Below are positions 1-49,132 of a stretch of 49,132 nucleotides of DNA, piece after piece. Within the stretch, counting starts at the first letter, position 1. Each line of letters opens with the position of its first letter. Source of the DNA: Halorhabdus amylolytica (GTDB taxonomy: Archaea > Halobacteriota > Halobacteria > Halobacteriales > Haloarculaceae); the NCBI RefSeq assembly GCF_004944975.1, contig NZ_SPQG01000008.1, forward strand, positions 53,400-102,531, given 5' to 3'. The notes under the pieces were generated by a model. That model saw only the letters and a list, made by a program, of their open reading frames with translations. It had not been told where the DNA came from and did no database searches. The position numbers and the translations under genes are program-made.

Positions 1-1
1 T

Positions 2-301
2 CACAGCCTCGTCCGCGTCCGCGAGTTCTGGCAGCAATACGGGGTCTGGCCCGAAACGACACCGCAAGACGAGGGGCTCAACGTCGGGTACGAGGGTCCG
101 AGTCCTGCCGATCTCGAGGACGCCGCCTGTACCGAGTGCGGGACGAACGTCTGGCGAACTCGCCGCGGCCCGTACGTCGCCGAATACGATACTGGCGCAA
201 TCTGTGGCTACTGCAGTTACGAGTGCTACTTCAGCCACCGTCACCGGAACAACCTCGAGGAAATCGCCGGCGAGCAGAGTATCTACTTGCCGCCGGCGTG
301 A
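2..301 (+). CDS. Hypothetical zinc-binding protein, 3' part only
   Basis: The frame is open from the left edge to a TGA at 299-301, so the N-terminus lies outside the window. The visible 99 residues contain a CTECG knuckle followed about 27 residues later by CGYCSYEC and an SHRHR stretch, consistent with a small treble-clef or zinc-ribbon fold. I do not recognise a specific family; short cysteine-rich proteins of this kind are common and mostly uncharacterised in haloarchaea. The next gene, the pirin, lies 80 bases downstream on the same strand. Confidence 0.55.
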   Translation, partial: HSLVRVREFWQQYGVWPETTPQDEGLNVGYEGPSPADLEDAACTECGTNVWRTRRGPYVAEYDTGAICGYCSYECYFSHRHRNNLEEIAGEQSIYLPPA

Positions 302-381
302 GGGATACGATCCACTACTCAGTGGGAAGCCAGGAATCGGAGCGCAGAACCCATTTAGCGGGTGAGCGACTACACAGGGTA

Positions 382-1146
382 ATGGACGAGTCGCCTTCCG
401 CACAGACCCACTCTCGTATCTACACGGCGCCGCGAACGGATGTCTCGCAGAACCAGGGCAAGTTTCGGATCCACTTCAACTTCCCCGGGCGGGCCGTCCC
501 CGACCACGACGATCACGGCTACGGGCCCTTGGCGACCGTCGTGGAGTCGTTCATGGACCCCGGAACCCTGATCCGGATGCACCAGCACAAAAACGAGGAG
601 ATCATCTCGTGGGTCCCCGAAGGCGTGATGCGCCACGACGACCGCCAGGACAACCAGTTGGTCACCGATTCCGACCATCTGATGGTGATGAACGCCGGCA
701 GCGGCTTCTGGCATTCCGAGGAGACGCTCGCGGACGACCCGCCACTACGGATGCTCCAGATTTTCGTCCGGCCACACAGCCTTAACCTCGAACCGGGCAT
801 TCAGCACGAGCCGATTCCCGATCCGGTCGCCGGCGAATGGCGTCACCTATTCGGCCCCGAAGGCACCGACGCCCCGCTGTCCGTGCGGAACGACGTCGAC
901 TTCTACGACTGCCGCCTCTCAGCCGGAGCCACGACCACGCTCCCGTCGCAATCCGGCCGCCATACCTACCTGTACGTCTTCGACGGGGCCGTCGAAGTCG
1001 GTGATGAGCCGGTCGGGTACACCGAGAGCGCACTCGTAACCGGCGACGACGATGTGGCGGTCACTGCAACCGAGGACGCCACCATCGTCGCGTTCAGCAT
1101 CAACCCAGACGCGCCGATTACACGCCAGGGCACCATCGGCCGCTGA
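382..1146 (+). CDS. Pirin family protein
   Basis: A 254-residue bicupin of the pirin family. The N-terminal cupin carries the family signature: HFNFPGR early, then a metal-binding cluster around HQHKNEEIISWVPEG and a GSGFWHSE segment ending the first barrel. Pirins bind iron or another metal and some oxidise quercetin; the archaeal role is unknown and the protein should be cytosolic. The frame is open further upstream, but ATG 382 gives the usual pirin length and its product begins just before the conserved part, so I use it. It stands alone, with a T-run after the stop. No link to the neighbouring replicon genes is evident. Confidence 0.85.
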   Translation: MDESPSAQTHSRIYTAPRTDVSQNQGKFRIHFNFPGRAVPDHDDHGYGPLATVVESFMDPGTLIRMHQHKNEEIISWVPEGVMRHDDRQDNQLVTDSDHLMVMNAGSGFWHSEETLADDPPLRMLQIFVRPHSLNLEPGIQHEPIPDPVAGEWRHLFGPEGTDAPLSVRNDVDFYDCRLSAGATTTLPSQSGRHTYLYVFDGAVEVGDEPVGYTESALVTGDDDVAVTATEDATIVAFSINPDAPITRQGTIGR

Positions 1147-1168
1147 GACACCGCCGAACCGACTGTGG

Positions 1169-1175
1169 TTTTTTT
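1169..1175 (+). terminator. Candidate T-run terminator after the pirin gene
   Basis: Seven consecutive T residues lie about 20 bases after the pirin stop codon. Archaeal transcription often ends at oligo-T tracts without a hairpin, so this is a plausible terminator. Confidence 0.35.
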
Positions 1176-1221
1176 CGCCCCCTGAGAGGGTGAGGGCTTC
1201 AGCGAACGCCCTCGCAGTCAG

Positions 1222-1578
1222 GTGATTTCCGTGAGTCAACAACAGTCACCGAGAGATGTCTCGATCGACGAGATTCCCGTCGATATCGCGAACACGCAGT
1301 CCGGCGATGTCCACGCAAGCGACGTTCCCGAGGAAATCCAGTCGCTGACCCGTGCGCTGGCGAGTACGGAGCCGCCGACGAACCCGCTCGTCGTGCTGAA
1401 AGCGGCGCGCTGGTGGTACATTCACGGCAAGGGCGGAGCTGATCCTGCATTTCAGTGGGCAATCGAGTGGGCCCGACACCTCGCGACCGACACGCCCAGC
1501 GACGTGGATCGGTTCGACGAATTCCTCGAGTATCTCGTCACGGTCGGCTTCGCGGACAATACAGCCGAGCTTCGATAG
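1222..1578 (+). CDS. Small hypothetical haloarchaeal protein
   Basis: Encodes 118 residues from GTG 1222; GTG 1231 in the same frame is an equally reasonable start. The sequence is acidic and looks helical, with a central WWYIHGKGG segment and a tryptophan-rich stretch (FQWAIEWARHLA). There is no signal peptide or membrane segment. I do not recognise the family. It sits on the same strand just before the ArdC-like gene, about 87 bases away, and may be cotranscribed with it. Codon use and acidity match its neighbours, which supports a real gene. Confidence 0.6.
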   Translation: MISVSQQQSPRDVSIDEIPVDIANTQSGDVHASDVPEEIQSLTRALASTEPPTNPLVVLKAARWWYIHGKGGADPAFQWAIEWARHLATDTPSDVDRFDEFLEYLVTVGFADNTAELR

Positions 1579-1665
1579 CGTTCCTCGAGGGTTGTTCATC
1601 CGCCCTTGAGGGGTGCGGCGCGTTCTGAACTGGCGAAATCGCGTTCATCCGATTCAGTGACCACC

Positions 1666-2598
1666 ATGTCCACGACCAGAGACTCGTCGGTCTCCTTCGA
1701 CCAGACCGACACGCGATCCGACGAGATGAACAGTACCATCGAACAGTGGATCGACGACCTCGTCGCCGGCGTCGACGACGCACAGGCCAGCGCCGAGTTC
1801 CAGGAGTGGCTGGACGTCCAGAGCCGCTTCCACGACTACTCCTATCGGAACACGCTGCTGATCAAGCGGCAGTACCCCGACGCGACAAAGGTCGCCGGCT
1901 ACCGAACGTGGCAGGAGGAGTTCGACCGGCACGTCCAGGAGGGCGAGTCGGCCATCTGGATCTGGGCGCCGATCATCACCAAGCAGTGTCCGGAGTGCGA
2001 GAACTCGCCGAGCTACCACGAGGACAGCGACTGTGAGTACGACGAGACGCCGCCCGAGGAGTGGTCCGAGGGCCTGGTCGGGTTCAAGCCCGCGCCGGTG
2101 TTCGACGTCTCCCAGACCGAGGGCGAGCCGCTTCCTGACCTGGACACGGAAGCGACCGGGGACGCCGGCGACCTCGTCGGTCGGCTGACTGGTGCCGCCG
2201 ACGAACTTGGCGTGACGGTTCGGATCGTTCCGGAAGCGGAGTGGACGCACGGCGAGGCGAAAGGCATCTGCGAGCAGCTGAGTCTCGTCGATATGCAACC
2301 GCGGGTCGAGGTGCGTGATCGGGCGAACGATGCCGACCTTGCGCGGACGCTGATCCACGAGTACGCACACGCCCTGCTCCACTTCGACGTCGACGACGAC
2401 ACCGAGCGGGCGAAACGCGAAGTCGAGGCCGAAGCCGTCGCCTACGTCGTCGGGCGGTACTGGGGGCTGGATACCAGTGGGTCGGCGTTCTACCTAGCCG
2501 CGTGGGAGTCGGACGATCCCGAGATCGTTCGTAACCGTCTCGACCGGATCAGTTCCACAGCAGAAGAGCTCATCGACGTGCTCGAAGACGCCGTCTGA
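1666..2598 (+). CDS. ArdC-like antirestriction protein / zincin metallopeptidase
   Basis: A 310-residue protein with an ArdC-type N-terminal ssDNA-binding domain (sequence around YSYRNTLLIKRQYP and VAGYRTWQEEF) and a C-terminal zinc-peptidase domain with HEYAH near residue 231 and a downstream glutamate-rich helix (EVEAEAVAYVVG). Between them is an inserted CPEC...C segment that may bind zinc. ArdC of plasmids protects incoming ssDNA from restriction, and the family is typical of mobile replicons. ATG 1666 is preferred over the longer TTG frame because the conserved domain starts soon after it. The stop is only four bases before the inverted repeat at 2603. Confidence 0.8.
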   Translation: MSTTRDSSVSFDQTDTRSDEMNSTIEQWIDDLVAGVDDAQASAEFQEWLDVQSRFHDYSYRNTLLIKRQYPDATKVAGYRTWQEEFDRHVQEGESAIWIWAPIITKQCPECENSPSYHEDSDCEYDETPPEEWSEGLVGFKPAPVFDVSQTEGEPLPDLDTEATGDAGDLVGRLTGAADELGVTVRIVPEAEWTHGEAKGICEQLSLVDMQPRVEVRDRANDADLARTLIHEYAHALLHFDVDDDTERAKREVEAEAVAYVVGRYWGLDTSGSAFYLAAWESDDPEIVRNRLDRISSTAEELIDVLEDAV

Positions 2599-2602
2599 AT
2601 TC

Positions 2603-2644
2603 TTAACCAACACTCGAGTCGACACCCCCAATTTCGTTGGTTAA
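2603..2644. repeat. Inverted repeat copy 1 (TTAACCAAC-N24-GTTGGTTAA)
   Basis: Nine-base half-sites at 2603-2611 and 2636-2644 are perfect inverted copies with a 24-base spacer. This is one of six such elements in the window. It lies between the ArdC-like gene and abiEi, about 50 bases upstream of the abiE TATA box. AbiEi antitoxins are known to bind inverted repeats upstream of their own operon, so this copy could be an AbiEi operator; that is inference. Confidence 0.85.
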
Positions 2645-2696
2645 GTCTGCTCGTCTCCGCCGTTCGCGACAGTCGCAAGGCTAAAGCAGGCCCGTG

Positions 2697-2702
2697 TTTA
2701 TA
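2697..2702 (+). promoter_or_regulatory. abiE promoter TATA box
   Basis: TTTATA lies about 22 bases before ATG 2724. That spacing predicts a nearly leaderless transcript, the usual haloarchaeal arrangement, and supports 2724 as the start. Confidence 0.6.
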
Positions 2703-2723
2703 CTTTATGTAAGAAACGCAGGT

Positions 2724-3554
2724 ATGAGTACCATAGAACAAACGCAAAATATACGCCAGGGTCTCTCGACTCGAGAAAGTCGACTCCTTGCACGACTCGC
2801 TGGCGCGGGTCACCAAATCATCTCCGTCGACGACATCGAGACGACGCTGGAGGTCCCCCCAAATACCGCCCGCGAGATCGCCTCCCGACTCACCGAGAAG
2901 GGCTGGCTCGACCGGCTCTTCCCGGGCACGTATCTCATCATTCCACTCACAGCCGGCGAGGAGGCCGTGTACACGACCCACGAGTACCTCATCGCCGCCC
3001 ACGTCGCCGAGCCGATGTACATCGGCTACTACAGCGCCCTCAGCCACCACGGGCTGACCGAACAGGTTCCCCGGACGGTGTACGTCGTCACGCCGACCCG
3101 AGCGCAAAGCCGAGAGATCCACGGTGTCCCGTACCGCGTCACGACAGTCACCGAGCGGAAGTTCTTCGGCTTTGAGCCGACATCCATCGAGGGTACGACC
3201 GTGCAGGTCAGCGACCTGGAGAAGACGCTGGTCGACTGTGCGGACCATCCCGAGTTCTGTGGAGGCCTTCGGGAACTTGCGACCGCGATGCGTACTGCCG
3301 ACGAACGGGGTTGCGAGTGGGACATCGTCGGCGAGTACCTCGAACGCCTCGACAACGGCGCTGCGACCAAGCGAATCATCTACCTCGCCGACCAGCTCGG
3401 CATCGACCTCCCCGCCCGCGAAGAACTCGTTGCGTCGTTCACGAGTGGGTACTCCCTGTTGGACCCCACGCGGCCCGACACTGGATCGACCGACAGTACG
3501 TATCGCCTCCGAATCAACGTCGAGCCAGCCATGCTGGAGCCGACGGAGTCCTGA
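2724..3554 (+). CDS. abiEi: AbiEi-type antitoxin (type IV toxin-antitoxin), winged helix
   Basis: A 276-residue AbiEi family antitoxin. The N-terminus is a winged helix-turn-helix (residues about 15-75, with PPNTAREIASRLTEKGWLDRL and the GTYLI wing). The C-terminal antitoxin domain contains the typical YIGYYSALSHHGLTEQVP and DLEKTLVDCADHPEFCGG stretches. In characterised AbiE systems AbiEi represses its own operon and neutralises the AbiEii nucleotidyltransferase without direct binding. The toxin gene starts five bases after the stop, so the pair is an operon. ATG 2724 follows a TATA box at the right distance. A longer frame begins at 2694 but lies inside the promoter. Confidence 0.88.
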   Translation: MSTIEQTQNIRQGLSTRESRLLARLAGAGHQIISVDDIETTLEVPPNTAREIASRLTEKGWLDRLFPGTYLIIPLTAGEEAVYTTHEYLIAAHVAEPMYIGYYSALSHHGLTEQVPRTVYVVTPTRAQSREIHGVPYRVTTVTERKFFGFEPTSIEGTTVQVSDLEKTLVDCADHPEFCGGLRELATAMRTADERGCEWDIVGEYLERLDNGAATKRIIYLADQLGIDLPAREELVASFTSGYSLLDPTRPDTGSTDSTYRLRINVEPAMLEPTES

Positions 3555-3559
3555 TCGCG

Positions 3560-4363
3560 ATGATCAGTCAGGACCGGCTCCGGATTCTCGCTCGCGAACT
3601 GGGGGTTCGGCAAGGGTACGCCGAAAAGAACTACGTCAATTCGTGGCTCCTCTGGGGCATCTTCACGAGCGACTACGGCGACAACCTCCTGTTCAAAGGC
3701 GGGACCGCGCTGTCCAAGCTGTATTTCCCGCAGTCGTGGCGGTTCTCGGAAGACCTCGATTTTGGCGTCGAAGGGGAGTACCAGGGGTCCAAACAGGAGC
3801 TCCGAGCGGTCCTCGATACGATTGCAGACCGCTCTGGCATCGAATTCGAGATTCGAGAGCACCACGAATCCCAGCAGGACCACTACCCGACCCACTACGT
3901 CGACATCAGCATTCAGTACCGCGCCGTCCTCAACCACCCCAACACGACCAGCATCGACGTGATGGTCGACGAGCACGTCGCCTTCGACCCTGTTCAGCAT
4001 ACGCACGCGTACGAAGACGTGCCCGAATTCGACCTACAAGCGTACAGCGTCGAGGAGATCTTCGCCGAAAAGCTCCGAGCGATCTACCAGCGCGGGGCCG
4101 CCCGTGACTACTACGACCTCTATCAGCTGCTCGAAACCGATTCGGTCGCGATCAACTTTGCCGACGTGGGGCCCGCCTTCGACGCGAAGTGCAAACACGA
4201 TGGGCTCACCGTTGATCTGAACGACGGGCTCCCGGACGAGCAACAAGAGACGATCCGCCACCAGTGGGAGACCACGCTGCCGGACCTGACCGGTGATCCG
4301 CCGGCGTTCGAAATGGTCTGGGAGCAGTTGGACACGGCGATCTCCCAACAGGGATCGCCGTAG
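3560..4363 (+). CDS. abiEii: AbiEii-type nucleotidyltransferase toxin
   Basis: A 267-residue AbiEii/AbiGii family toxin with the polymerase-beta-like core: FKGGTALSK (the GG-S/T motif) followed by SEDLDF, which holds the metal-binding aspartates, and a C-terminal EEIFAEKLRAIYQRGAARDYYDLYQL helix region typical of the family. Known AbiEii-type toxins are NTP-dependent and several modify tRNA. ATG 3560 leaves a five-base gap to abiEi; the open frame extends far upstream only because it overlaps abiEi out of frame. A decayed second copy of its 3' end lies at about 24.44-24.63 kb, so this replicon has carried more than one AbiEii. Confidence 0.88.
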   Translation: MISQDRLRILARELGVRQGYAEKNYVNSWLLWGIFTSDYGDNLLFKGGTALSKLYFPQSWRFSEDLDFGVEGEYQGSKQELRAVLDTIADRSGIEFEIREHHESQQDHYPTHYVDISIQYRAVLNHPNTTSIDVMVDEHVAFDPVQHTHAYEDVPEFDLQAYSVEEIFAEKLRAIYQRGAARDYYDLYQLLETDSVAINFADVGPAFDAKCKHDGLTVDLNDGLPDEQQETIRHQWETTLPDLTGDPPAFEMVWEQLDTAISQQGSP

Positions 4364-4419
4364 GCAACGGCCGATGACGGTGTCGCTGACTGATGAGTGT
4401 CGCATCCGGAGCTCTGTGA

Positions 4420-4460
4420 TTAACCAACAATTCAGGATATCTGGCTGGTGCGTTGGTTAA
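4420..4460. repeat. Inverted repeat copy 2 (TTAACCAAC-N23-GTTGGTTAA)
   Basis: Half-sites at 4420-4428 and 4452-4460, 23-base spacer with no sequence in common with the other copies. It lies between abiEii and the SWIM gene, and its right arm is followed by a short T-run. Confidence 0.85.
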
Positions 4461-4511
4461 GTTTTTGAGCGCCCGCCGAGGGGTGGAGGCGCATTCCAGC
4501 CTCACCGAATT

Positions 4512-5330
4512 ATGACAGAGCGACATCTCAGAGCCGTTCTGGCAGAAGCGGAGCGAGTCGCAGAGCAGTACGACCAGATCGCCCAAACCACGAACTCCCC
4601 TACACACGAGTATCTCCGGTACGCTGTACTCCGACTCCTCGAAGGCGATGCCAACGCGATCCCTGAGGAGGTCCCGCAGGTCGATGGCGTGACGGTCGGA
4701 TACGGCCGAGATAAAGCGATGTACGACAGTTGGGGGTCCGACGTCGAGTGGTGGGACACAGTACCGCCACAGGACGACTGTACGCGGTTTCGAGTGTTCT
4801 ACCCTGAGGACCAAACACCGGTTCCTCGGGTCATCCTCACCGTGATGGCCGCGCTGGGGGCATGGCGAGTCTGGGAAGGGAATGCCGCTGCCTGTGGCTC
4901 CTACGACCATCGAGAGCGACGAGAAGTCCACTTTCTCTGGCCGGAGGGGAACCTTTCGGAAGCACTCTTGGAAAACCGGATTCAGGAGACTGACGACGCT
5001 GTCGCTCCAGACGGCGGACAGGCAGGAGACGTCCGCGACCGAATGCTCGTATCGAATGGCTCCACCTCAGCTGAGGATCTCGAGCCACGAACGAAACGCG
5101 CTGTCGAGGAAGCGATGACCGTCTCCCTACTCGCCAAGGGTGGTCGCTACGAAGTCGAAGCGGCGTCAGGAAATCGATACGAGGTCGATATTATTGGGCA
5201 ATCCTGTACCTGTCCTGATTGGCAGCAGCGCGCTCCAGACGGTGGCTGCAAACATATGCGTCGCGTCGATCACGAAATCAAACAGGGGCAGGTCCCACGT
5301 CCAGATGGGCAGCTTCCACCACAGGCGTAA
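4512..5330 (+). CDS. SWIM zinc-finger protein
   Basis: A 272-residue protein. The C-terminal 70 residues form a SWIM zinc finger: GNRYEVDIIGQSCTCPDW followed by GGCKHM gives the C-x-C-xn-C-x-H pattern. SWIM domains bind DNA or proteins and occur in transposase-derived and recombination-associated proteins. The N-terminal 190 residues are unrecognised and rich in tryptophan and charged residues. It stands 51 bases downstream of inverted repeat copy 2 and precedes two winged-helix genes on the same strand. Haloarchaeal replicons often carry SWIM proteins of unknown job; I do not assign a function. Confidence 0.72.
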   Translation: MTERHLRAVLAEAERVAEQYDQIAQTTNSPTHEYLRYAVLRLLEGDANAIPEEVPQVDGVTVGYGRDKAMYDSWGSDVEWWDTVPPQDDCTRFRVFYPEDQTPVPRVILTVMAALGAWRVWEGNAAACGSYDHRERREVHFLWPEGNLSEALLENRIQETDDAVAPDGGQAGDVRDRMLVSNGSTSAEDLEPRTKRAVEEAMTVSLLAKGGRYEVEAASGNRYEVDIIGQSCTCPDWQQRAPDGGCKHMRRVDHEIKQGQVPRPDGQLPPQA

Positions 5331-5362
5331 GCTCCTGTCTTGCTTCCCAGTCGCTTCTGCGT

Positions 5363-5388
5363 AGTAGTTTACTCTGAAGTAAACTACT
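5363..5388. promoter_or_regulatory. Candidate operator: 10-bp inverted repeat upstream of a winged-helix gene
   Basis: AGTAGTTTAC (5363-5372) and GTAAACTACT (5379-5388) are perfect inverted copies separated by six bases. The site ends 27 bases before ATG 5416 of the winged-helix regulator, where it would overlap the core promoter. Autoregulation by that protein is the simplest reading. Confidence 0.55.
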
Positions 5389-5415
5389 TTGGCGTACTCG
5401 ATTGAACACACGAAT

Positions 5416-5829
5416 ATGGACGATGGCCTTGGGAACGGTGAGAACACGGCACCACGGGAACTCATCCATTTCGTCACTCAGCAGACGCGGTTTACCCTGA
5501 TCAACAACATCCTCCAGCACCCCGAGCAGCTTCCTTCGATGTACGAACTCGAGGAGCTCAACCCCAGCGTGAGTGACGCCACTGTCTACAAGCACATCCA
5601 GAAGCTGATCGGTGAGGGCATCGTGAAGGAGGTCGCCCTGGACGACGACCAGCGCCGACAGGGCTACCCCTGGAAGTTCTACGGTCTCACGGAGGAGGGG
5701 CGAGAGTTCCTCAACGACCACAACCTGCTCGCCGCTGAAGAGACGCTCCAGCAGATCTACGACACCATCGGCGATAAATCCGAGAAGATGGTCAAGTACG
5801 AGAACGCGCTTCGTCCCGACGACAGCTGA
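5416..5829 (+). CDS. Winged-helix transcriptional regulator
   Basis: A 137-residue protein with a winged-helix DNA-binding core at roughly residues 15-100: a first helix (LIHFVTQQTRFTLINNIL), a recognition segment (PSVSDATVYKHIQKLIGEGIV) and a wing with GYPWKFYGLTEEGREFL. The C-terminal helix (AAEETLQQIYDTIG) probably dimerises. It resembles the PadR/PhiH-type regulators that are numerous on haloarchaeal plasmids. ATG 5416 is chosen over TTG 5389 because the upstream palindrome at 5363-5388 would otherwise be immediately adjacent to the start. Its target is unknown. Confidence 0.72.
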   Translation: MDDGLGNGENTAPRELIHFVTQQTRFTLINNILQHPEQLPSMYELEELNPSVSDATVYKHIQKLIGEGIVKEVALDDDQRRQGYPWKFYGLTEEGREFLNDHNLLAAEETLQQIYDTIGDKSEKMVKYENALRPDDS

Positions 5830-5932
5830 TCGAGTATACGAATCTGGAGCGAGTTTCTCAGGTCCCAGACCGTCTTCAGCCTCAATATACAGTAAATAAT
5901 TTGACTGTTCCCAGAATATTGGCACCTATTAG

Positions 5933-6607
5933 ATGTACGAACCGTTTGATGAGACTGCTGTTAGAGTGTTGCTCGCAGTCAATCCTGGAGATTCGATCCG
6001 AACGGTAGCCCAACATCTCCACACCCCCTACGAAACGGTTCGACAAGCAGTCAATAAGCTAGAGGAGGCAGGGTATCTTCGATATGATGACGGACTGTTC
6101 GTGACCGACGATCGCGTCCGTAAGGCGGCACGAGACCTGCTAGCCACGAGTGCTGCCGTGAATCCACCGTCCATCGAAGAGGCGTACGTACTCCCACAGT
6201 TCGGTGACTGGCAGTTCGCCTTTACACAGGTGGACGCCGTCTACGTCTGGACCCAAGGGGGCTACCAGGTCGGTCGCGAGCCCGGAGACTACCCGCTCTT
6301 TCTTGCCGTCCTTGAGAAGGACATCGACGCCTGGCAGCGTTTTTTCGAACGGTTTGGAATCCCAACAGGATTTGAGCGACAACCGGAGGAATCATTAGAA
6401 GGTCCTCTCCAAGTCGTCCTCAACGAGCGTTCGGTGCTCAACCCCGACCACGTCGAAGGATATCCAGTCACCTCTCGACGCGAGACGATAGCGTTCATGC
6501 GGGAGCATTATGCGACGTTTCAGTCAGCACTCGCTATGCTCGATCGCATGTACGACGATCTCGATCTCGACGTTTCCTACCGTGAGTCAGAAAGAGAATG
6601 CTCGTGA
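5933..6607 (+). CDS. Winged-helix protein with unknown C-terminal domain
   Basis: A 224-residue protein. Residues 1-65 form a winged helix (IRTVAQHLHTPYETVRQAVNKLEEAGYL then YDDGLFVTDDRVR). The remainder is unrecognised, with aromatic-rich strands (VYVWTQGGYQVG) and a C-terminal helix. The architecture resembles orphan antitoxin-like regulators, but no toxin partner follows. It lies on the same strand as the preceding regulator, 103 bases away. The codons are less GC-rich than in the pirin or ArdC genes, suggesting recent acquisition. Confidence 0.6.
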   Translation: MYEPFDETAVRVLLAVNPGDSIRTVAQHLHTPYETVRQAVNKLEEAGYLRYDDGLFVTDDRVRKAARDLLATSAAVNPPSIEEAYVLPQFGDWQFAFTQVDAVYVWTQGGYQVGREPGDYPLFLAVLEKDIDAWQRFFERFGIPTGFERQPEESLEGPLQVVLNERSVLNPDHVEGYPVTSRRETIAFMREHYATFQSALAMLDRMYDDLDLDVSYRESERECS

Positions 6608-6754
6608 GTTTCACAGCAGCAATTGAATTATCGACCTCCTCCACGGTGAGGTTTAATTGATTGCCGTTGGTTTGACATCGACAGCATTCCCGGGTTGCTA
6701 TTTGTGAATAGTTTGCTATTCATACTCTTCAACCCGTGACGAGTCGATATCTAA

Positions 6755-6795
6755 TTAACCAACAAATCTATGCCGATACGCACTTTGTTGGTTAA
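6755..6795. repeat. Inverted repeat copy 3 (TTAACCAAC-N23-GTTGGTTAA)
   Basis: Half-sites at 6755-6763 and 6787-6795 with a 23-base spacer. It ends 16 bases before ATG 6812 of the small DUF6788-like gene. An in-frame ATG at 6770 falls inside the spacer and is unlikely to be the start. Confidence 0.85.
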
Positions 6796-6811
6796 CACGA
6801 GGCGACCGCTG

Positions 6812-7135
6812 ATGTCTTACGAGCCACCAACGCCGCCGGCGGAACTCCCGACAGACCTCGTCAATACGCTCAACGAGTCCTCTTCTGAGCAGCTCCAGCA
6901 CGTTGCCCGCTACGCTGAAGAGCTAGCTGAGCACAAAGCTCGCGAGGCACGTCTCGAAGAGGACTCAGATGAAAGCGAAATCGAAGAACGTCCCGACGAT
7001 CTGCCGGACGACGTCCCGGCGAAGGCCACGATCACGATCAAGGAGATTAACGACAACCGCTACTACTACTGGCAGTGGAGAGAGGGGGACAAGGTCACAT
7101 CCAAATATAAAGGGCCAGTCAATCCGGACGAATGA
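6812..7135 (+). CDS. Small DUF6788-like protein
   Basis: A 107-residue acidic protein. Residues 1-60 are helical and strongly acidic; the C-terminus carries ATITIKEINDNRYYYWQW, then REGDKVTSKYKGPV, the short beta segment seen in DUF6788-type haloarchaeal proteins. The function is unknown. The gene sits next to the replication origin, a frequent position for such small proteins on haloarchaeal replicons. Start 6812 is chosen because the 6770 ATG lies inside inverted repeat copy 3. Confidence 0.6.
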   Translation: MSYEPPTPPAELPTDLVNTLNESSSEQLQHVARYAEELAEHKAREARLEEDSDESEIEERPDDLPDDVPAKATITIKEINDNRYYYWQWREGDKVTSKYKGPVNPDE

Positions 7136-7165
7136 GGGGGTCAATACATCCGATTATTGATTTCT

Positions 7166-8039
7166 CACACCCCGTGTGCTATTTGATTTTGGTGCACTTG
7201 GAAAAGTGGTGACTACACACCCCTCGTCCAGAGTGAAAACAGTAGGAACGAGAAAGAATTTGAGATTAGATTAAGCCGTTAATAGTCGATAGAGCCGTTT
7301 TTAGGCACGAACAGTCGAACAGGGTTCCACAGTTGAAGCATGGTTTTTCTATTTGAGACAGACCACACCCCTGATCACGAGTGTATCCACTGATAGGTTC
7401 TCATCACACACCCCGTATGCAAAGTGTAAATATGCCGTATTCCGACGATAGAGAGTTATTAGGCTGGTTTTGTATATTGAATATGGCCTACAATCCGTGG
7501 GATGACACAGACGTACTGGACTCCGTGTAAGAGATGAATTGAGTAATAAGTCGAGCGGAAACACCCCGTGTGCGAAATGAAATTCGAACGGTGAACATCA
7601 AGAGAGACGGAGACTGAACCGATTTTCACTTCGATGACGGGGGATGGTCGACCCTGCGTTTACACTTCGATGACGGGGTGTGGAACAACTAGTTCTAATT
7701 ACAGATACGCAAACCCACATAAGGACCGCCGATTCTTCGTTACACATCGATGACGGGGGGAGGGAGCGTGATCATAGTTCTCTATTGAACCATTCGCTGC
7801 TCGGTCACTAGAAATCGGTTAGCTCCGGCACCCGCGTCTCCGCGAGTTCTCGACGAATCGCCGTTCGATCCCAGCCAAGCGGTGACAGCACACTCTCGAC
7901 AGCTCTGACGAATTGCGTCTCTTAGTACGACGCATCGTACGACTCTACCTTCTGTGGGCCAACGCGACCCGCTCTCACGAAGTGTTCTCGTTGTCCACGA
8001 CCACGTATTTACTCCATACTCCCCGTTATCGAAGTGTAA
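7166..8039. repeat. ORB family A, nine copies
   Basis: Reverse-orientation copies (CACACCCC ... GTGTAAA type) lie at 7166-7189, 7216-7239, 7364-7387, 7407-7430, 7560-7583 and 8014-8039. Forward copies (TTTACACTTCGATGACGGGG type) lie at 7623-7646, 7659-7682 and 7739-7762. The forward copies are best conserved; the left ones are degenerate in the middle but keep the CACACCCC tract. The G-tract plus short inverted segment is the usual haloarchaeal origin recognition box. Confidence 0.75.
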
Positions 8040-8195
8040 GTAGCAAAGGAGAATGATAGTCTTCCCCACAAGAAAGGCACGGAATCGGGTATACAAGCTG
8101 TGAGACAACCGAAAAGGGTGGTGAGATAGTGGGATTCCTGAGATAAATCTTGCTCTAGGATACGAATATCTCTTCTCCGTGCGGCCGGACGGGGG

Positions 8196-8716
8196 GACGG
8201 GGGGCATGAGAGTGTAAATTCTAACGAGAGGGATAGGGAATAGTTCGAATTCAGCGAACCCCACGGGGGGCATGAGAGTGTAAACACCCTACAGATACGC
8301 CGAACAAGCCTTGATAGTTCAGATCTACGGTTCAAGTAGAATCTTTGTAGCTCTATTCGCGTTATTATATATTTTTCGGTTAGTACTAGTTAACTAGTAC
8401 GTAGTACGAAGGCAGAAACGGGTAATAAAACCTGTTATAGTCGGATATTTACTAGAACTAGATCTTCTTCTAATCTTCTTTCTAGGACCTCATAATCCCA
8501 GCTTTATACTCAATCAACCCCTCTTGTTTGAGGCTGGATCGAAACTGGTTGAGGTTTACACTCTTCTGACCCCCGTCCCCCCGGGTTGATACTACTCACT
8601 CTTTTGGCGGAGTTCGAGTTACTCATTTATCGAAGACTGGGTCTTAACCCGTTAGAATTTACACTCTTTCGCCCCCCGTCCTCCAGGCGATCTCCTACAC
8701 TCTTCCGTCCCCTGTA
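8196..8716. repeat. ORB family B flanking the AT-rich unwinding segment
   Basis: Copies at 8196-8219 and 8262-8285 are on the minus strand; copies at 8554-8577 and 8657-8680 and a degenerate one at 8693-8716 are on the plus strand. The four good copies share a 24-base pattern. The two pairs face each other around the AT-rich stretch, which is how Orc1/Cdc6 boxes typically frame an archaeal unwinding element. They differ clearly from family A in the bases between the ACACT core and the G/C tract. Confidence 0.75.
8383..8400. repeat. 18-bp perfect palindrome in the AT-rich origin core
   Basis: GTACTAGTTAACTAGTAC is self-complementary over all 18 bases and lies inside the AT-rich segment between the facing family B boxes. 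It may be a regulator site or part of the unwinding element. Confidence 0.6.
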
Positions 8717-8741
8717 TCACTCTCATCACTCTACTAGGGGG

Positions 8742-8749
8742 TTTTATTA
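8742..8749 (+). promoter_or_regulatory. cdc6 promoter TATA box
   Basis: TTTTATTA sits about 27 bases before ATG 8776, predicting a leaderless transcript. It directly follows the ORB-type composite repeat at 8696-8741, so Cdc6 binding there could autoregulate the gene. Confidence 0.55.
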
Positions 8750-8775
8750 GTGATGACACCGATACACCAGCCAAG

Positions 8776-10035
8776 ATGTCACAGGGGTTCGGGAACGAGG
8801 ATACTATCTACCAAGATGTCGACGTTCTTGAGGCCGATGTCGGGAAATATAAGCCATCGGAACTTCCCGAGCGGGAGGACGAACTCGACAAATTGCATAT
8901 GGCACTGCGCCCGGTGACGATGGACGGTTCGCCCCGTGACGTCTTGGTGTATGGACCGACTGGTCAAGGTAAGACTGCAGGGGTTCAGTTGAAAGCCGAT
9001 CAACTCCAGGAGTGGGCAGACGAAAACGATCACCAACTCGAAGTCGTTCATATCCCGTGCAAGGGAGCGGACAAATCATATCACGTTCTCACACGGCTCA
9101 TCAAGGAGCTCCGCGAGATTCGGAAGGGGCAGGGCGTCGACGAACCGAGTGGCTACCAGCGAAAACAGCTTTTCGAGATGGTGCTTGACGAACTCGAAAC
9201 TATTGGCGGTACCGTCATCATCATTCTCGACGAGATCGACGCTATCGGCGAAGACGACTATGTCCTGTACGAACTGTCGCGAGCGAACCCAGATCCCGTG
9301 AAAATCGGACTCATCGGTATTACCAACGATTTGCAGTTCCGGAACAATCTCGACGCTGACGTTCGCTCGTCCCTCGGACAACGAGAGATTACGTTTAACC
9401 CATACAATTCTAACCATCTCAAGAATATCCTTGCGCGTCGTGCGGTCCAGGCGCTTCGTGATACCTACTTCGAAGATGGCCAGGAGGATTTCACACATCT
9501 CCGAAGTGATGTCCTCGACGGTGGGACGATTCCACTTGCCGCATCGATGGCAGCTCAAGAGACCGGCGACGCTCGACAAGCCATTGAGTTACTGTCCTAC
9601 GCTTGCGACCTTGCTGATGACGAAGGTATCGGCACTGTTGCCGAGCGTCACGTCCGCGCCGCGAAAGAGGAAATCGAGAAAGAAGCCCTGATCGATACAA
9701 TCGGCGCTGAAACGACACAGCGCAAAATCGCGTTGCTGACTGTCGTCTCGGCCGAGTTAAATGATTCAACCGGAGAGACGACCAACCTTCACCGGTTGTA
9801 TCTGGAACTCTGTGGATACATTGATACGAATACGTTGAAGCAACACACGTTCCGTGAGAAGCTCAACGACCTCGTTCACTCGAACGTCTTGGCGAAAGAT
9901 CGTCATGGTCGCGGCCGGGGACAGGGAATGTCAAATACATATTCACTCGCTGGTGACGTCGATCCGGAATCCGTCCTTGACACCCTCGAGGACGACAGCC
10001 GTGTCGGTGATATCGTGGATATTGTCCGGTCGTAG
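8776..10035 (+). CDS. cdc6: Orc1/Cdc6 replication initiator
   Basis: A 419-residue Orc1/Cdc6 family AAA+ initiator of normal length. Walker A is GPTGQGKT at residues 60-67, Walker B is LDEID at about 151-155, a sensor-1-like GITND follows, and the C-terminal third is the winged helix that contacts origin boxes. It would bind the adjacent ORBs and recruit MCM. ATG 8776 is supported by the TATA spacing. The gene is bracketed by related 46-bp ORB-type composites at 8696-8741 and 10042-10087. It is the likely partner of family B boxes because these lie closest; that pairing is inference. Confidence 0.92.
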   Translation: MSQGFGNEDTIYQDVDVLEADVGKYKPSELPEREDELDKLHMALRPVTMDGSPRDVLVYGPTGQGKTAGVQLKADQLQEWADENDHQLEVVHIPCKGADKSYHVLTRLIKELREIRKGQGVDEPSGYQRKQLFEMVLDELETIGGTVIIILDEIDAIGEDDYVLYELSRANPDPVKIGLIGITNDLQFRNNLDADVRSSLGQREITFNPYNSNHLKNILARRAVQALRDTYFEDGQEDFTHLRSDVLDGGTIPLAASMAAQETGDARQAIELLSYACDLADDEGIGTVAERHVRAAKEEIEKEALIDTIGAETTQRKIALLTVVSAELNDSTGETTNLHRLYLELCGYIDTNTLKQHTFREKLNDLVHSNVLAKDRHGRGRGQGMSNTYSLAGDVDPESVLDTLEDDSRVGDIVDIVRS

Positions 10036-10041
10036 ACTGAT

Positions 10042-10087
10042 TACACTCTAGTGTACCCCGTATCACTCTCTTCACTCTGTCGGGGGG
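10042..10087 (+). repeat. ORB-type composite repeat just downstream of cdc6
   Basis: This 46-base block (TACACTCT, ten bases, GTATCACTCTCTTCACTCT, G-tract) is a direct repeat of 8696-8741 immediately upstream of cdc6, with the same internal spacing. The first 24 bases also fit ORB family B. The block starts within ten bases of the cdc6 stop. Confidence 0.65.
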
Positions 10088-10123
10088 TGTATTGCTGATC
10101 GTTGTCGCCCACAATCTCATCTA

Positions 10124-10164
10124 TTAACCAACACCACTGGCAGATCTCATCGTTTGTTGGTTAA
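10124..10164. repeat. Inverted repeat copy 4 (TTAACCAAC-N23-GTTGGTTAA)
   Basis: Half-sites at 10124-10132 and 10156-10164, 23-base spacer. It lies between the downstream ORB composite of cdc6 and the IS200/IS605-type remnant. No gene starts near it on either strand. Confidence 0.85.
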
Positions 10165-10194
10165 TGTACTGGTGGTGTGTCCCCAACCCACATC

Positions 10195-10770
10195 TTATAG
10201 GCTGAGCAGGCGCAATACCACGGCCTTCAGGCCGTGGATACGCGCCGTCAGCTTGGGAGAGAATCCACATTCGACGCCCCCTCTTGAGTTTCAGAATACC
10301 GGCGTTTAAGTGACAGCTCGCATTACAGTACTGTAGGAATCGGTCGGAACGGAGCGGATTCCGAACCGTCCTGCGGAGGCGGCCTGTCCGCCCACGTAAC
10401 GAGGTCGTTCGAAAATCGCAGATTTTCGTGATCACGAGAGACTCTGTCTCTCGGACGATAGTATCCGAAGAGCGGGCGGTGAACGCCACATCTTCGAAGG
10501 GTGTGCCCATGTGCCGACTGCTCAAAGTACGCGACACGATACCCCCGACTCCGCTGACGCCTGCTGGCGTCCCGGTGTTGTTTTTGCCACCGGGACGCCA
10601 TACACGGTCGAGGATAGGGGTAACGGCGGTTTGGCACCGCCAGCAGTCCACCACACCGAGACTGTGGGACTACCCGTGCCCGAAAGGTGTGGTAGTCCGG
10701 TGATTGGACTGCAAACCTGAAACTCCCACCGCTCGGGATTCCTCTGCGTTCACGCGGAGGAGGATGTCAA
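10195..10770 (+). mobile_element. Non-autonomous IS200/IS605-type element remnant
   Basis: About 575 bases without a credible gene but with subterminal hairpins at both ends. The left hairpin at 10218-10237 has a perfect nine-base stem (CCACGGCCT/AGGCCGTGG) and a two-base loop. The right end has a hairpin at 10741-10760 followed by GATGTCAA, and TCAA at 10767-10770 matches the right-end cleavage sequence known for this family. The tnpA and tnpB coding regions are gone; frames that cross it on either strand show no TnpB motifs. The left boundary is approximate. Confidence 0.6.
10601..10770 (+). ncRNA. Omega-RNA (TnpB guide scaffold)-like sequence without TnpB
   Basis: A run of stable hairpins ends exactly at the element's right border: 10625-10641 (GGCGGT/ACCGCC), 10667-10698 (GGACTACC/GGTAGTCC) and 10741-10760 (CCTCTGCG/CGCGGAGG with one G-T pair). 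Between them is a segment around GCAAACCTGAAACTCCCACC that I recognise as common at the 3' ends of haloarchaeal tnpB elements. In IS200/IS605 elements the right-end transcript is the TnpB guide RNA, with the guide taken from the flanking DNA that would begin at 10771. There is no tnpB in the window, so it would need a TnpB from elsewhere. Confidence 0.55.
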
Positions 10771-10852
10771 TTCGCGGAAACCCCCGAACTCATATACTGC
10801 ATTCAGAAGGCCTCCGCTGTCCAGGATCGACGAAATTTTAGGGAACAGAGAC

Positions 10853-10978
10853 ACACCACTCTTGCAAGTAAAACCGGCGACTGGTTGCGATTTCGTGTCT
10901 TCACTTGCAACGGTGGTGTGGTCAAATTGAAACTGCTTTACTCGTCATTGCGTAATGCTTCACTTGCAGCAGTGGTGT
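10853..10978. repeat. Third G/T-rich repeat set, ORB-like (family C)
   Basis: Three 17-base copies of ACTTGCA, three variable bases, GTGGTGT: reverse at 10853-10869, forward at 10903-10919 and 10962-10978. The third overlaps the last codons of polB. The layout (TTCACTTGCA then GGTGGTGTGG) is a loose match to ORB family A, so these may be further initiator boxes, but they could also be an unrelated operator. Confidence 0.5.
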
Positions 10979-13218
10979 ATCTCTGTCGGGAGCTTGCCTA
11001 TCTTCATATACTGCTGCCCCTCGAGTTCGTCCACAACCCTCTCCTTAGTCCAGCCGAGCGGCCCGAGGATACTGGCCGCCGCCCGGATTGTCTTGTCTCG
11101 GTAGTAGCTTGGGTCGTAGAGTGTCTTATCATCTACTTCGGGCGCTAACCTGACCCGATCCATTCCGTCCTTGTCGTCATCGCTGACCACGAAGACGATG
11201 TCCTCCCCCGGCGCGTACTCGAAACCAAGTTTCTCGGCCCGTTCGAGTGCCGCGACCGTCCGGGTCCGGTGTGAGTACGCGTCGACGGACTTCGATGCTC
11301 GCGTTCGGACGAGCAAGTCACTCGCTGGAACCTCGCCCGCCTTCAGGACTTCGAGGTGATCCTCAAGGGCGGCGACGACCGCTCCAGGATCTCGCGTATC
11401 GTCGAACACGTCGATGAGATTCTGTTGTACCCGGGCGACCCACGCCGGCGTCGATCGCTGGCGACACTCGATCCCCCGAAGTTTGTACGGATCGTCGTCG
11501 CCGGCGTCGCGACGCTTCCCGAAGTACCGCGTCAGTGCCCCACCCTGGCCGTCGCGACGCGGGCAGAACGCCACCCAGTCGAACCCACTCTCGTATTCGA
11601 GGGCTATCCCCACTTCCTCGGAGATCTCCGTCGCGATCTCGTCAAGCGGACGTTGCTCGGCGCCGTCGCGAGCGGTGACCCAGATCGAATCGACGATGCC
11701 GTGTAGTACCTTCCATCCGCCGGCTTCCAGGCGTTCTTTTGCGGTCAAAAGGATGTCCCGAGCGTAGGCATTGATCGCCTCGTGGACTTCTATCCGGCCG
11801 AACTTCGCGTTCGAGAACCCCTGGTAGCCAAAACACGAGACGAGAATCCACTTCAGCGCGTCCGACTGTCCCTCGAGTGCTCTCCGCTCGTCGACGGCGA
11901 GGTCTTCGTTCGCCAGTTGCTCTTTGATCGCCGCACGATCGTCGATGATCGGCTGGAGGACCTCGGGAAGGTACCCGTTGCGATCGCACACCGAGTACCC
12001 CAGCCCAGGTACGTCGTCGCGGTCGTGACACTGACACCGGACGGTCTCCGGCGAGAGGTTGTGCTCGCAGATGATGTTTGGATACATCGATGCGAAGTCG
12101 AGTTCGTGGACGTCATCGTGGACGCCCACGATCGGCGAGAGCGTCGTCCCGCCCCGGTCGGCATCGTGAAGCATTCCGACGGTCTTGAATCGCTCTGGCC
12201 GCCAGGCACGCCACTGGACGAGCACGTCGCGACGGGTCGCCTCTCGAATCTGGATGGCCGTGAGGACGTTTCCGATCGACGCCCAGGAGAGTTCCTGGAG
12301 GGGCTTGCCCGACCGCTCGACGAGGTCGAGCGCGCCGGCGAGGTTCGTCTCCTCGAGGAAGAACGTGTTCGAGCGATCGATTACGACACGGCCCGGGACG
12401 TTGTAGCGGGCCGGTGAGTGCATCCGGCGGCCGTAGGACTCGAACGTGGATTCGCCGGCGAGTTGCTGGTAAGCGGGAACCTGCGTGTTCGACACTCCCG
12501 CTGGAACCCGTTGCAGGCCCAGGTCGATGCCGTGCTCGTCAGCAGCGTCGGCGACCAGGGGGATGATCTTGCTCCGCTCAACGGAGAGGATATCCGGATC
12601 GAACTCTCGTAGCTGTCGCCGGAGTGCGTGGAGGACTTCGTCGACGGTGGCACCGGCCTCACCACGGCTGTCGCGACGATTGCCGTCGGTGCCGTCGACG
12701 GTACTCATCTCGAGGCCGGTGAGGTCCTCGTTCGCCGCTGCTTCACGAGGCAAGTCCAGTCGGAGTCGCCGCGGCGGTCGCGACGGTGCCGGGTCGGTAT
12801 CTGTTTCGAGACAGAACCGGAATTCGGGTGAGAAGTCCACGTTGAATGCCCGGTACGGGACTCGTCCTGGCGGCCCGCGATCTTCGATGAAGCGTGCGAT
12901 CTCCCGCACTGTCTCTATCCGATCGACTGCAATCCGGAGTACGGGCTGGTCAGCGAAGCGAAATCCTGGTTTCTTCCACTCGAAGCTGAGGTTTGCCACC
13001 GCGGGATGCATCCCGAGGTCCTCGCGAAGATCTGCAAGGTCGTCGACGCAAGCAGTCCGGTCGGGATCTCGGTGTTGCATCCCTCTCGCAGCGACCGCGT
13101 ACACCGTCGGGCGATATTCGGTTGCCCGCGTCGCCGACCATTCCGGTTCGTCGACGGACCCTTCGAGCGACCACACGAGCGGCTTCCCGTCACCGAGAAA
13201 GTCGATCGTCAGGACCAT
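10960..13218 (-). CDS. polB2: Family B DNA polymerase, PolB2-like, proofreading motifs degenerate
   Basis: A 752-residue family B polymerase. Motif A is DFASMYPNI with its catalytic aspartate; motif B is KWILVSCFGYQGF, keeping the lysine; motif C is HGIVDSIWV, where the usual DTDS has become IVDS, so the more critical second aspartate remains. Canonical exonuclease motifs are not recognisable: the expected DIE is replaced by sequence around VDFSPEFRF, and the FDPDI stretch lacks the usual GHN. A polymerase without proofreading fits translesion synthesis. It is the last gene of a three-gene operon with a pseudo-RecA. ATG 13218 is chosen; GTG 13233, overlapping the upstream stop as GTGA, is the alternative. 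Confidence 0.85.
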   Translation of the reverse strand: MVLTIDFLGDGKPLVWSLEGSVDEPEWSATRATEYRPTVYAVAARGMQHRDPDRTACVDDLADLREDLGMHPAVANLSFEWKKPGFRFADQPVLRIAVDRIETVREIARFIEDRGPPGRVPYRAFNVDFSPEFRFCLETDTDPAPSRPPRRLRLDLPREAAANEDLTGLEMSTVDGTDGNRRDSRGEAGATVDEVLHALRRQLREFDPDILSVERSKIIPLVADAADEHGIDLGLQRVPAGVSNTQVPAYQQLAGESTFESYGRRMHSPARYNVPGRVVIDRSNTFFLEETNLAGALDLVERSGKPLQELSWASIGNVLTAIQIREATRRDVLVQWRAWRPERFKTVGMLHDADRGGTTLSPIVGVHDDVHELDFASMYPNIICEHNLSPETVRCQCHDRDDVPGLGYSVCDRNGYLPEVLQPIIDDRAAIKEQLANEDLAVDERRALEGQSDALKWILVSCFGYQGFSNAKFGRIEVHEAINAYARDILLTAKERLEAGGWKVLHGIVDSIWVTARDGAEQRPLDEIATEISEEVGIALEYESGFDWVAFCPRRDGQGGALTRYFGKRRDAGDDDPYKLRGIECRQRSTPAWVARVQQNLIDVFDDTRDPGAVVAALEDHLEVLKAGEVPASDLLVRTRASKSVDAYSHRTRTVAALERAEKLGFEYAPGEDIVFVVSDDDKDGMDRVRLAPEVDDKTLYDPSYYRDKTIRAAASILGPLGWTKERVVDELEGQQYMKIGKLPTEIHHCCK

Positions 13219-13229
13219 GTTCCCGCGTC

Positions 13230-13526
13230 TCACCCCGCGGTTTCACGTCGAAGATCACCGTCTTTGCGCTCGATTTCCATCAGTCGTTGCTCTAACTCGT
13301 CGATCCGCCGCTCCTGAGCGAGTGCGATTGAGACCAGTACCGGGACGATCGGGGACTGGTGGTTGAGATTCCCCGCAGCGTCGGCATGGGTGTTGGCGTG
13401 CTTGAGCAGCCGGTCGAAGTGTTCCTGGTCCTCGTGGCGGAGCGCTCGTCGGAACGGTTGCCAGCGGTCTTCGACCGCCCGGAGCACGTCTCGAAAGGTG
13501 GGATTCGTCCGTCCCATGCTGATCAC
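13230..13526 (-). CDS. Small conserved protein of the polB2 operon
   Basis: A 98-residue protein beginning MISMGRTNPTFRDVLRAVED (M4 is a possible alternative start) with a helical body, a hydrophobic segment (IVPVLVSIALAQE) that is too short and polar to be a convincing membrane span, and a C-terminal coiled coil (RRIDELEQRLMEIERK). Such proteins are found beside polB2 in other haloarchaea, as far as I recall; no function is known. Its start overlaps the pseudo-RecA stop by four bases and its stop adjoins polB, so translation is probably coupled. An adaptor between the pseudo-RecA and the polymerase is inference. Confidence 0.7.
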   Translation of the reverse strand: MISMGRTNPTFRDVLRAVEDRWQPFRRALRHEDQEHFDRLLKHANTHADAAGNLNHQSPIVPVLVSIALAQERRIDELEQRLMEIERKDGDLRRETAG

Positions 13527-14464
13527 CGGATATCTCCCGGGGCGATGGTCGGTGACGATCGGGAGCTTCCGGGGCTGGACGGCCCCGCCGAGGACGCGCC
13601 AGTCGCGACGGACGGGTGACGGGCGGCCAGGATCTCCGCCCAGTAAGTGATCGTAGTCTGCTGGATGCCGTCGCCGACATCGTAGACGAGCGTCTCGAAG
13701 TCGAGCTCGTCACACTCGAACCGCGGCCCGAACTGGGTTTCTTCGAGAGCGATCGTCGTGGCGGCCGTCTCGAGCGCTGTCGCAGGGCCGTCACGCCGGG
13801 TCCGGGTGAGGATGACCGGGATGTCCTGTTCGCGGGCGATGGCTTGCAGCGTCGCCAGCGACCGCAGGAGGAGGGGCTGTGCGTCATCGTCCGGCAGGTC
13901 ACCGCCACAATAGAGCGCGTCCAGTGCCGGCGCGACGACGACCGCCGGGCGGTCCGTCGCGGGCCCGCCGAACGGTGACGTGGCGCCGTCTCGAAGCCAC
14001 CTGCCGACCTGATCGACGAGTGTAACGTGCTGGTGGGTGGTGAACGCTCGGGCAACGTGGACGCGGTCGAGGGCCCGCTTGGAAGGGGCGACCTGCGCGA
14101 ACGCGTGTGTCGTGGCGTGTCCCTGCGCGTCGATCCAGACGACGTCGCCCCCGGCCGAAAGCGCGGTGTCGAGTGCGAGCGCGTGGAGCGTGCCGACTGT
14201 CGCCGACCGTCGCGACCGTGGCATCTCGGTGTCCGGGTCGAGGAGGTAACAGTCGTTATCGAGGCTGGGAAATTCGGGGAGGGAGAGGCCGCCGTCAGCG
14301 TTCGCGACGGCCGCATCGTCGATCTCGGCGGATGAGCGTTGCCGGGCTCGCTGGCCGAGGAGATCGTCGCGATTCGGGCCCGGCCAGCGGCGATCGCCGG
14401 CGAGCGACGAGCGCTGTTCAGCGTTAGACCGATTCGATTCTCGGTCAGTACTCGTGAGGTCCAT
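13523..14464 (-). CDS. RecA/Rad55-like protein with degenerate Walker A (pseudo-RecA)
   Basis: A 313-residue protein from ATG 14464. The central region follows the RecA-core pattern: a helix where the P-loop should be (VGTLHALALDTALSAGG, no GKT), a strand with WIDAQG, a VARAFTTHQHVTLVDQV segment typical of Rad51/Rad55 paralogs, and a Walker B-like strand (AVVVAPALDALY). The N-terminal 60 and C-terminal 30 residues are low-complexity. Loss of the P-loop implies it does not hydrolyse ATP; the same is true of ImuA-type proteins that accompany mutagenic polymerases in bacteria. First gene of the polB2 operon. Confidence 0.65.
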   Translation of the reverse strand: MDLTSTDRESNRSNAEQRSSLAGDRRWPGPNRDDLLGQRARQRSSAEIDDAAVANADGGLSLPEFPSLDNDCYLLDPDTEMPRSRRSATVGTLHALALDTALSAGGDVVWIDAQGHATTHAFAQVAPSKRALDRVHVARAFTTHQHVTLVDQVGRWLRDGATSPFGGPATDRPAVVVAPALDALYCGGDLPDDDAQPLLLRSLATLQAIAREQDIPVILTRTRRDGPATALETAATTIALEETQFGPRFECDELDFETLVYDVGDGIQQTTITYWAEILAARHPSVATGASSAGPSSPGSSRSSPTIAPGDIR

Positions 14465-14556
14465 AGTGGACGTTACCTTGAGCACTCCCTTACCGTCTGT
14501 CGGGGTGTTTCCGGATTTCCAGGCACCTGTGTTGATTGCCGTGTATGGCCGATAGA

Positions 14557-14576
14557 ATTCTTAGACTGGTAAGAAT
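14557..14576. promoter_or_regulatory. Inverted repeat ATTCTTA-N6-TAAGAAT, candidate polB2-operon operator
   Basis: Perfect seven-base arms with a six-base spacer, unique in the window, in the upstream region of the minus-strand polB2 operon. Size and spacing suit a dimeric winged-helix repressor. Confidence 0.4.
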
Positions 14577-14607
14577 CACAGCTTCCACCTCACTTCCGAA
14601 GCAGCGG

Positions 14608-14648
14608 TTAACCAACAGAATCGGATTTAGGGCGGGTGTGTTGGTTAA
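14608..14648. repeat. Inverted repeat copy 5 (TTAACCAAC-N23-GTTGGTTAA)
   Basis: Half-sites at 14608-14616 and 14640-14648, 23-base spacer. The copy stands about 144 bases upstream of the polB2 operon start. Both arms extend by one extra base pair (GTTAACCAAC/GTTGGTTAAC). Confidence 0.85.
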
Positions 14649-14845
14649 CGAAAGATTGGGGTCTCAACCAGAATCGGGCGAACAGATGTCAACATGTGCC
14701 GAAGTGTCTGACGCAAAGTTTTGAGCGATCGGATGGTACCCGACCCTATGATTGAGACGATCTCGCAGTTTCTCGGTGAACGACGGAAGCCTCATACGAT
14801 TCACAGGCTGTCGAGGCGAATGCCCGAGGCTTGATCCCGAGCCAT

Positions 14846-15040
14846 TTACGAGTACGTGTCGTTGAATTCCCGTTCACGGCGCATGAGCTCTTCTACGCCA
14901 TGCTCGAGAATGCCACGGCCCATCGCCGTCGGCCGATAGTACCTGTTCTGGGGCGCATTTATTCCCAGCTCTGCCGAAATCCAGCTACTGCGGAGATCTG
15001 ATTCTTGGACTTCGTTATACGTCACTCGGATCTTCCTCAA
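14846..15040 (-). pseudogene. Possible C-terminal remnant of a winged-helix regulator
   Basis: A 64-codon frame overlapping the sdpI 3' end. The part after residue 30 (RYYRPTAMGRGILEHGVEEL then MRREREF) resembles the wing and dimer helix of ArsR/PadR-like regulators, but no N-terminal helix-turn-helix is present in any frame because sdpI occupies the upstream DNA. SdpI is often paired with an SdpR-type repressor, so a truncated partner is plausible. It could also be an unrelated short gene. Confidence 0.35.
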
Positions 15041-15671
15041 GGCGCTCGTACAAATAGTAGGAGTACACCACCGTGATGCTGGCCGTCACCAGCACCGGGA
15101 CGATCAGGAAATAGATTGCGTACTCCTCGAATAGCAGTCCCACGAATGCCACCGCCGCGGTAAGTTTGAAGAGCGTCGCCCCGAGGGCGTTCGTCTGCTC
15201 CCAGACCTCGGGACTACTCATCGTCCACGGGGTGCGAATGCCGACGAACCAGTTGCGTTCCACGTGGTCGAGGAGGACACCGACGAGATAGAAGAGAATG
15301 GCCACAGCTGCCAGTAGCAACAACACGAAGTCGAACTCGTAGCCGAGGTTGAACGCGACGATGCCGCCGTGGACGATCGCCATGAACGCCGTGAAGCCGA
15401 CGACGAACCAGTCGTAAATCGGGCGGAATTCGGCGATGTTCTCGCCGAGCGGATCGATACGGGGAATGACAGCGAACATACCGAGGAGGACTGCCGTTAA
15501 TGTCGGAATGAGGGCGAGTGCGACTGGCTTCGACATCGTGTCGTCCGGCACACCAGCGGCGTTCCAGTGCACCGCCATCTGTTCGGGGAGATCCGGTGCG
15601 GCGAGGACACTGACGACACAAGAGGCGACGACCAGACCAGCCGCCAGAGCGAACCGGTACGTCGATTTCAT
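15015..15671 (-). CDS. SdpI family membrane protein
   Basis: A 218-residue integral membrane protein with about six hydrophobic segments. The N-terminus (LPEQMAVHWNAAGVPDD) matches the DUF1648 loop and the C-terminal half has the SdpI signature RNWFVGIRTPWTMSSPEVW. In Bacillus SdpI gives immunity to the SdpC toxin; archaeal relatives are uncharacterised. ATG 15671 puts the first membrane helix (FALAAGLVVASCVVSVLAA) close to the N-terminus as expected; a start at 15698 is possible. No SdpC-like gene is seen nearby. A short regulator-like remnant overlaps its 3' end. Confidence 0.8.
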   Translation of the reverse strand: MKSTYRFALAAGLVVASCVVSVLAAPDLPEQMAVHWNAAGVPDDTMSKPVALALIPTLTAVLLGMFAVIPRIDPLGENIAEFRPIYDWFVVGFTAFMAIVHGGIVAFNLGYEFDFVLLLLAAVAILFYLVGVLLDHVERNWFVGIRTPWTMSSPEVWEQTNALGATLFKLTAAVAFVGLLFEEYAIYFLIVPVLVTASITVVYSYYLYERLEEDPSDV

Positions 15672-15901
15672 GTCGGATAGTACGGGTTTCAGCGTCATAA
15701 ATTAGTCTGTCTGCCAATTCGTCGAATATTGAGTGAATTGCGATAACCCCGTTACTCTGTACCTATCACTTCGTCCTCTCGCCAGATGGCAAACGATCAG
15801 TAATTTATTCGCGCTGGGATCTTGCACGGAAGTCTTGGCAATAATTGTACAATATGGGCATACACGGACCTTTCTATGACACGCTACTGATATCAGTTCT
15901 C

Positions 15902-16921
15902 TCAGTTGGTTTCGCTCGCTGCACAAACACGATACATCCGATTCGGGCCATTTCCCTCGGCCTCAACAAGATTATACCGTTCGAGTTTCTGTAGCCACGA
16001 GCGAACAGTTCGCTTCGTCCGGGGATCGTCAACCCGTTCGGAATATTGCTCGTAGATCTCTCGTGGTGGCAGCTTCTCGGCCTCCTGGACGATCTCGAAT
16101 ACCTGTCGTTGCTCTTGTCGAAGCGAATCCAGGGCTTTCGAGCGGACTTCCTGGCGGGCTTCCGGGATCGCGGCCTCGATGTGGCTGTCCCGGATGTGTT
16201 CTTCCACGTCACGATCGGCCCGACTGGCCGCGCTCCGGAGGATACTCAGCCCGACGCGAGCGTCGCCAGCAGCGGCATCGGCGATCCACCGCAGCTGGTC
16301 GCGATCGACAGCGCCGGGCGCGAGCCCGTGTTCGACGCGGTCGGCCATGATATCGGTCAACTCGTCAATGTCGTAGCGGTCGAAGTGGATGGTTTCAGCC
16401 GTGTGGAGTCGGGAGCGGACACGCTCGTCGAGGCCGGCGAGGAGCTCCTCTTCATCGTTCGTAATCAGGACCACCGAGAACTTCGAGAGACGATAGAGGT
16501 CGTAGATCGGGTGACCGTCTTCGAGTTGATCCACTTCGTCGAGCGCGACGATCACGGGTGGGCCGTCGTAGCGATCCAGGCGATCGAGGAGCTCGTCATG
16601 CGGCGTGGACTTGCGGTGGACGTCAACAGCCTGGCCGAGCCCCTCGAGAATCCGGTACAGTGCTTTGAACCGTGTGTAGGACTGCCAGCAATTGACGTGG
16701 ACGTACTCGACGTCGAGGACGTTCTCGCGAAGGCGACCGGCGGTGAACTTCGTGATGGTGGTCTTGCCGGCGCCGGACGGGCCAGTGATCAGCGCAGAGT
16801 CGGCCGGGGTACCCTCGGTGACTGGTTCGAGGACGTGCGAGAGTGCGTTCACTTCGGCGTCTCGGTGGACTACGTCGTTCGGGACGAACTCTTCACGAAG
16901 GACGCGGGCGTCCTCGATCAT
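15902..16921 (-). CDS. Second Orc1/Cdc6-type AAA+ protein
   Basis: A 339-residue Orc1/Cdc6 family ATPase, shorter than the 8.8-kb initiator. Walker A is GPSGAGKT at residues 47-54, Walker B is LDEVD at about 127-131, sensor 1 is VLITND, and a GDARVGLSILRSA sensor-2-like segment precedes a C-terminal winged helix (PPREIYEQYSERVDDP then RTKRTVRSWLQKLERYNLV). No ORB array lies upstream of this gene, so it either acts at the origin at 7.1-8.7 kb or is an orphan paralog. Two box families and two initiators in one replicon make a one-to-one pairing possible, but this is not shown by the sequence. Confidence 0.85.
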   Translation of the reverse strand: MIEDARVLREEFVPNDVVHRDAEVNALSHVLEPVTEGTPADSALITGPSGAGKTTITKFTAGRLRENVLDVEYVHVNCWQSYTRFKALYRILEGLGQAVDVHRKSTPHDELLDRLDRYDGPPVIVALDEVDQLEDGHPIYDLYRLSKFSVVLITNDEEELLAGLDERVRSRLHTAETIHFDRYDIDELTDIMADRVEHGLAPGAVDRDQLRWIADAAAGDARVGLSILRSAASRADRDVEEHIRDSHIEAAIPEARQEVRSKALDSLRQEQRQVFEIVQEAEKLPPREIYEQYSERVDDPRTKRTVRSWLQKLERYNLVEAEGNGPNRMYRVCAASETN

Positions 16922-17092
16922 CAGACTGAGGGTTCAGAAGCCAGAGTGATAAGCGGAAGGGGGATGTTTCCGGGTTTCCGACTTTGGGGCACACAGCCTC
17001 GATTGATTACCCCGCAGTCCTGACTGATCCGCTGCTCAGTGGGTGTGCTTACTTCACAACAACTAAGCGTTCTCTGGCGATTTTCCACAGTG

Positions 17093-17758
17093 ATGCCCTC
17101 CAATCTAGCCCCCTTGTCCCGCGAGCTGTCGCGTCCATACTACGAGGACGCCTTCCCCGCACACGATATCTTCCACGCGAAACGCGTGCGTGACGTCGCG
17201 CTCCGGCTTGCGACTCAGCATCCAGACGGCGTCAACCGGGATGTACTCGCCGCAGCAGCGTGGCTGCACGATATCGGGCGGCCACTCGAACGCATCGGGG
17301 AAATCGACGATCACGACGAGTGGGCGGCCGACGAAGCCACGAACCTCCTCGCGGCAGAGGGGGTGGCGTCGGACCGGATCGCGGCGGTCGAACACTGTCT
17401 ACGGGCACACAGCATCCGGACGAGTTCACCGGATCCCGAAACGCTCGAGGCACAGTTACTCTTCGACGCTGACAAACTCGACGCAACTGGCGTGATCGGG
17501 CTCGTTCGCCTCGCCTGTATCGTCGGTGAACGCTCCGGACGCGTTGGCGAGCAGTACGCCATCATCGATGACGCAGCAACACTCACTGACGGTGCCCCCG
17601 AGTTGCCAGATGTCGATCTCCTGCGCGAATGGGCGCGTGAACGCCTTGATGCGTTGTATACGGAGTCAGGTCGCTGCCTCGGAGAGTCACGCTGGGACGT
17701 GATGGAGGATTTCTTTGATCGATTTGCCCGCGAGATCGACCCAGACACCACGCAGTAA
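17093..17758 (+). CDS. HD domain phosphohydrolase
   Basis: A 221-residue HD-domain protein of the YedJ-like class. The metal ligands are visible: H in HDIFHAKRV, the HD pair in AAWLHDIGRP, a later AVEHCLRAHS histidine and D in LLFDADKLDA. These proteins hydrolyse phosphate from nucleotides or small metabolites. ATG 17093 is chosen because the conserved region starts at about residue 20; a frame to 17039 exists. It is followed on the same strand by the SRAP gene, 98 bases away. Confidence 0.82.
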   Translation: MPSNLAPLSRELSRPYYEDAFPAHDIFHAKRVRDVALRLATQHPDGVNRDVLAAAAWLHDIGRPLERIGEIDDHDEWAADEATNLLAAEGVASDRIAAVEHCLRAHSIRTSSPDPETLEAQLLFDADKLDATGVIGLVRLACIVGERSGRVGEQYAIIDDAATLTDGAPELPDVDLLREWARERLDALYTESGRCLGESRWDVMEDFFDRFAREIDPDTTQ

Positions 17759-17796
17759 ATTGGCTGTATTGAACGAACACGTCAATAGCTGGATGC

Positions 17797-17804
17797 GATT
17801 TATC
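17797..17804 (+). promoter_or_regulatory. Candidate TATA box for the SRAP gene
   Basis: GATTTATC followed by a C-run stands 17 bases before ATG 17821 and 53 before ATG 17857. Transcription would start near 17825, which excludes 17821 as a leaderless start and favours 17857. Confidence 0.4.
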
Positions 17805-17856
17805 CCCCGTCTTTGCCATCATGGAGTTGAAGTCCCATCTCCGAGAAAACACGGGT

Positions 17857-18546
17857 ATGTGCGGCCGGAATTCGCTGTTCATCGATCAGCAAGATCTCGA
17901 GTCCGCCTTCGACGCGACGGTGGTCGCCGACGGAGGGTATACGCCCCGGTACAATATCGCACCCGGCGACGGCCTCGAGGTGATCACTAGCGAGGCCACG
18001 GACGAGATCGACCGCTTTTACTGGGGACTCATCCCACCGTGGGCAGACGATCCCGGTGACGGGATCATCAACGCTCGGTCAGAGACCGTCGACGAGAAGC
18101 GAGTCTTCCAGGAGGCGTGGGAGTCCCGGCCGTGCTTGGTGCTGTCCTCGGGCTTCTACGAGTGGCAATCACGGAACGGCGGGCTGAAACAGCCTTATCG
18201 GATTTTCCGTGAGGGTGGCCCGGCATTCGCGATGGCCGGGATCTGGGACGAATGGCAGGAAAACGGCGAGTCGCGGTCCTGCGTGACGATTTTGACGACC
18301 GAACCGAATGACTTGATAGAGCCGATACACGATCGGATGCCCGTAGTCCTTCCCCAGGACGAAGAAAACCGCTGGCTGTCAGCCGGGCCCGAAGAACGGC
18401 ACGAACTCTGCCAGCCCTCCCCCGGCGAGGACCTGGACGCCTATCCGATTTCGACCCGAGTGAACGATCCCAGTAACGATTCACCCCAAGTGATCGAGCC
18501 AAAAGAGAGCAAACAATCTGGGTTGGATGAATTCAGCTTGGGATAA
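17857..18546 (+). CDS. SRAP domain protein (YedK/HMCES-like abasic-site crosslinker)
   Basis: A 229-residue SOS-response-associated peptidase family protein. The start is fixed by chemistry: ATG 17857 gives Met-Cys-Gly-Arg, and Cys2 must be N-terminal after Met removal to form the thiazolidine crosslink with abasic sites in ssDNA. Other family residues are present: RYNIAPG, the NARSET motif, GFYEW with the catalytic glutamate, and PIHDRMPV with the active-site histidine. The protein protects abasic sites at replication forks and suits a repair-rich replicon that also carries PolB2 and AddAB. An upstream in-frame ATG at 17821 would bury Cys2 and is rejected. Confidence 0.93.
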   Translation: MCGRNSLFIDQQDLESAFDATVVADGGYTPRYNIAPGDGLEVITSEATDEIDRFYWGLIPPWADDPGDGIINARSETVDEKRVFQEAWESRPCLVLSSGFYEWQSRNGGLKQPYRIFREGGPAFAMAGIWDEWQENGESRSCVTILTTEPNDLIEPIHDRMPVVLPQDEENRWLSAGPEERHELCQPSPGEDLDAYPISTRVNDPSNDSPQVIEPKESKQSGLDEFSLG

Positions 18547-18691
18547 GCATCCACCCATTCCAGTTTTCCGGCTGCCACCGCCGCAGATCGATTTTCGAGT
18601 GTTTCTGTGAGCTGTTTCAGTCACCAAACTCCAATGCAATTCATAATATCACGTAAAAATTAATATCTACCATATATGAGTGGCTAGTGAG

Positions 18692-18982
18692 ATGTACGAT
18701 CTCACAGGTTTCCAACGAGACTTGCTGTACGTGATCGCTGGTTTGGAAGAACCGCACGGCTTAGCCATCAAAGAGGAACTCGAGGACTACTACGAGAAGG
18801 AGATCCACCATGGTCGGCTGTATCCAAACCTTGACACCCTTGTCGATAAGGGGCTCGTCGAGAAAGGAGAGAAAGACCGCCGAACCAATATCTACTCCAT
18901 CACCGGGCGGGGCAAACGAGAGATTGAGGCTCGTCGCGAGTGGGAAAATCAGTACGTCGAAGAAGGCATTCTTGCTTCTTAG
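18692..18982 (+). CDS. PadR-like winged-helix regulator
   Basis: A 96-residue PadR family protein: MYDLTGFQRDLLYVIAGL, then LAIKEELEDYY, the recognition segment HHGRLYPNLDTLVDKGLV and a wing ending YSITGRGKREIE. PadR-like proteins of this length are abundant in haloarchaea. ATG 18692 follows an AT-rich promoter region (ATTAATATC at about 18660). No clear palindrome was found upstream and the target is unknown. Confidence 0.82.
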   Translation: MYDLTGFQRDLLYVIAGLEEPHGLAIKEELEDYYEKEIHHGRLYPNLDTLVDKGLVEKGEKDRRTNIYSITGRGKREIEARREWENQYVEEGILAS

Positions 18983-19039
18983 CCGCATTTTCCCACCTAC
19001 GGTCCACTTCGACCACGAACCTGGTCAGAACCCCTGGTC

Positions 19040-19728
19040 TCAGTCTGATAGCGACGGGTCGCGTGCCGAGGGGGTGAGCGACTTGAGGTTGAACTCGGAC
19101 TTCCCACAGTATTGTTCTGCAAGGCCTGCGAGCGCTTTCGTCCGAAGAATATCGGCGAGATTGTGTGCGAGCAGGTCCTCAAATTGTCCGTTCTGAAATG
19201 CAGCTACTGCTTCTTGACTATCGTCGAAGGGATCGTGATCGGAGAGCTCGCCGTCGACAAGCGTATCGTATGCACTCACGAGCCCGTTTGCTCTTCGCCG
19301 TCGATTCTCGTATTGAAGCGGTCCTGGATCACCGGTAGGAGATCTGCGTAGGGGAGCCCATCGAACGGCCACCTGCAGTTCTGGAGCGTGTATCGGGTTC
19401 GAAGGAACGGCAGGTCGAAGCCCCCGTTGAATCGTTCCCCATTGTATGCTACCAGCAGATAGTCACGTGGAGCCAACTTCTCATCAGCGAATGCAGCGAC
19501 CTCCTCCAGCAGAGCTGTTTCTGTTTGATGAGCGCTCAGTTGGATTTCTTCTCCGAACGTTCTACTGAGACGGATTTCAAGGGTATCTGTATCGACGTCT
19601 CGGCCGTCAGTATTCAGAAAGATCCGACTACCGAGTGGCAGTGTGAAGCCAATGACTGTTACTTTGGCAGTCGTTTCGAACCCGGACGTCTCGATATCCA
19701 ACGGCACGTGCGTGAGGCGCTCACTCAT
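19040..19728 (-). pseudogene. RNase H-like 3'-5' exonuclease gene broken by a frameshift
   Basis: The first frame (19728 to 19276) begins MSERLTHVPLDIETSGFETT, whose D and E are the first exonuclease motif, and continues through YLLVAYNGERFNGGFDLPFL. It stops at DGEEQTGS. The next frame picks up immediately with NGLVSAYDTLVDGELSDHD and ends with the third-motif-like region (HNLADILRTKALAGLAEQYC). The two parts together make a normal-length protein of about 230 residues, so one base appears to be missing near 19285-19290. Loss of the C-terminal half would remove catalytic residues. A sequencing error is the alternative. Confidence 0.75.
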
Positions 19729-20210
19729 TGATCTCGCCCCAAATTATCGGTTGCTGATTGTAACTCGATGCAGTGGTCATGCTTGGACACAGTAATGCTA
19801 TCTCGTTAAGCCATCTTGGGTCGTTTCTGGCTTTCCAATGATCCGGAATTGGCTCAAATTTGGCCATAGCACAGCCCATGATGATAGAATAATGATTTCC
19901 GGATTCGTTTCCGGTACTTCTATCGCCACGGCTTAACCAACGATCGACTCCACAGCTGTCGAGTGTTGGTTAATTTGATACTGTCTCCAATCAGCGGAGC
20001 ATCTCCCCGTGTTCTAGAAGTGGGTGTCGGTTCCGTCTGTCGCCGGTCCCACGTCGATATTGTCGAGAGCGTCTGCCGTCCTAACAGGTCGTTCGCGATG
20101 GCTCTTTCTCGGGCTACTGCGACGAACTCCATGAAGGATACACGTCCATTTTGAAAGGTTAGACAGGTCAACGTCAATGTAGTCAGATGAATCTGGAGAG
20201 TTATGGGAGG
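19729..20210. other. Gene-free stretch containing inverted repeat copy 6
   Basis: About 480 bases with no convincing gene. Short frames on both strands lack acidic composition and family resemblance. The only structure I see is the TTAACCAAC element at 19933-19973 and the upstream region of the broken exonuclease gene. Confidence 0.5.
19933..19973. repeat. Inverted repeat copy 6 (TTAACCAAC-N23-GTTGGTTAA)
   Basis: Half-sites at 19933-19941 and 19965-19973 with a 23-base spacer. It is the rightmost copy in the window, about 205 bases upstream of the exonuclease pseudogene. None occurs in the remaining 29 kb. Confidence 0.85.
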
Positions 20211-21584
20211 TTATAATTTGGACAGTACGTCGTCCAGATCGAAGAGACGAACGTCGCTTCGGGCAGCTGCCGTCCGTTCGATATCGTCGGTGTATCCGGA
20301 GCGACTGAACAGGACGTACAGGGGGTCGGCGTCCGCTGGTTCGCCCGCCCATCGGACTTCGTCCGTTGTCGGTTCGAGATCCGAGAGGATGCCCTCACTC
20401 ACAGGTTGGGACGTGAACTTGCATTCACCAGCCACGAGTCCCTCCCGACTCAATCCGAGGACATCCAACTCCTCTTCTTTGAACCACCACTGGCCGACGT
20501 CGGTGAACTGGCGATCGAGCAACCGTGGCAACGCCTGTTGACAGACCCGTTCGAAGAGTGGACTCACGTGATCCGCGATCTCCGGGGCGACGATTTCGTC
20601 GTAGGCGTCCTCGCCGAGTAGTCGTAGTTGATCCTGATTGCCGTAGACGAACCGGAACCAGAACCGGAACAGCGGAGCCGCGATTCGATACCGACCGCGC
20701 TTCGACGATGTCGGTAATTCAGTCACGGGGATGTGACGCTCGACGAGGCGAAGCCGGCGGAGTTTCTGCAGATACGTACTCAGCGATTGTGATTCCATGC
20801 CCGCCATGCCGGCGATCTCGTTCGGTGTGCGACGACCGTGGGCAAGTGCCCGCAGGATACTGAAGTACGTATTCGGTTGCTGGAGTTCCATCCGGAGCAA
20901 GAACTCGGGCTCGGAATAGAGCAGTCCTCGTTCGGAGAGGATCGACGCCTCGACGTTTTCCGCAAGCGATCGCTCGGAATCGATCGTCTGGAGGTAATGG
21001 GGTGTCCCGCCGTAGATCGCCCACGTCTTGATCGCCGTTTCGGCATCGTACTCAGGATAGAACTGGCGTGCATCACCCGCAGCGAGCGGTTGCAAGTCGA
21101 TCGTCGCCGTCCGGCGACCGTACAGCGGCGCGCTCCCTGACAGCACCTTCTCCTCCATCACGCTGATCGAGGATCCGACGAGGACGAGCGTCATCCCGGT
21201 CTCCTGTAACGCCTGATCCCAGACACGCTGGATCCGTGAGGGAAGCGAGTCGTCTTCTTCGATGAGGAACGGGAACTCGTCGATGACGACGATCGCGTCT
21301 TCGTTCCCCAGTGCTTCCAGCAGTGCTTCCCAATCGCGACGAATATTCTCTACCGACGGGAACTGCGCCGTCGTAGTGTCGACAAACTGCTCGAGTTGGT
21401 TCTGTGCAGTCGATTCGACTGCCTGGTAGTGAACCGCCTCGTCTCGATCCGCGACGGACTGCCGGACGAGCTCGCTCTTGCCGAGACGCCGCCGTCCGTA
21501 GAGCACGAAGAACTCCGCATCGTCTGAATCGTAACACGCTGTGAGTCGATCGAGTTCATCGTCTCGATCGACGAATTCGACCAT
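20211..21584 (-). CDS. Archaeal ATPase with DUF234-type C-terminus
   Basis: A 457-residue P-loop ATPase of the archaeal MNS/STAND-like group. Walker A is YGRRRLGKSELV near residue 30, Walker B is AIVVIDEFPFLI at about 97-108, and VLVGSSISVMEE follows. Then come a winged helix (MAGMESQSLSTYLQKLRRLRLV, split here as MAGMESQS and LSTYLQKLRRL) and a DUF234-like domain with ARPLFRFWFRFVYGN-type sequence and a PD-(D/E)XK-like core (LVAGECKF). The family is widespread in archaea, often on mobile DNA, with unknown function. It is monocistronic; two direct GATTT...GGAAATAT repeats at 21621-21648 lie in its promoter region. Confidence 0.82.
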   Translation of the reverse strand: MVEFVDRDDELDRLTACYDSDDAEFFVLYGRRRLGKSELVRQSVADRDEAVHYQAVESTAQNQLEQFVDTTTAQFPSVENIRRDWEALLEALGNEDAIVVIDEFPFLIEEDDSLPSRIQRVWDQALQETGMTLVLVGSSISVMEEKVLSGSAPLYGRRTATIDLQPLAAGDARQFYPEYDAETAIKTWAIYGGTPHYLQTIDSERSLAENVEASILSERGLLYSEPEFLLRMELQQPNTYFSILRALAHGRRTPNEIAGMAGMESQSLSTYLQKLRRLRLVERHIPVTELPTSSKRGRYRIAAPLFRFWFRFVYGNQDQLRLLGEDAYDEIVAPEIADHVSPLFERVCQQALPRLLDRQFTDVGQWWFKEEELDVLGLSREGLVAGECKFTSQPVSEGILSDLEPTTDEVRWAGEPADADPLYVLFSRSGYTDDIERTAAARSDVRLFDLDDVLSKL

Positions 21585-21847
21585 ATATCGTGGTGGTCTT
21601 GGACTACTATAGAACTATCGGATTTGGAAATATAGATTTCGGAAATATGTATTTCTTTTCTAATGCCGACTCGTTGTAACAGTGGCTCGTCAGCAAAAGT
21701 CTGGTTCGTGAAGAGTCACGGTAGGACTTTCCTCCATTAGACCTTCACTCCAGGCGGAGCAGGCTGAGTACCTCGGAGCTTGATCCTGAAGGCGGCTTTC
21801 ACAGATACACGGGGAACGATCATATCGGCCAAAATTCCTCGATCAAA
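21585..21847. promoter_or_regulatory. Promoter region of the DUF234 ATPase; possible IS end
   Basis: Two tandem copies of GATTT(C)GGAAATAT (21621-21633 and 21635-21648) lie about 40-60 bases upstream of the ATPase start and include its probable TATA element on the minus strand. The stretch 21755-21800 vaguely resembles the left end of the element at 10.2 kb (GGAGCAGGCTGAGTACC), which is too weak to call. Confidence 0.35.
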
Positions 21848-22351
21848 TCAGAGAAGGGCACTCGAAATCACGTTACCTGCCACCAGCGCCGCACCTGACG
21901 CTATGATACCGAGAGCGAGCAAGGCGTAATTCGCGATCGGGTTCGCCGCTCGGGCGACGTCGTAGGAGTAGTAGTCGTCACGAACCGGTGCGAATGGTTC
22001 GACTCCCATCGGTGTAAGAGCGTCTGCGGCGATGTGTGAGAGAATTGTGACTGTCCCGACCAGCAGGCCGAACGCGCCGAGCCCAACCGCCGTGAGGATA
22101 CCTTCGCTTGAACCGATCGCGACGCCAATGAGACCGAGCCCGATCCCGACGAGAGCGGCGAACCAGACCGTGTGGGTAATTCCGCGATGAGAGATACCGG
22201 GGACACGCTGGTCGTAATCCGGAACCATGGCGAGGAGACCGGCCCCGACTGCTCCGGCCATTGCGGCCCCCTCGAACCCCACGACGAAGATAACGAATCC
22301 TACCGGGGCGTAGGCGAGTAACGCGGCGCCGATGTGTCCCTCTCTATGCAT
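21848..22351 (-). CDS. Membrane-bound metal-dependent hydrolase (YdjM/DUF457-like)
   Basis: A 167-residue protein with about four hydrophobic segments and histidine motifs of the YdjM/LexA-binding-like membrane hydrolase family: MHREGHIGAALLAY at the start, LLAMVPDYDQRVPG and then SHRGITHTVWFA, and ILSHIAADALTPMG. The family is predicted to be a zinc-dependent membrane hydrolase; the substrate is unknown. It lies six bases downstream of the ADP-ribosylglycohydrolase gene on the same strand and is probably cotranscribed with it. Confidence 0.8.
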   Translation of the reverse strand: MHREGHIGAALLAYAPVGFVIFVVGFEGAAMAGAVGAGLLAMVPDYDQRVPGISHRGITHTVWFAALVGIGLGLIGVAIGSSEGILTAVGLGAFGLLVGTVTILSHIAADALTPMGVEPFAPVRDDYYSYDVARAANPIANYALLALGIIASGAALVAGNVISSALL

Positions 22352-22356
22352 GATTC

Positions 22357-23307
22357 CTAGACCGACGCGTCGATGTTCTTTGACGCGAGCGTTCGCCCGA
22401 GCAAGGAGAGGTCCTCTCGGTACTCAAGCTGTTCGAGCCACCGATCGGGAAGCGACTCCTTGCCGAATCGAGCGCCGGCGACGGCTCCTGCGACGGCACC
22501 AATAGTATCCGTATCGCCACCGCGGTTCACGGCCGACACGATCGCCTCTTCGGCTGTGTCGGCCGTCATCGCATCGTAAAGTGATGTTTGGAGTGTATGG
22601 ACGACATAGCCGCTCGTTTCGAGATCGGACTCGTCGATTAGATCTGGCACTAGTCGGAGCGATTCGACGAGCTCATCAGGTGCGTCATCGTCGACCTGGG
22701 CCAGTGCGTCGGCGAGTGGATCCTCACCACCGCGGAGATACCCGGCGATCGTCGCATTCAGAATAGCGCACCCGTACTGGCACCGCGGGTCGTAATGCGT
22801 GATCGCCGAGGATTGCTTGCTAACTCGTTGTAGCGTGTCTGGATCGTCTGCGAAGGCGATCGCATTGGGAGAACACCGCATCACGCTGCCGTTCCCAGCG
22901 TTCGAGCCTTCAGATCGATGTTGCCAGACCTCCTGACCAGCTGAGCGCCAGTCCGTTCCATGACCGTATTCTCTGAGTGCATCGGCGGTCATCAACCCGA
23001 TATCGAACGGGTCGGTTTCGAACCATTCCAGAAACCGGTTAGCGATATCTTGGCCGTCAAAGCGCTCGTTCTCGACGAGACTCCGGGCAATACACAACGC
23101 CATCTCGGTATCGTCCGTGACTGTCCCCGCAGCCTTGCCGTGTGACCCGTTCGCCAGCATCTCCGTCACAGTGCCGTACTGTCGATCGATCTCGTCACCA
23201 GATTTGAATTCGAGCGGGCGACCGAGTGCGTCCCCACCTGCCAGCCCAAGGAGGACACCTTCGGCAGCGTTGGGTGATACCATACGTGCCACTAAATTCT
23301 CCGCCAT
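22357..23307 (-). CDS. ADP-ribosylglycohydrolase family protein
   Basis: A 316-residue ARH/DraG family enzyme. Signature segments are GLAGGDALGRPLEF at the N-terminus, TVTDDTEMALCIARSL with metal-binding TDDT, AGNGSVMRCSPNAIA, and the C-terminal NRGGDTDTIGAVAGAVAGA with the second metal site. These enzymes remove ADP-ribose from proteins, nucleic acids or small molecules using two divalent ions. Start 23307 is used; ATG 23283 is possible. No ADP-ribosyltransferase is recognisable nearby, so its substrate here is open. Confidence 0.9.
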   Translation of the reverse strand: MAENLVARMVSPNAAEGVLLGLAGGDALGRPLEFKSGDEIDRQYGTVTEMLANGSHGKAAGTVTDDTEMALCIARSLVENERFDGQDIANRFLEWFETDPFDIGLMTADALREYGHGTDWRSAGQEVWQHRSEGSNAGNGSVMRCSPNAIAFADDPDTLQRVSKQSSAITHYDPRCQYGCAILNATIAGYLRGGEDPLADALAQVDDDAPDELVESLRLVPDLIDESDLETSGYVVHTLQTSLYDAMTADTAEEAIVSAVNRGGDTDTIGAVAGAVAGARFGKESLPDRWLEQLEYREDLSLLGRTLASKNIDASV

Positions 23308-23424
23308 CGTAAATTTCGGTGACCGTCATCACATCTGTCCTCTGTTGGGAGGGTCGTTTCTCGAGGGACAGTCCTATTTTCGAAGGGGGATTTATGATTC
23401 CAGCCTTGGTCATCGGGTCTAGCG

Positions 23425-23664
23425 ATGCCGGATTATCTAAATCTGGACGAGATGGATGATTTGTGGCCGGACAACGGGTTCGCGGTTATCATCGAGGATG
23501 AAATGAAACCGCCTGATAGCGAGGATTTTGTCAATGTACTTGGGGAATTTGAAGAGCCAACCTTCGATCTTCCACCACCCCGAACGGGCTATTCGTACTG
23601 GGTGCACGATGCTGACGGGAATTCCTACACCCGCGAGGAGTGGCAAGAGTACAAGGAAACCTGA
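23425..23664 (+). CDS. Small acidic hypothetical protein
   Basis: A 79-residue, very acidic protein (MPDYLNLDEMDDLWPDNGFA at the start; YSYWVHDADGNSYTREEWQE near the end). I do not recognise it. It starts about 118 bases from the divergent ADP-ribosylglycohydrolase and ends 17 bases before the next unknown gene, so the two are probably an operon. A small acidic protein before a larger one is compatible with an antitoxin-toxin pair, but nothing else supports that. Confidence 0.5.
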   Translation: MPDYLNLDEMDDLWPDNGFAVIIEDEMKPPDSEDFVNVLGEFEEPTFDLPPPRTGYSYWVHDADGNSYTREEWQEYKET

Positions 23665-23681
23665 TCAGGAGACAGTATACT

Positions 23682-24365
23682 ATGTATCTCAACGAAGATC
23701 GAGTCCAAACGCTCGCTGACCGGATCGCTGAGCACGATCTCACCAAACGACATCGACAGAGTACCCAGAATACCTATGAAACGGTGTTCGGAATCGAAAC
23801 GACACCAGAAGCAGGTAGAGAACACTTAGATCTGATCTTCAAGCGAGTAATCCAGGCCCGCGCGACACCGCTGAGTCGGGACCAGTATCGCGATGTCGTC
23901 GACAGTGTCTCACCGGAGAACATCATCGAGCAGGATACCCATCAAGAGGCATATGATACGCTTCGATCCCATCAACATATCGCTCAGAAGATTGCGAACG
24001 AATTTCTTCGACAAGTTGTCGATGTCTTCGGCATTCGACGAACGGAGTGGCATGACCAGCTGGATGTTGCCTTAGATACCAACGTTGTCCAGGCCTTGGT
24101 CAAGATGGGCGCGATTGTACTCGATGACACCGAGAGAGAACGTGGACCAGCCCAAATTGTGAACATGCATCCCGAGAGCGAACCATACAAGCGTATCGGC
24201 TATCAGGAAGTGCAGCTTGCTATGGGTGAAGCCGCTGAACAAGCTGGATTTCCTCGCATTGTCTTTGACGAACTCTGGCTCGAACATCGGGAATTCATCG
24301 CGGATCCACTTCTTCAGTCAGAAAGTAAATTTGATGACCTTATCTTGTCTCGATTTCAAGCGTAG
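23682..24365 (+). CDS. Unknown protein, weak HhH-GPD-like pattern
   Basis: A 227-residue protein from ATG 23682 (a TTG frame extends to 23640). The middle section (KIANEFLRQVVDVFG then LDVALDTNVVQALVKMGAI) faintly resembles the helix-hairpin-helix DNA glycosylase fold, where a conserved aspartate follows a similar helix, but the catalytic lysine and the hairpin glycine pattern are not evident. The C-terminus has AEQAGFPRIVFDELWLEHRE. Codons are less GC-rich than in the AddB gene downstream. I would not assign a function. It is followed by a decayed abiEii fragment. Confidence 0.5.
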   Translation: MYLNEDRVQTLADRIAEHDLTKRHRQSTQNTYETVFGIETTPEAGREHLDLIFKRVIQARATPLSRDQYRDVVDSVSPENIIEQDTHQEAYDTLRSHQHIAQKIANEFLRQVVDVFGIRRTEWHDQLDVALDTNVVQALVKMGAIVLDDTERERGPAQIVNMHPESEPYKRIGYQEVQLAMGEAAEQAGFPRIVFDELWLEHREFIADPLLQSESKFDDLILSRFQA

Positions 24366-24436
24366 AGAGTTTCGAGGATCGGCTATCCTCTCCTTCTTGA
24401 TGCCTCCAGAGTTCGTATAGATTGCTGAGGAGCAGC

Positions 24437-24629
24437 TTGCCTTTGAGGCGAAGTGCAAACACGATGATCTCACCATCGATCTGTCGACAGGGCTACGGAG
24501 GACCAATGGGTCGTAATCCGCCAGCAATGGGAGACAACGGTCCCTGATCTCACCGGTAACTCACCGTTGTTCGAGACAGTCTGGAATCGATTGGAAACGG
24601 CGATTTCTCAACAAAGATTGTCACTGGTT
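24437..24629 (+). pseudogene. Decayed 3' fragment of an abiEii toxin gene
   Basis: The first frame reads AFEAKCKHDDLTIDLSTG and a second, after a shift near 24498, reads EDQWVVIRQQWETTVPDLTG then FETVWNRLETAISQQ. Both align directly with the C-terminal 65 residues of the intact AbiEii at 3560-4363 (AFDAKCKHDGLTVDL, IRHQWETTLPDLTG, MVWEQLDTAISQQ). The catalytic part is missing and there is no abiEi. The remnant shows that a second, divergent AbiE module once stood here. Confidence 0.85.
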
Positions 24630-24730
24630 GTAGATACCCATGCTGGGTAAAGTCATTTACATATTTTGTCTGATGAGTAACGCTCACCGCTGGTGGCTAC
24701 CTTTTTGTAATCTTGGGCAGGAAACGAATT

Positions 24731-27313
24731 GTGTCACTGCAACAGGCTCGTTCTATCGACGATCTCTTCGAGGAGGTGGCGGACTACGATCTCGTGTTGA
24801 CGGTCGACGCGCCGCTCAGTCTTGCGCTCAATCGACGGCTGGACCACCCACGACTCGGTCGGTTCGCGGCCACGCCACAGATGCTCGCGGCCGACGAGTT
24901 CCGACCGCAGGACCAACGACAGCTCTTTGTCGAAGTGATCGACAAGACGGCACTGCCCTGGAAGCAGGCCGCCCATCTGGTCGAGTTAATCCTCGGTTGT
25001 TGGGAGGAGACAGGTGATCGACAGGCGATCCTTGAGTTCGATCGCTACGACACACCGGCGACACGTGAGGTACTTGATGTCATCGCGTCCGTCGAGAGTG
25101 CGCATCGCGATCTTGACGAGTATCGGATCGACGACGACCTCAACGTCGCCGTCATCGGTGAATCCCAGTTCAGCGAGCTGGACCGGTCGATCTTGCCCGC
25201 CGAGTATGACGTGATCGACCCGCTCACGAGCGAGGCCTTCGACCTGCCGGCGTTCCACAGCTTCGCGTCCCGGACAGCGATCGTCGAGGCGATCGTGGAC
25301 AACGTGACCAGCGACAACGCCGACGACGTGGCGATCGTCATGGATCGTGGCGGGCCGTTCCCCGCGCTGATCGAATCCGCACTCGAGGCACAAGATATTC
25401 CCTTCTACGGCGGGCCTGGATTCGCCGACGACGAGGGACTGCGGACGTTCCTCGAATTACTCAGGCTGGCCCACGCCGATTCGAGAGCCCGCGTCGGGGA
25501 TGTCCGACCGATCGCTCGCGGGCTCGGAATCGATCTCCCCGTCACGGACGATCAGAAGCTTCTCCGCGAACTCGATGGGCGGGCTATCGAGCCGGTTCAG
25601 GCTTTCTGTGCGGCCGTCGGCGAGTGGACCTTCGGCGAGGCGCTCGGAGAGTTCGCGGAGCTGTCGGACCGGTCGCTGGACGCCGTTCGAGACGAACTCG
25701 ACGTGCTCGGATTAGTGGACAAGCCGGTCACGGACGGTCGACTCGACGATCTGGCGTTCTACCTGAGCGCGTTCGACGTGCCGATCGACCGCGAGGACAG
25801 CGGCGTCCTGCTCGCCGACGCGAAAACGTCGGTCTACGTCGACCGGCCCGCCGTCTTCTATCTCGGACTGGATGCTGACTGGACTCACCAAGTCATCGAT
25901 CGGCCGTGGAGCGACACCGAACGGAAAGACCGCGAGCACCTCCGACAGTTCCAGTTGCTCCTCCAGAACGGTCGCGAACAGTATTATCTCGTTCAGGAGA
26001 CCAGCGCCGGCGAACCAGTCCGGCCGTGTCTGTACTTCCACGACCTTCTGGACGACGGCATCGAGACGTTCGACGACTTCGAGACCATCCCGCACACGTA
26101 TCGGCGAGGAGATGGCTCAACCGGTTTCGAGCACGACCCCGTCAACGTAGCGCCCGAGCCGATTGAGACGATCAGCCAGTCGAGTCTCAACACGTTCGTC
26201 AACTGCCCGCGCGATTACTTCTTCGACCAGCTCGTCGAGCAACCCGATCAGGACTACTTCCGGAAAGGGAATTGCTATCACGACTTCGCCGAGTTCTACG
26301 TCAACCATCCCGACGTGGTCGCCGATGCGGATCGGGAGGAACTCGTCGACCTCTTTCTCGACGAACTCCGGCCCTTCGTCGATCAGGTTGATCGTGACGT
26401 CCTCGAAACGGAGTTCGACGTGGGCCTCGACCTGATCGAGCGATTCATCGACGAGAATCCGCCGGTCGAGCGTGACTACGGCGAGTACGAGGTGTTGCCC
26501 TTTGGAAATCTCGTTGCCGATCATTTCGATCACCCAATCGACTCGCCGATCACCGAGCAGTGGTTCGAAAATCCGGAACTCGGCGGGAAAGGCAAGGTCG
26601 ATCTCATCCACTCCCCGACGCAACTTCTCGATTACAAGAGCGGGTCAGCGAAATCCGCGTCACAGGTCGTCGATCGCTCGTCGATCGAAGAGATTCACGA
26701 CAAACCGGACTTCCAGGCCATGCTTTATCTTGCCCATCACCGTCAGGTTCGTTCCGACGAGCCGATCGACTTCGTGTTCTATCACTTCCTCGATCTGGTG
26801 GACGACGCCATTACCGGATCCACTGACATCGAGGACGCGCTCGTCCGCGTGACGTACTATCCTGAGACGTTCGACGAGTGGGCGGGCACGCAGACGGCCT
26901 TCGACGCACTCTGTGCGGGCGTTGCGGAAAGCAATAACCGACGGAAGACGCTCGAAAAGTTGGGATATGACGCGTATGCCCAGTTCCTCGACGGGCACGC
27001 GTTTCCCGACATCGACGAGAAGGACGCACTCCTCGATACAGAGTTTGCGGACCCGTTCGTCAGGTATGCTCGCGACCGCGTCGGCGAGTACAAGTACGTC
27101 ACGTCGGGGATCGAGAGCGCCCTCAAGACGCTGCTTGACCTGCGCGGCGAGAACTACTTCCGGGACGACATCGACGCCTTCGAGGCGTTCCTCGACGCCC
27201 AGATCGATCGGATCAACGAGTATCGGGAGTCGTCGTTCCCGGTCGGCGACCCCAACCTGGATCGCGTGACCCATCGTGATCTGCTCTTGTCCGAGGGGGG
27301 TCGCGATGACTGA
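24731..27313 (+). CDS. AddB-like PD-(D/E)XK nuclease/inactivated helicase subunit
   Basis: An 860-residue protein starting at GTG 24731. The first 450 residues have an AddB-like layout of an inactivated UvrD-type helicase without Walker A. The C-terminal domain is a RecB-type nuclease: SQSSLNTFVNCPRDYFFDQL, then GKGKVDLIHSPTQLLDYKSG, whose D and DYK are catalytic, followed by DKPDFQAMLYLAHHRQ. The four-cysteine iron-sulphur cluster of bacterial AddB is not evident, as only one of the expected cysteines is present. It overlaps the AddA-like gene by eight bases, so the two subunits are translationally coupled. Role: processing of double-strand DNA ends for recombination, or degradation of foreign DNA. 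Confidence 0.8.
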   Translation: MSLQQARSIDDLFEEVADYDLVLTVDAPLSLALNRRLDHPRLGRFAATPQMLAADEFRPQDQRQLFVEVIDKTALPWKQAAHLVELILGCWEETGDRQAILEFDRYDTPATREVLDVIASVESAHRDLDEYRIDDDLNVAVIGESQFSELDRSILPAEYDVIDPLTSEAFDLPAFHSFASRTAIVEAIVDNVTSDNADDVAIVMDRGGPFPALIESALEAQDIPFYGGPGFADDEGLRTFLELLRLAHADSRARVGDVRPIARGLGIDLPVTDDQKLLRELDGRAIEPVQAFCAAVGEWTFGEALGEFAELSDRSLDAVRDELDVLGLVDKPVTDGRLDDLAFYLSAFDVPIDREDSGVLLADAKTSVYVDRPAVFYLGLDADWTHQVIDRPWSDTERKDREHLRQFQLLLQNGREQYYLVQETSAGEPVRPCLYFHDLLDDGIETFDDFETIPHTYRRGDGSTGFEHDPVNVAPEPIETISQSSLNTFVNCPRDYFFDQLVEQPDQDYFRKGNCYHDFAEFYVNHPDVVADADREELVDLFLDELRPFVDQVDRDVLETEFDVGLDLIERFIDENPPVERDYGEYEVLPFGNLVADHFDHPIDSPITEQWFENPELGGKGKVDLIHSPTQLLDYKSGSAKSASQVVDRSSIEEIHDKPDFQAMLYLAHHRQVRSDEPIDFVFYHFLDLVDDAITGSTDIEDALVRVTYYPETFDEWAGTQTAFDALCAGVAESNNRRKTLEKLGYDAYAQFLDGHAFPDIDEKDALLDTEFADPFVRYARDRVGEYKYVTSGIESALKTLLDLRGENYFRDDIDAFEAFLDAQIDRINEYRESSFPVGDPNLDRVTHRDLLLSEGGRDD

Positions 27314-29660
27314 GCCCACGCCGAACGCCCGACAGCGCGAGCTGATCGAGGCGACCGAGGGGATTCACGTCGTCGACGCCGGCGCGGGGACGGGCAAGAC
27401 CTTCGCCATCACGCGCCGTTATGCGAACCTGCTGAGTGAGGGCTATGAGCCCGAGGACGTACTGCTGGTCACCTTCACGAACAACGCTGCCACCGAGATG
27501 AAAGAGCGCGTCGTCGCGCGGTGTGACTACTCGATGTCCGCGCTCCGGGACGCGCCGATCAGCACCTTTCATAGCTTCTGTCACGACCTGCTGCTCGAAT
27601 ACGGGGCCGACGCGCCGTCATACCTCGGGATCGACGACCAGATTACCGGCTCGACGCAGCTGCTTGAAAACGAGGTCATCGAGGCCGATCGCTTCCGGAC
27701 CTTCCTCTCGCAGTTCGTCGACGCCCATCCTGAACACGAGGCCGTGTTCCGCGTGCTCAACGATCCGACATCGGTACTCGAGTTAATCAGAGAACTCGCC
27801 GCGAAGGGCGTCTTTCCCACCGTAGACGGGTGGTATCGCGACGGCGAGGCCGCTCTGGACGGGGATCTCGAGGCCTTCGAGACGCTGTTCGCCGAAGCGA
27901 ACGCGCCGAACGAGGGGGCCAACGGGGCCACGCAGTCGGACCTGCGGTCCTCCCTGAGCGGCTTCGAACGCGATCGCTGCTTCCTCCCGGACGCCCCCAG
28001 CGAGGAAGAACTGCGAGACGGCTATCCCTCAATCGATGACCGGTGGGCGGAGGAAGCGTTCGTGGAAGACCGTGAGGCGCTGAAGGACTTCGTCCACGAC
28101 GTGTACGTCGAGTATATCCAGTTCGCGCTCCGGCGAAACTACCTGAACTTCAGTTTCCTCCAGCTGTTCGCGTTCGTCCAATTGTGTGAGGATCACGCGC
28201 TCCGGGAGTCGATCGCCTTCGAGCAGGTGATGGTCGACGAGTTCCAGGACACCAGCGAGATCCAGTTCAAGCTCACACTCCTGCTCGCCGGGACCGACAA
28301 CCTCTGTGTCGTCGGCGACTGGAAGCAGTCGATCTACGGGTTCCAGTACGCCGCCGTCGAGAACATTCGCTCGTTCGAACGTCGACTCCAAGCGTACAAA
28401 CGCGAACTCAACGGCGAGCACGAACGCGTTGCCTTCCCCGTCGAGGAGGTGAACACGATCCCACTACGACGGAACTACCGCTCGACGCAGTCGATCCTGG
28501 ACCTCTCGCGGCACGCCCTGACGGTGCCCGCGACGGGCAGCGAGTCGGTCGATCGAACCGTCGACGAAATCGACGGGCTCGAGGCGGCGACCGATCGGGA
28601 CCACTCGACGATCGCGGCGTTCACGAGTGCGAGCGAACACGAGGTGATCCTCGATCGGATCGAGACGATCGTCGGCAACGACGCCTACGCGGTCGACGAC
28701 GAGAACGGCGACCTTCGCACGCCACGCTACGACGACATCGCGGTCCTCACCCGGACGCGACGCTTCGGACGGGAGTTGCAGACCACGGCCGACGAGTTCG
28801 GCGTTCCGGTCGCCTACGAGGGTGGCGTGAAGCTCTTCGAGACCGATCAGGCGATCCTGTTGCTCGCGTGGCTCCGGATTCTCGCCGACGAGGACTCCCG
28901 TCGTGGCTGGGCGGTCGTCCTCGAACGGGCAGGGTACACGCTCGCGGAGGTTGAGCAGATCCTCGACGAGCGAGCGTATCCCGACGCGATGGTTTCGTTT
29001 CGCGAGCGACTCGCGGCGATGGAGTCGATCGGTGCGATCGCCCGCCATGTCTTCGAGCGGTACGGCTTTGAGGACGCGTATGCGAGTTCGCTCGTCGCCC
29101 TCCTCCAGGATGTCTCGGACGGGACGACGCGGAATCTCGGCGGGATGATCCGCTTCATCGAGCGGAGTCTGGACGCCGAGGCAACGCACGAGATCGACGA
29201 CAACCCTGGTGGGGACTCCATCACCGTTCAGACGATCCACGCGGCCAAGGGACTCGAACATCCGATCGTGATCGTCGCGAATATCAATCGGTACAGCTTC
29301 CCGCCATCGGGTGGCGGCGCGGATCGGATTCGCTACGCGGATCCGATCGGCCTGCGCCAGACGAAACTGTCTTCGACGGCACACGGTCGGCCCCACCTCT
29401 ACGACAACTGGCGGTACCGTGTGCTGTCGGCGTGTCTGGGTCGTGACTACGACGAGGAGCGCCGTCTGCTCTACGTCGCGATGACGCGAGCACAGGATCA
29501 CCTGCTCTTTTCGGCGGGGGCGGAGCCGAGTCCACTGTTCGAGAACCTGCCGCTGGAGCCAAAGTCTGTCGAGCCGGACCTCGAGGAGTCCGGGATCGAC
29601 CAGACCGAACAGACGCGGTTGCAGGTGTCGATCCCGGAGCCCGACGTGCCGGCTGGCTAG
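27306..29660 (+). CDS. AddA-like UvrD/PcrA helicase, ends at an in-frame TAG
   Basis: A 784-residue superfamily 1A helicase. Motifs: VVDAGAGTGKTFAITRRYA (Walker A), LLVTFTNNAATEMKER (Ia), VMVDEFQDTSEIQ (II), VVGDWKQSIYGFQYA (III), IPLRRNYRSTQSI (IV), VQTIHAAKGLEHPIVI (V) and RRLLYVAMTRAQDHLLFS (VI). The frame stops at TAG 29658-29660 but continues in the same frame into a RecB-type nuclease domain up to 30188. AddA homologs carry both domains in one chain, so the stop separates helicase from nuclease. ATG 27306 overlaps the addB stop. Confidence 0.87.
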   Translation: MTEPTPNARQRELIEATEGIHVVDAGAGTGKTFAITRRYANLLSEGYEPEDVLLVTFTNNAATEMKERVVARCDYSMSALRDAPISTFHSFCHDLLLEYGADAPSYLGIDDQITGSTQLLENEVIEADRFRTFLSQFVDAHPEHEAVFRVLNDPTSVLELIRELAAKGVFPTVDGWYRDGEAALDGDLEAFETLFAEANAPNEGANGATQSDLRSSLSGFERDRCFLPDAPSEEELRDGYPSIDDRWAEEAFVEDREALKDFVHDVYVEYIQFALRRNYLNFSFLQLFAFVQLCEDHALRESIAFEQVMVDEFQDTSEIQFKLTLLLAGTDNLCVVGDWKQSIYGFQYAAVENIRSFERRLQAYKRELNGEHERVAFPVEEVNTIPLRRNYRSTQSILDLSRHALTVPATGSESVDRTVDEIDGLEAATDRDHSTIAAFTSASEHEVILDRIETIVGNDAYAVDDENGDLRTPRYDDIAVLTRTRRFGRELQTTADEFGVPVAYEGGVKLFETDQAILLLAWLRILADEDSRRGWAVVLERAGYTLAEVEQILDERAYPDAMVSFRERLAAMESIGAIARHVFERYGFEDAYASSLVALLQDVSDGTTRNLGGMIRFIERSLDAEATHEIDDNPGGDSITVQTIHAAKGLEHPIVIVANINRYSFPPSGGGADRIRYADPIGLRQTKLSSTAHGRPHLYDNWRYRVLSACLGRDYDEERRLLYVAMTRAQDHLLFSAGAEPSPLFENLPLEPKSVEPDLEESGIDQTEQTRLQVSIPEPDVPAG

Positions 29661-29675
29661 TCGCCCCACGCCTTG

Positions 29676-30188
29676 ATGGATGACCGCGTCTTCGAGGAGC
29701 GTGAGGAGGGTCGTGGGATCGAGTTCGGGAATGCAGTGCATGACTTCGCCGAGCGTTATGCTGCCGGTGAGAAGATCGAGCCTGAGAGTGATGACGAACG
29801 GCGGGTGCGGGACTTCATTGACGATCTCGACGGAACGCTACTTGTCGAGGAGGACGCGTACCTGCCGGTGTCGGTCGGGAATCAGAAAGTGACGATCTCC
29901 GGCGTGATCGACTTGCTGCACGTGACCGACGATTGTGTCGAGATCGTGGACTACAAGACCGACCGTTCCCGGGACGCCGAAAGCGAGTATCGCAAACAGC
30001 TGAGCGTCTACTATCATGTCCTTCAGCAACTGTATCCCGATCGGGAGGTCTCAACGAGCCTGTTTTATACGTCAAAAGGAGATCGCGTTGAGATGGAGGC
30101 TCTATCGACAGGGGAACTCTCGGAATTGATCGATGTCGAACGTGAATCTGATACGCCTGATGACATTGATGACTCGCGTATCAGATAG
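29676..30188 (+). pseudogene. Nuclease domain of the AddA-like protein, detached by the stop codon
   Basis: 170 codons in the same frame as the helicase, beginning five sense codons after the TAG. Contents: RGIEFGNAVHDFAERYAAGE, then VTISGVIDLLHVTDDCVEIV, DYKTDRS and YRKQLSVYYHVLQQ, the G-x-ID...DYKT...QL pattern of RecB-like PD-(D/E)XK nucleases with all key residues intact. It could be translated separately from TTG 29673 or ATG 29676, but no upstream promoter or ribosome binding site is evident. The intact active site suggests a very recent mutation, read-through, separate expression or a sequencing error. Confidence 0.7.
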
Positions 30189-30327
30189 CAGCGTACCAAC
30201 GATGACTGTCGCAAAACGTTCATCGTGTATAGTCCTCGGCCTTTTATCTAACGCAGTTTCCAACTGTCTCGGAGGGGATAGCTAACGATGACAAATAGTA
30301 AAGTGGGTTGGTTGACTTCACCATGCT

Positions 30328-31164
30328 ATGAAGAAGAAGCCAGACGGCAATAGCGGACTGCCGTCCCTTTCCCGTACGTTCTCTCTCGAGGAAGTCAACA
30401 TGGATTTGACCATGTGCGGCCTTTTCCCTGATCGAACGGAAGAGATCGCTGAGTTGTACCGTGTATATGGGAACTGGAACGAGGCCAAAGAGATCTGGTT
30501 CGAGGAACGACGTGCGAACCGCAGCACTAGAGGGAGTTCCCAGAAAATATACCGCGTTCTCTCATCACGGCTCAAAAATACCCCTGCTCGCCTTCCCAAC
30601 CCGAGTGAGCTCCCGACTGTGCTGGATGCATGTTCGTCTTCGCAAGAGAAAGCGCAAGTTCTCTACCCCTATCTCGTCGCCGACGACCCGCTCGTTAGAT
30701 ATGTTGTCCACGAATACGCCCGACGGCTTTCCGGCGAATATCCCGAACCACTTGACTTCTCTAATGAGACGCTTATAACTATCCTGAATCAGTTTGAATA
30801 CGCTGACGGGACATCGTTTGACTATGCCGACTCGACGACGGAGCGATGGTGCGAAGGATTCCGGTCGGTAATGCGTGAAATCGGTGTTTTGAAGAATCAG
30901 CAAACGGTCGTCGGCGATCCGCCATCGCTCGGAGAGACAGCACTCCTCGTTGCAATGGGTTATTCGTACGTGCAAGGCGAAGATGAGTGGTTTGAATCAC
31001 CAATCGGTCTTCAGTACCTATTCCAGCCGAGTGCTCGTTGGGAAGAACTCTACAACAGGGCAGCGGAAACGGAGTCGTGGGAGTTCGTAGAACTCCATGG
31101 GAATCTGCAACTCCGGCCGAATGAAGGGCCGTACTCATCGATTACTAGTGAGGAGGGTGAATGA
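30328..31164 (+). CDS. brxA: BrxA family protein (DUF1819)
   Basis: A 278-residue BrxA-like protein: FSLEEVNMDLTMCGLFPDRT, then IAELYRVYGNWNEAKEIWFE at the N-terminus, ELPTVLDACSSSQEKAQVLY then VRYVVHEYARRL in the middle, and WCEGFRSVMREIGVLKNQ near the end. BrxA binds DNA and is a standard component of BREX phage-defence loci. It is the first gene of a tightly packed operon brxA-brxC-brxB-brxC. The stop overlaps the next start as ATGATG. The upstream gap of 139 bases carries the AT-rich promoter (CCTTTTATCTAA at about 30240). Confidence 0.82.
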   Translation: MKKKPDGNSGLPSLSRTFSLEEVNMDLTMCGLFPDRTEEIAELYRVYGNWNEAKEIWFEERRANRSTRGSSQKIYRVLSSRLKNTPARLPNPSELPTVLDACSSSQEKAQVLYPYLVADDPLVRYVVHEYARRLSGEYPEPLDFSNETLITILNQFEYADGTSFDYADSTTERWCEGFRSVMREIGVLKNQQTVVGDPPSLGETALLVAMGYSYVQGEDEWFESPIGLQYLFQPSARWEELYNRAAETESWEFVELHGNLQLRPNEGPYSSITSEEGE

Positions 31165-34100
31165 TGGTAGACGCAACATGGTTTGAAGATTTACCAGAGG
31201 ATTTCGAGGAATCGGTACGAATCGACCGAAAGAACCAGTCAGCAGACGAAATGCAGCACAGGAAACAGGCTATCGAATCATACCACGTCACGGCTGACTC
31301 TCAACGCTTCCTCGAGGACTTCGTCAACCGATTGATTGGCGAAGCCGAAGATATGCGGTCGGGATCGAACTACTGGCTGTACGGCTACTATGGGAGTGGA
31401 AAGAGCCATCTGTTAACAGTTTTGGACGGGCTGATGGATACCAAGTGGCTCCAAGGCCGCTCCGACAAGGTGTGGAGAAACCTCGTTCCGGATGCGTCAA
31501 CGAGTGGGGACCTCGATACGCTCCGCACTCAGTGGAGTGCCGTTCATTCCAAGTATCACGTCATCCCTGTCTCCGTCAACCTGCTCAAGTATCAGGGCCA
31601 GAAGCAACGCAGCTTTAGTGAGATCGTTCTTCGTCATGCCCACCAGAATCCGATTCTCACGGGCGTCAATGACAGTATCTCTACTGGATTGTCCTCCCAG
31701 CTTGATATCGCGTATTTCGAAGACTGGTATCAAACGACCGAATCCTGGCCGGAACGACAGGATCGAGCAGCATCAGTTGTCGAGGGAGTGACACCGGACC
31801 AACCGCAATACGAGTGGAGAACTGATGGTCTCTGGACCGACATCCAACAGTACAGTGCGCTGTCTGATGTTGTGCTCCCGGAGTTGTTCGAGGGCGTAAC
31901 GGGTACACGCGACGGCTACACCGACCTTCAACCCTCGAATATTGACCCAGAAGAGGTTATCAGTCGGTTGGAATCACTGCGGCAGGAGCGTGAAGCGGAG
32001 CTTGAGGAACCGGTCAAACTCGTCCTCCTGCTCGACGAGGTGAGCCTCTTCATCGGAACCGACTTCGAACGGCTCACAGAGCTGCAGACGCTCGCGGAAA
32101 ACGTCGACGACATCGGAGACGGCGACATTCAGCTCGTTGCGACGGCGCAGGCAAAAATCGAAGACGTCCAACCCAAATTCGCGGCCCACGGGGCCGATTT
32201 CAGTATCGTCAAAGACCGGTTCCCGCACCGGTATCAGCTTCCGAGCAAGCATGTCGGGGAGATCGCCAAACGGCGGCTCTTCCAGAAGTCTGACGTAGGG
32301 GAAGATGCGGTTCGGCGCATCTTGGCTGACGCCGACGTCAAACCTGCTGAGTCGCTCGTGTACAACGAAATTAAACAGAACACGAAGCCGCCACTCGATG
32401 CTATCGATGGTGAGGAACTCGTGGAGTTCTATCCGTTCCTGCCGTACCACGCCCCACTATTCCTCGAAATCCTGTTCAATCTCCGTCGGGAGGCGAACGA
32501 CCCCGCAAAGTCGATCTTCTCGGGAACTGCCCGGGCCATCCTCGCACTAATGCATAGGTTGCTCGACGACTGGGTCGACGAGGGCAAGGGGGATACTATC
32601 GTCTCGCTGGTCGACTTCTTCGACCTGATCGAGCCTGAACTCCGTGAAATCTTACCACAGGACATGCGGGTCGTCGAAGGCGCCGATGAGACGACCGGCA
32701 TCGCTGACGAAGTAGCCGACGACGAAGGTGAGCTTCAAGAGTTCGACCTCGACGTAGCGAAGGCGGTCCTCCTCCTTCAGCACGTCCACGAAATCGTTCC
32801 CCTGAACGAAGGGAATATCGCGGTCGCCGTTATGGATGATCTGAACGGCCAATCGTGGATTAGCACGACCAATCGGGTCGAGGAATCACTGGATCGGCTG
32901 CAGAAGTACATTCGACCGACGCAGGACGAAAGTGGGGCTCGATACCGGTTCGCGACGCAGGAAGAACGCCTCATCTACGACGAGACTGAGGAAAATGAAA
33001 CCAACCCCGACTGGGAAAACATCGTCGAAACCTTGGACAAACATCTCTGGAATCGCATCACTCAGGACCTATCACTTCCAGAGTCAGTCCCGTACGGAGA
33101 ATCTAATGACGAGTACCCCGTATCGTATCAATTCGGACTCGACGGGACAACATTCGAGAGCACTATCGAAGCCGAGGGAGGGCTGGATATCGATGTCGAT
33201 GTGCAGGGTGTCCGCCCAGACATAGAACCGGAGCAAACCGACGAGGACACGCTCTACTGGGAGATCGACACGGCTGGCCTCCAGGACCTTCGCAAACGAA
33301 TGATTGAGTGGTGGGCGCTCCGCGACGCAATTGCCACTCGTGACGCACCGCCAGCGGTCGAGCGTGACCTCGAACAACGTGCCAACGCCGTCCGAAGTAA
33401 GCTGACGAGCGCAATGATGAGTGGTACCTATGCGGTAAAAGATCGGACGGACATCAGCGGTCTCTCAAAGGCGATACAAGCCACTGTCGACGTCGCCTAT
33501 CCCGACGATTTCCACCCGATGATGCTCCAGGTCAACGAAAGTCGGCTTCAAGAACTACGTGAACTTGACGGTGACGCACCGCTCCCCCCTTGGGCACGGA
33601 CAATTCAAGTCCCTTCGTCGAACCAGGATAGAGCGCAGGGCAAACAAACCATACAGCGAAACGTTATGTCTCTCACTGGCCGACAATTGAAAGGCCGCGA
33701 CGAGGGACTCAATATGAACACCGTTCTCGACGGAATCGTCGAGGAGAAACCATTTTACGACGAGGCCCGGCCTGCCCTCTGTGCGATCATCTGGGGATTC
33801 TGTCGGGAGGGGCGACTACTACCGATCGACGAAGACGGAAACACGTTGGAGGATGAAGCTGTCCTTGCCCTCGACAGCCTCTCGACGACGAGGTTGAAAC
33901 TCCTTCCACGCACAAACTTGAGCAAGCTGCTGGAAGAGGGTGGATTCAAGGAGACGACTGAAACAGTCGCTGATGGTCTCATCCACCTTCAAGAAACTAA
34001 CCAGCAGATGCGCTCGAAGCTGACCGGACTTCGCGAAGACATCACCCTGGTCGCCGACACTGACGTGCGAACCGACGAAGTCGCTGGCTTACTCAATGCG

Positions 34101-34913
34101 TTTGCTGATGAGCTGGCAGAACGAATCAATGCTACCGAAAATCGTATCTCAGCCGTTAAGTCACAAGATGACGGTATCGCGGATGTTATCGACGAAACTA
34201 ATGAGGCCCAAGAGTGGATCGAAGAGGTAACTGACGTCTGGAACCGACGTCTTTCGACGCTACAACGGCTCGATGCGATACTAACGATTCGGAACCGCCA
34301 ATTCGACTGGGTAGACGAGGACGCTCAAGCATCCATCGAGTCCCGCTCATCTGCGGTTTCTTCTTTCGATGGTGAGTGGTGGACGACCGACGGATGGAGT
34401 ACACTTTCCGAGGAATTAGTTCCCGATCTTGCACCCGAACTTGAGAGGGGGTGGAACACGTTCGTCGACGAGCGAGGCTTGCGTGAACTAGGCAGTCGCA
34501 TTGAGGAGCATCCATGGGTACGCTCGGCAACTGACCTCCCTACAGGCGTTCTCCACGCCGCTTTCGAGCGAAAATACATCACGCCGATGCGTCAGCTCCA
34601 ACAGTGGTACGAAACGATCGAGTACGCGCTCACAACGCTATCGAGTGATACAGATACAGATGAGATTGTCGAGGTGACGGACGATTTAGCGCGGTTAGAG
34701 CCACTCGTCGACGCGATCGAGTACAGTCCGACTGAGCTGGATGGCCGACTCAACGAACTGTCGTCAATCGTTGGTGATCGAACGCCCGAAGACATCGATC
34801 AAATCGGCATCGTTCCTGACGATCGGCAGAAACTAAATCGCCGGTTGGAGCATCTCGTGGAACAGCAAGATCTTGAGATCGAGGAGACTGACGAAGGGGT
34901 GATTATTCGATGA
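31161..34913 (+). CDS. brxC: BrxC/PglY-type P-loop protein, first copy
   Basis: A 1250-residue BREX ATPase. Walker A is YGYYGSGKSHLLTVL near residues 74-88; Walker B is VKLVLLLDEVSLFIG at about 283-297, followed by QLVATAQAKIEDVQ. The remaining 900 residues are mostly helical with coiled-coil stretches, and match the usual length of BrxC (about 1200). BrxC is an essential AAA+ component of BREX but its mechanism is not settled. It is joined by ATGA overlaps to brxA and brxB. The presence of a second BrxC-type gene in the same operon points to the BREX type 5 arrangement. Confidence 0.85.
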   Translation: MMVDATWFEDLPEDFEESVRIDRKNQSADEMQHRKQAIESYHVTADSQRFLEDFVNRLIGEAEDMRSGSNYWLYGYYGSGKSHLLTVLDGLMDTKWLQGRSDKVWRNLVPDASTSGDLDTLRTQWSAVHSKYHVIPVSVNLLKYQGQKQRSFSEIVLRHAHQNPILTGVNDSISTGLSSQLDIAYFEDWYQTTESWPERQDRAASVVEGVTPDQPQYEWRTDGLWTDIQQYSALSDVVLPELFEGVTGTRDGYTDLQPSNIDPEEVISRLESLRQEREAELEEPVKLVLLLDEVSLFIGTDFERLTELQTLAENVDDIGDGDIQLVATAQAKIEDVQPKFAAHGADFSIVKDRFPHRYQLPSKHVGEIAKRRLFQKSDVGEDAVRRILADADVKPAESLVYNEIKQNTKPPLDAIDGEELVEFYPFLPYHAPLFLEILFNLRREANDPAKSIFSGTARAILALMHRLLDDWVDEGKGDTIVSLVDFFDLIEPELREILPQDMRVVEGADETTGIADEVADDEGELQEFDLDVAKAVLLLQHVHEIVPLNEGNIAVAVMDDLNGQSWISTTNRVEESLDRLQKYIRPTQDESGARYRFATQEERLIYDETEENETNPDWENIVETLDKHLWNRITQDLSLPESVPYGESNDEYPVSYQFGLDGTTFESTIEAEGGLDIDVDVQGVRPDIEPEQTDEDTLYWEIDTAGLQDLRKRMIEWWALRDAIATRDAPPAVERDLEQRANAVRSKLTSAMMSGTYAVKDRTDISGLSKAIQATVDVAYPDDFHPMMLQVNESRLQELRELDGDAPLPPWARTIQVPSSNQDRAQGKQTIQRNVMSLTGRQLKGRDEGLNMNTVLDGIVEEKPFYDEARPALCAIIWGFCREGRLLPIDEDGNTLEDEAVLALDSLSTTRLKLLPRTNLSKLLEEGGFKETTETVADGLIHLQETNQQMRSKLTGLREDITLVADTDVRTDEVAGLLNAFADELAERINATENRISAVKSQDDGIADVIDETNEAQEWIEEVTDVWNRRLSTLQRLDAILTIRNRQFDWVDEDAQASIESRSSAVSSFDGEWWTTDGWSTLSEELVPDLAPELERGWNTFVDERGLRELGSRIEEHPWVRSATDLPTGVLHAAFERKYITPMRQLQQWYETIEYALTTLSSDTDTDEIVEVTDDLARLEPLVDAIEYSPTELDGRLNELSSIVGDRTPEDIDQIGIVPDDRQKLNRRLEHLVEQQDLEIEETDEGVIIR

Positions 34914-35530
34914 GCCAAGGTAGTTCGTCACCCTATCGCGAATTTAAGGAAAAACTACGAACGTTCGCACAGGGGCAACACGGGATCCGTAATCCATTCG
35001 TCATCGCTGCTGTTGACCCATCAGTCGAACACCGGGTCGTAGACCGTCTTGAGACCTGGTCCGACGGTCGCAAGGAAGCACCAGAGATTCCAGACGACGT
35101 AACCGTACAGCCGATCTGGCTTGATGAACTCCTTCCACGGACCGATGTGTACAAACTCCTCGTTGATCTGGGCGATCCCCTAACTGAACTTGAGGGCGAT
35201 ACGTCGCCAGGTGAGCGTATTGAGGAGACGATGCAGGACCGGCTTGCCGAGGAACTCGTTGAGGAAATGATCGACTTCGAGCTCAGCGAAGCCCAGTTAG
35301 AGACCCAGAGCCACGTGGTACTCCTGCTTAATCTCGGTAGTCTGTATCCGTTCACACGTGCCTCAGAACTCCTTGACGAACTCGACCGACGGAACGTCAA
35401 GTCCACGATCGGCATCCCGTTCCCGGGTGATGTCGTCGGTGGGAAGTTGAGCTTCTTCGGCGGCGAATCGCGGCATTACTATCCGGCCCACCAAATTGAC
35501 GGCCAGATCCAGGGGGTGCATCTCCAATGA
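34910..35530 (+). CDS. brxB: BrxB family protein (DUF1788)
   Basis: A 206-residue BrxB-like protein. Recognisable segments are NPFVIAAVDPSVEHRVVDRL, an IWLDELLPRTDVYKLLVDLG stretch, SHVVLLLNLGSLYPFTRASE, and the C-terminal IGIPFPGDVVGGKLSFFGGE followed by SRHYYPAHQID, which corresponds to the PG...L..FG...YYRA pattern of DUF1788. BrxB is a core BREX component of unknown biochemistry. It sits between the two brxC copies with ATGA overlaps at both ends, so the four genes form one transcription and translation unit. Confidence 0.82.
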   Translation: MSQGSSSPYREFKEKLRTFAQGQHGIRNPFVIAAVDPSVEHRVVDRLETWSDGRKEAPEIPDDVTVQPIWLDELLPRTDVYKLLVDLGDPLTELEGDTSPGERIEETMQDRLAEELVEEMIDFELSEAQLETQSHVVLLLNLGSLYPFTRASELLDELDRRNVKSTIGIPFPGDVVGGKLSFFGGESRHYYPAHQIDGQIQGVHLQ

Positions 35531-38500
35531 GCATCGACGAACTCTTCCACAGCGATCCGACGCGAGAGCTCGAAGAAGTACAGAAGGTAAACGCCCGTGA
35601 ACGTGCCGAGACTGACGTTAGAGAGTTCTATGAAACCGACAGTGCCGAGCAGGTACTCGAATCGCTTGGCGAGGCTATCCAGACGCATCCCGGTGAGGCC
35701 GCGCGGTTCCTCTATATCCACGCGACGTTCGGGTCAGGAAAGACCCACCTCCTGAAGCTGGTCGGCCTCCTCGCTGATGACGAGTCCGACTTTGCCTACC
35801 TGGGTGATCGACTGGCCGAACAGTGGCCTGGGTTCGATGAACTCCAGCAGTCGATCACAGACTCTCACGTCGACCGCCTCAAACCGGTTTTCCTTAACCT
35901 GCTCGACCGCGACGCATCGAAGGAACCACCGCTCCCGTTCCTGATCTTTGAGGCGATCGGTCGAGAACTCGGATATCCGACCGACCCGAACTGGCTGCTT
36001 GAGTGGGCCTGGACGCTAGACATGGAGTACGATGGGGTCTGGGAAGCCCTCCAAGCGTTCGAGCATGAGGGGAAGACGTTCGAAGACGTACTCGCTGAAC
36101 GGGCATCGCTCCGCAGCTGGCTCTACGAGGCGTTACCGGCGATGCCAGAGACATCCGGGACTGAATTCGACAGTCGTTCGGGCGTGAAAGCGTCTATCGA
36201 GACCGCGGAAGCTGACGTCGACTCCGAGTCATTTGATCCCGAAGAGCTCGTCTCACGCGTAGAAACGGCGGTTGACTCGCTCAATGACGGCAACAAGCGG
36301 ACCGAATTGCTGCTCGGTCTGGACGAAGTAGCGCTCTTCGTCGGCGACAGTCGCCCCCGATACCGTGAGTTCGAAGAGACGATGGAGGCACTCCAGCGTG
36401 GTCCGAATCCAGTCGTCGTCACCACAGGGCAGTATTCACTCCCGGATACGCGCGAGAGCCTCATCGGAGAGCCACCCGAAGACCACTGGACGCACCAACA
36501 GGTCCAGCTCGAAGGAGCGGATACCGAGATCATTGTTCGAAAACGGTGGCTCCAGAAGTCAGATTCTGGAGGTAGGGATCGTGTCGAGTCGCTAGTGGCA
36601 TCGATGCCCGATCTCACACTCCAAACAAACTCCCCTGTGACGAGCGCAGATCCAGACCCTATCGAGTCTTACCCATTCCGGGAGTATGATCTGTCGCTTC
36701 TGCGGGCGGTGATGCAGGAGCTCATCACACAGGGTCGCTCGACCGATCGAGACTACATCCAGGGTCGAGCATTGCTTGTTCTCGTTCGGTCGCTATTCAC
36801 CAAGTTCGGGTGGGCGTCGAGGGAAGAGGGTGCGCTCGTAACGTGGGATGTCCTGTTTGATCTGTTGGTCGAGGAGACGACGTATCTCCCGCTGTGGGTC
36901 CAAGAAATGATCGACAATACCCTTGTGCCGACGTTCGACGGTGACGAGGACGCGTGGGAAGTGCGCCTTGCGAAAGGGCTCTACCTTCTGAACCAGGCGC
37001 CTGCTGTTCCCTCGACACCCGAGAACCTCGGTCGGTTGATGGTCAACGATGTCACAGCGTCTGTCGACGACGTTGTCGAGCGAGCCGAATCGGGGCTAGA
37101 GACCCTCGTCGACAAGCAGAAAGCCCTCACCGAGACGAACGACCAGGGCGATGAGGTATACACGCTCGTCTCCGAGGAACAAGAGAGCATCCTCAGTCGT
37201 GCGCAGGATAAGGCCGCAAAGATCTCGCCGCACCAGCTGTCGGCGTGGCTAGAGACACGGCTGCGCGAGAACGACGACTTCTTCAGAAGTGACGGAAAGC
37301 GCCACGAAGTCGATGTCGGCGACGAACGCCTCGTTCCGCTACGGTACGACTACTCCATCCTCGAACCGGTTGACCGAGCGCCGGCTCCTGTATACGACGC
37401 GCTACGTGTTCGCGTGCTGGCTGATGATCACGATACTGTCTCAAAGCAGGTCGAGACGTGGCAGGACGTGAACAATGGTCGCGATGGTGGCGAACACATT
37501 CTGCTTACTATCGACGTTCCCGAGACGATGCTGGAGCGGATTCAGAACGTCATCGGCATGGGACAAGTCTTGGACGAAGAGACCGAGTCCCACGAGGAAC
37601 TCGAACGTGAACACCGTGCTGACAAACGTCGGCTTGAATCGTCGGTGACCGAGATTCTCGATGATGCGTCGGTCTACACGGCCAATGGACATCGTGGCGC
37701 ACGCTCTAGCGAGCTTGATGGCGTCGTCGAGGACCAGATCAATGCGGTTTTCGGGTCGTCCCGGAAAACGCTCTCGCGGCCGCTCGTCGAAGTCGACGAC
37801 GCAAAGGCTATGGCAACGTTCTTCCGCGGGAGCGGTGAGTGGCCGCTCTCAAGCGCGGACGCAGCGATGCTTGGGGTCGACACAGCCAGGAGGGAGGTCG
37901 CCGATACGGGCTGGTGTCGCGAGTTCATCAACCGGTACGAGGAACAGAAATCGGTCGACGTCGAGACGCTGCTTCAACAGACACAGACAGCCAACGGGGA
38001 CTACCGCGGGACGCCACAGGAGTCGATCGCGGCGCTGCTCATTACACTTGCGACCTCCAACGAGTCGGTCGCGCTCAAGCAGGATACCGAGTACGTGTCT
38101 GATCCCGCCGCTATCGGCCGACAAGTCCGGACCAAAGGGGGACTGACGTCACTCCAGGTTCGGTTCGGCGTCGATATTATCGACCCGAAAACGGTGCGAG
38201 AACTCGTTACAACTGTGATCGGCGAGGAACCGGAAGGTGATGGACCAGATGAGTGGCTTGATGAACTCGGCCAGTGGATCGACGGGCACAGTGCGACTGT
38301 CAAACGGACGTTGAAGAACACTTCCCGAGAGTTTGACGTTTCACTTGGTACTTTCGAGGCTACAATCGGGCCAGCACTTGGCGGTGAGGAGCTTTCGACG
38401 TCAAACCTGGGAAGCGAAGACAACCTCGAAGTGGTGCTCGAAGAGGCCAAGACGTTCGCTGATTCTCGCGAGCTCTTTGAGCCCGGACCGGAAGGGACGT

Positions 38501-39366
38501 CTCTCTGGCAACGATTCACTGCTGAGCTAGAGACGATGACGTCACTCTATCCCAACGCGTCGATCACCACCAGCATGCAGGCGACGGCCGAAAGCACCAC
38601 TGTGCCAAGCGTCGCGACCGTCGAATCTCGACTCCAGGATGCTGGGGAGCATCGAATCGATGAGGTCTCTGCTCAGTATCGACGAATCACAGGTGATACT
38701 ATTTCGTCGGATCCCGAAGAGATTTGTGAGCAACTCACCTCGTGGCTTCGGTCGAACGAGCGCGAGGTTCAGAATATTCTTGATGTTGCCACCGACGAGT
38801 TCAACGATATCGTTCTAGACGACTTCCAAGAGCTTGTTCAGGCTGTTTGGGACGGTGATGACATGTCGGAAAGCGATGTTATCGATGCTTCCCTCATTCA
38901 GCAGGCCGAAACGTATGAGCAGGTTCGCGAGCTCCTCGACGATACCAAGGGTCCGAGTCTCTGGACACAATTACAGGAGGCAGGCGAAGCGCTGCGGACT
39001 AACCACCCCGAGTCACCGACTACTGACGCAATCGAGCGAGCACTTTCCTCCTCTCGACCACCCACTGAACGGCGTGTTCGCCAACTCATCGAACGTGCCA
39101 ACGATCCCCAGCCACCTGGCGCCGATGACACTGTCTGGGCTGAATTGCAGGTCGTTGCCGAGGAGCTCCGACAGGAGCTTCCCAACGCCGACGTTACCGA
39201 CGAGGTGACGACGGTCGTCGATAGTGAGGAGAGACCAGGCGAGGAGCGCGTGAGCGAACTGCTATCGGACGCAAACACGGTACTTGATCGAATCAGGGCC
39301 GTGAACGTGAATTTGGACGAGTTAGAAGATGGCGATATAGTCCTCATCGAAGGACCAACCGAGTAA
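35527..39366 (+). CDS. brxC: BrxC/PglY-type P-loop protein, second copy
   Basis: A 1279-residue P-loop ATPase, diverged from the first copy. Walker A is HATFGSGKTHLLKLVG around residues 65-80; Walker B is ELLLGLDEVALFVGD at about 264-278, followed by NPVVVTTGQYSLPD. The C-terminal 500 residues are acidic and mostly helical. Two different BrxC paralogs in one operon is the hallmark of the haloarchaeal BREX type 5. The expected next genes, PglX methyltransferase and PglZ phosphatase, are absent: after this gene come a truncated membrane gene and an insertion sequence. The C-terminus looks intact. Confidence 0.83.
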   Translation: MSIDELFHSDPTRELEEVQKVNARERAETDVREFYETDSAEQVLESLGEAIQTHPGEAARFLYIHATFGSGKTHLLKLVGLLADDESDFAYLGDRLAEQWPGFDELQQSITDSHVDRLKPVFLNLLDRDASKEPPLPFLIFEAIGRELGYPTDPNWLLEWAWTLDMEYDGVWEALQAFEHEGKTFEDVLAERASLRSWLYEALPAMPETSGTEFDSRSGVKASIETAEADVDSESFDPEELVSRVETAVDSLNDGNKRTELLLGLDEVALFVGDSRPRYREFEETMEALQRGPNPVVVTTGQYSLPDTRESLIGEPPEDHWTHQQVQLEGADTEIIVRKRWLQKSDSGGRDRVESLVASMPDLTLQTNSPVTSADPDPIESYPFREYDLSLLRAVMQELITQGRSTDRDYIQGRALLVLVRSLFTKFGWASREEGALVTWDVLFDLLVEETTYLPLWVQEMIDNTLVPTFDGDEDAWEVRLAKGLYLLNQAPAVPSTPENLGRLMVNDVTASVDDVVERAESGLETLVDKQKALTETNDQGDEVYTLVSEEQESILSRAQDKAAKISPHQLSAWLETRLRENDDFFRSDGKRHEVDVGDERLVPLRYDYSILEPVDRAPAPVYDALRVRVLADDHDTVSKQVETWQDVNNGRDGGEHILLTIDVPETMLERIQNVIGMGQVLDEETESHEELEREHRADKRRLESSVTEILDDASVYTANGHRGARSSELDGVVEDQINAVFGSSRKTLSRPLVEVDDAKAMATFFRGSGEWPLSSADAAMLGVDTARREVADTGWCREFINRYEEQKSVDVETLLQQTQTANGDYRGTPQESIAALLITLATSNESVALKQDTEYVSDPAAIGRQVRTKGGLTSLQVRFGVDIIDPKTVRELVTTVIGEEPEGDGPDEWLDELGQWIDGHSATVKRTLKNTSREFDVSLGTFEATIGPALGGEELSTSNLGSEDNLEVVLEEAKTFADSRELFEPGPEGTSLWQRFTAELETMTSLYPNASITTSMQATAESTTVPSVATVESRLQDAGEHRIDEVSAQYRRITGDTISSDPEEICEQLTSWLRSNEREVQNILDVATDEFNDIVLDDFQELVQAVWDGDDMSESDVIDASLIQQAETYEQVRELLDDTKGPSLWTQLQEAGEALRTNHPESPTTDAIERALSSSRPPTERRVRQLIERANDPQPPGADDTVWAELQVVAEELRQELPNADVTDEVTTVVDSEERPGEERVSELLSDANTVLDRIRAVNVNLDELEDGDIVLIEGPTE

Positions 39367-39499
39367 TACGTTATAGTCCACTTCAGATTAAAAAGGATCT
39401 TACACAGGGTCTTGGAAATGAAGAAACGATGCTACACATCAGTTCTATTCGGTACCCCTCTTCGATGCTATTATGTTGCCATCAGCCAAGATATTTGAT

Positions 39500-39715
39500 A
39501 TGAGTAACCGTTCACATAAAATCGTCACTGCAGCTTTCGCCCTTCTTATTTTTACTTTCAGCGGACTTATGCTACTAACCAGCTTTGGGATCATTTCCGT
39601 ATCAAAGCCACTAGCCGTGAATGAAGCTCTCTTAGGTGCGACTCTGACTGCAATCACCGCATATCTTCTTTACTCCCAAACACGGATTTCCAGACGACAA
39701 ACAGATATAGAGGAG
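39500..39715 (+). pseudogene. Small membrane protein gene truncated by the insertion sequence
   Basis: From ATG 39500 the frame encodes MSNRSHKIVTAAFALLIFTF, a second hydrophobic segment (EALLGATLTAITAYLLYSQT) and a basic cytoplasmic stretch, then runs into the IS end at 39716 and continues with meaningless sequence to 39871. About 72 native residues remain. The family is not recognisable. It lies 133 bases downstream of brxC. Confidence 0.6.
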
Positions 39716-40713
39716 ACGCTCTTGCGAAGTAGATTGTTGATAGCGAGAGTTGCGGCTGAAAGTCGAAGAGGGCAAGGGCACCGCGCCAGCGGTGCCCGAT
39801 ATGTTCCCAATAAGCCGGTTCGTGTCGGAATCGGCTGCAGCGGACCTGCTCCAACAGGTTCGCTGGCGTGATGGCGTCGAGTGCCCCCGCTGCCGTTCTG
39901 ACCTGACGGTCAGAAACGGCAGCTATCGGGAGTATCAACGGTATCTGTGTAAGAATTGCGGTCGGACGTTCAACGACAAGACCGGCACGATCTTTGCTCA
40001 TTCGAAGCTCTCACTGAAAGAGTGGTACTTCACGATCTACGTGTTCTTACGGTTCAACACGAGTATTCGGCAGATCGAGGCGGAGCTCGATCTTTCGTAC
40101 AGAACGGTGAGACGGCGCGTCGAGCGCTTCGCCAGCGCGCTCGACGCGCCTTCGATCACACTGTCTGGACCGGTCGAAATCGACGAAGTGTACGTCTCGG
40201 CCGGCCTGAAAGGCCGCGAGCGCGACCAGGAGTCGCGCTCGCGTGGCTTATCCACGCGTGGACGAGGTTCGTACGACGGCGACAAACCGCCGGTGTTCAC
40301 GCTGGTCGATCGTGGCTCGGACGAGCGCTATGTCGTGCCAGCGAAATCCGCTGACGAATCGACGATTCGACTCCTGCTTGCTGACCACGATGAGGAGTCG
40401 CTGACCGTCTATACGGACGGATTTCGATCGTACGAACCGCTCGAAGAAGACGACGCATTCACCCGCAAATACGTCGTCCACGGCGACGGCGAATACGCTG
40501 ACGGCGACATCCACGTCAACACCTGCGAGAGCCACGCGTCGCTGACGCGACGGTGGCTCTCGCCCCACCGAGGAGTGTCAAAAGACAAGCTAACACCGTA
40601 TCTTAGAGCCTTTCAGCTCCGCCGCGAACTCTACAGAAAACCTGGTGACGAAGCACTCAAACATGCTCTCGACGCCGCTCTCTGAAAATCAACAACGTGC
40701 TTCACAAGAGCGT
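39716..40713 (+). mobile_element. IS1595-family insertion sequence with 26-bp terminal inverted repeats
   Basis: Ends at 39716-39741 and 40688-40713 are inverted copies matching at 22 of 26 positions, with outer sequence ACGCTCTTG(C/T)GAAG. The element is 998 bases and holds one DDE transposase. No target duplication is visible: the eight bases outside the left end (ATAGAGGA plus G) and right end (ACTGAATT) do not match in any nearby register. Missing duplication suggests that DNA beside the element was lost or rearranged after insertion. Confidence 0.82.
39801..40685 (+). CDS. IS1595 family transposase
   Basis: A 294-residue transposase from ATG 39801. N-terminal zinc ribbon: CPRC...CKNCGRTF near residues 26-51. 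Then a helix-turn-helix (LSYRTVRRRVERF) and the catalytic DDE core: D in PVEIDEVYVSAG, D in VYTDGFRSYEPL and E within HVNTCESHASLTRRWLSPHR. The RGVSKDKLTPYL tail is typical of haloarchaeal members. Length and motifs look intact, so the element may still be active. Its 3' end overlaps the open frame of the downstream helicase. Confidence 0.88.
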   Translation: MFPISRFVSESAAADLLQQVRWRDGVECPRCRSDLTVRNGSYREYQRYLCKNCGRTFNDKTGTIFAHSKLSLKEWYFTIYVFLRFNTSIRQIEAELDLSYRTVRRRVERFASALDAPSITLSGPVEIDEVYVSAGLKGRERDQESRSRGLSTRGRGSYDGDKPPVFTLVDRGSDERYVVPAKSADESTIRLLLADHDEESLTVYTDGFRSYEPLEEDDAFTRKYVVHGDGEYADGDIHVNTCESHASLTRRWLSPHRGVSKDKLTPYLRAFQLRRELYRKPGDEALKHALDAAL

Positions 40714-43221
40714 ACTGAATTTGCTGAGTTCCGGGAAGACATCGCTGAAATGAACAAAAATCTCACGAATCGACAAAATACTGAATTTGAGGTCCTCTCT
40801 GAAACTGCTGAACGTCTCCTGACCAAACGACTTCGGCGGGAAGGTTTTGATCCCAGTCAGATGGATCTCGACCATATGAGTCGAGACGGGACATTATATA
40901 TTCTTGAACTCTATGCGACAGCGGCCCAGCAAGAAGTCTACGAGGATGAAAAACTACTAACTGAACTGCAGACCGCGCTGAATGAGTACAATGAGTTAGA
41001 TCACGAAGATCTCGTGGATTCGCTACAGTATCCGGTTTTGATGGTTTCCTTATGGCGGAACCAACGCCAGGGCCTCAAAGCATGGCTCGAAGCAGGTCGA
41101 AAAGGTACACTCGAAATGGCGACAGCGACTGGCAAAACAGTTGCTGGAATCGCAGCTATTGCTAACCTTTGTGGTGTCTTACCAAACCACCAGTTTGACG
41201 AATGGGCTGGGGCCCGCACAGAAGACGCTTCTATCGCGGTGATTGCCCACTCCAACGCGATTCTGAGTCAATGGGAGCGAGAAATCCGGGACTTGCTCGG
41301 ACTGAACGTGGCGGGAGCAGATACGTCGGGACAACCCGATGATCTCAGTTTTTCAACTGGGACTGTCGAATTTCATACGATCCATTCTCTTCAGCCCCGA
41401 TATGGTGGTCCGCCCGACAAGAAGTATGACCTAGTAATCTGCGACGAAGCACACCACTATTCTAACACCAGTGACGGTGGATTTGGTGCCGCGCTTAACG
41501 CATTGAAAACCGATGCTTTGCTCGGGTTATCAGCCACTCTTGGACGAGCTGGCGGAACAAAGCGGAAGGAACTTGAAGAACTCCTCGGTGATGTCGTTTA
41601 TTCGTATTCTGTCGAAGACGCCCAAGAGGACGGCATCATACCCGGTTTCGAATGGACCGTCCATCCGACGCCACTTGAAGCCACAGAGGCCGATGAGTGG
41701 GAACAAAAAACTAACCGGATTACTGATCTGTTTAAACAGGTTCGGTACTCCGACCATTCAACCACTCTTCTCAAGTCTTTAGATGTCCCATTCATAGAAT
41801 TCGAAGATCTCGGGGACTTCATTCGAGCTCACAAAGCCGCTCAGATAGAGCGCGATGAGGTACCCGACTCATGGGAGGACCTCCATGCAGCGATCATGAG
41901 CCGGAATATGATCCGACATCGGTCTCGGCCAAAACTCGACGCTGCGATTGACCTTGCAGAAGAGTACCTAACAGTGGATGGGGACGGGATAAAGATCGTA
42001 ATGTTCACGATGAATATCGACATGGTCGATGAAATTCAGGCCGCCCTCTCCCAGATTTGTGATGATGTATATGCAGTTCATAGTCAGGTAGCGACATCAA
42101 ATGCGAAGAAAGATCGGATCGTTAGAAGGCGAATTGATAAATTCAAGAAGACTGATAATGGGGTTTTGATCGCTCCGAAACTACTTGACGAGGGAATCGA
42201 TGTCCCCGATGCCGAAGTCGGTATAAATGTTGCTGGAACGAAGACCGAACTGCAATTGATTCAGCGGATGGGCAGGATTCTCCGCCGTCACGCTGATCAA
42301 AAACCTCATTTCCACCACTACGTAGCGGTACCAGAAGAGGAGACCCACCTTGACGGGGTTGATGCCAAAGAATTTGCCAAGCAGCTTTACTGGGTTCGTG
42401 AACTTGGTGAACGCATCGGTCAGCAACCTACTTTTGAATCAGCAGGAATTGATCCGGATATTATCGAACGGGCCAAACAGCGGGGCAACGAGCTTTGGGC
42501 CGAAGATTTAGTTGCAGACGAGGAAGTCGAGACCATTGATGGGCCACTCAAGCTCAATGAGATCTTGAACTCGATCACACCCAACGTAGCCGAACTCATC
42601 CTTTCTGAGCTCACTTTCGATACAGACCACTTTTCGGAGAAAAAATGGGAAGAAACAATACAGACTGTGCGTGATGACAGTATTCTCTCCCCAAGCGATA
42701 TCCAACAGATATGGTGGTTGTACCCGATTTACCAAGATGACCCCGGAGAGCTAAAGCGCCTGCTCACGGTCGCACAAGATCGGGATGATGATATTAGCAG
42801 TTTTGATGGACCGACTGGAACTGATAAATCGGATAAGTCCGGTCAGTCATCAACTACTTCGTCGTTAACCTCTTCCAACTCAGATGGTTCTTCGAATCCG
42901 TCTCCAGAGCTCCCGGACGGCTTGGACAATGAGACCAAATCTGAGTCTGCAAGTGATAGTTCTAACCAGGAACCTGATGTTCAGTCACTTACAATTGATC
43001 ATGGATTGTCTGACCAGGAGCTTCGACGCCTTCATGATATCGCGAATCTGGAACCAACGAAGAACGCCGAGCTCTGCTCAAAATGGAACTATGACTCGGG
43101 TTCAGAATTATATTCATTTCTTCGGACTGGACTTACTGAGTATTTCGAACGCAATGATAACGGACTTATTGTTCTCAACAGTAAGGGCGAATTAGTTGTA
43201 GAAATTACGGAAATTTCGTAA
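40645..43221 (+). CDS. DEAD/DEAH-box superfamily 2 helicase, possibly 5'-altered by the IS
   Basis: An 858-codon frame. Helicase motifs: LWRNQRQGLKAWLEAG (Q-like), LEMATATGKTVAGIAAIA (I), IAVIAHSNAILSQWERE (Ia), DLVICDEAHHYSN (II), ALLGLSATLGRA (III), GVLIAPKLLDEGIDVPDAEV (V) and QLIQRMGRILRRHADQ (VI). The architecture resembles XPB/UvsW-like helicases, and helicases of this kind belong to BREX type 5 loci. The frame begins inside the IS; ATG 40750 (MNKNLTNRQ) is the first start beyond the IS end and is probably the functional one, unless the original N-terminus was lost. A serine-rich linker at about residues 715-775 precedes a C-terminal winged-helix-like tail. Codons are clearly more AT-rich than in brxC. 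Confidence 0.78.
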   Translation: MTKHSNMLSTPLSENQQRASQERTEFAEFREDIAEMNKNLTNRQNTEFEVLSETAERLLTKRLRREGFDPSQMDLDHMSRDGTLYILELYATAAQQEVYEDEKLLTELQTALNEYNELDHEDLVDSLQYPVLMVSLWRNQRQGLKAWLEAGRKGTLEMATATGKTVAGIAAIANLCGVLPNHQFDEWAGARTEDASIAVIAHSNAILSQWEREIRDLLGLNVAGADTSGQPDDLSFSTGTVEFHTIHSLQPRYGGPPDKKYDLVICDEAHHYSNTSDGGFGAALNALKTDALLGLSATLGRAGGTKRKELEELLGDVVYSYSVEDAQEDGIIPGFEWTVHPTPLEATEADEWEQKTNRITDLFKQVRYSDHSTTLLKSLDVPFIEFEDLGDFIRAHKAAQIERDEVPDSWEDLHAAIMSRNMIRHRSRPKLDAAIDLAEEYLTVDGDGIKIVMFTMNIDMVDEIQAALSQICDDVYAVHSQVATSNAKKDRIVRRRIDKFKKTDNGVLIAPKLLDEGIDVPDAEVGINVAGTKTELQLIQRMGRILRRHADQKPHFHHYVAVPEEETHLDGVDAKEFAKQLYWVRELGERIGQQPTFESAGIDPDIIERAKQRGNELWAEDLVADEEVETIDGPLKLNEILNSITPNVAELILSELTFDTDHFSEKKWEETIQTVRDDSILSPSDIQQIWWLYPIYQDDPGELKRLLTVAQDRDDDISSFDGPTGTDKSDKSGQSSTTSSLTSSNSDGSSNPSPELPDGLDNETKSESASDSSNQEPDVQSLTIDHGLSDQELRRLHDIANLEPTKNAELCSKWNYDSGSELYSFLRTGLTEYFERNDNGLIVLNSKGELVVEITEIS

Positions 43222-43247
43222 TTCGACTTTTGGAGTAATTTGTATAT

Positions 43248-43608
43248 GTCGCCGGTATCTCACGGCCGACTCGTGAAAACGGCATCCATCGTGGCGTCCA
43301 CTGTGAAATTATTGATGTGGAGAAGACCTACACGTACTGTCCCAATTGCGGGGGCGATCGCCTGCCACAGCCACAGCAAAACCGAACAGCTGGAAGGTAA
43401 GCCAGTTTGTACGGGCTGTGCGGTCACCGAGCGGTTCGCGCTAAAAACGAAGTACTTCTACGACGAGCAGAACCTCGAAGCGTTCCGTGAGGAGTATGAC
43501 ACCATGCCGATTCACGAGAATGCCATGGAGAACAAACCGCTGGTCGAGGGGTTCGTGATGACGATCCTCGCGATTATCGGTCTTTTCGTCACTCTGGGCG
43601 TAATTTAG
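43248..43608 (+). pseudogene. Broken zinc-ribbon membrane protein gene
   Basis: One frame reads GVHCEIIDVEKTYTYCPNCG then GDRLPQPQQNRTAGR and stops; a different frame takes over with KTEQLEGKPVCTGCAVTERF, then YFYDEQNLEAFREEYD, and ends in a hydrophobic C-terminal helix (FVMTILAIIGLFVTLGVI). The two CxxC knuckles are in different frames, so the gene appears shifted near 43385-43395. The 5' end is also unclear. I do not recognise the family. Confidence 0.5.
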
Positions 43609-43626
43609 TCGGCGTGTAGCAATTCG

Positions 43627-43977
43627 TCAAAACTCCGCGAGACTGTGATTGTTCGTCGGCGCTGCCGCTTTCCCCACCTGGATGAGTTCGAAGTTCGAAA
43701 GGTCGCTATCAATACCTTCTCCGAGATGTTCCCGAAGTTCATCATCCAGTGCCGAGACCTCGATCGCCGTCAACGGTCGTTGGGTGAGTGCGTAACTGCT
43801 GGCAAATCCCGTGGGGCGAACAACGAGGACGGAATCGGCTGATGCGCCCTTAAGTGCGAGTTCCGCGTCGCGGTGGGTGTGAACGACCGCATCGATCTCT
43901 TCGACCGGAAACAGGACGGAAGCATCTCCGTGGTCAATGTATCCACCTGCATCGGTGAAATGCCCTACACTCATCAT
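43627..43977 (-). CDS. Hypothetical protein divergent from the CBS-HEPN gene
   Basis: A 116-residue protein (second Met at 43974 is an alternative start): MMSVGHFTDAGGYIDHGDAS, VVHTHRDAELALKGASADSV in the middle and a NFELIQVGKAAAPTNNH tail. It has no membrane segment and no recognisable motif. It is transcribed divergently from the CBS-HEPN gene with only 33 bases between the two starts, so both promoters share an AT-rich segment. Confidence 0.55.
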   Translation of the reverse strand: MMSVGHFTDAGGYIDHGDASVLFPVEEIDAVVHTHRDAELALKGASADSVLVVRPTGFASSYALTQRPLTAIEVSALDDELREHLGEGIDSDLSNFELIQVGKAAAPTNNHSLAEF

Positions 43978-44010
43978 TCCTAGGTTAATGATTACTTTAA
44001 CTTATTTCTT

Positions 44011-44844
44011 GTGGCGACCAAACTGTTATACTCGGAGCGGCACCGATTCGAAGCGATGGTTCAGGATCGGTACGTCTGTACAGCAGACGACCTCGCGACG
44101 CAAACGATCGCGACAAAACCTCCCGACGCGTCCGTTGCTGAGACGAGCGAGTGGCTCGAAGCTGAAGGCTTCGACGCTGCACCAGTGAGTGACGGGGAGG
44201 ACATTCGGGGATACGTCGTTCTGGAGGAGCTACAGGATGCTCCGTCCGACGACCGCATTGTGGATCATACAAATCCGATAACGATCGAAGAGATCATCTC
44301 CGCTGACGCCACGTTCGAAGAAGTGCTAGCGGCGCTCTACGAGGAACCGTTCTATTTCCTCGGTGGTCAAAATCGCTTGACAGGGATACTGACGCGAGCG
44401 GATCTGAATACATCCCCAGCGAGGATGCGCCTGTTCGATCGAATCACGTTACTCGAGGATCGGCTCCGTGAACTCGTCGTCGACGTTGCGCCCGACTGGA
44501 AAGAGCGGGTCGCGCTCGATCCGGACGTGGTTGAGGAAATCGAAAAGCGACACGCTGAGGCCCGTCGATCGAATATTGAACTCGATGAAATTCACTACGC
44601 ACAGTTTTCGACACTCGCGACGATCGTCAGCGACATCGAAGCGTGTTGGAAAGCCTGTGGCTTTTCGAGCGATCATCGGGCGTCGAGCCAACTTGATGAC
44701 TTGACCGAGTTGCGAAATGCGGTTGCACATTCCCAACAGGTCATCCAGAACACCGAAGGTGGATTAGGGGAGGGGCGAACGATCGGTACTGTAGAACAAA
44801 CGTATACGACTCTTGAGGATTGCCTCGAAAACCTCTCGTCATGA
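44011..44844 (+). CDS. CBS-pair protein fused to a HEPN-like domain
   Basis: A 277-residue protein from GTG 44011 (ATG 44056 possible). Residues about 20-135 form two CBS repeats (DASVAETSEWLEAEGFDAAP then YVVLEELQD; TFEEVLAALYEEPFYFLG then GILTRADL), which usually bind adenosine nucleotides. The C-terminal 140 residues are helical and end with LTELRNAVAHSQQVIQNTEG, where R-N-A-V-A-H is the RxxxxH motif of HEPN ribonucleases. A nucleotide sensor coupled to a possible RNase would fit a defence or stress effector; that role is inference. The location next to BREX remnants supports accessory origin. Confidence 0.65.
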   Translation: MATKLLYSERHRFEAMVQDRYVCTADDLATQTIATKPPDASVAETSEWLEAEGFDAAPVSDGEDIRGYVVLEELQDAPSDDRIVDHTNPITIEEIISADATFEEVLAALYEEPFYFLGGQNRLTGILTRADLNTSPARMRLFDRITLLEDRLRELVVDVAPDWKERVALDPDVVEEIEKRHAEARRSNIELDEIHYAQFSTLATIVSDIEACWKACGFSSDHRASSQLDDLTELRNAVAHSQQVIQNTEGGLGEGRTIGTVEQTYTTLEDCLENLSS

Positions 44845-44941
44845 GTCTCAGGGATTAGTCTTCAGGACCGTGGAAAGAGAGTTATAAGCACCTATTGAAG
44901 ACCTATTTTCCCGCTGTACAACACCATAGACACTATTTGGT

Positions 44942-45868
44942 CTATTCGAGTCGCTGGAGCTCTTGCCAGCGGTCACGTACTGTGTTCGGTGAGACGTCTG
45001 CACACTCTCCAAGTGCACACTGCGTCACGCTTTCGTCACCTCGCTGAATCGCTTCGTACAGACAACCGGCCGCCACTCCGATGGGATTGCGACCGTTCGC
45101 AAGGCGATGCTTCTCCGCCTTCTTCGCCAATCGCTCCGCCACCTGACGCACCTCTTGAGAGACCCCCAATTCGGAAGCAAGCCGTGGTACGTACTGCTGC
45201 GGTGACGGCGGGACCGTGGGAAGCCCCAGTTCCTGATTCAACGTCCGATAGGCGTTCTCGACTCGCTCCTTGTTCACCCGCGAGACCGCGCTCACCTCGT
45301 CGGGCGTCCACGGAAGTCGATTGCACCGACAGGCCGCATAGACACTGCCGGCTGTCATCGCCTCGATCGAGCGCCCGTGAAACAGGCCCTCGCTCTGTGC
45401 GCTCCGGAAGAGGTCACACGCCTGGTCGTCGATCACGTCCGACACGTCGAGTGCACTCACGATCCGACTGACTTCGGAGAGACCATGAGCTAGGTTCCGT
45501 TCACTTCTCGAACGGAAACGCGCTTGACTGTGCTCACGTCGGAACCGACCGAGTTGCCTGCGTTTTGAACCCGAGAGATCGTTTCCCTTTCCGTCGGTCT
45601 TCCGGCCGATCTCCGTCGAAATGCCCCGATCGTGTCTCGTCGGCGTGAGTGGAGCGCCCGTGCGTTCAGGATTCGTCCGGTCGTCCTCGAACGACCGCCA
45701 TTCCGGCCCGTGATCGATCGGTTCTTCGTGGAGAACCAGACCACAGTCTTCACAGACCGTCTCGATCGAATTCGTTCGAACCCTGCCACCACAGTCCGGA
45801 CAGCCGGTGTTTGATCCGCTCGGTACGTCTTCGTCGAATCGATGGTCGTAGCTATCGCTGGTCGCCAT
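44942..45868 (-). CDS. tfb: Transcription initiation factor IIB (TFB)
   Basis: A 308-residue TFB from ATG 45868. N-terminal zinc ribbon CPDCGGR...CEDCGLVL at about residues 23-47; B-finger-like WRSFEDD with RTGAPLTPTRHDRGISTEIG; then two cyclin folds, the first with SVYAACRCNRLPWTPDEVSA and the second with GVAAGCLYEAIQRGDESVTQ. TFB recruits RNA polymerase to TATA-bound TBP. Haloarchaea carry many TFBs and plasmid copies often direct alternative gene sets. It is transcribed alone on the minus strand. Confidence 0.92.
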   Translation of the reverse strand: MATSDSYDHRFDEDVPSGSNTGCPDCGGRVRTNSIETVCEDCGLVLHEEPIDHGPEWRSFEDDRTNPERTGAPLTPTRHDRGISTEIGRKTDGKGNDLSGSKRRQLGRFRREHSQARFRSRSERNLAHGLSEVSRIVSALDVSDVIDDQACDLFRSAQSEGLFHGRSIEAMTAGSVYAACRCNRLPWTPDEVSAVSRVNKERVENAYRTLNQELGLPTVPPSPQQYVPRLASELGVSQEVRQVAERLAKKAEKHRLANGRNPIGVAAGCLYEAIQRGDESVTQCALGECADVSPNTVRDRWQELQRLE

Positions 45869-46247
45869 TCGAATCACTGGAGTTACGAGGGACTCAGTGT
45901 GTCTCGAGCCCCTCGCCCATCGCAGGGGCAGAAAAACTGATACCGTGCGTCACAGGCACACCAAGGGGTACTCGACTTAGTGTGGAATGGCAAGTTTGAC
46001 GACCCAGATCCCGATCAACGACAGCGGAGAAGTGAATCTGTTTTGATTGACATGGTTGTCCGTAGATTTGGGGCGCATATAGTATATATCCACTATTGGT
46101 GTATCGTCTCCGGAAAATGTGAACCGTCTCGCAGACAAGCTCTGATTCAATTGGATTGCTTCGCCTGTAGTAACCTCGCTTGAGTAGCTGACGGACTACC
46201 GGAATCAAGAGTACAATAGCCGTCGGCAATTGAATGAAGCCGATTTC
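45869..46247. other. Gene-free stretch between tfb and the ParA operon
   Basis: About 380 bases. I see AT-rich promoter-like sequence at about 46075-46100 (CATATAGTATATATCC) but no gene or repeat family member. Short frames on both strands lack the acidic composition of local proteins. Confidence 0.4.
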
Positions 46248-46604
46248 TTAATAATCGTAGCCCCAGTCCCGAAGAATAGCTGCCGTTTCGTCGGGATTTT
46301 GGATGCCAGCTAGAAGAGCCGCTTCGACGACGTCAGTTTTGTAGACCCGGTCGTCCGAAAGCATATCTTCCAGGTCGCGTTGTAGCTTCCCAAGTTCATC
46401 CTCAGTGTCTTCCTGGATGAACATCGGCGTTTGTGATCGGTCGTCTTTCACGTTATCACGAGCATACAGATACGGGAGCTGCTTTGATTCGTCATCCTGG
46501 CGTTCCCGTTGGGTCTCTGTTTCAATCGGATCCTCGAGTTCGACTTCGCTTCCACTCTCTTCGTCTTCATCGGCGAAGGGATCAGCGCCAGCACCGGATT
46601 TCAT
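46248..46604 (-). CDS. ParA-associated small acidic protein
   Basis: A 118-residue protein: a disordered, very acidic N-terminus (DPFADEDEESGSEVELEDP), a short conserved-looking SQTPMFIQEDTEDELGKLQR segment and a helical C-terminus (TDVVEAALLAGIQNPDETAA). Its start overlaps the parA stop by four bases (ATGA), so it is made with ParA. By position it should be the ParB-like partner or a ParA regulator that binds the 13-bp repeat array, but no classic ParB or ribbon-helix-helix motif is clear. Confidence 0.65.
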   Translation of the reverse strand: MKSGAGADPFADEDEESGSEVELEDPIETETQRERQDDESKQLPYLYARDNVKDDRSQTPMFIQEDTEDELGKLQRDLEDMLSDDRVYKTDVVEAALLAGIQNPDETAAILRDWGYDY

Positions 46605-47449
46605 GCTTCCATCACCTCCAGACCAACCTCACTAGCGCACCACTCAGCCAGCGTTTCAAACTTCTCGAGAGTGTCACGCTCGTAGTCACGTTCTCGCTTG
46701 CGGTGCTCGGGAATATATTTGAAGGCTGTACATTGCTTGTTCCAGCACCCCTCGATCAGCGATGAGCGCTCCCTGAACACCACTGGAACAGCATATGGGC
46801 CGTCTTGTACCTCGGTGATGATCTGCTGCTGGTCTCTGGTGTCCTTGTACTTGTTCGGAACAATCCCCATGACACCGACGTCAATCGATAGCTGCTCTTC
46901 AAGTCCTAATACGAGGTCTTCTAAGCCGCTCACACTTTGTGATCCCTTTCCAGTCGGTTCGAAGGGAATAATCAGCGAACGAGTCGCATGAATGGCGTTG
47001 TAGACCTTAGTATCGGCCGTCGCAGCTGGATCGATCAGGATTACGTCGTACTTGTCTTGCACTCCAGCTTCCCGAAGAACTCGAAGCAGCTGTTTGTTTA
47101 CGTTGAATGATTCTCCGAAGTCCGCAGCTTCGTTTGCCCGTCGCTGGAGGTGTTTCGATATCTGTTCCAGCATATTGTGGCTGGGTATGATATCCATTCC
47201 TTCGGCTTCGCGGATTATTGGCTCAAGCGAGCCCTCGGATCGACCGACGAGATACCGAACGAGATTGTTTGCCTCTGGATTATCGCGCTCGTCGTCGACA
47301 TCCAATAAGTACGAGAGGCTCGCATCTTGTGGGTCGAGGTCGATCAAGAGCACTTCATGGCCGGCGTCGCTGAGTGCACGTCCCAGATTCGCCGTCAGCG
47401 AGGTCTTGCCGACGCCGCCGGCTTCACTGTAGACCGTTGCAGTAAGCAT
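46601..47449 (-). CDS. parA: ParA/Soj family partition ATPase
   Basis: A 282-residue ParA. The deviant Walker A is SEAGGVGKTSLTANLG at about residues 8-23, followed by DAGHEVLLIDLDPQDASLSY (A'), Walker B DVILIDPAATADT, and IIPFEPTGKGSQSVSGL. It partitions the replicon by ATP-dependent movement on the nucleoid. On the minus strand, a TATA-like TTTATATTC at 47472-47480 lies about 25 bases upstream of the ATG, giving a leaderless transcript. The 13-bp repeats start directly upstream, overlapping the promoter, so partition complex formation probably represses parA. Confidence 0.92.
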   Translation of the reverse strand: MLTATVYSEAGGVGKTSLTANLGRALSDAGHEVLLIDLDPQDASLSYLLDVDDERDNPEANNLVRYLVGRSEGSLEPIIREAEGMDIIPSHNMLEQISKHLQRRANEAADFGESFNVNKQLLRVLREAGVQDKYDVILIDPAATADTKVYNAIHATRSLIIPFEPTGKGSQSVSGLEDLVLGLEEQLSIDVGVMGIVPNKYKDTRDQQQIITEVQDGPYAVPVVFRERSSLIEGCWNKQCTAFKYIPEHRKRERDYERDTLEKFETLAEWCASEVGLEVMEA

Positions 47450-47478
47450 GATAGAGTAACTGGCTCAGTAGAATATAA

Positions 47479-47604
47479 AGTTTAGTCAGACGGTATAGCT
47501 ACGTAGTATAGTTACACAGTATAGCTATACGGTATAGCTGAATGGGATAGTTAGTACGTACAGCTATATGATGTGGCTGCTCAGATAGGCTACACAGTAT
47601 AGAT
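47479..47604. repeat. Tandem 13-bp repeats upstream of parA, candidate centromere/operator
   Basis: Copies of (A/G)GTATAGCT start at exactly 13-base intervals: 47492, 47505, 47518, 47531, 47544, 47557, 47570, 47583 and 47596, plus a weak one at 47479. The four from 47492 to 47539 and the last are best conserved; the copies at 47557-47591 are degenerate but hold the phase. Direct repeats of fixed period upstream of parA are typical of partition sites (and of iterons). Confidence 0.75.
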
Positions 47605-47695
47605 GGGTCTCCTGACTGTAGGGGCCAACGATAAAATCTGAATGACTCTTGTAGTGGAGTGTGATGGCTAGCCTGATTCAGTTATCTTTGAGAAT

Positions 47696-49003
47696 TTATC
47701 TCCCATCTTGAACACCTTCGAACGCGTCGGCGAGTTTTTCGCGCATGAACTGCCGCCGGAGTTCACGCTTTCGCTCCGGCGAGAGGTAGTCGTCCATTAC
47801 GACCTGCGCACTGGCCGAGCCCTGGTCGGACGCGATCTCATCGATGTGTTCCTCGACGAGGTCCTCAATCGTCGACGTGTACCGATCATACCAGAATCGC
47901 CGACCCATCTGAGGCACCGGCTTGTGACCGTCGATCGTTTCAGGCAGCTCAGCCTGGCCGGCGAGGTCTTCGAACCATCGAAGAATCGTTCCACGCCGGC
48001 GATGGCCCGTCTCGGAGCGATCAGACGGGAATAGATACCCATTCCAGTCGTTCCGATCGGCAAGTTCGGTCAAGCGATCCCGAGCAACGTCAGCACCGTA
48101 AATCACCGCCACGCTTCCGGGACCGTTCTTCCGCTCGTCAAACTCGATACGAGGATTCTCCTCGTCGAGGACAAGCTGGGAGGCATGCAGCGACGCCACC
48201 TCACCAGAGCGAAGACCCCAGGCGCAAAGCCCGACGACAATTAACTGTTCGCGGGTGGTGGTCGCGGCGTCGAACAGCGCCCGGACGTGCTCGGGAGCCA
48301 GCGGCGGATTCTCGCTGCTGCCGGTATCGTCATCGGCGTCGTCGGTCCAGTCGTAATCCAAGCCATCGGTCGGATTTAGTTTGGCTTCCCGCCGGTTGAG
48401 GAGACTCTCGTAGAAATCGGCAGTGGTTTCATAAATTCGCTGGAGTGTGGTTCTCGAAACACGCTGATCCAGGGCGTCGAACGTCGCCCAGCACGCATCC
48501 ACAGCCGCGCTCTCATCGATATCACCATTCGGGTCGATCGGCGAAAGGATGTCCGCGGTACCGTTCACGCCGGCGTAGGCGCGAACGTAGCGTGCAAGTC
48601 GGTACCGGTGTGTTCGAGCAGTCCCCTCGGCCCAGGAGAGCCGGGATTGTTGGCGGTCGAGGTACCGTTCGAGCGAGTTGATAGTCGGTTCATGGTCGAT
48701 CTCCCAGTCGTACCCCTGGGATTGGAGGTCAAGAACGTCATTCCAGAACTCGGCGAAGGTGGTGTCGTGGTACTCCCGCAGCGCGTACACCAGACCGCGA
48801 AAGCCATTCGCCGACAGCCACTCATGCGTGGGTCGATGGGACTGTGGATCGTGGCCTTCGGTGGCGATCGCCGGCGCAATGTGATCCCAGTACGCGCTCT
48901 CGAGCTCAGCGAGATCCATGAGCGTCCACGACGGGCCTGCTGACCCTTCAGTGCGTGCTGAAGAGTTGGAATCGGGCACGTTCACCGTTTCTATCTGAGA
49001 CAT
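47696..49003 (-). CDS. Tyrosine recombinase/integrase
   Basis: A 435-residue phage-integrase family recombinase. An N-terminal SAM-like core-binding domain lies at about residues 100-210 (YLDRQQSRLSWAEGTARTHR then YRLARYVRAYAG). The catalytic domain has R in CAWGLRSGEVASLHA, K in DERKNGPGSVAVI, a GHKPVPQMGRRFWYDRY segment for the H-x-x-R box (with Q-x-x-R-like spacing) and a likely Tyr nucleophile in VVMDDYLSPERKRELRR. It is longer than Xer proteins. Role: resolution of replicon multimers or integration. It sits 90 bases beyond the 13-bp repeat array, on the same strand as parA. Confidence 0.82.
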   Translation of the reverse strand: MSQIETVNVPDSNSSARTEGSAGPSWTLMDLAELESAYWDHIAPAIATEGHDPQSHRPTHEWLSANGFRGLVYALREYHDTTFAEFWNDVLDLQSQGYDWEIDHEPTINSLERYLDRQQSRLSWAEGTARTHRYRLARYVRAYAGVNGTADILSPIDPNGDIDESAAVDACWATFDALDQRVSRTTLQRIYETTADFYESLLNRREAKLNPTDGLDYDWTDDADDDTGSSENPPLAPEHVRALFDAATTTREQLIVVGLCAWGLRSGEVASLHASQLVLDEENPRIEFDERKNGPGSVAVIYGADVARDRLTELADRNDWNGYLFPSDRSETGHRRRGTILRWFEDLAGQAELPETIDGHKPVPQMGRRFWYDRYTSTIEDLVEEHIDEIASDQGSASAQVVMDDYLSPERKRELRRQFMREKLADAFEGVQDGR

Positions 49004-49132
49004 GGTAAGTCTGTTGGACGCTCAGACGTAGTGTAGTCTGTTCGCTCAACGGTTGGATATGCGTACAAAGCATAATCTGGCATAAACCATATATTGCTAT
49101 ATAAAATTTGGGGGGTTACAGGGGGCGGTGTT
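49004..49132. other. AT-rich upstream region at the right edge
   Basis: The promoter area of the recombinase with an AT-rich block at about 49082-49112 and G-runs at the very end. No gene is visible before the window ends. Confidence 0.4.

Follow-up and report, generated by a model that had tools for sequence, protein, structure and literature searches.

Upstream of a parA gene on a 158,379-base contig of Halorhabdus amylolytica lies an array of nine 13-bp units that, judging from its sequence and from its relatives in other haloarchaea, is a candidate centromere (parS) and operator. It probably fulfills both roles in a type Ib-like partition system in which one dimer of a ribbon-helix-helix (RHH) partner protein would occupy each 13-bp unit. 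The array itself, its pitch, its palindromic build, the order of the adjoining genes, the RHH-like model of the partner and the tracking between unit sequence and partner constitute the direct evidence. The features are collected in Table 1; "the window" refers to the whole stretch of 49,132 nucleotides that was analyzed.

Table 1. Features of the window that bear on the 13-bp array
Feature	Position	Strand	Basis or remark
ORB-like inverted repeats (TTTACACTCTT...CCCCCGTCC), long, upstream of orc1/cdc6	8190-8715	.	Likely origin
orc1/cdc6 replication initiator gene	8776-10035	+	Cdc6_C match in own genome; TIGR02928, 9.6e-91
Partner gene, 118 aa, overlapping parA by 4 bp	46248-46604	-	Relatives, models, structure comparison
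parA, 282-aa Walker ATPase without N-terminal HTH	46601-47449	-	PF13614, 9.9e-22; solved ParA-like relatives
TATA box (TTTATA) of the parA promoter, 24 to 29 bp before the ATG	47473-47478	-	Direct reading; position kept in relatives
GTCTGAC box (GTCAGAC on the forward strand)	47485-47491	-	Conserved in parA loci and SMC operons
Nine-unit array with a 13-bp step; consensus on the parA strand about TAGCTATACYRTR	47493-47609	-	Phase, shuffles, Tandem Repeats Finder, pitch kept in relatives
Least decayed unit, a perfect palindrome of 12 bp, GTATAGCTATAC	47519-47530	.	Direct reading; dyad centers 6.5 bp apart

The array and the parA promoter

Phase analysis of the window placed nine units on a 13-bp step with zero slips. 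The self-match of the array was 0.55, 0.58 and 0.62 at shifts of 13, 26 and 39, respectively, compared with 0.14 to 0.33 for the remaining shifts. The score of the array was not reached in any of 20,000 Markov shuffles or anywhere else in the window (the runner-up scored 0.39), and Tandem Repeats Finder and a second repeat finder each recovered it independently. These results confirm the 13-base phase without a slip that had been described in the original prediction, which had also counted nine to ten units lying across and upstream of the parA promoter. Nine of these units are real. The tenth, a supposedly decayed repeat next to the TATA box (47480 to 47492), holds a separately conserved promoter box, GTCTGAC, and the array proper therefore comprises nine units. 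Its position upstream of the promoter likewise stands, but given where the TATA box lies, the array sits just upstream of the core promoter and does not extend across it.

The parA product contains ParA-type domains only, with the Walker A motif at residues 10 to 17. It is a short ParA without an N-terminal DNA-binding domain, as in type Ib ParABS systems, and the repeat array is located upstream of and adjoining the par promoter, also as in these systems. The deviant Walker A motif with a signature lysine, which is a further mark of type Ib, was not found in this family: the motif reads SEAGGVGKT, and the residue before GGxGKT is alanine in 71 and serine in 11 of the 82 readable ParA members. 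An invariant lysine, Lys168, is present among the members and could stand in for the signature lysine. The carboxysome protein McdA also has no signature lysine, yet is an active ATPase (PMC9178275).

The partner protein and the conserved pitch of the array

The partner consists of an acidic, disordered N terminus with an MKSGxGxDPF motif and an RHH-like C-terminal domain. Searches of Pfam, NCBIfam, PHROGs and PDB sequences gave chance matches only and assigned it to no family, and a scan of viral contigs found no relatives. In AlphaFold models the N terminus was disordered and the C-terminal domain was predicted with confidence. For both models, the best structural matches obtained with VIA-align were RHH proteins, namely, TraM (Z of 5.3, 2.9 Å over 52 residues), AmrZ (Z of 4.5) and CopG (Z of 4.2, 2.0 Å over 43 residues), followed by several RHH antitoxins; the assignment is one made from monomer models, with Z values of at most 5.3 and Foldseek E values above 1. 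Foldseek by itself gave no confident match for either model. The C-terminal domain thus resembles an RHH domain in its models, which would provide the small RHH adaptor encoded downstream of parA that is typical of type Ib. It had been predicted that the partner lacks a known ParB fold and may be an adaptor of a new kind. This is half right: the partner is a new sequence family, but the model points to an RHH fold, which is already known among plasmid and archaeal adaptors.

A cassette composed of parA, a gene for a partner of about 120 aa and a phased array before parA is widespread in haloarchaea. Of 293 genomes sampled from the order, 172 carried the partner gene, as did 149 plasmid records, and the gene overlapped parA by 1 to 4 bp in nearly all extracted loci. 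Some copies sit on very large contigs of 3 to 4 Mb, and the cassette is therefore not strictly plasmid borne. We found no published description of it in the open-access literature that was searched. Elsewhere in the window, at 31161 to 34913, a 1,250-aa protein resembles BrxC of BREX systems (NF033441, 7.8e-69, below the curated cutoff) and is perhaps part of a phage defense cluster around 30 to 43 kb.

The 13-bp pitch is conserved. Of 29 nonredundant parA relatives (identity at least 41%, and less than 85% between any two), 25 had their best period before parA at 13 or 26 bp, and 4 showed no 13-bp period. A score reached by 20 of the 29 loci was reached by 2 of 297 control stretches and by none of 87 shuffles; 100 regions from the opposite flank of the partner gene served as control sequence. 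The letters of the units vary by lineage and include TAGCTATAC types, TAGCTGGCTnAGC, TACTGGCCAGTAT, TTCATTAGTTGTG and TGAACA. The 13-mer that the original prediction proposed to look for before other haloarchaeal parA genes is accordingly kept in its pitch but not in its letters. Array length also varies, from 3 to 4 recognizable units in Haloarcula relatives to about 20 to 30 in loci L031 and L190 (about 30 in the latter), where the arrays extend 300 to 400 bp upstream. In L031, the orientation of the units flips while the 13-bp lattice remains unbroken. Dyad symmetry was detected at centers 6.5 bp apart in the clearer arrays, which indicates that each unit is a palindrome. A sister clade with a parA identity of 32 to 34% uses a 12-bp pitch and GATAGCTATC palindromes; this clade, which includes L147, L150, L163, L164, L171 and others, is found partly on chromosome-size contigs.

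RHH proteins read DNA through the strand. The word content of the arrays correlated with the predicted DNA-reading strand of the partner (partial Mantel r of 0.27, P of 0.001, allowing for ParA and for the helices that make up the rest of the domain), and ParA identity added little (r of 0.06, P of 0.09). The partner helices correlated equally well (r of 0.28), and the tracking is therefore firmer evidence for the entire partner than for its strand in particular. Partners with the strand VPLFLQ are paired with TGTTCA units, those with TQLHLQ with TCTTAGAT units, and those with VQLFV strands with CAGTAT or CTGGCCAG units. This suggests that the partner is the likely binder of the array. The proposal that the array is a centromere candidate is well supported by both comparisons, the conserved pitch and the unit letters that track the partner.

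A proposed role in partition and the alternative readings

As we picture it, the partner would act as an RHH dimer, with one dimer on each palindromic unit, and neighboring dimers at a fixed pitch would form a continuous protein-DNA lattice on the array. Because 13 bp corresponds to about 1.24 helical turns, successive dimers would wind around the DNA. The disordered N terminus of the partner may contact ParA and stimulate its ATPase, and ParA bound to the nucleoid would move or tether the plasmid. The complex of partner and array beside the TATA box would regulate the operon, presumably by repression. It is the analogy with omega of pSM19035 that leads us to expect a partner that coats the array, regulates the operon and presents its N termini to ParA. 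We infer that the partner binds DNA and that the cassette stabilizes the plasmid.

The number of units bears directly on whether the array might be an operator only, through which the partner represses its own operon, with the centromere located elsewhere or with no partition system at all. The array immediately precedes the parA core promoter in those relatives that possess one, only five copies of the TAGCTATAC core exist genome-wide, of which three lie inside this array, and the 3 to 4 units of the Haloarcula relatives are few for a centromere. However, the long arrays of L031 and L190 exceed what repression needs, and known partition RHH adaptors use one array for both tasks (PMC9499535), so that a purely regulatory function seems unlikely to us. 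The moderate strand tracking, the 4 loci without the period, the 12-bp sister clade and the missing signature lysine also count against the reading of the array as centromere and operator of a type Ib-like system. That ParA or a host protein, and not the partner, binds the repeats is very improbable. DNA binding is a property of ParA proteins, and the GTCTGAC box suggests the action of host factors at the parA promoter, but this ParA has no N-terminal HTH, ParA similarity fails to predict array sequence once the partner is allowed for, and a host protein would leave the lineage-specific units unexplained.

Two further readings, each of which we consider extremely improbable, invoke recombination or replication. 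A gene for a XerA-like tyrosine recombinase (47696 to 49003) lies 87 bp from the array end, and an integrase is found at the equivalent place in one Haloarcula relative; both speak for a site or accessory site of this enzyme. The adjacency to a recombinase that had been noted earlier is true in the window but seldom elsewhere: an annotated integrase adjoins parA in only one of five annotated relatives (pNG700), whereas pNRC200, pHME132 and a plasmid of Haloarcula halophila keep the cassette with clearly other neighbors, and pHSR-CO has an unnamed gene at this position. To our knowledge, many-unit palindromic arrays are not crossover sites of tyrosine recombinases. The array also has the look of iterons bound by a plasmid initiator, being short, AT-rich, phased and placed before a maintenance gene, and the original prediction had allowed for an iteron-type origin. 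This part was not supported. The array adjoins no initiator gene; its companions are parA and the partner gene, not a rep gene, and the letters of its units follow the partner. The orc1/cdc6 gene of the same contig has ORB-like inverted repeats of its own beside it, which places the likely origin 37 kb from the array, and in pHSR-CO, a 35-kb plasmid, about 16 kb separate orc1/cdc6 from the cassette.

Several known systems resemble this one in part. ParF/ParG of TP228, a type Ib system, has a short ParA and a small RHH adaptor with a disordered N terminus (PMC7308502), as here, but is not known to have a 13-bp lattice; the partner described here forms a separate sequence family. Precedents exist for RHH adaptors whose binding repeats overlap their promoters, and the omega repeats of pSM19035 overlap par gene promoters and occur in either orientation (PMC9499535). 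The delta/omega system of pSM19035, also type Ib, is alike in its short ParA, its small RHH adaptor and its gap-free repeats in either orientation, and the orientation flip of L031 resembles its heptads (PMC9499535). In contrast, those heptads are 7 bp long, nonpalindromic and bacterial, while the units described here are 13 bp long, palindromic and archaeal, the signature lysine is missing, and the adaptors have no detectable sequence relation. SegA/SegB of the Sulfolobales shares an archaeal ParA, an RHH adaptor and 13-bp sites upstream of the operon, but SegB recognizes individual palindromes dispersed along the chromosome (PMC12284271), whereas here the units form a tandem array and the core motif is rare elsewhere. 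The partner profile gave no match among PDB chain sequences at E values up to 10; a distant kinship with SegB may exist. The AspA-ParB-ParA system of pNOB8 also partitions an archaeal plasmid, with a DNA-binding protein that spreads helically on DNA, but it comprises three genes, a winged-helix AspA and one 23-bp palindrome (PMC5120986), compared with an RHH-like partner and two genes in both the window and the annotated relatives. McdA, with SGGQGKT, is likewise a ParA-like ATPase without the signature lysine (PMC9178275); McdA/McdB, however, positions carboxysomes and not plasmids, and McdB is unrelated to ParB. In kind the system would be a known one, type Ib-like partition with an RHH adaptor; its novelty resides in the sequence family of the partner, the palindromic 13-bp lattice, the absence of the signature lysine and the promoter box held in common with SMC operons.

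A promoter box shared with SMC operons

The GTCTGAC box was exact in 33 of 48 nonredundant parA loci and had one mismatch in 3 more, in most cases at -42 to -45 relative to the start codon. Across the whole of 57 genomes from the family, GTCTGAC-N5-TTTAT had 199 occurrences and the reversed pattern 12. Genes behind the sampled boxes include parA, a DUF7518-SMC operon, a small RHH-like gene and a MinD gene. In the converse test (L257 to L286 and L287 to L313), an exact box preceded all 27 chromosomal DUF7518 genes examined, each with SMC behind it, and all 14 true copies of the small RHH-like gene that lies next to nob1; the background rate was 0.7% per 113 bp. Three fragments of another gene (judged by eye) and ten loci that failed a start-site check were left out. 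This suggests a promoter element of the host that plasmid partition has in common with chromosomal SMC. In some loci (L203, L210, L212, L215, L229 and L231), the box and TATA precede a conserved stretch (CGGGGGCACCnGAAAnGTCACACGCTCCC) in which no clear reading frame is seen and which is perhaps a small RNA or a long leader; Rfam gave no match in the five of these loci that were searched and none in a set of seven box loci.

The small protein behind the box, which appears RHH-like from its sequence pattern, had no match in Pfam, NCBIfam or PDB sequences. Several of its promoters (L287 to L290) carry two boxes about 11 bp, or one helical turn, apart, GTCYGAC or GTCGGAC followed by GTCTGAC, and these tandem boxes suggest autoregulation. 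The identification of this protein, which begins MPTRFSVV, as CdrS was dropped, with no ftsZ2 downstream and with nob1 and aIF5B as neighbors (by eye). CdrS is also a doubtful binder of the box: the ChIP targets examined include ftsZ1, dacZ and proteasome genes, and not smc or cdrS. In a cdrS deletion of Halobacterium salinarum, sojA, sojB and sojE are misregulated, with copy-number caveats stated by the authors (PMC7439475). This hints independently at an influence of host division circuits on plasmid par genes; it is no evidence for the box itself, because the pNRC200 cassette examined is without one.

These observations raise the possibility, which we put forward tentatively, that a haloarchaeal GTCTGAC element coregulates the SMC operon, the small RHH-like gene (which may encode the regulator) and plasmid parA. 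Partition would then be tied to the segregation program of the host, and centromeres of constant pitch and fast-changing letters could set incompatibility.

How halophilic archaea sort their many large replicons has been named an open question (PMC5120986). The cassette occurs in over half of the sampled haloarchaeal genomes, and it offers a readable rule for a candidate centromere, a constant 13-bp pitch with lineage-specific letters that follow the adaptor. This rule makes binding, stability and incompatibility testable in Haloferax mediterranei (pHME132) and Haloarcula hispanica, and the shared GTCTGAC box provides a lead to a regulator that may join plasmid partition and chromosomal SMC.
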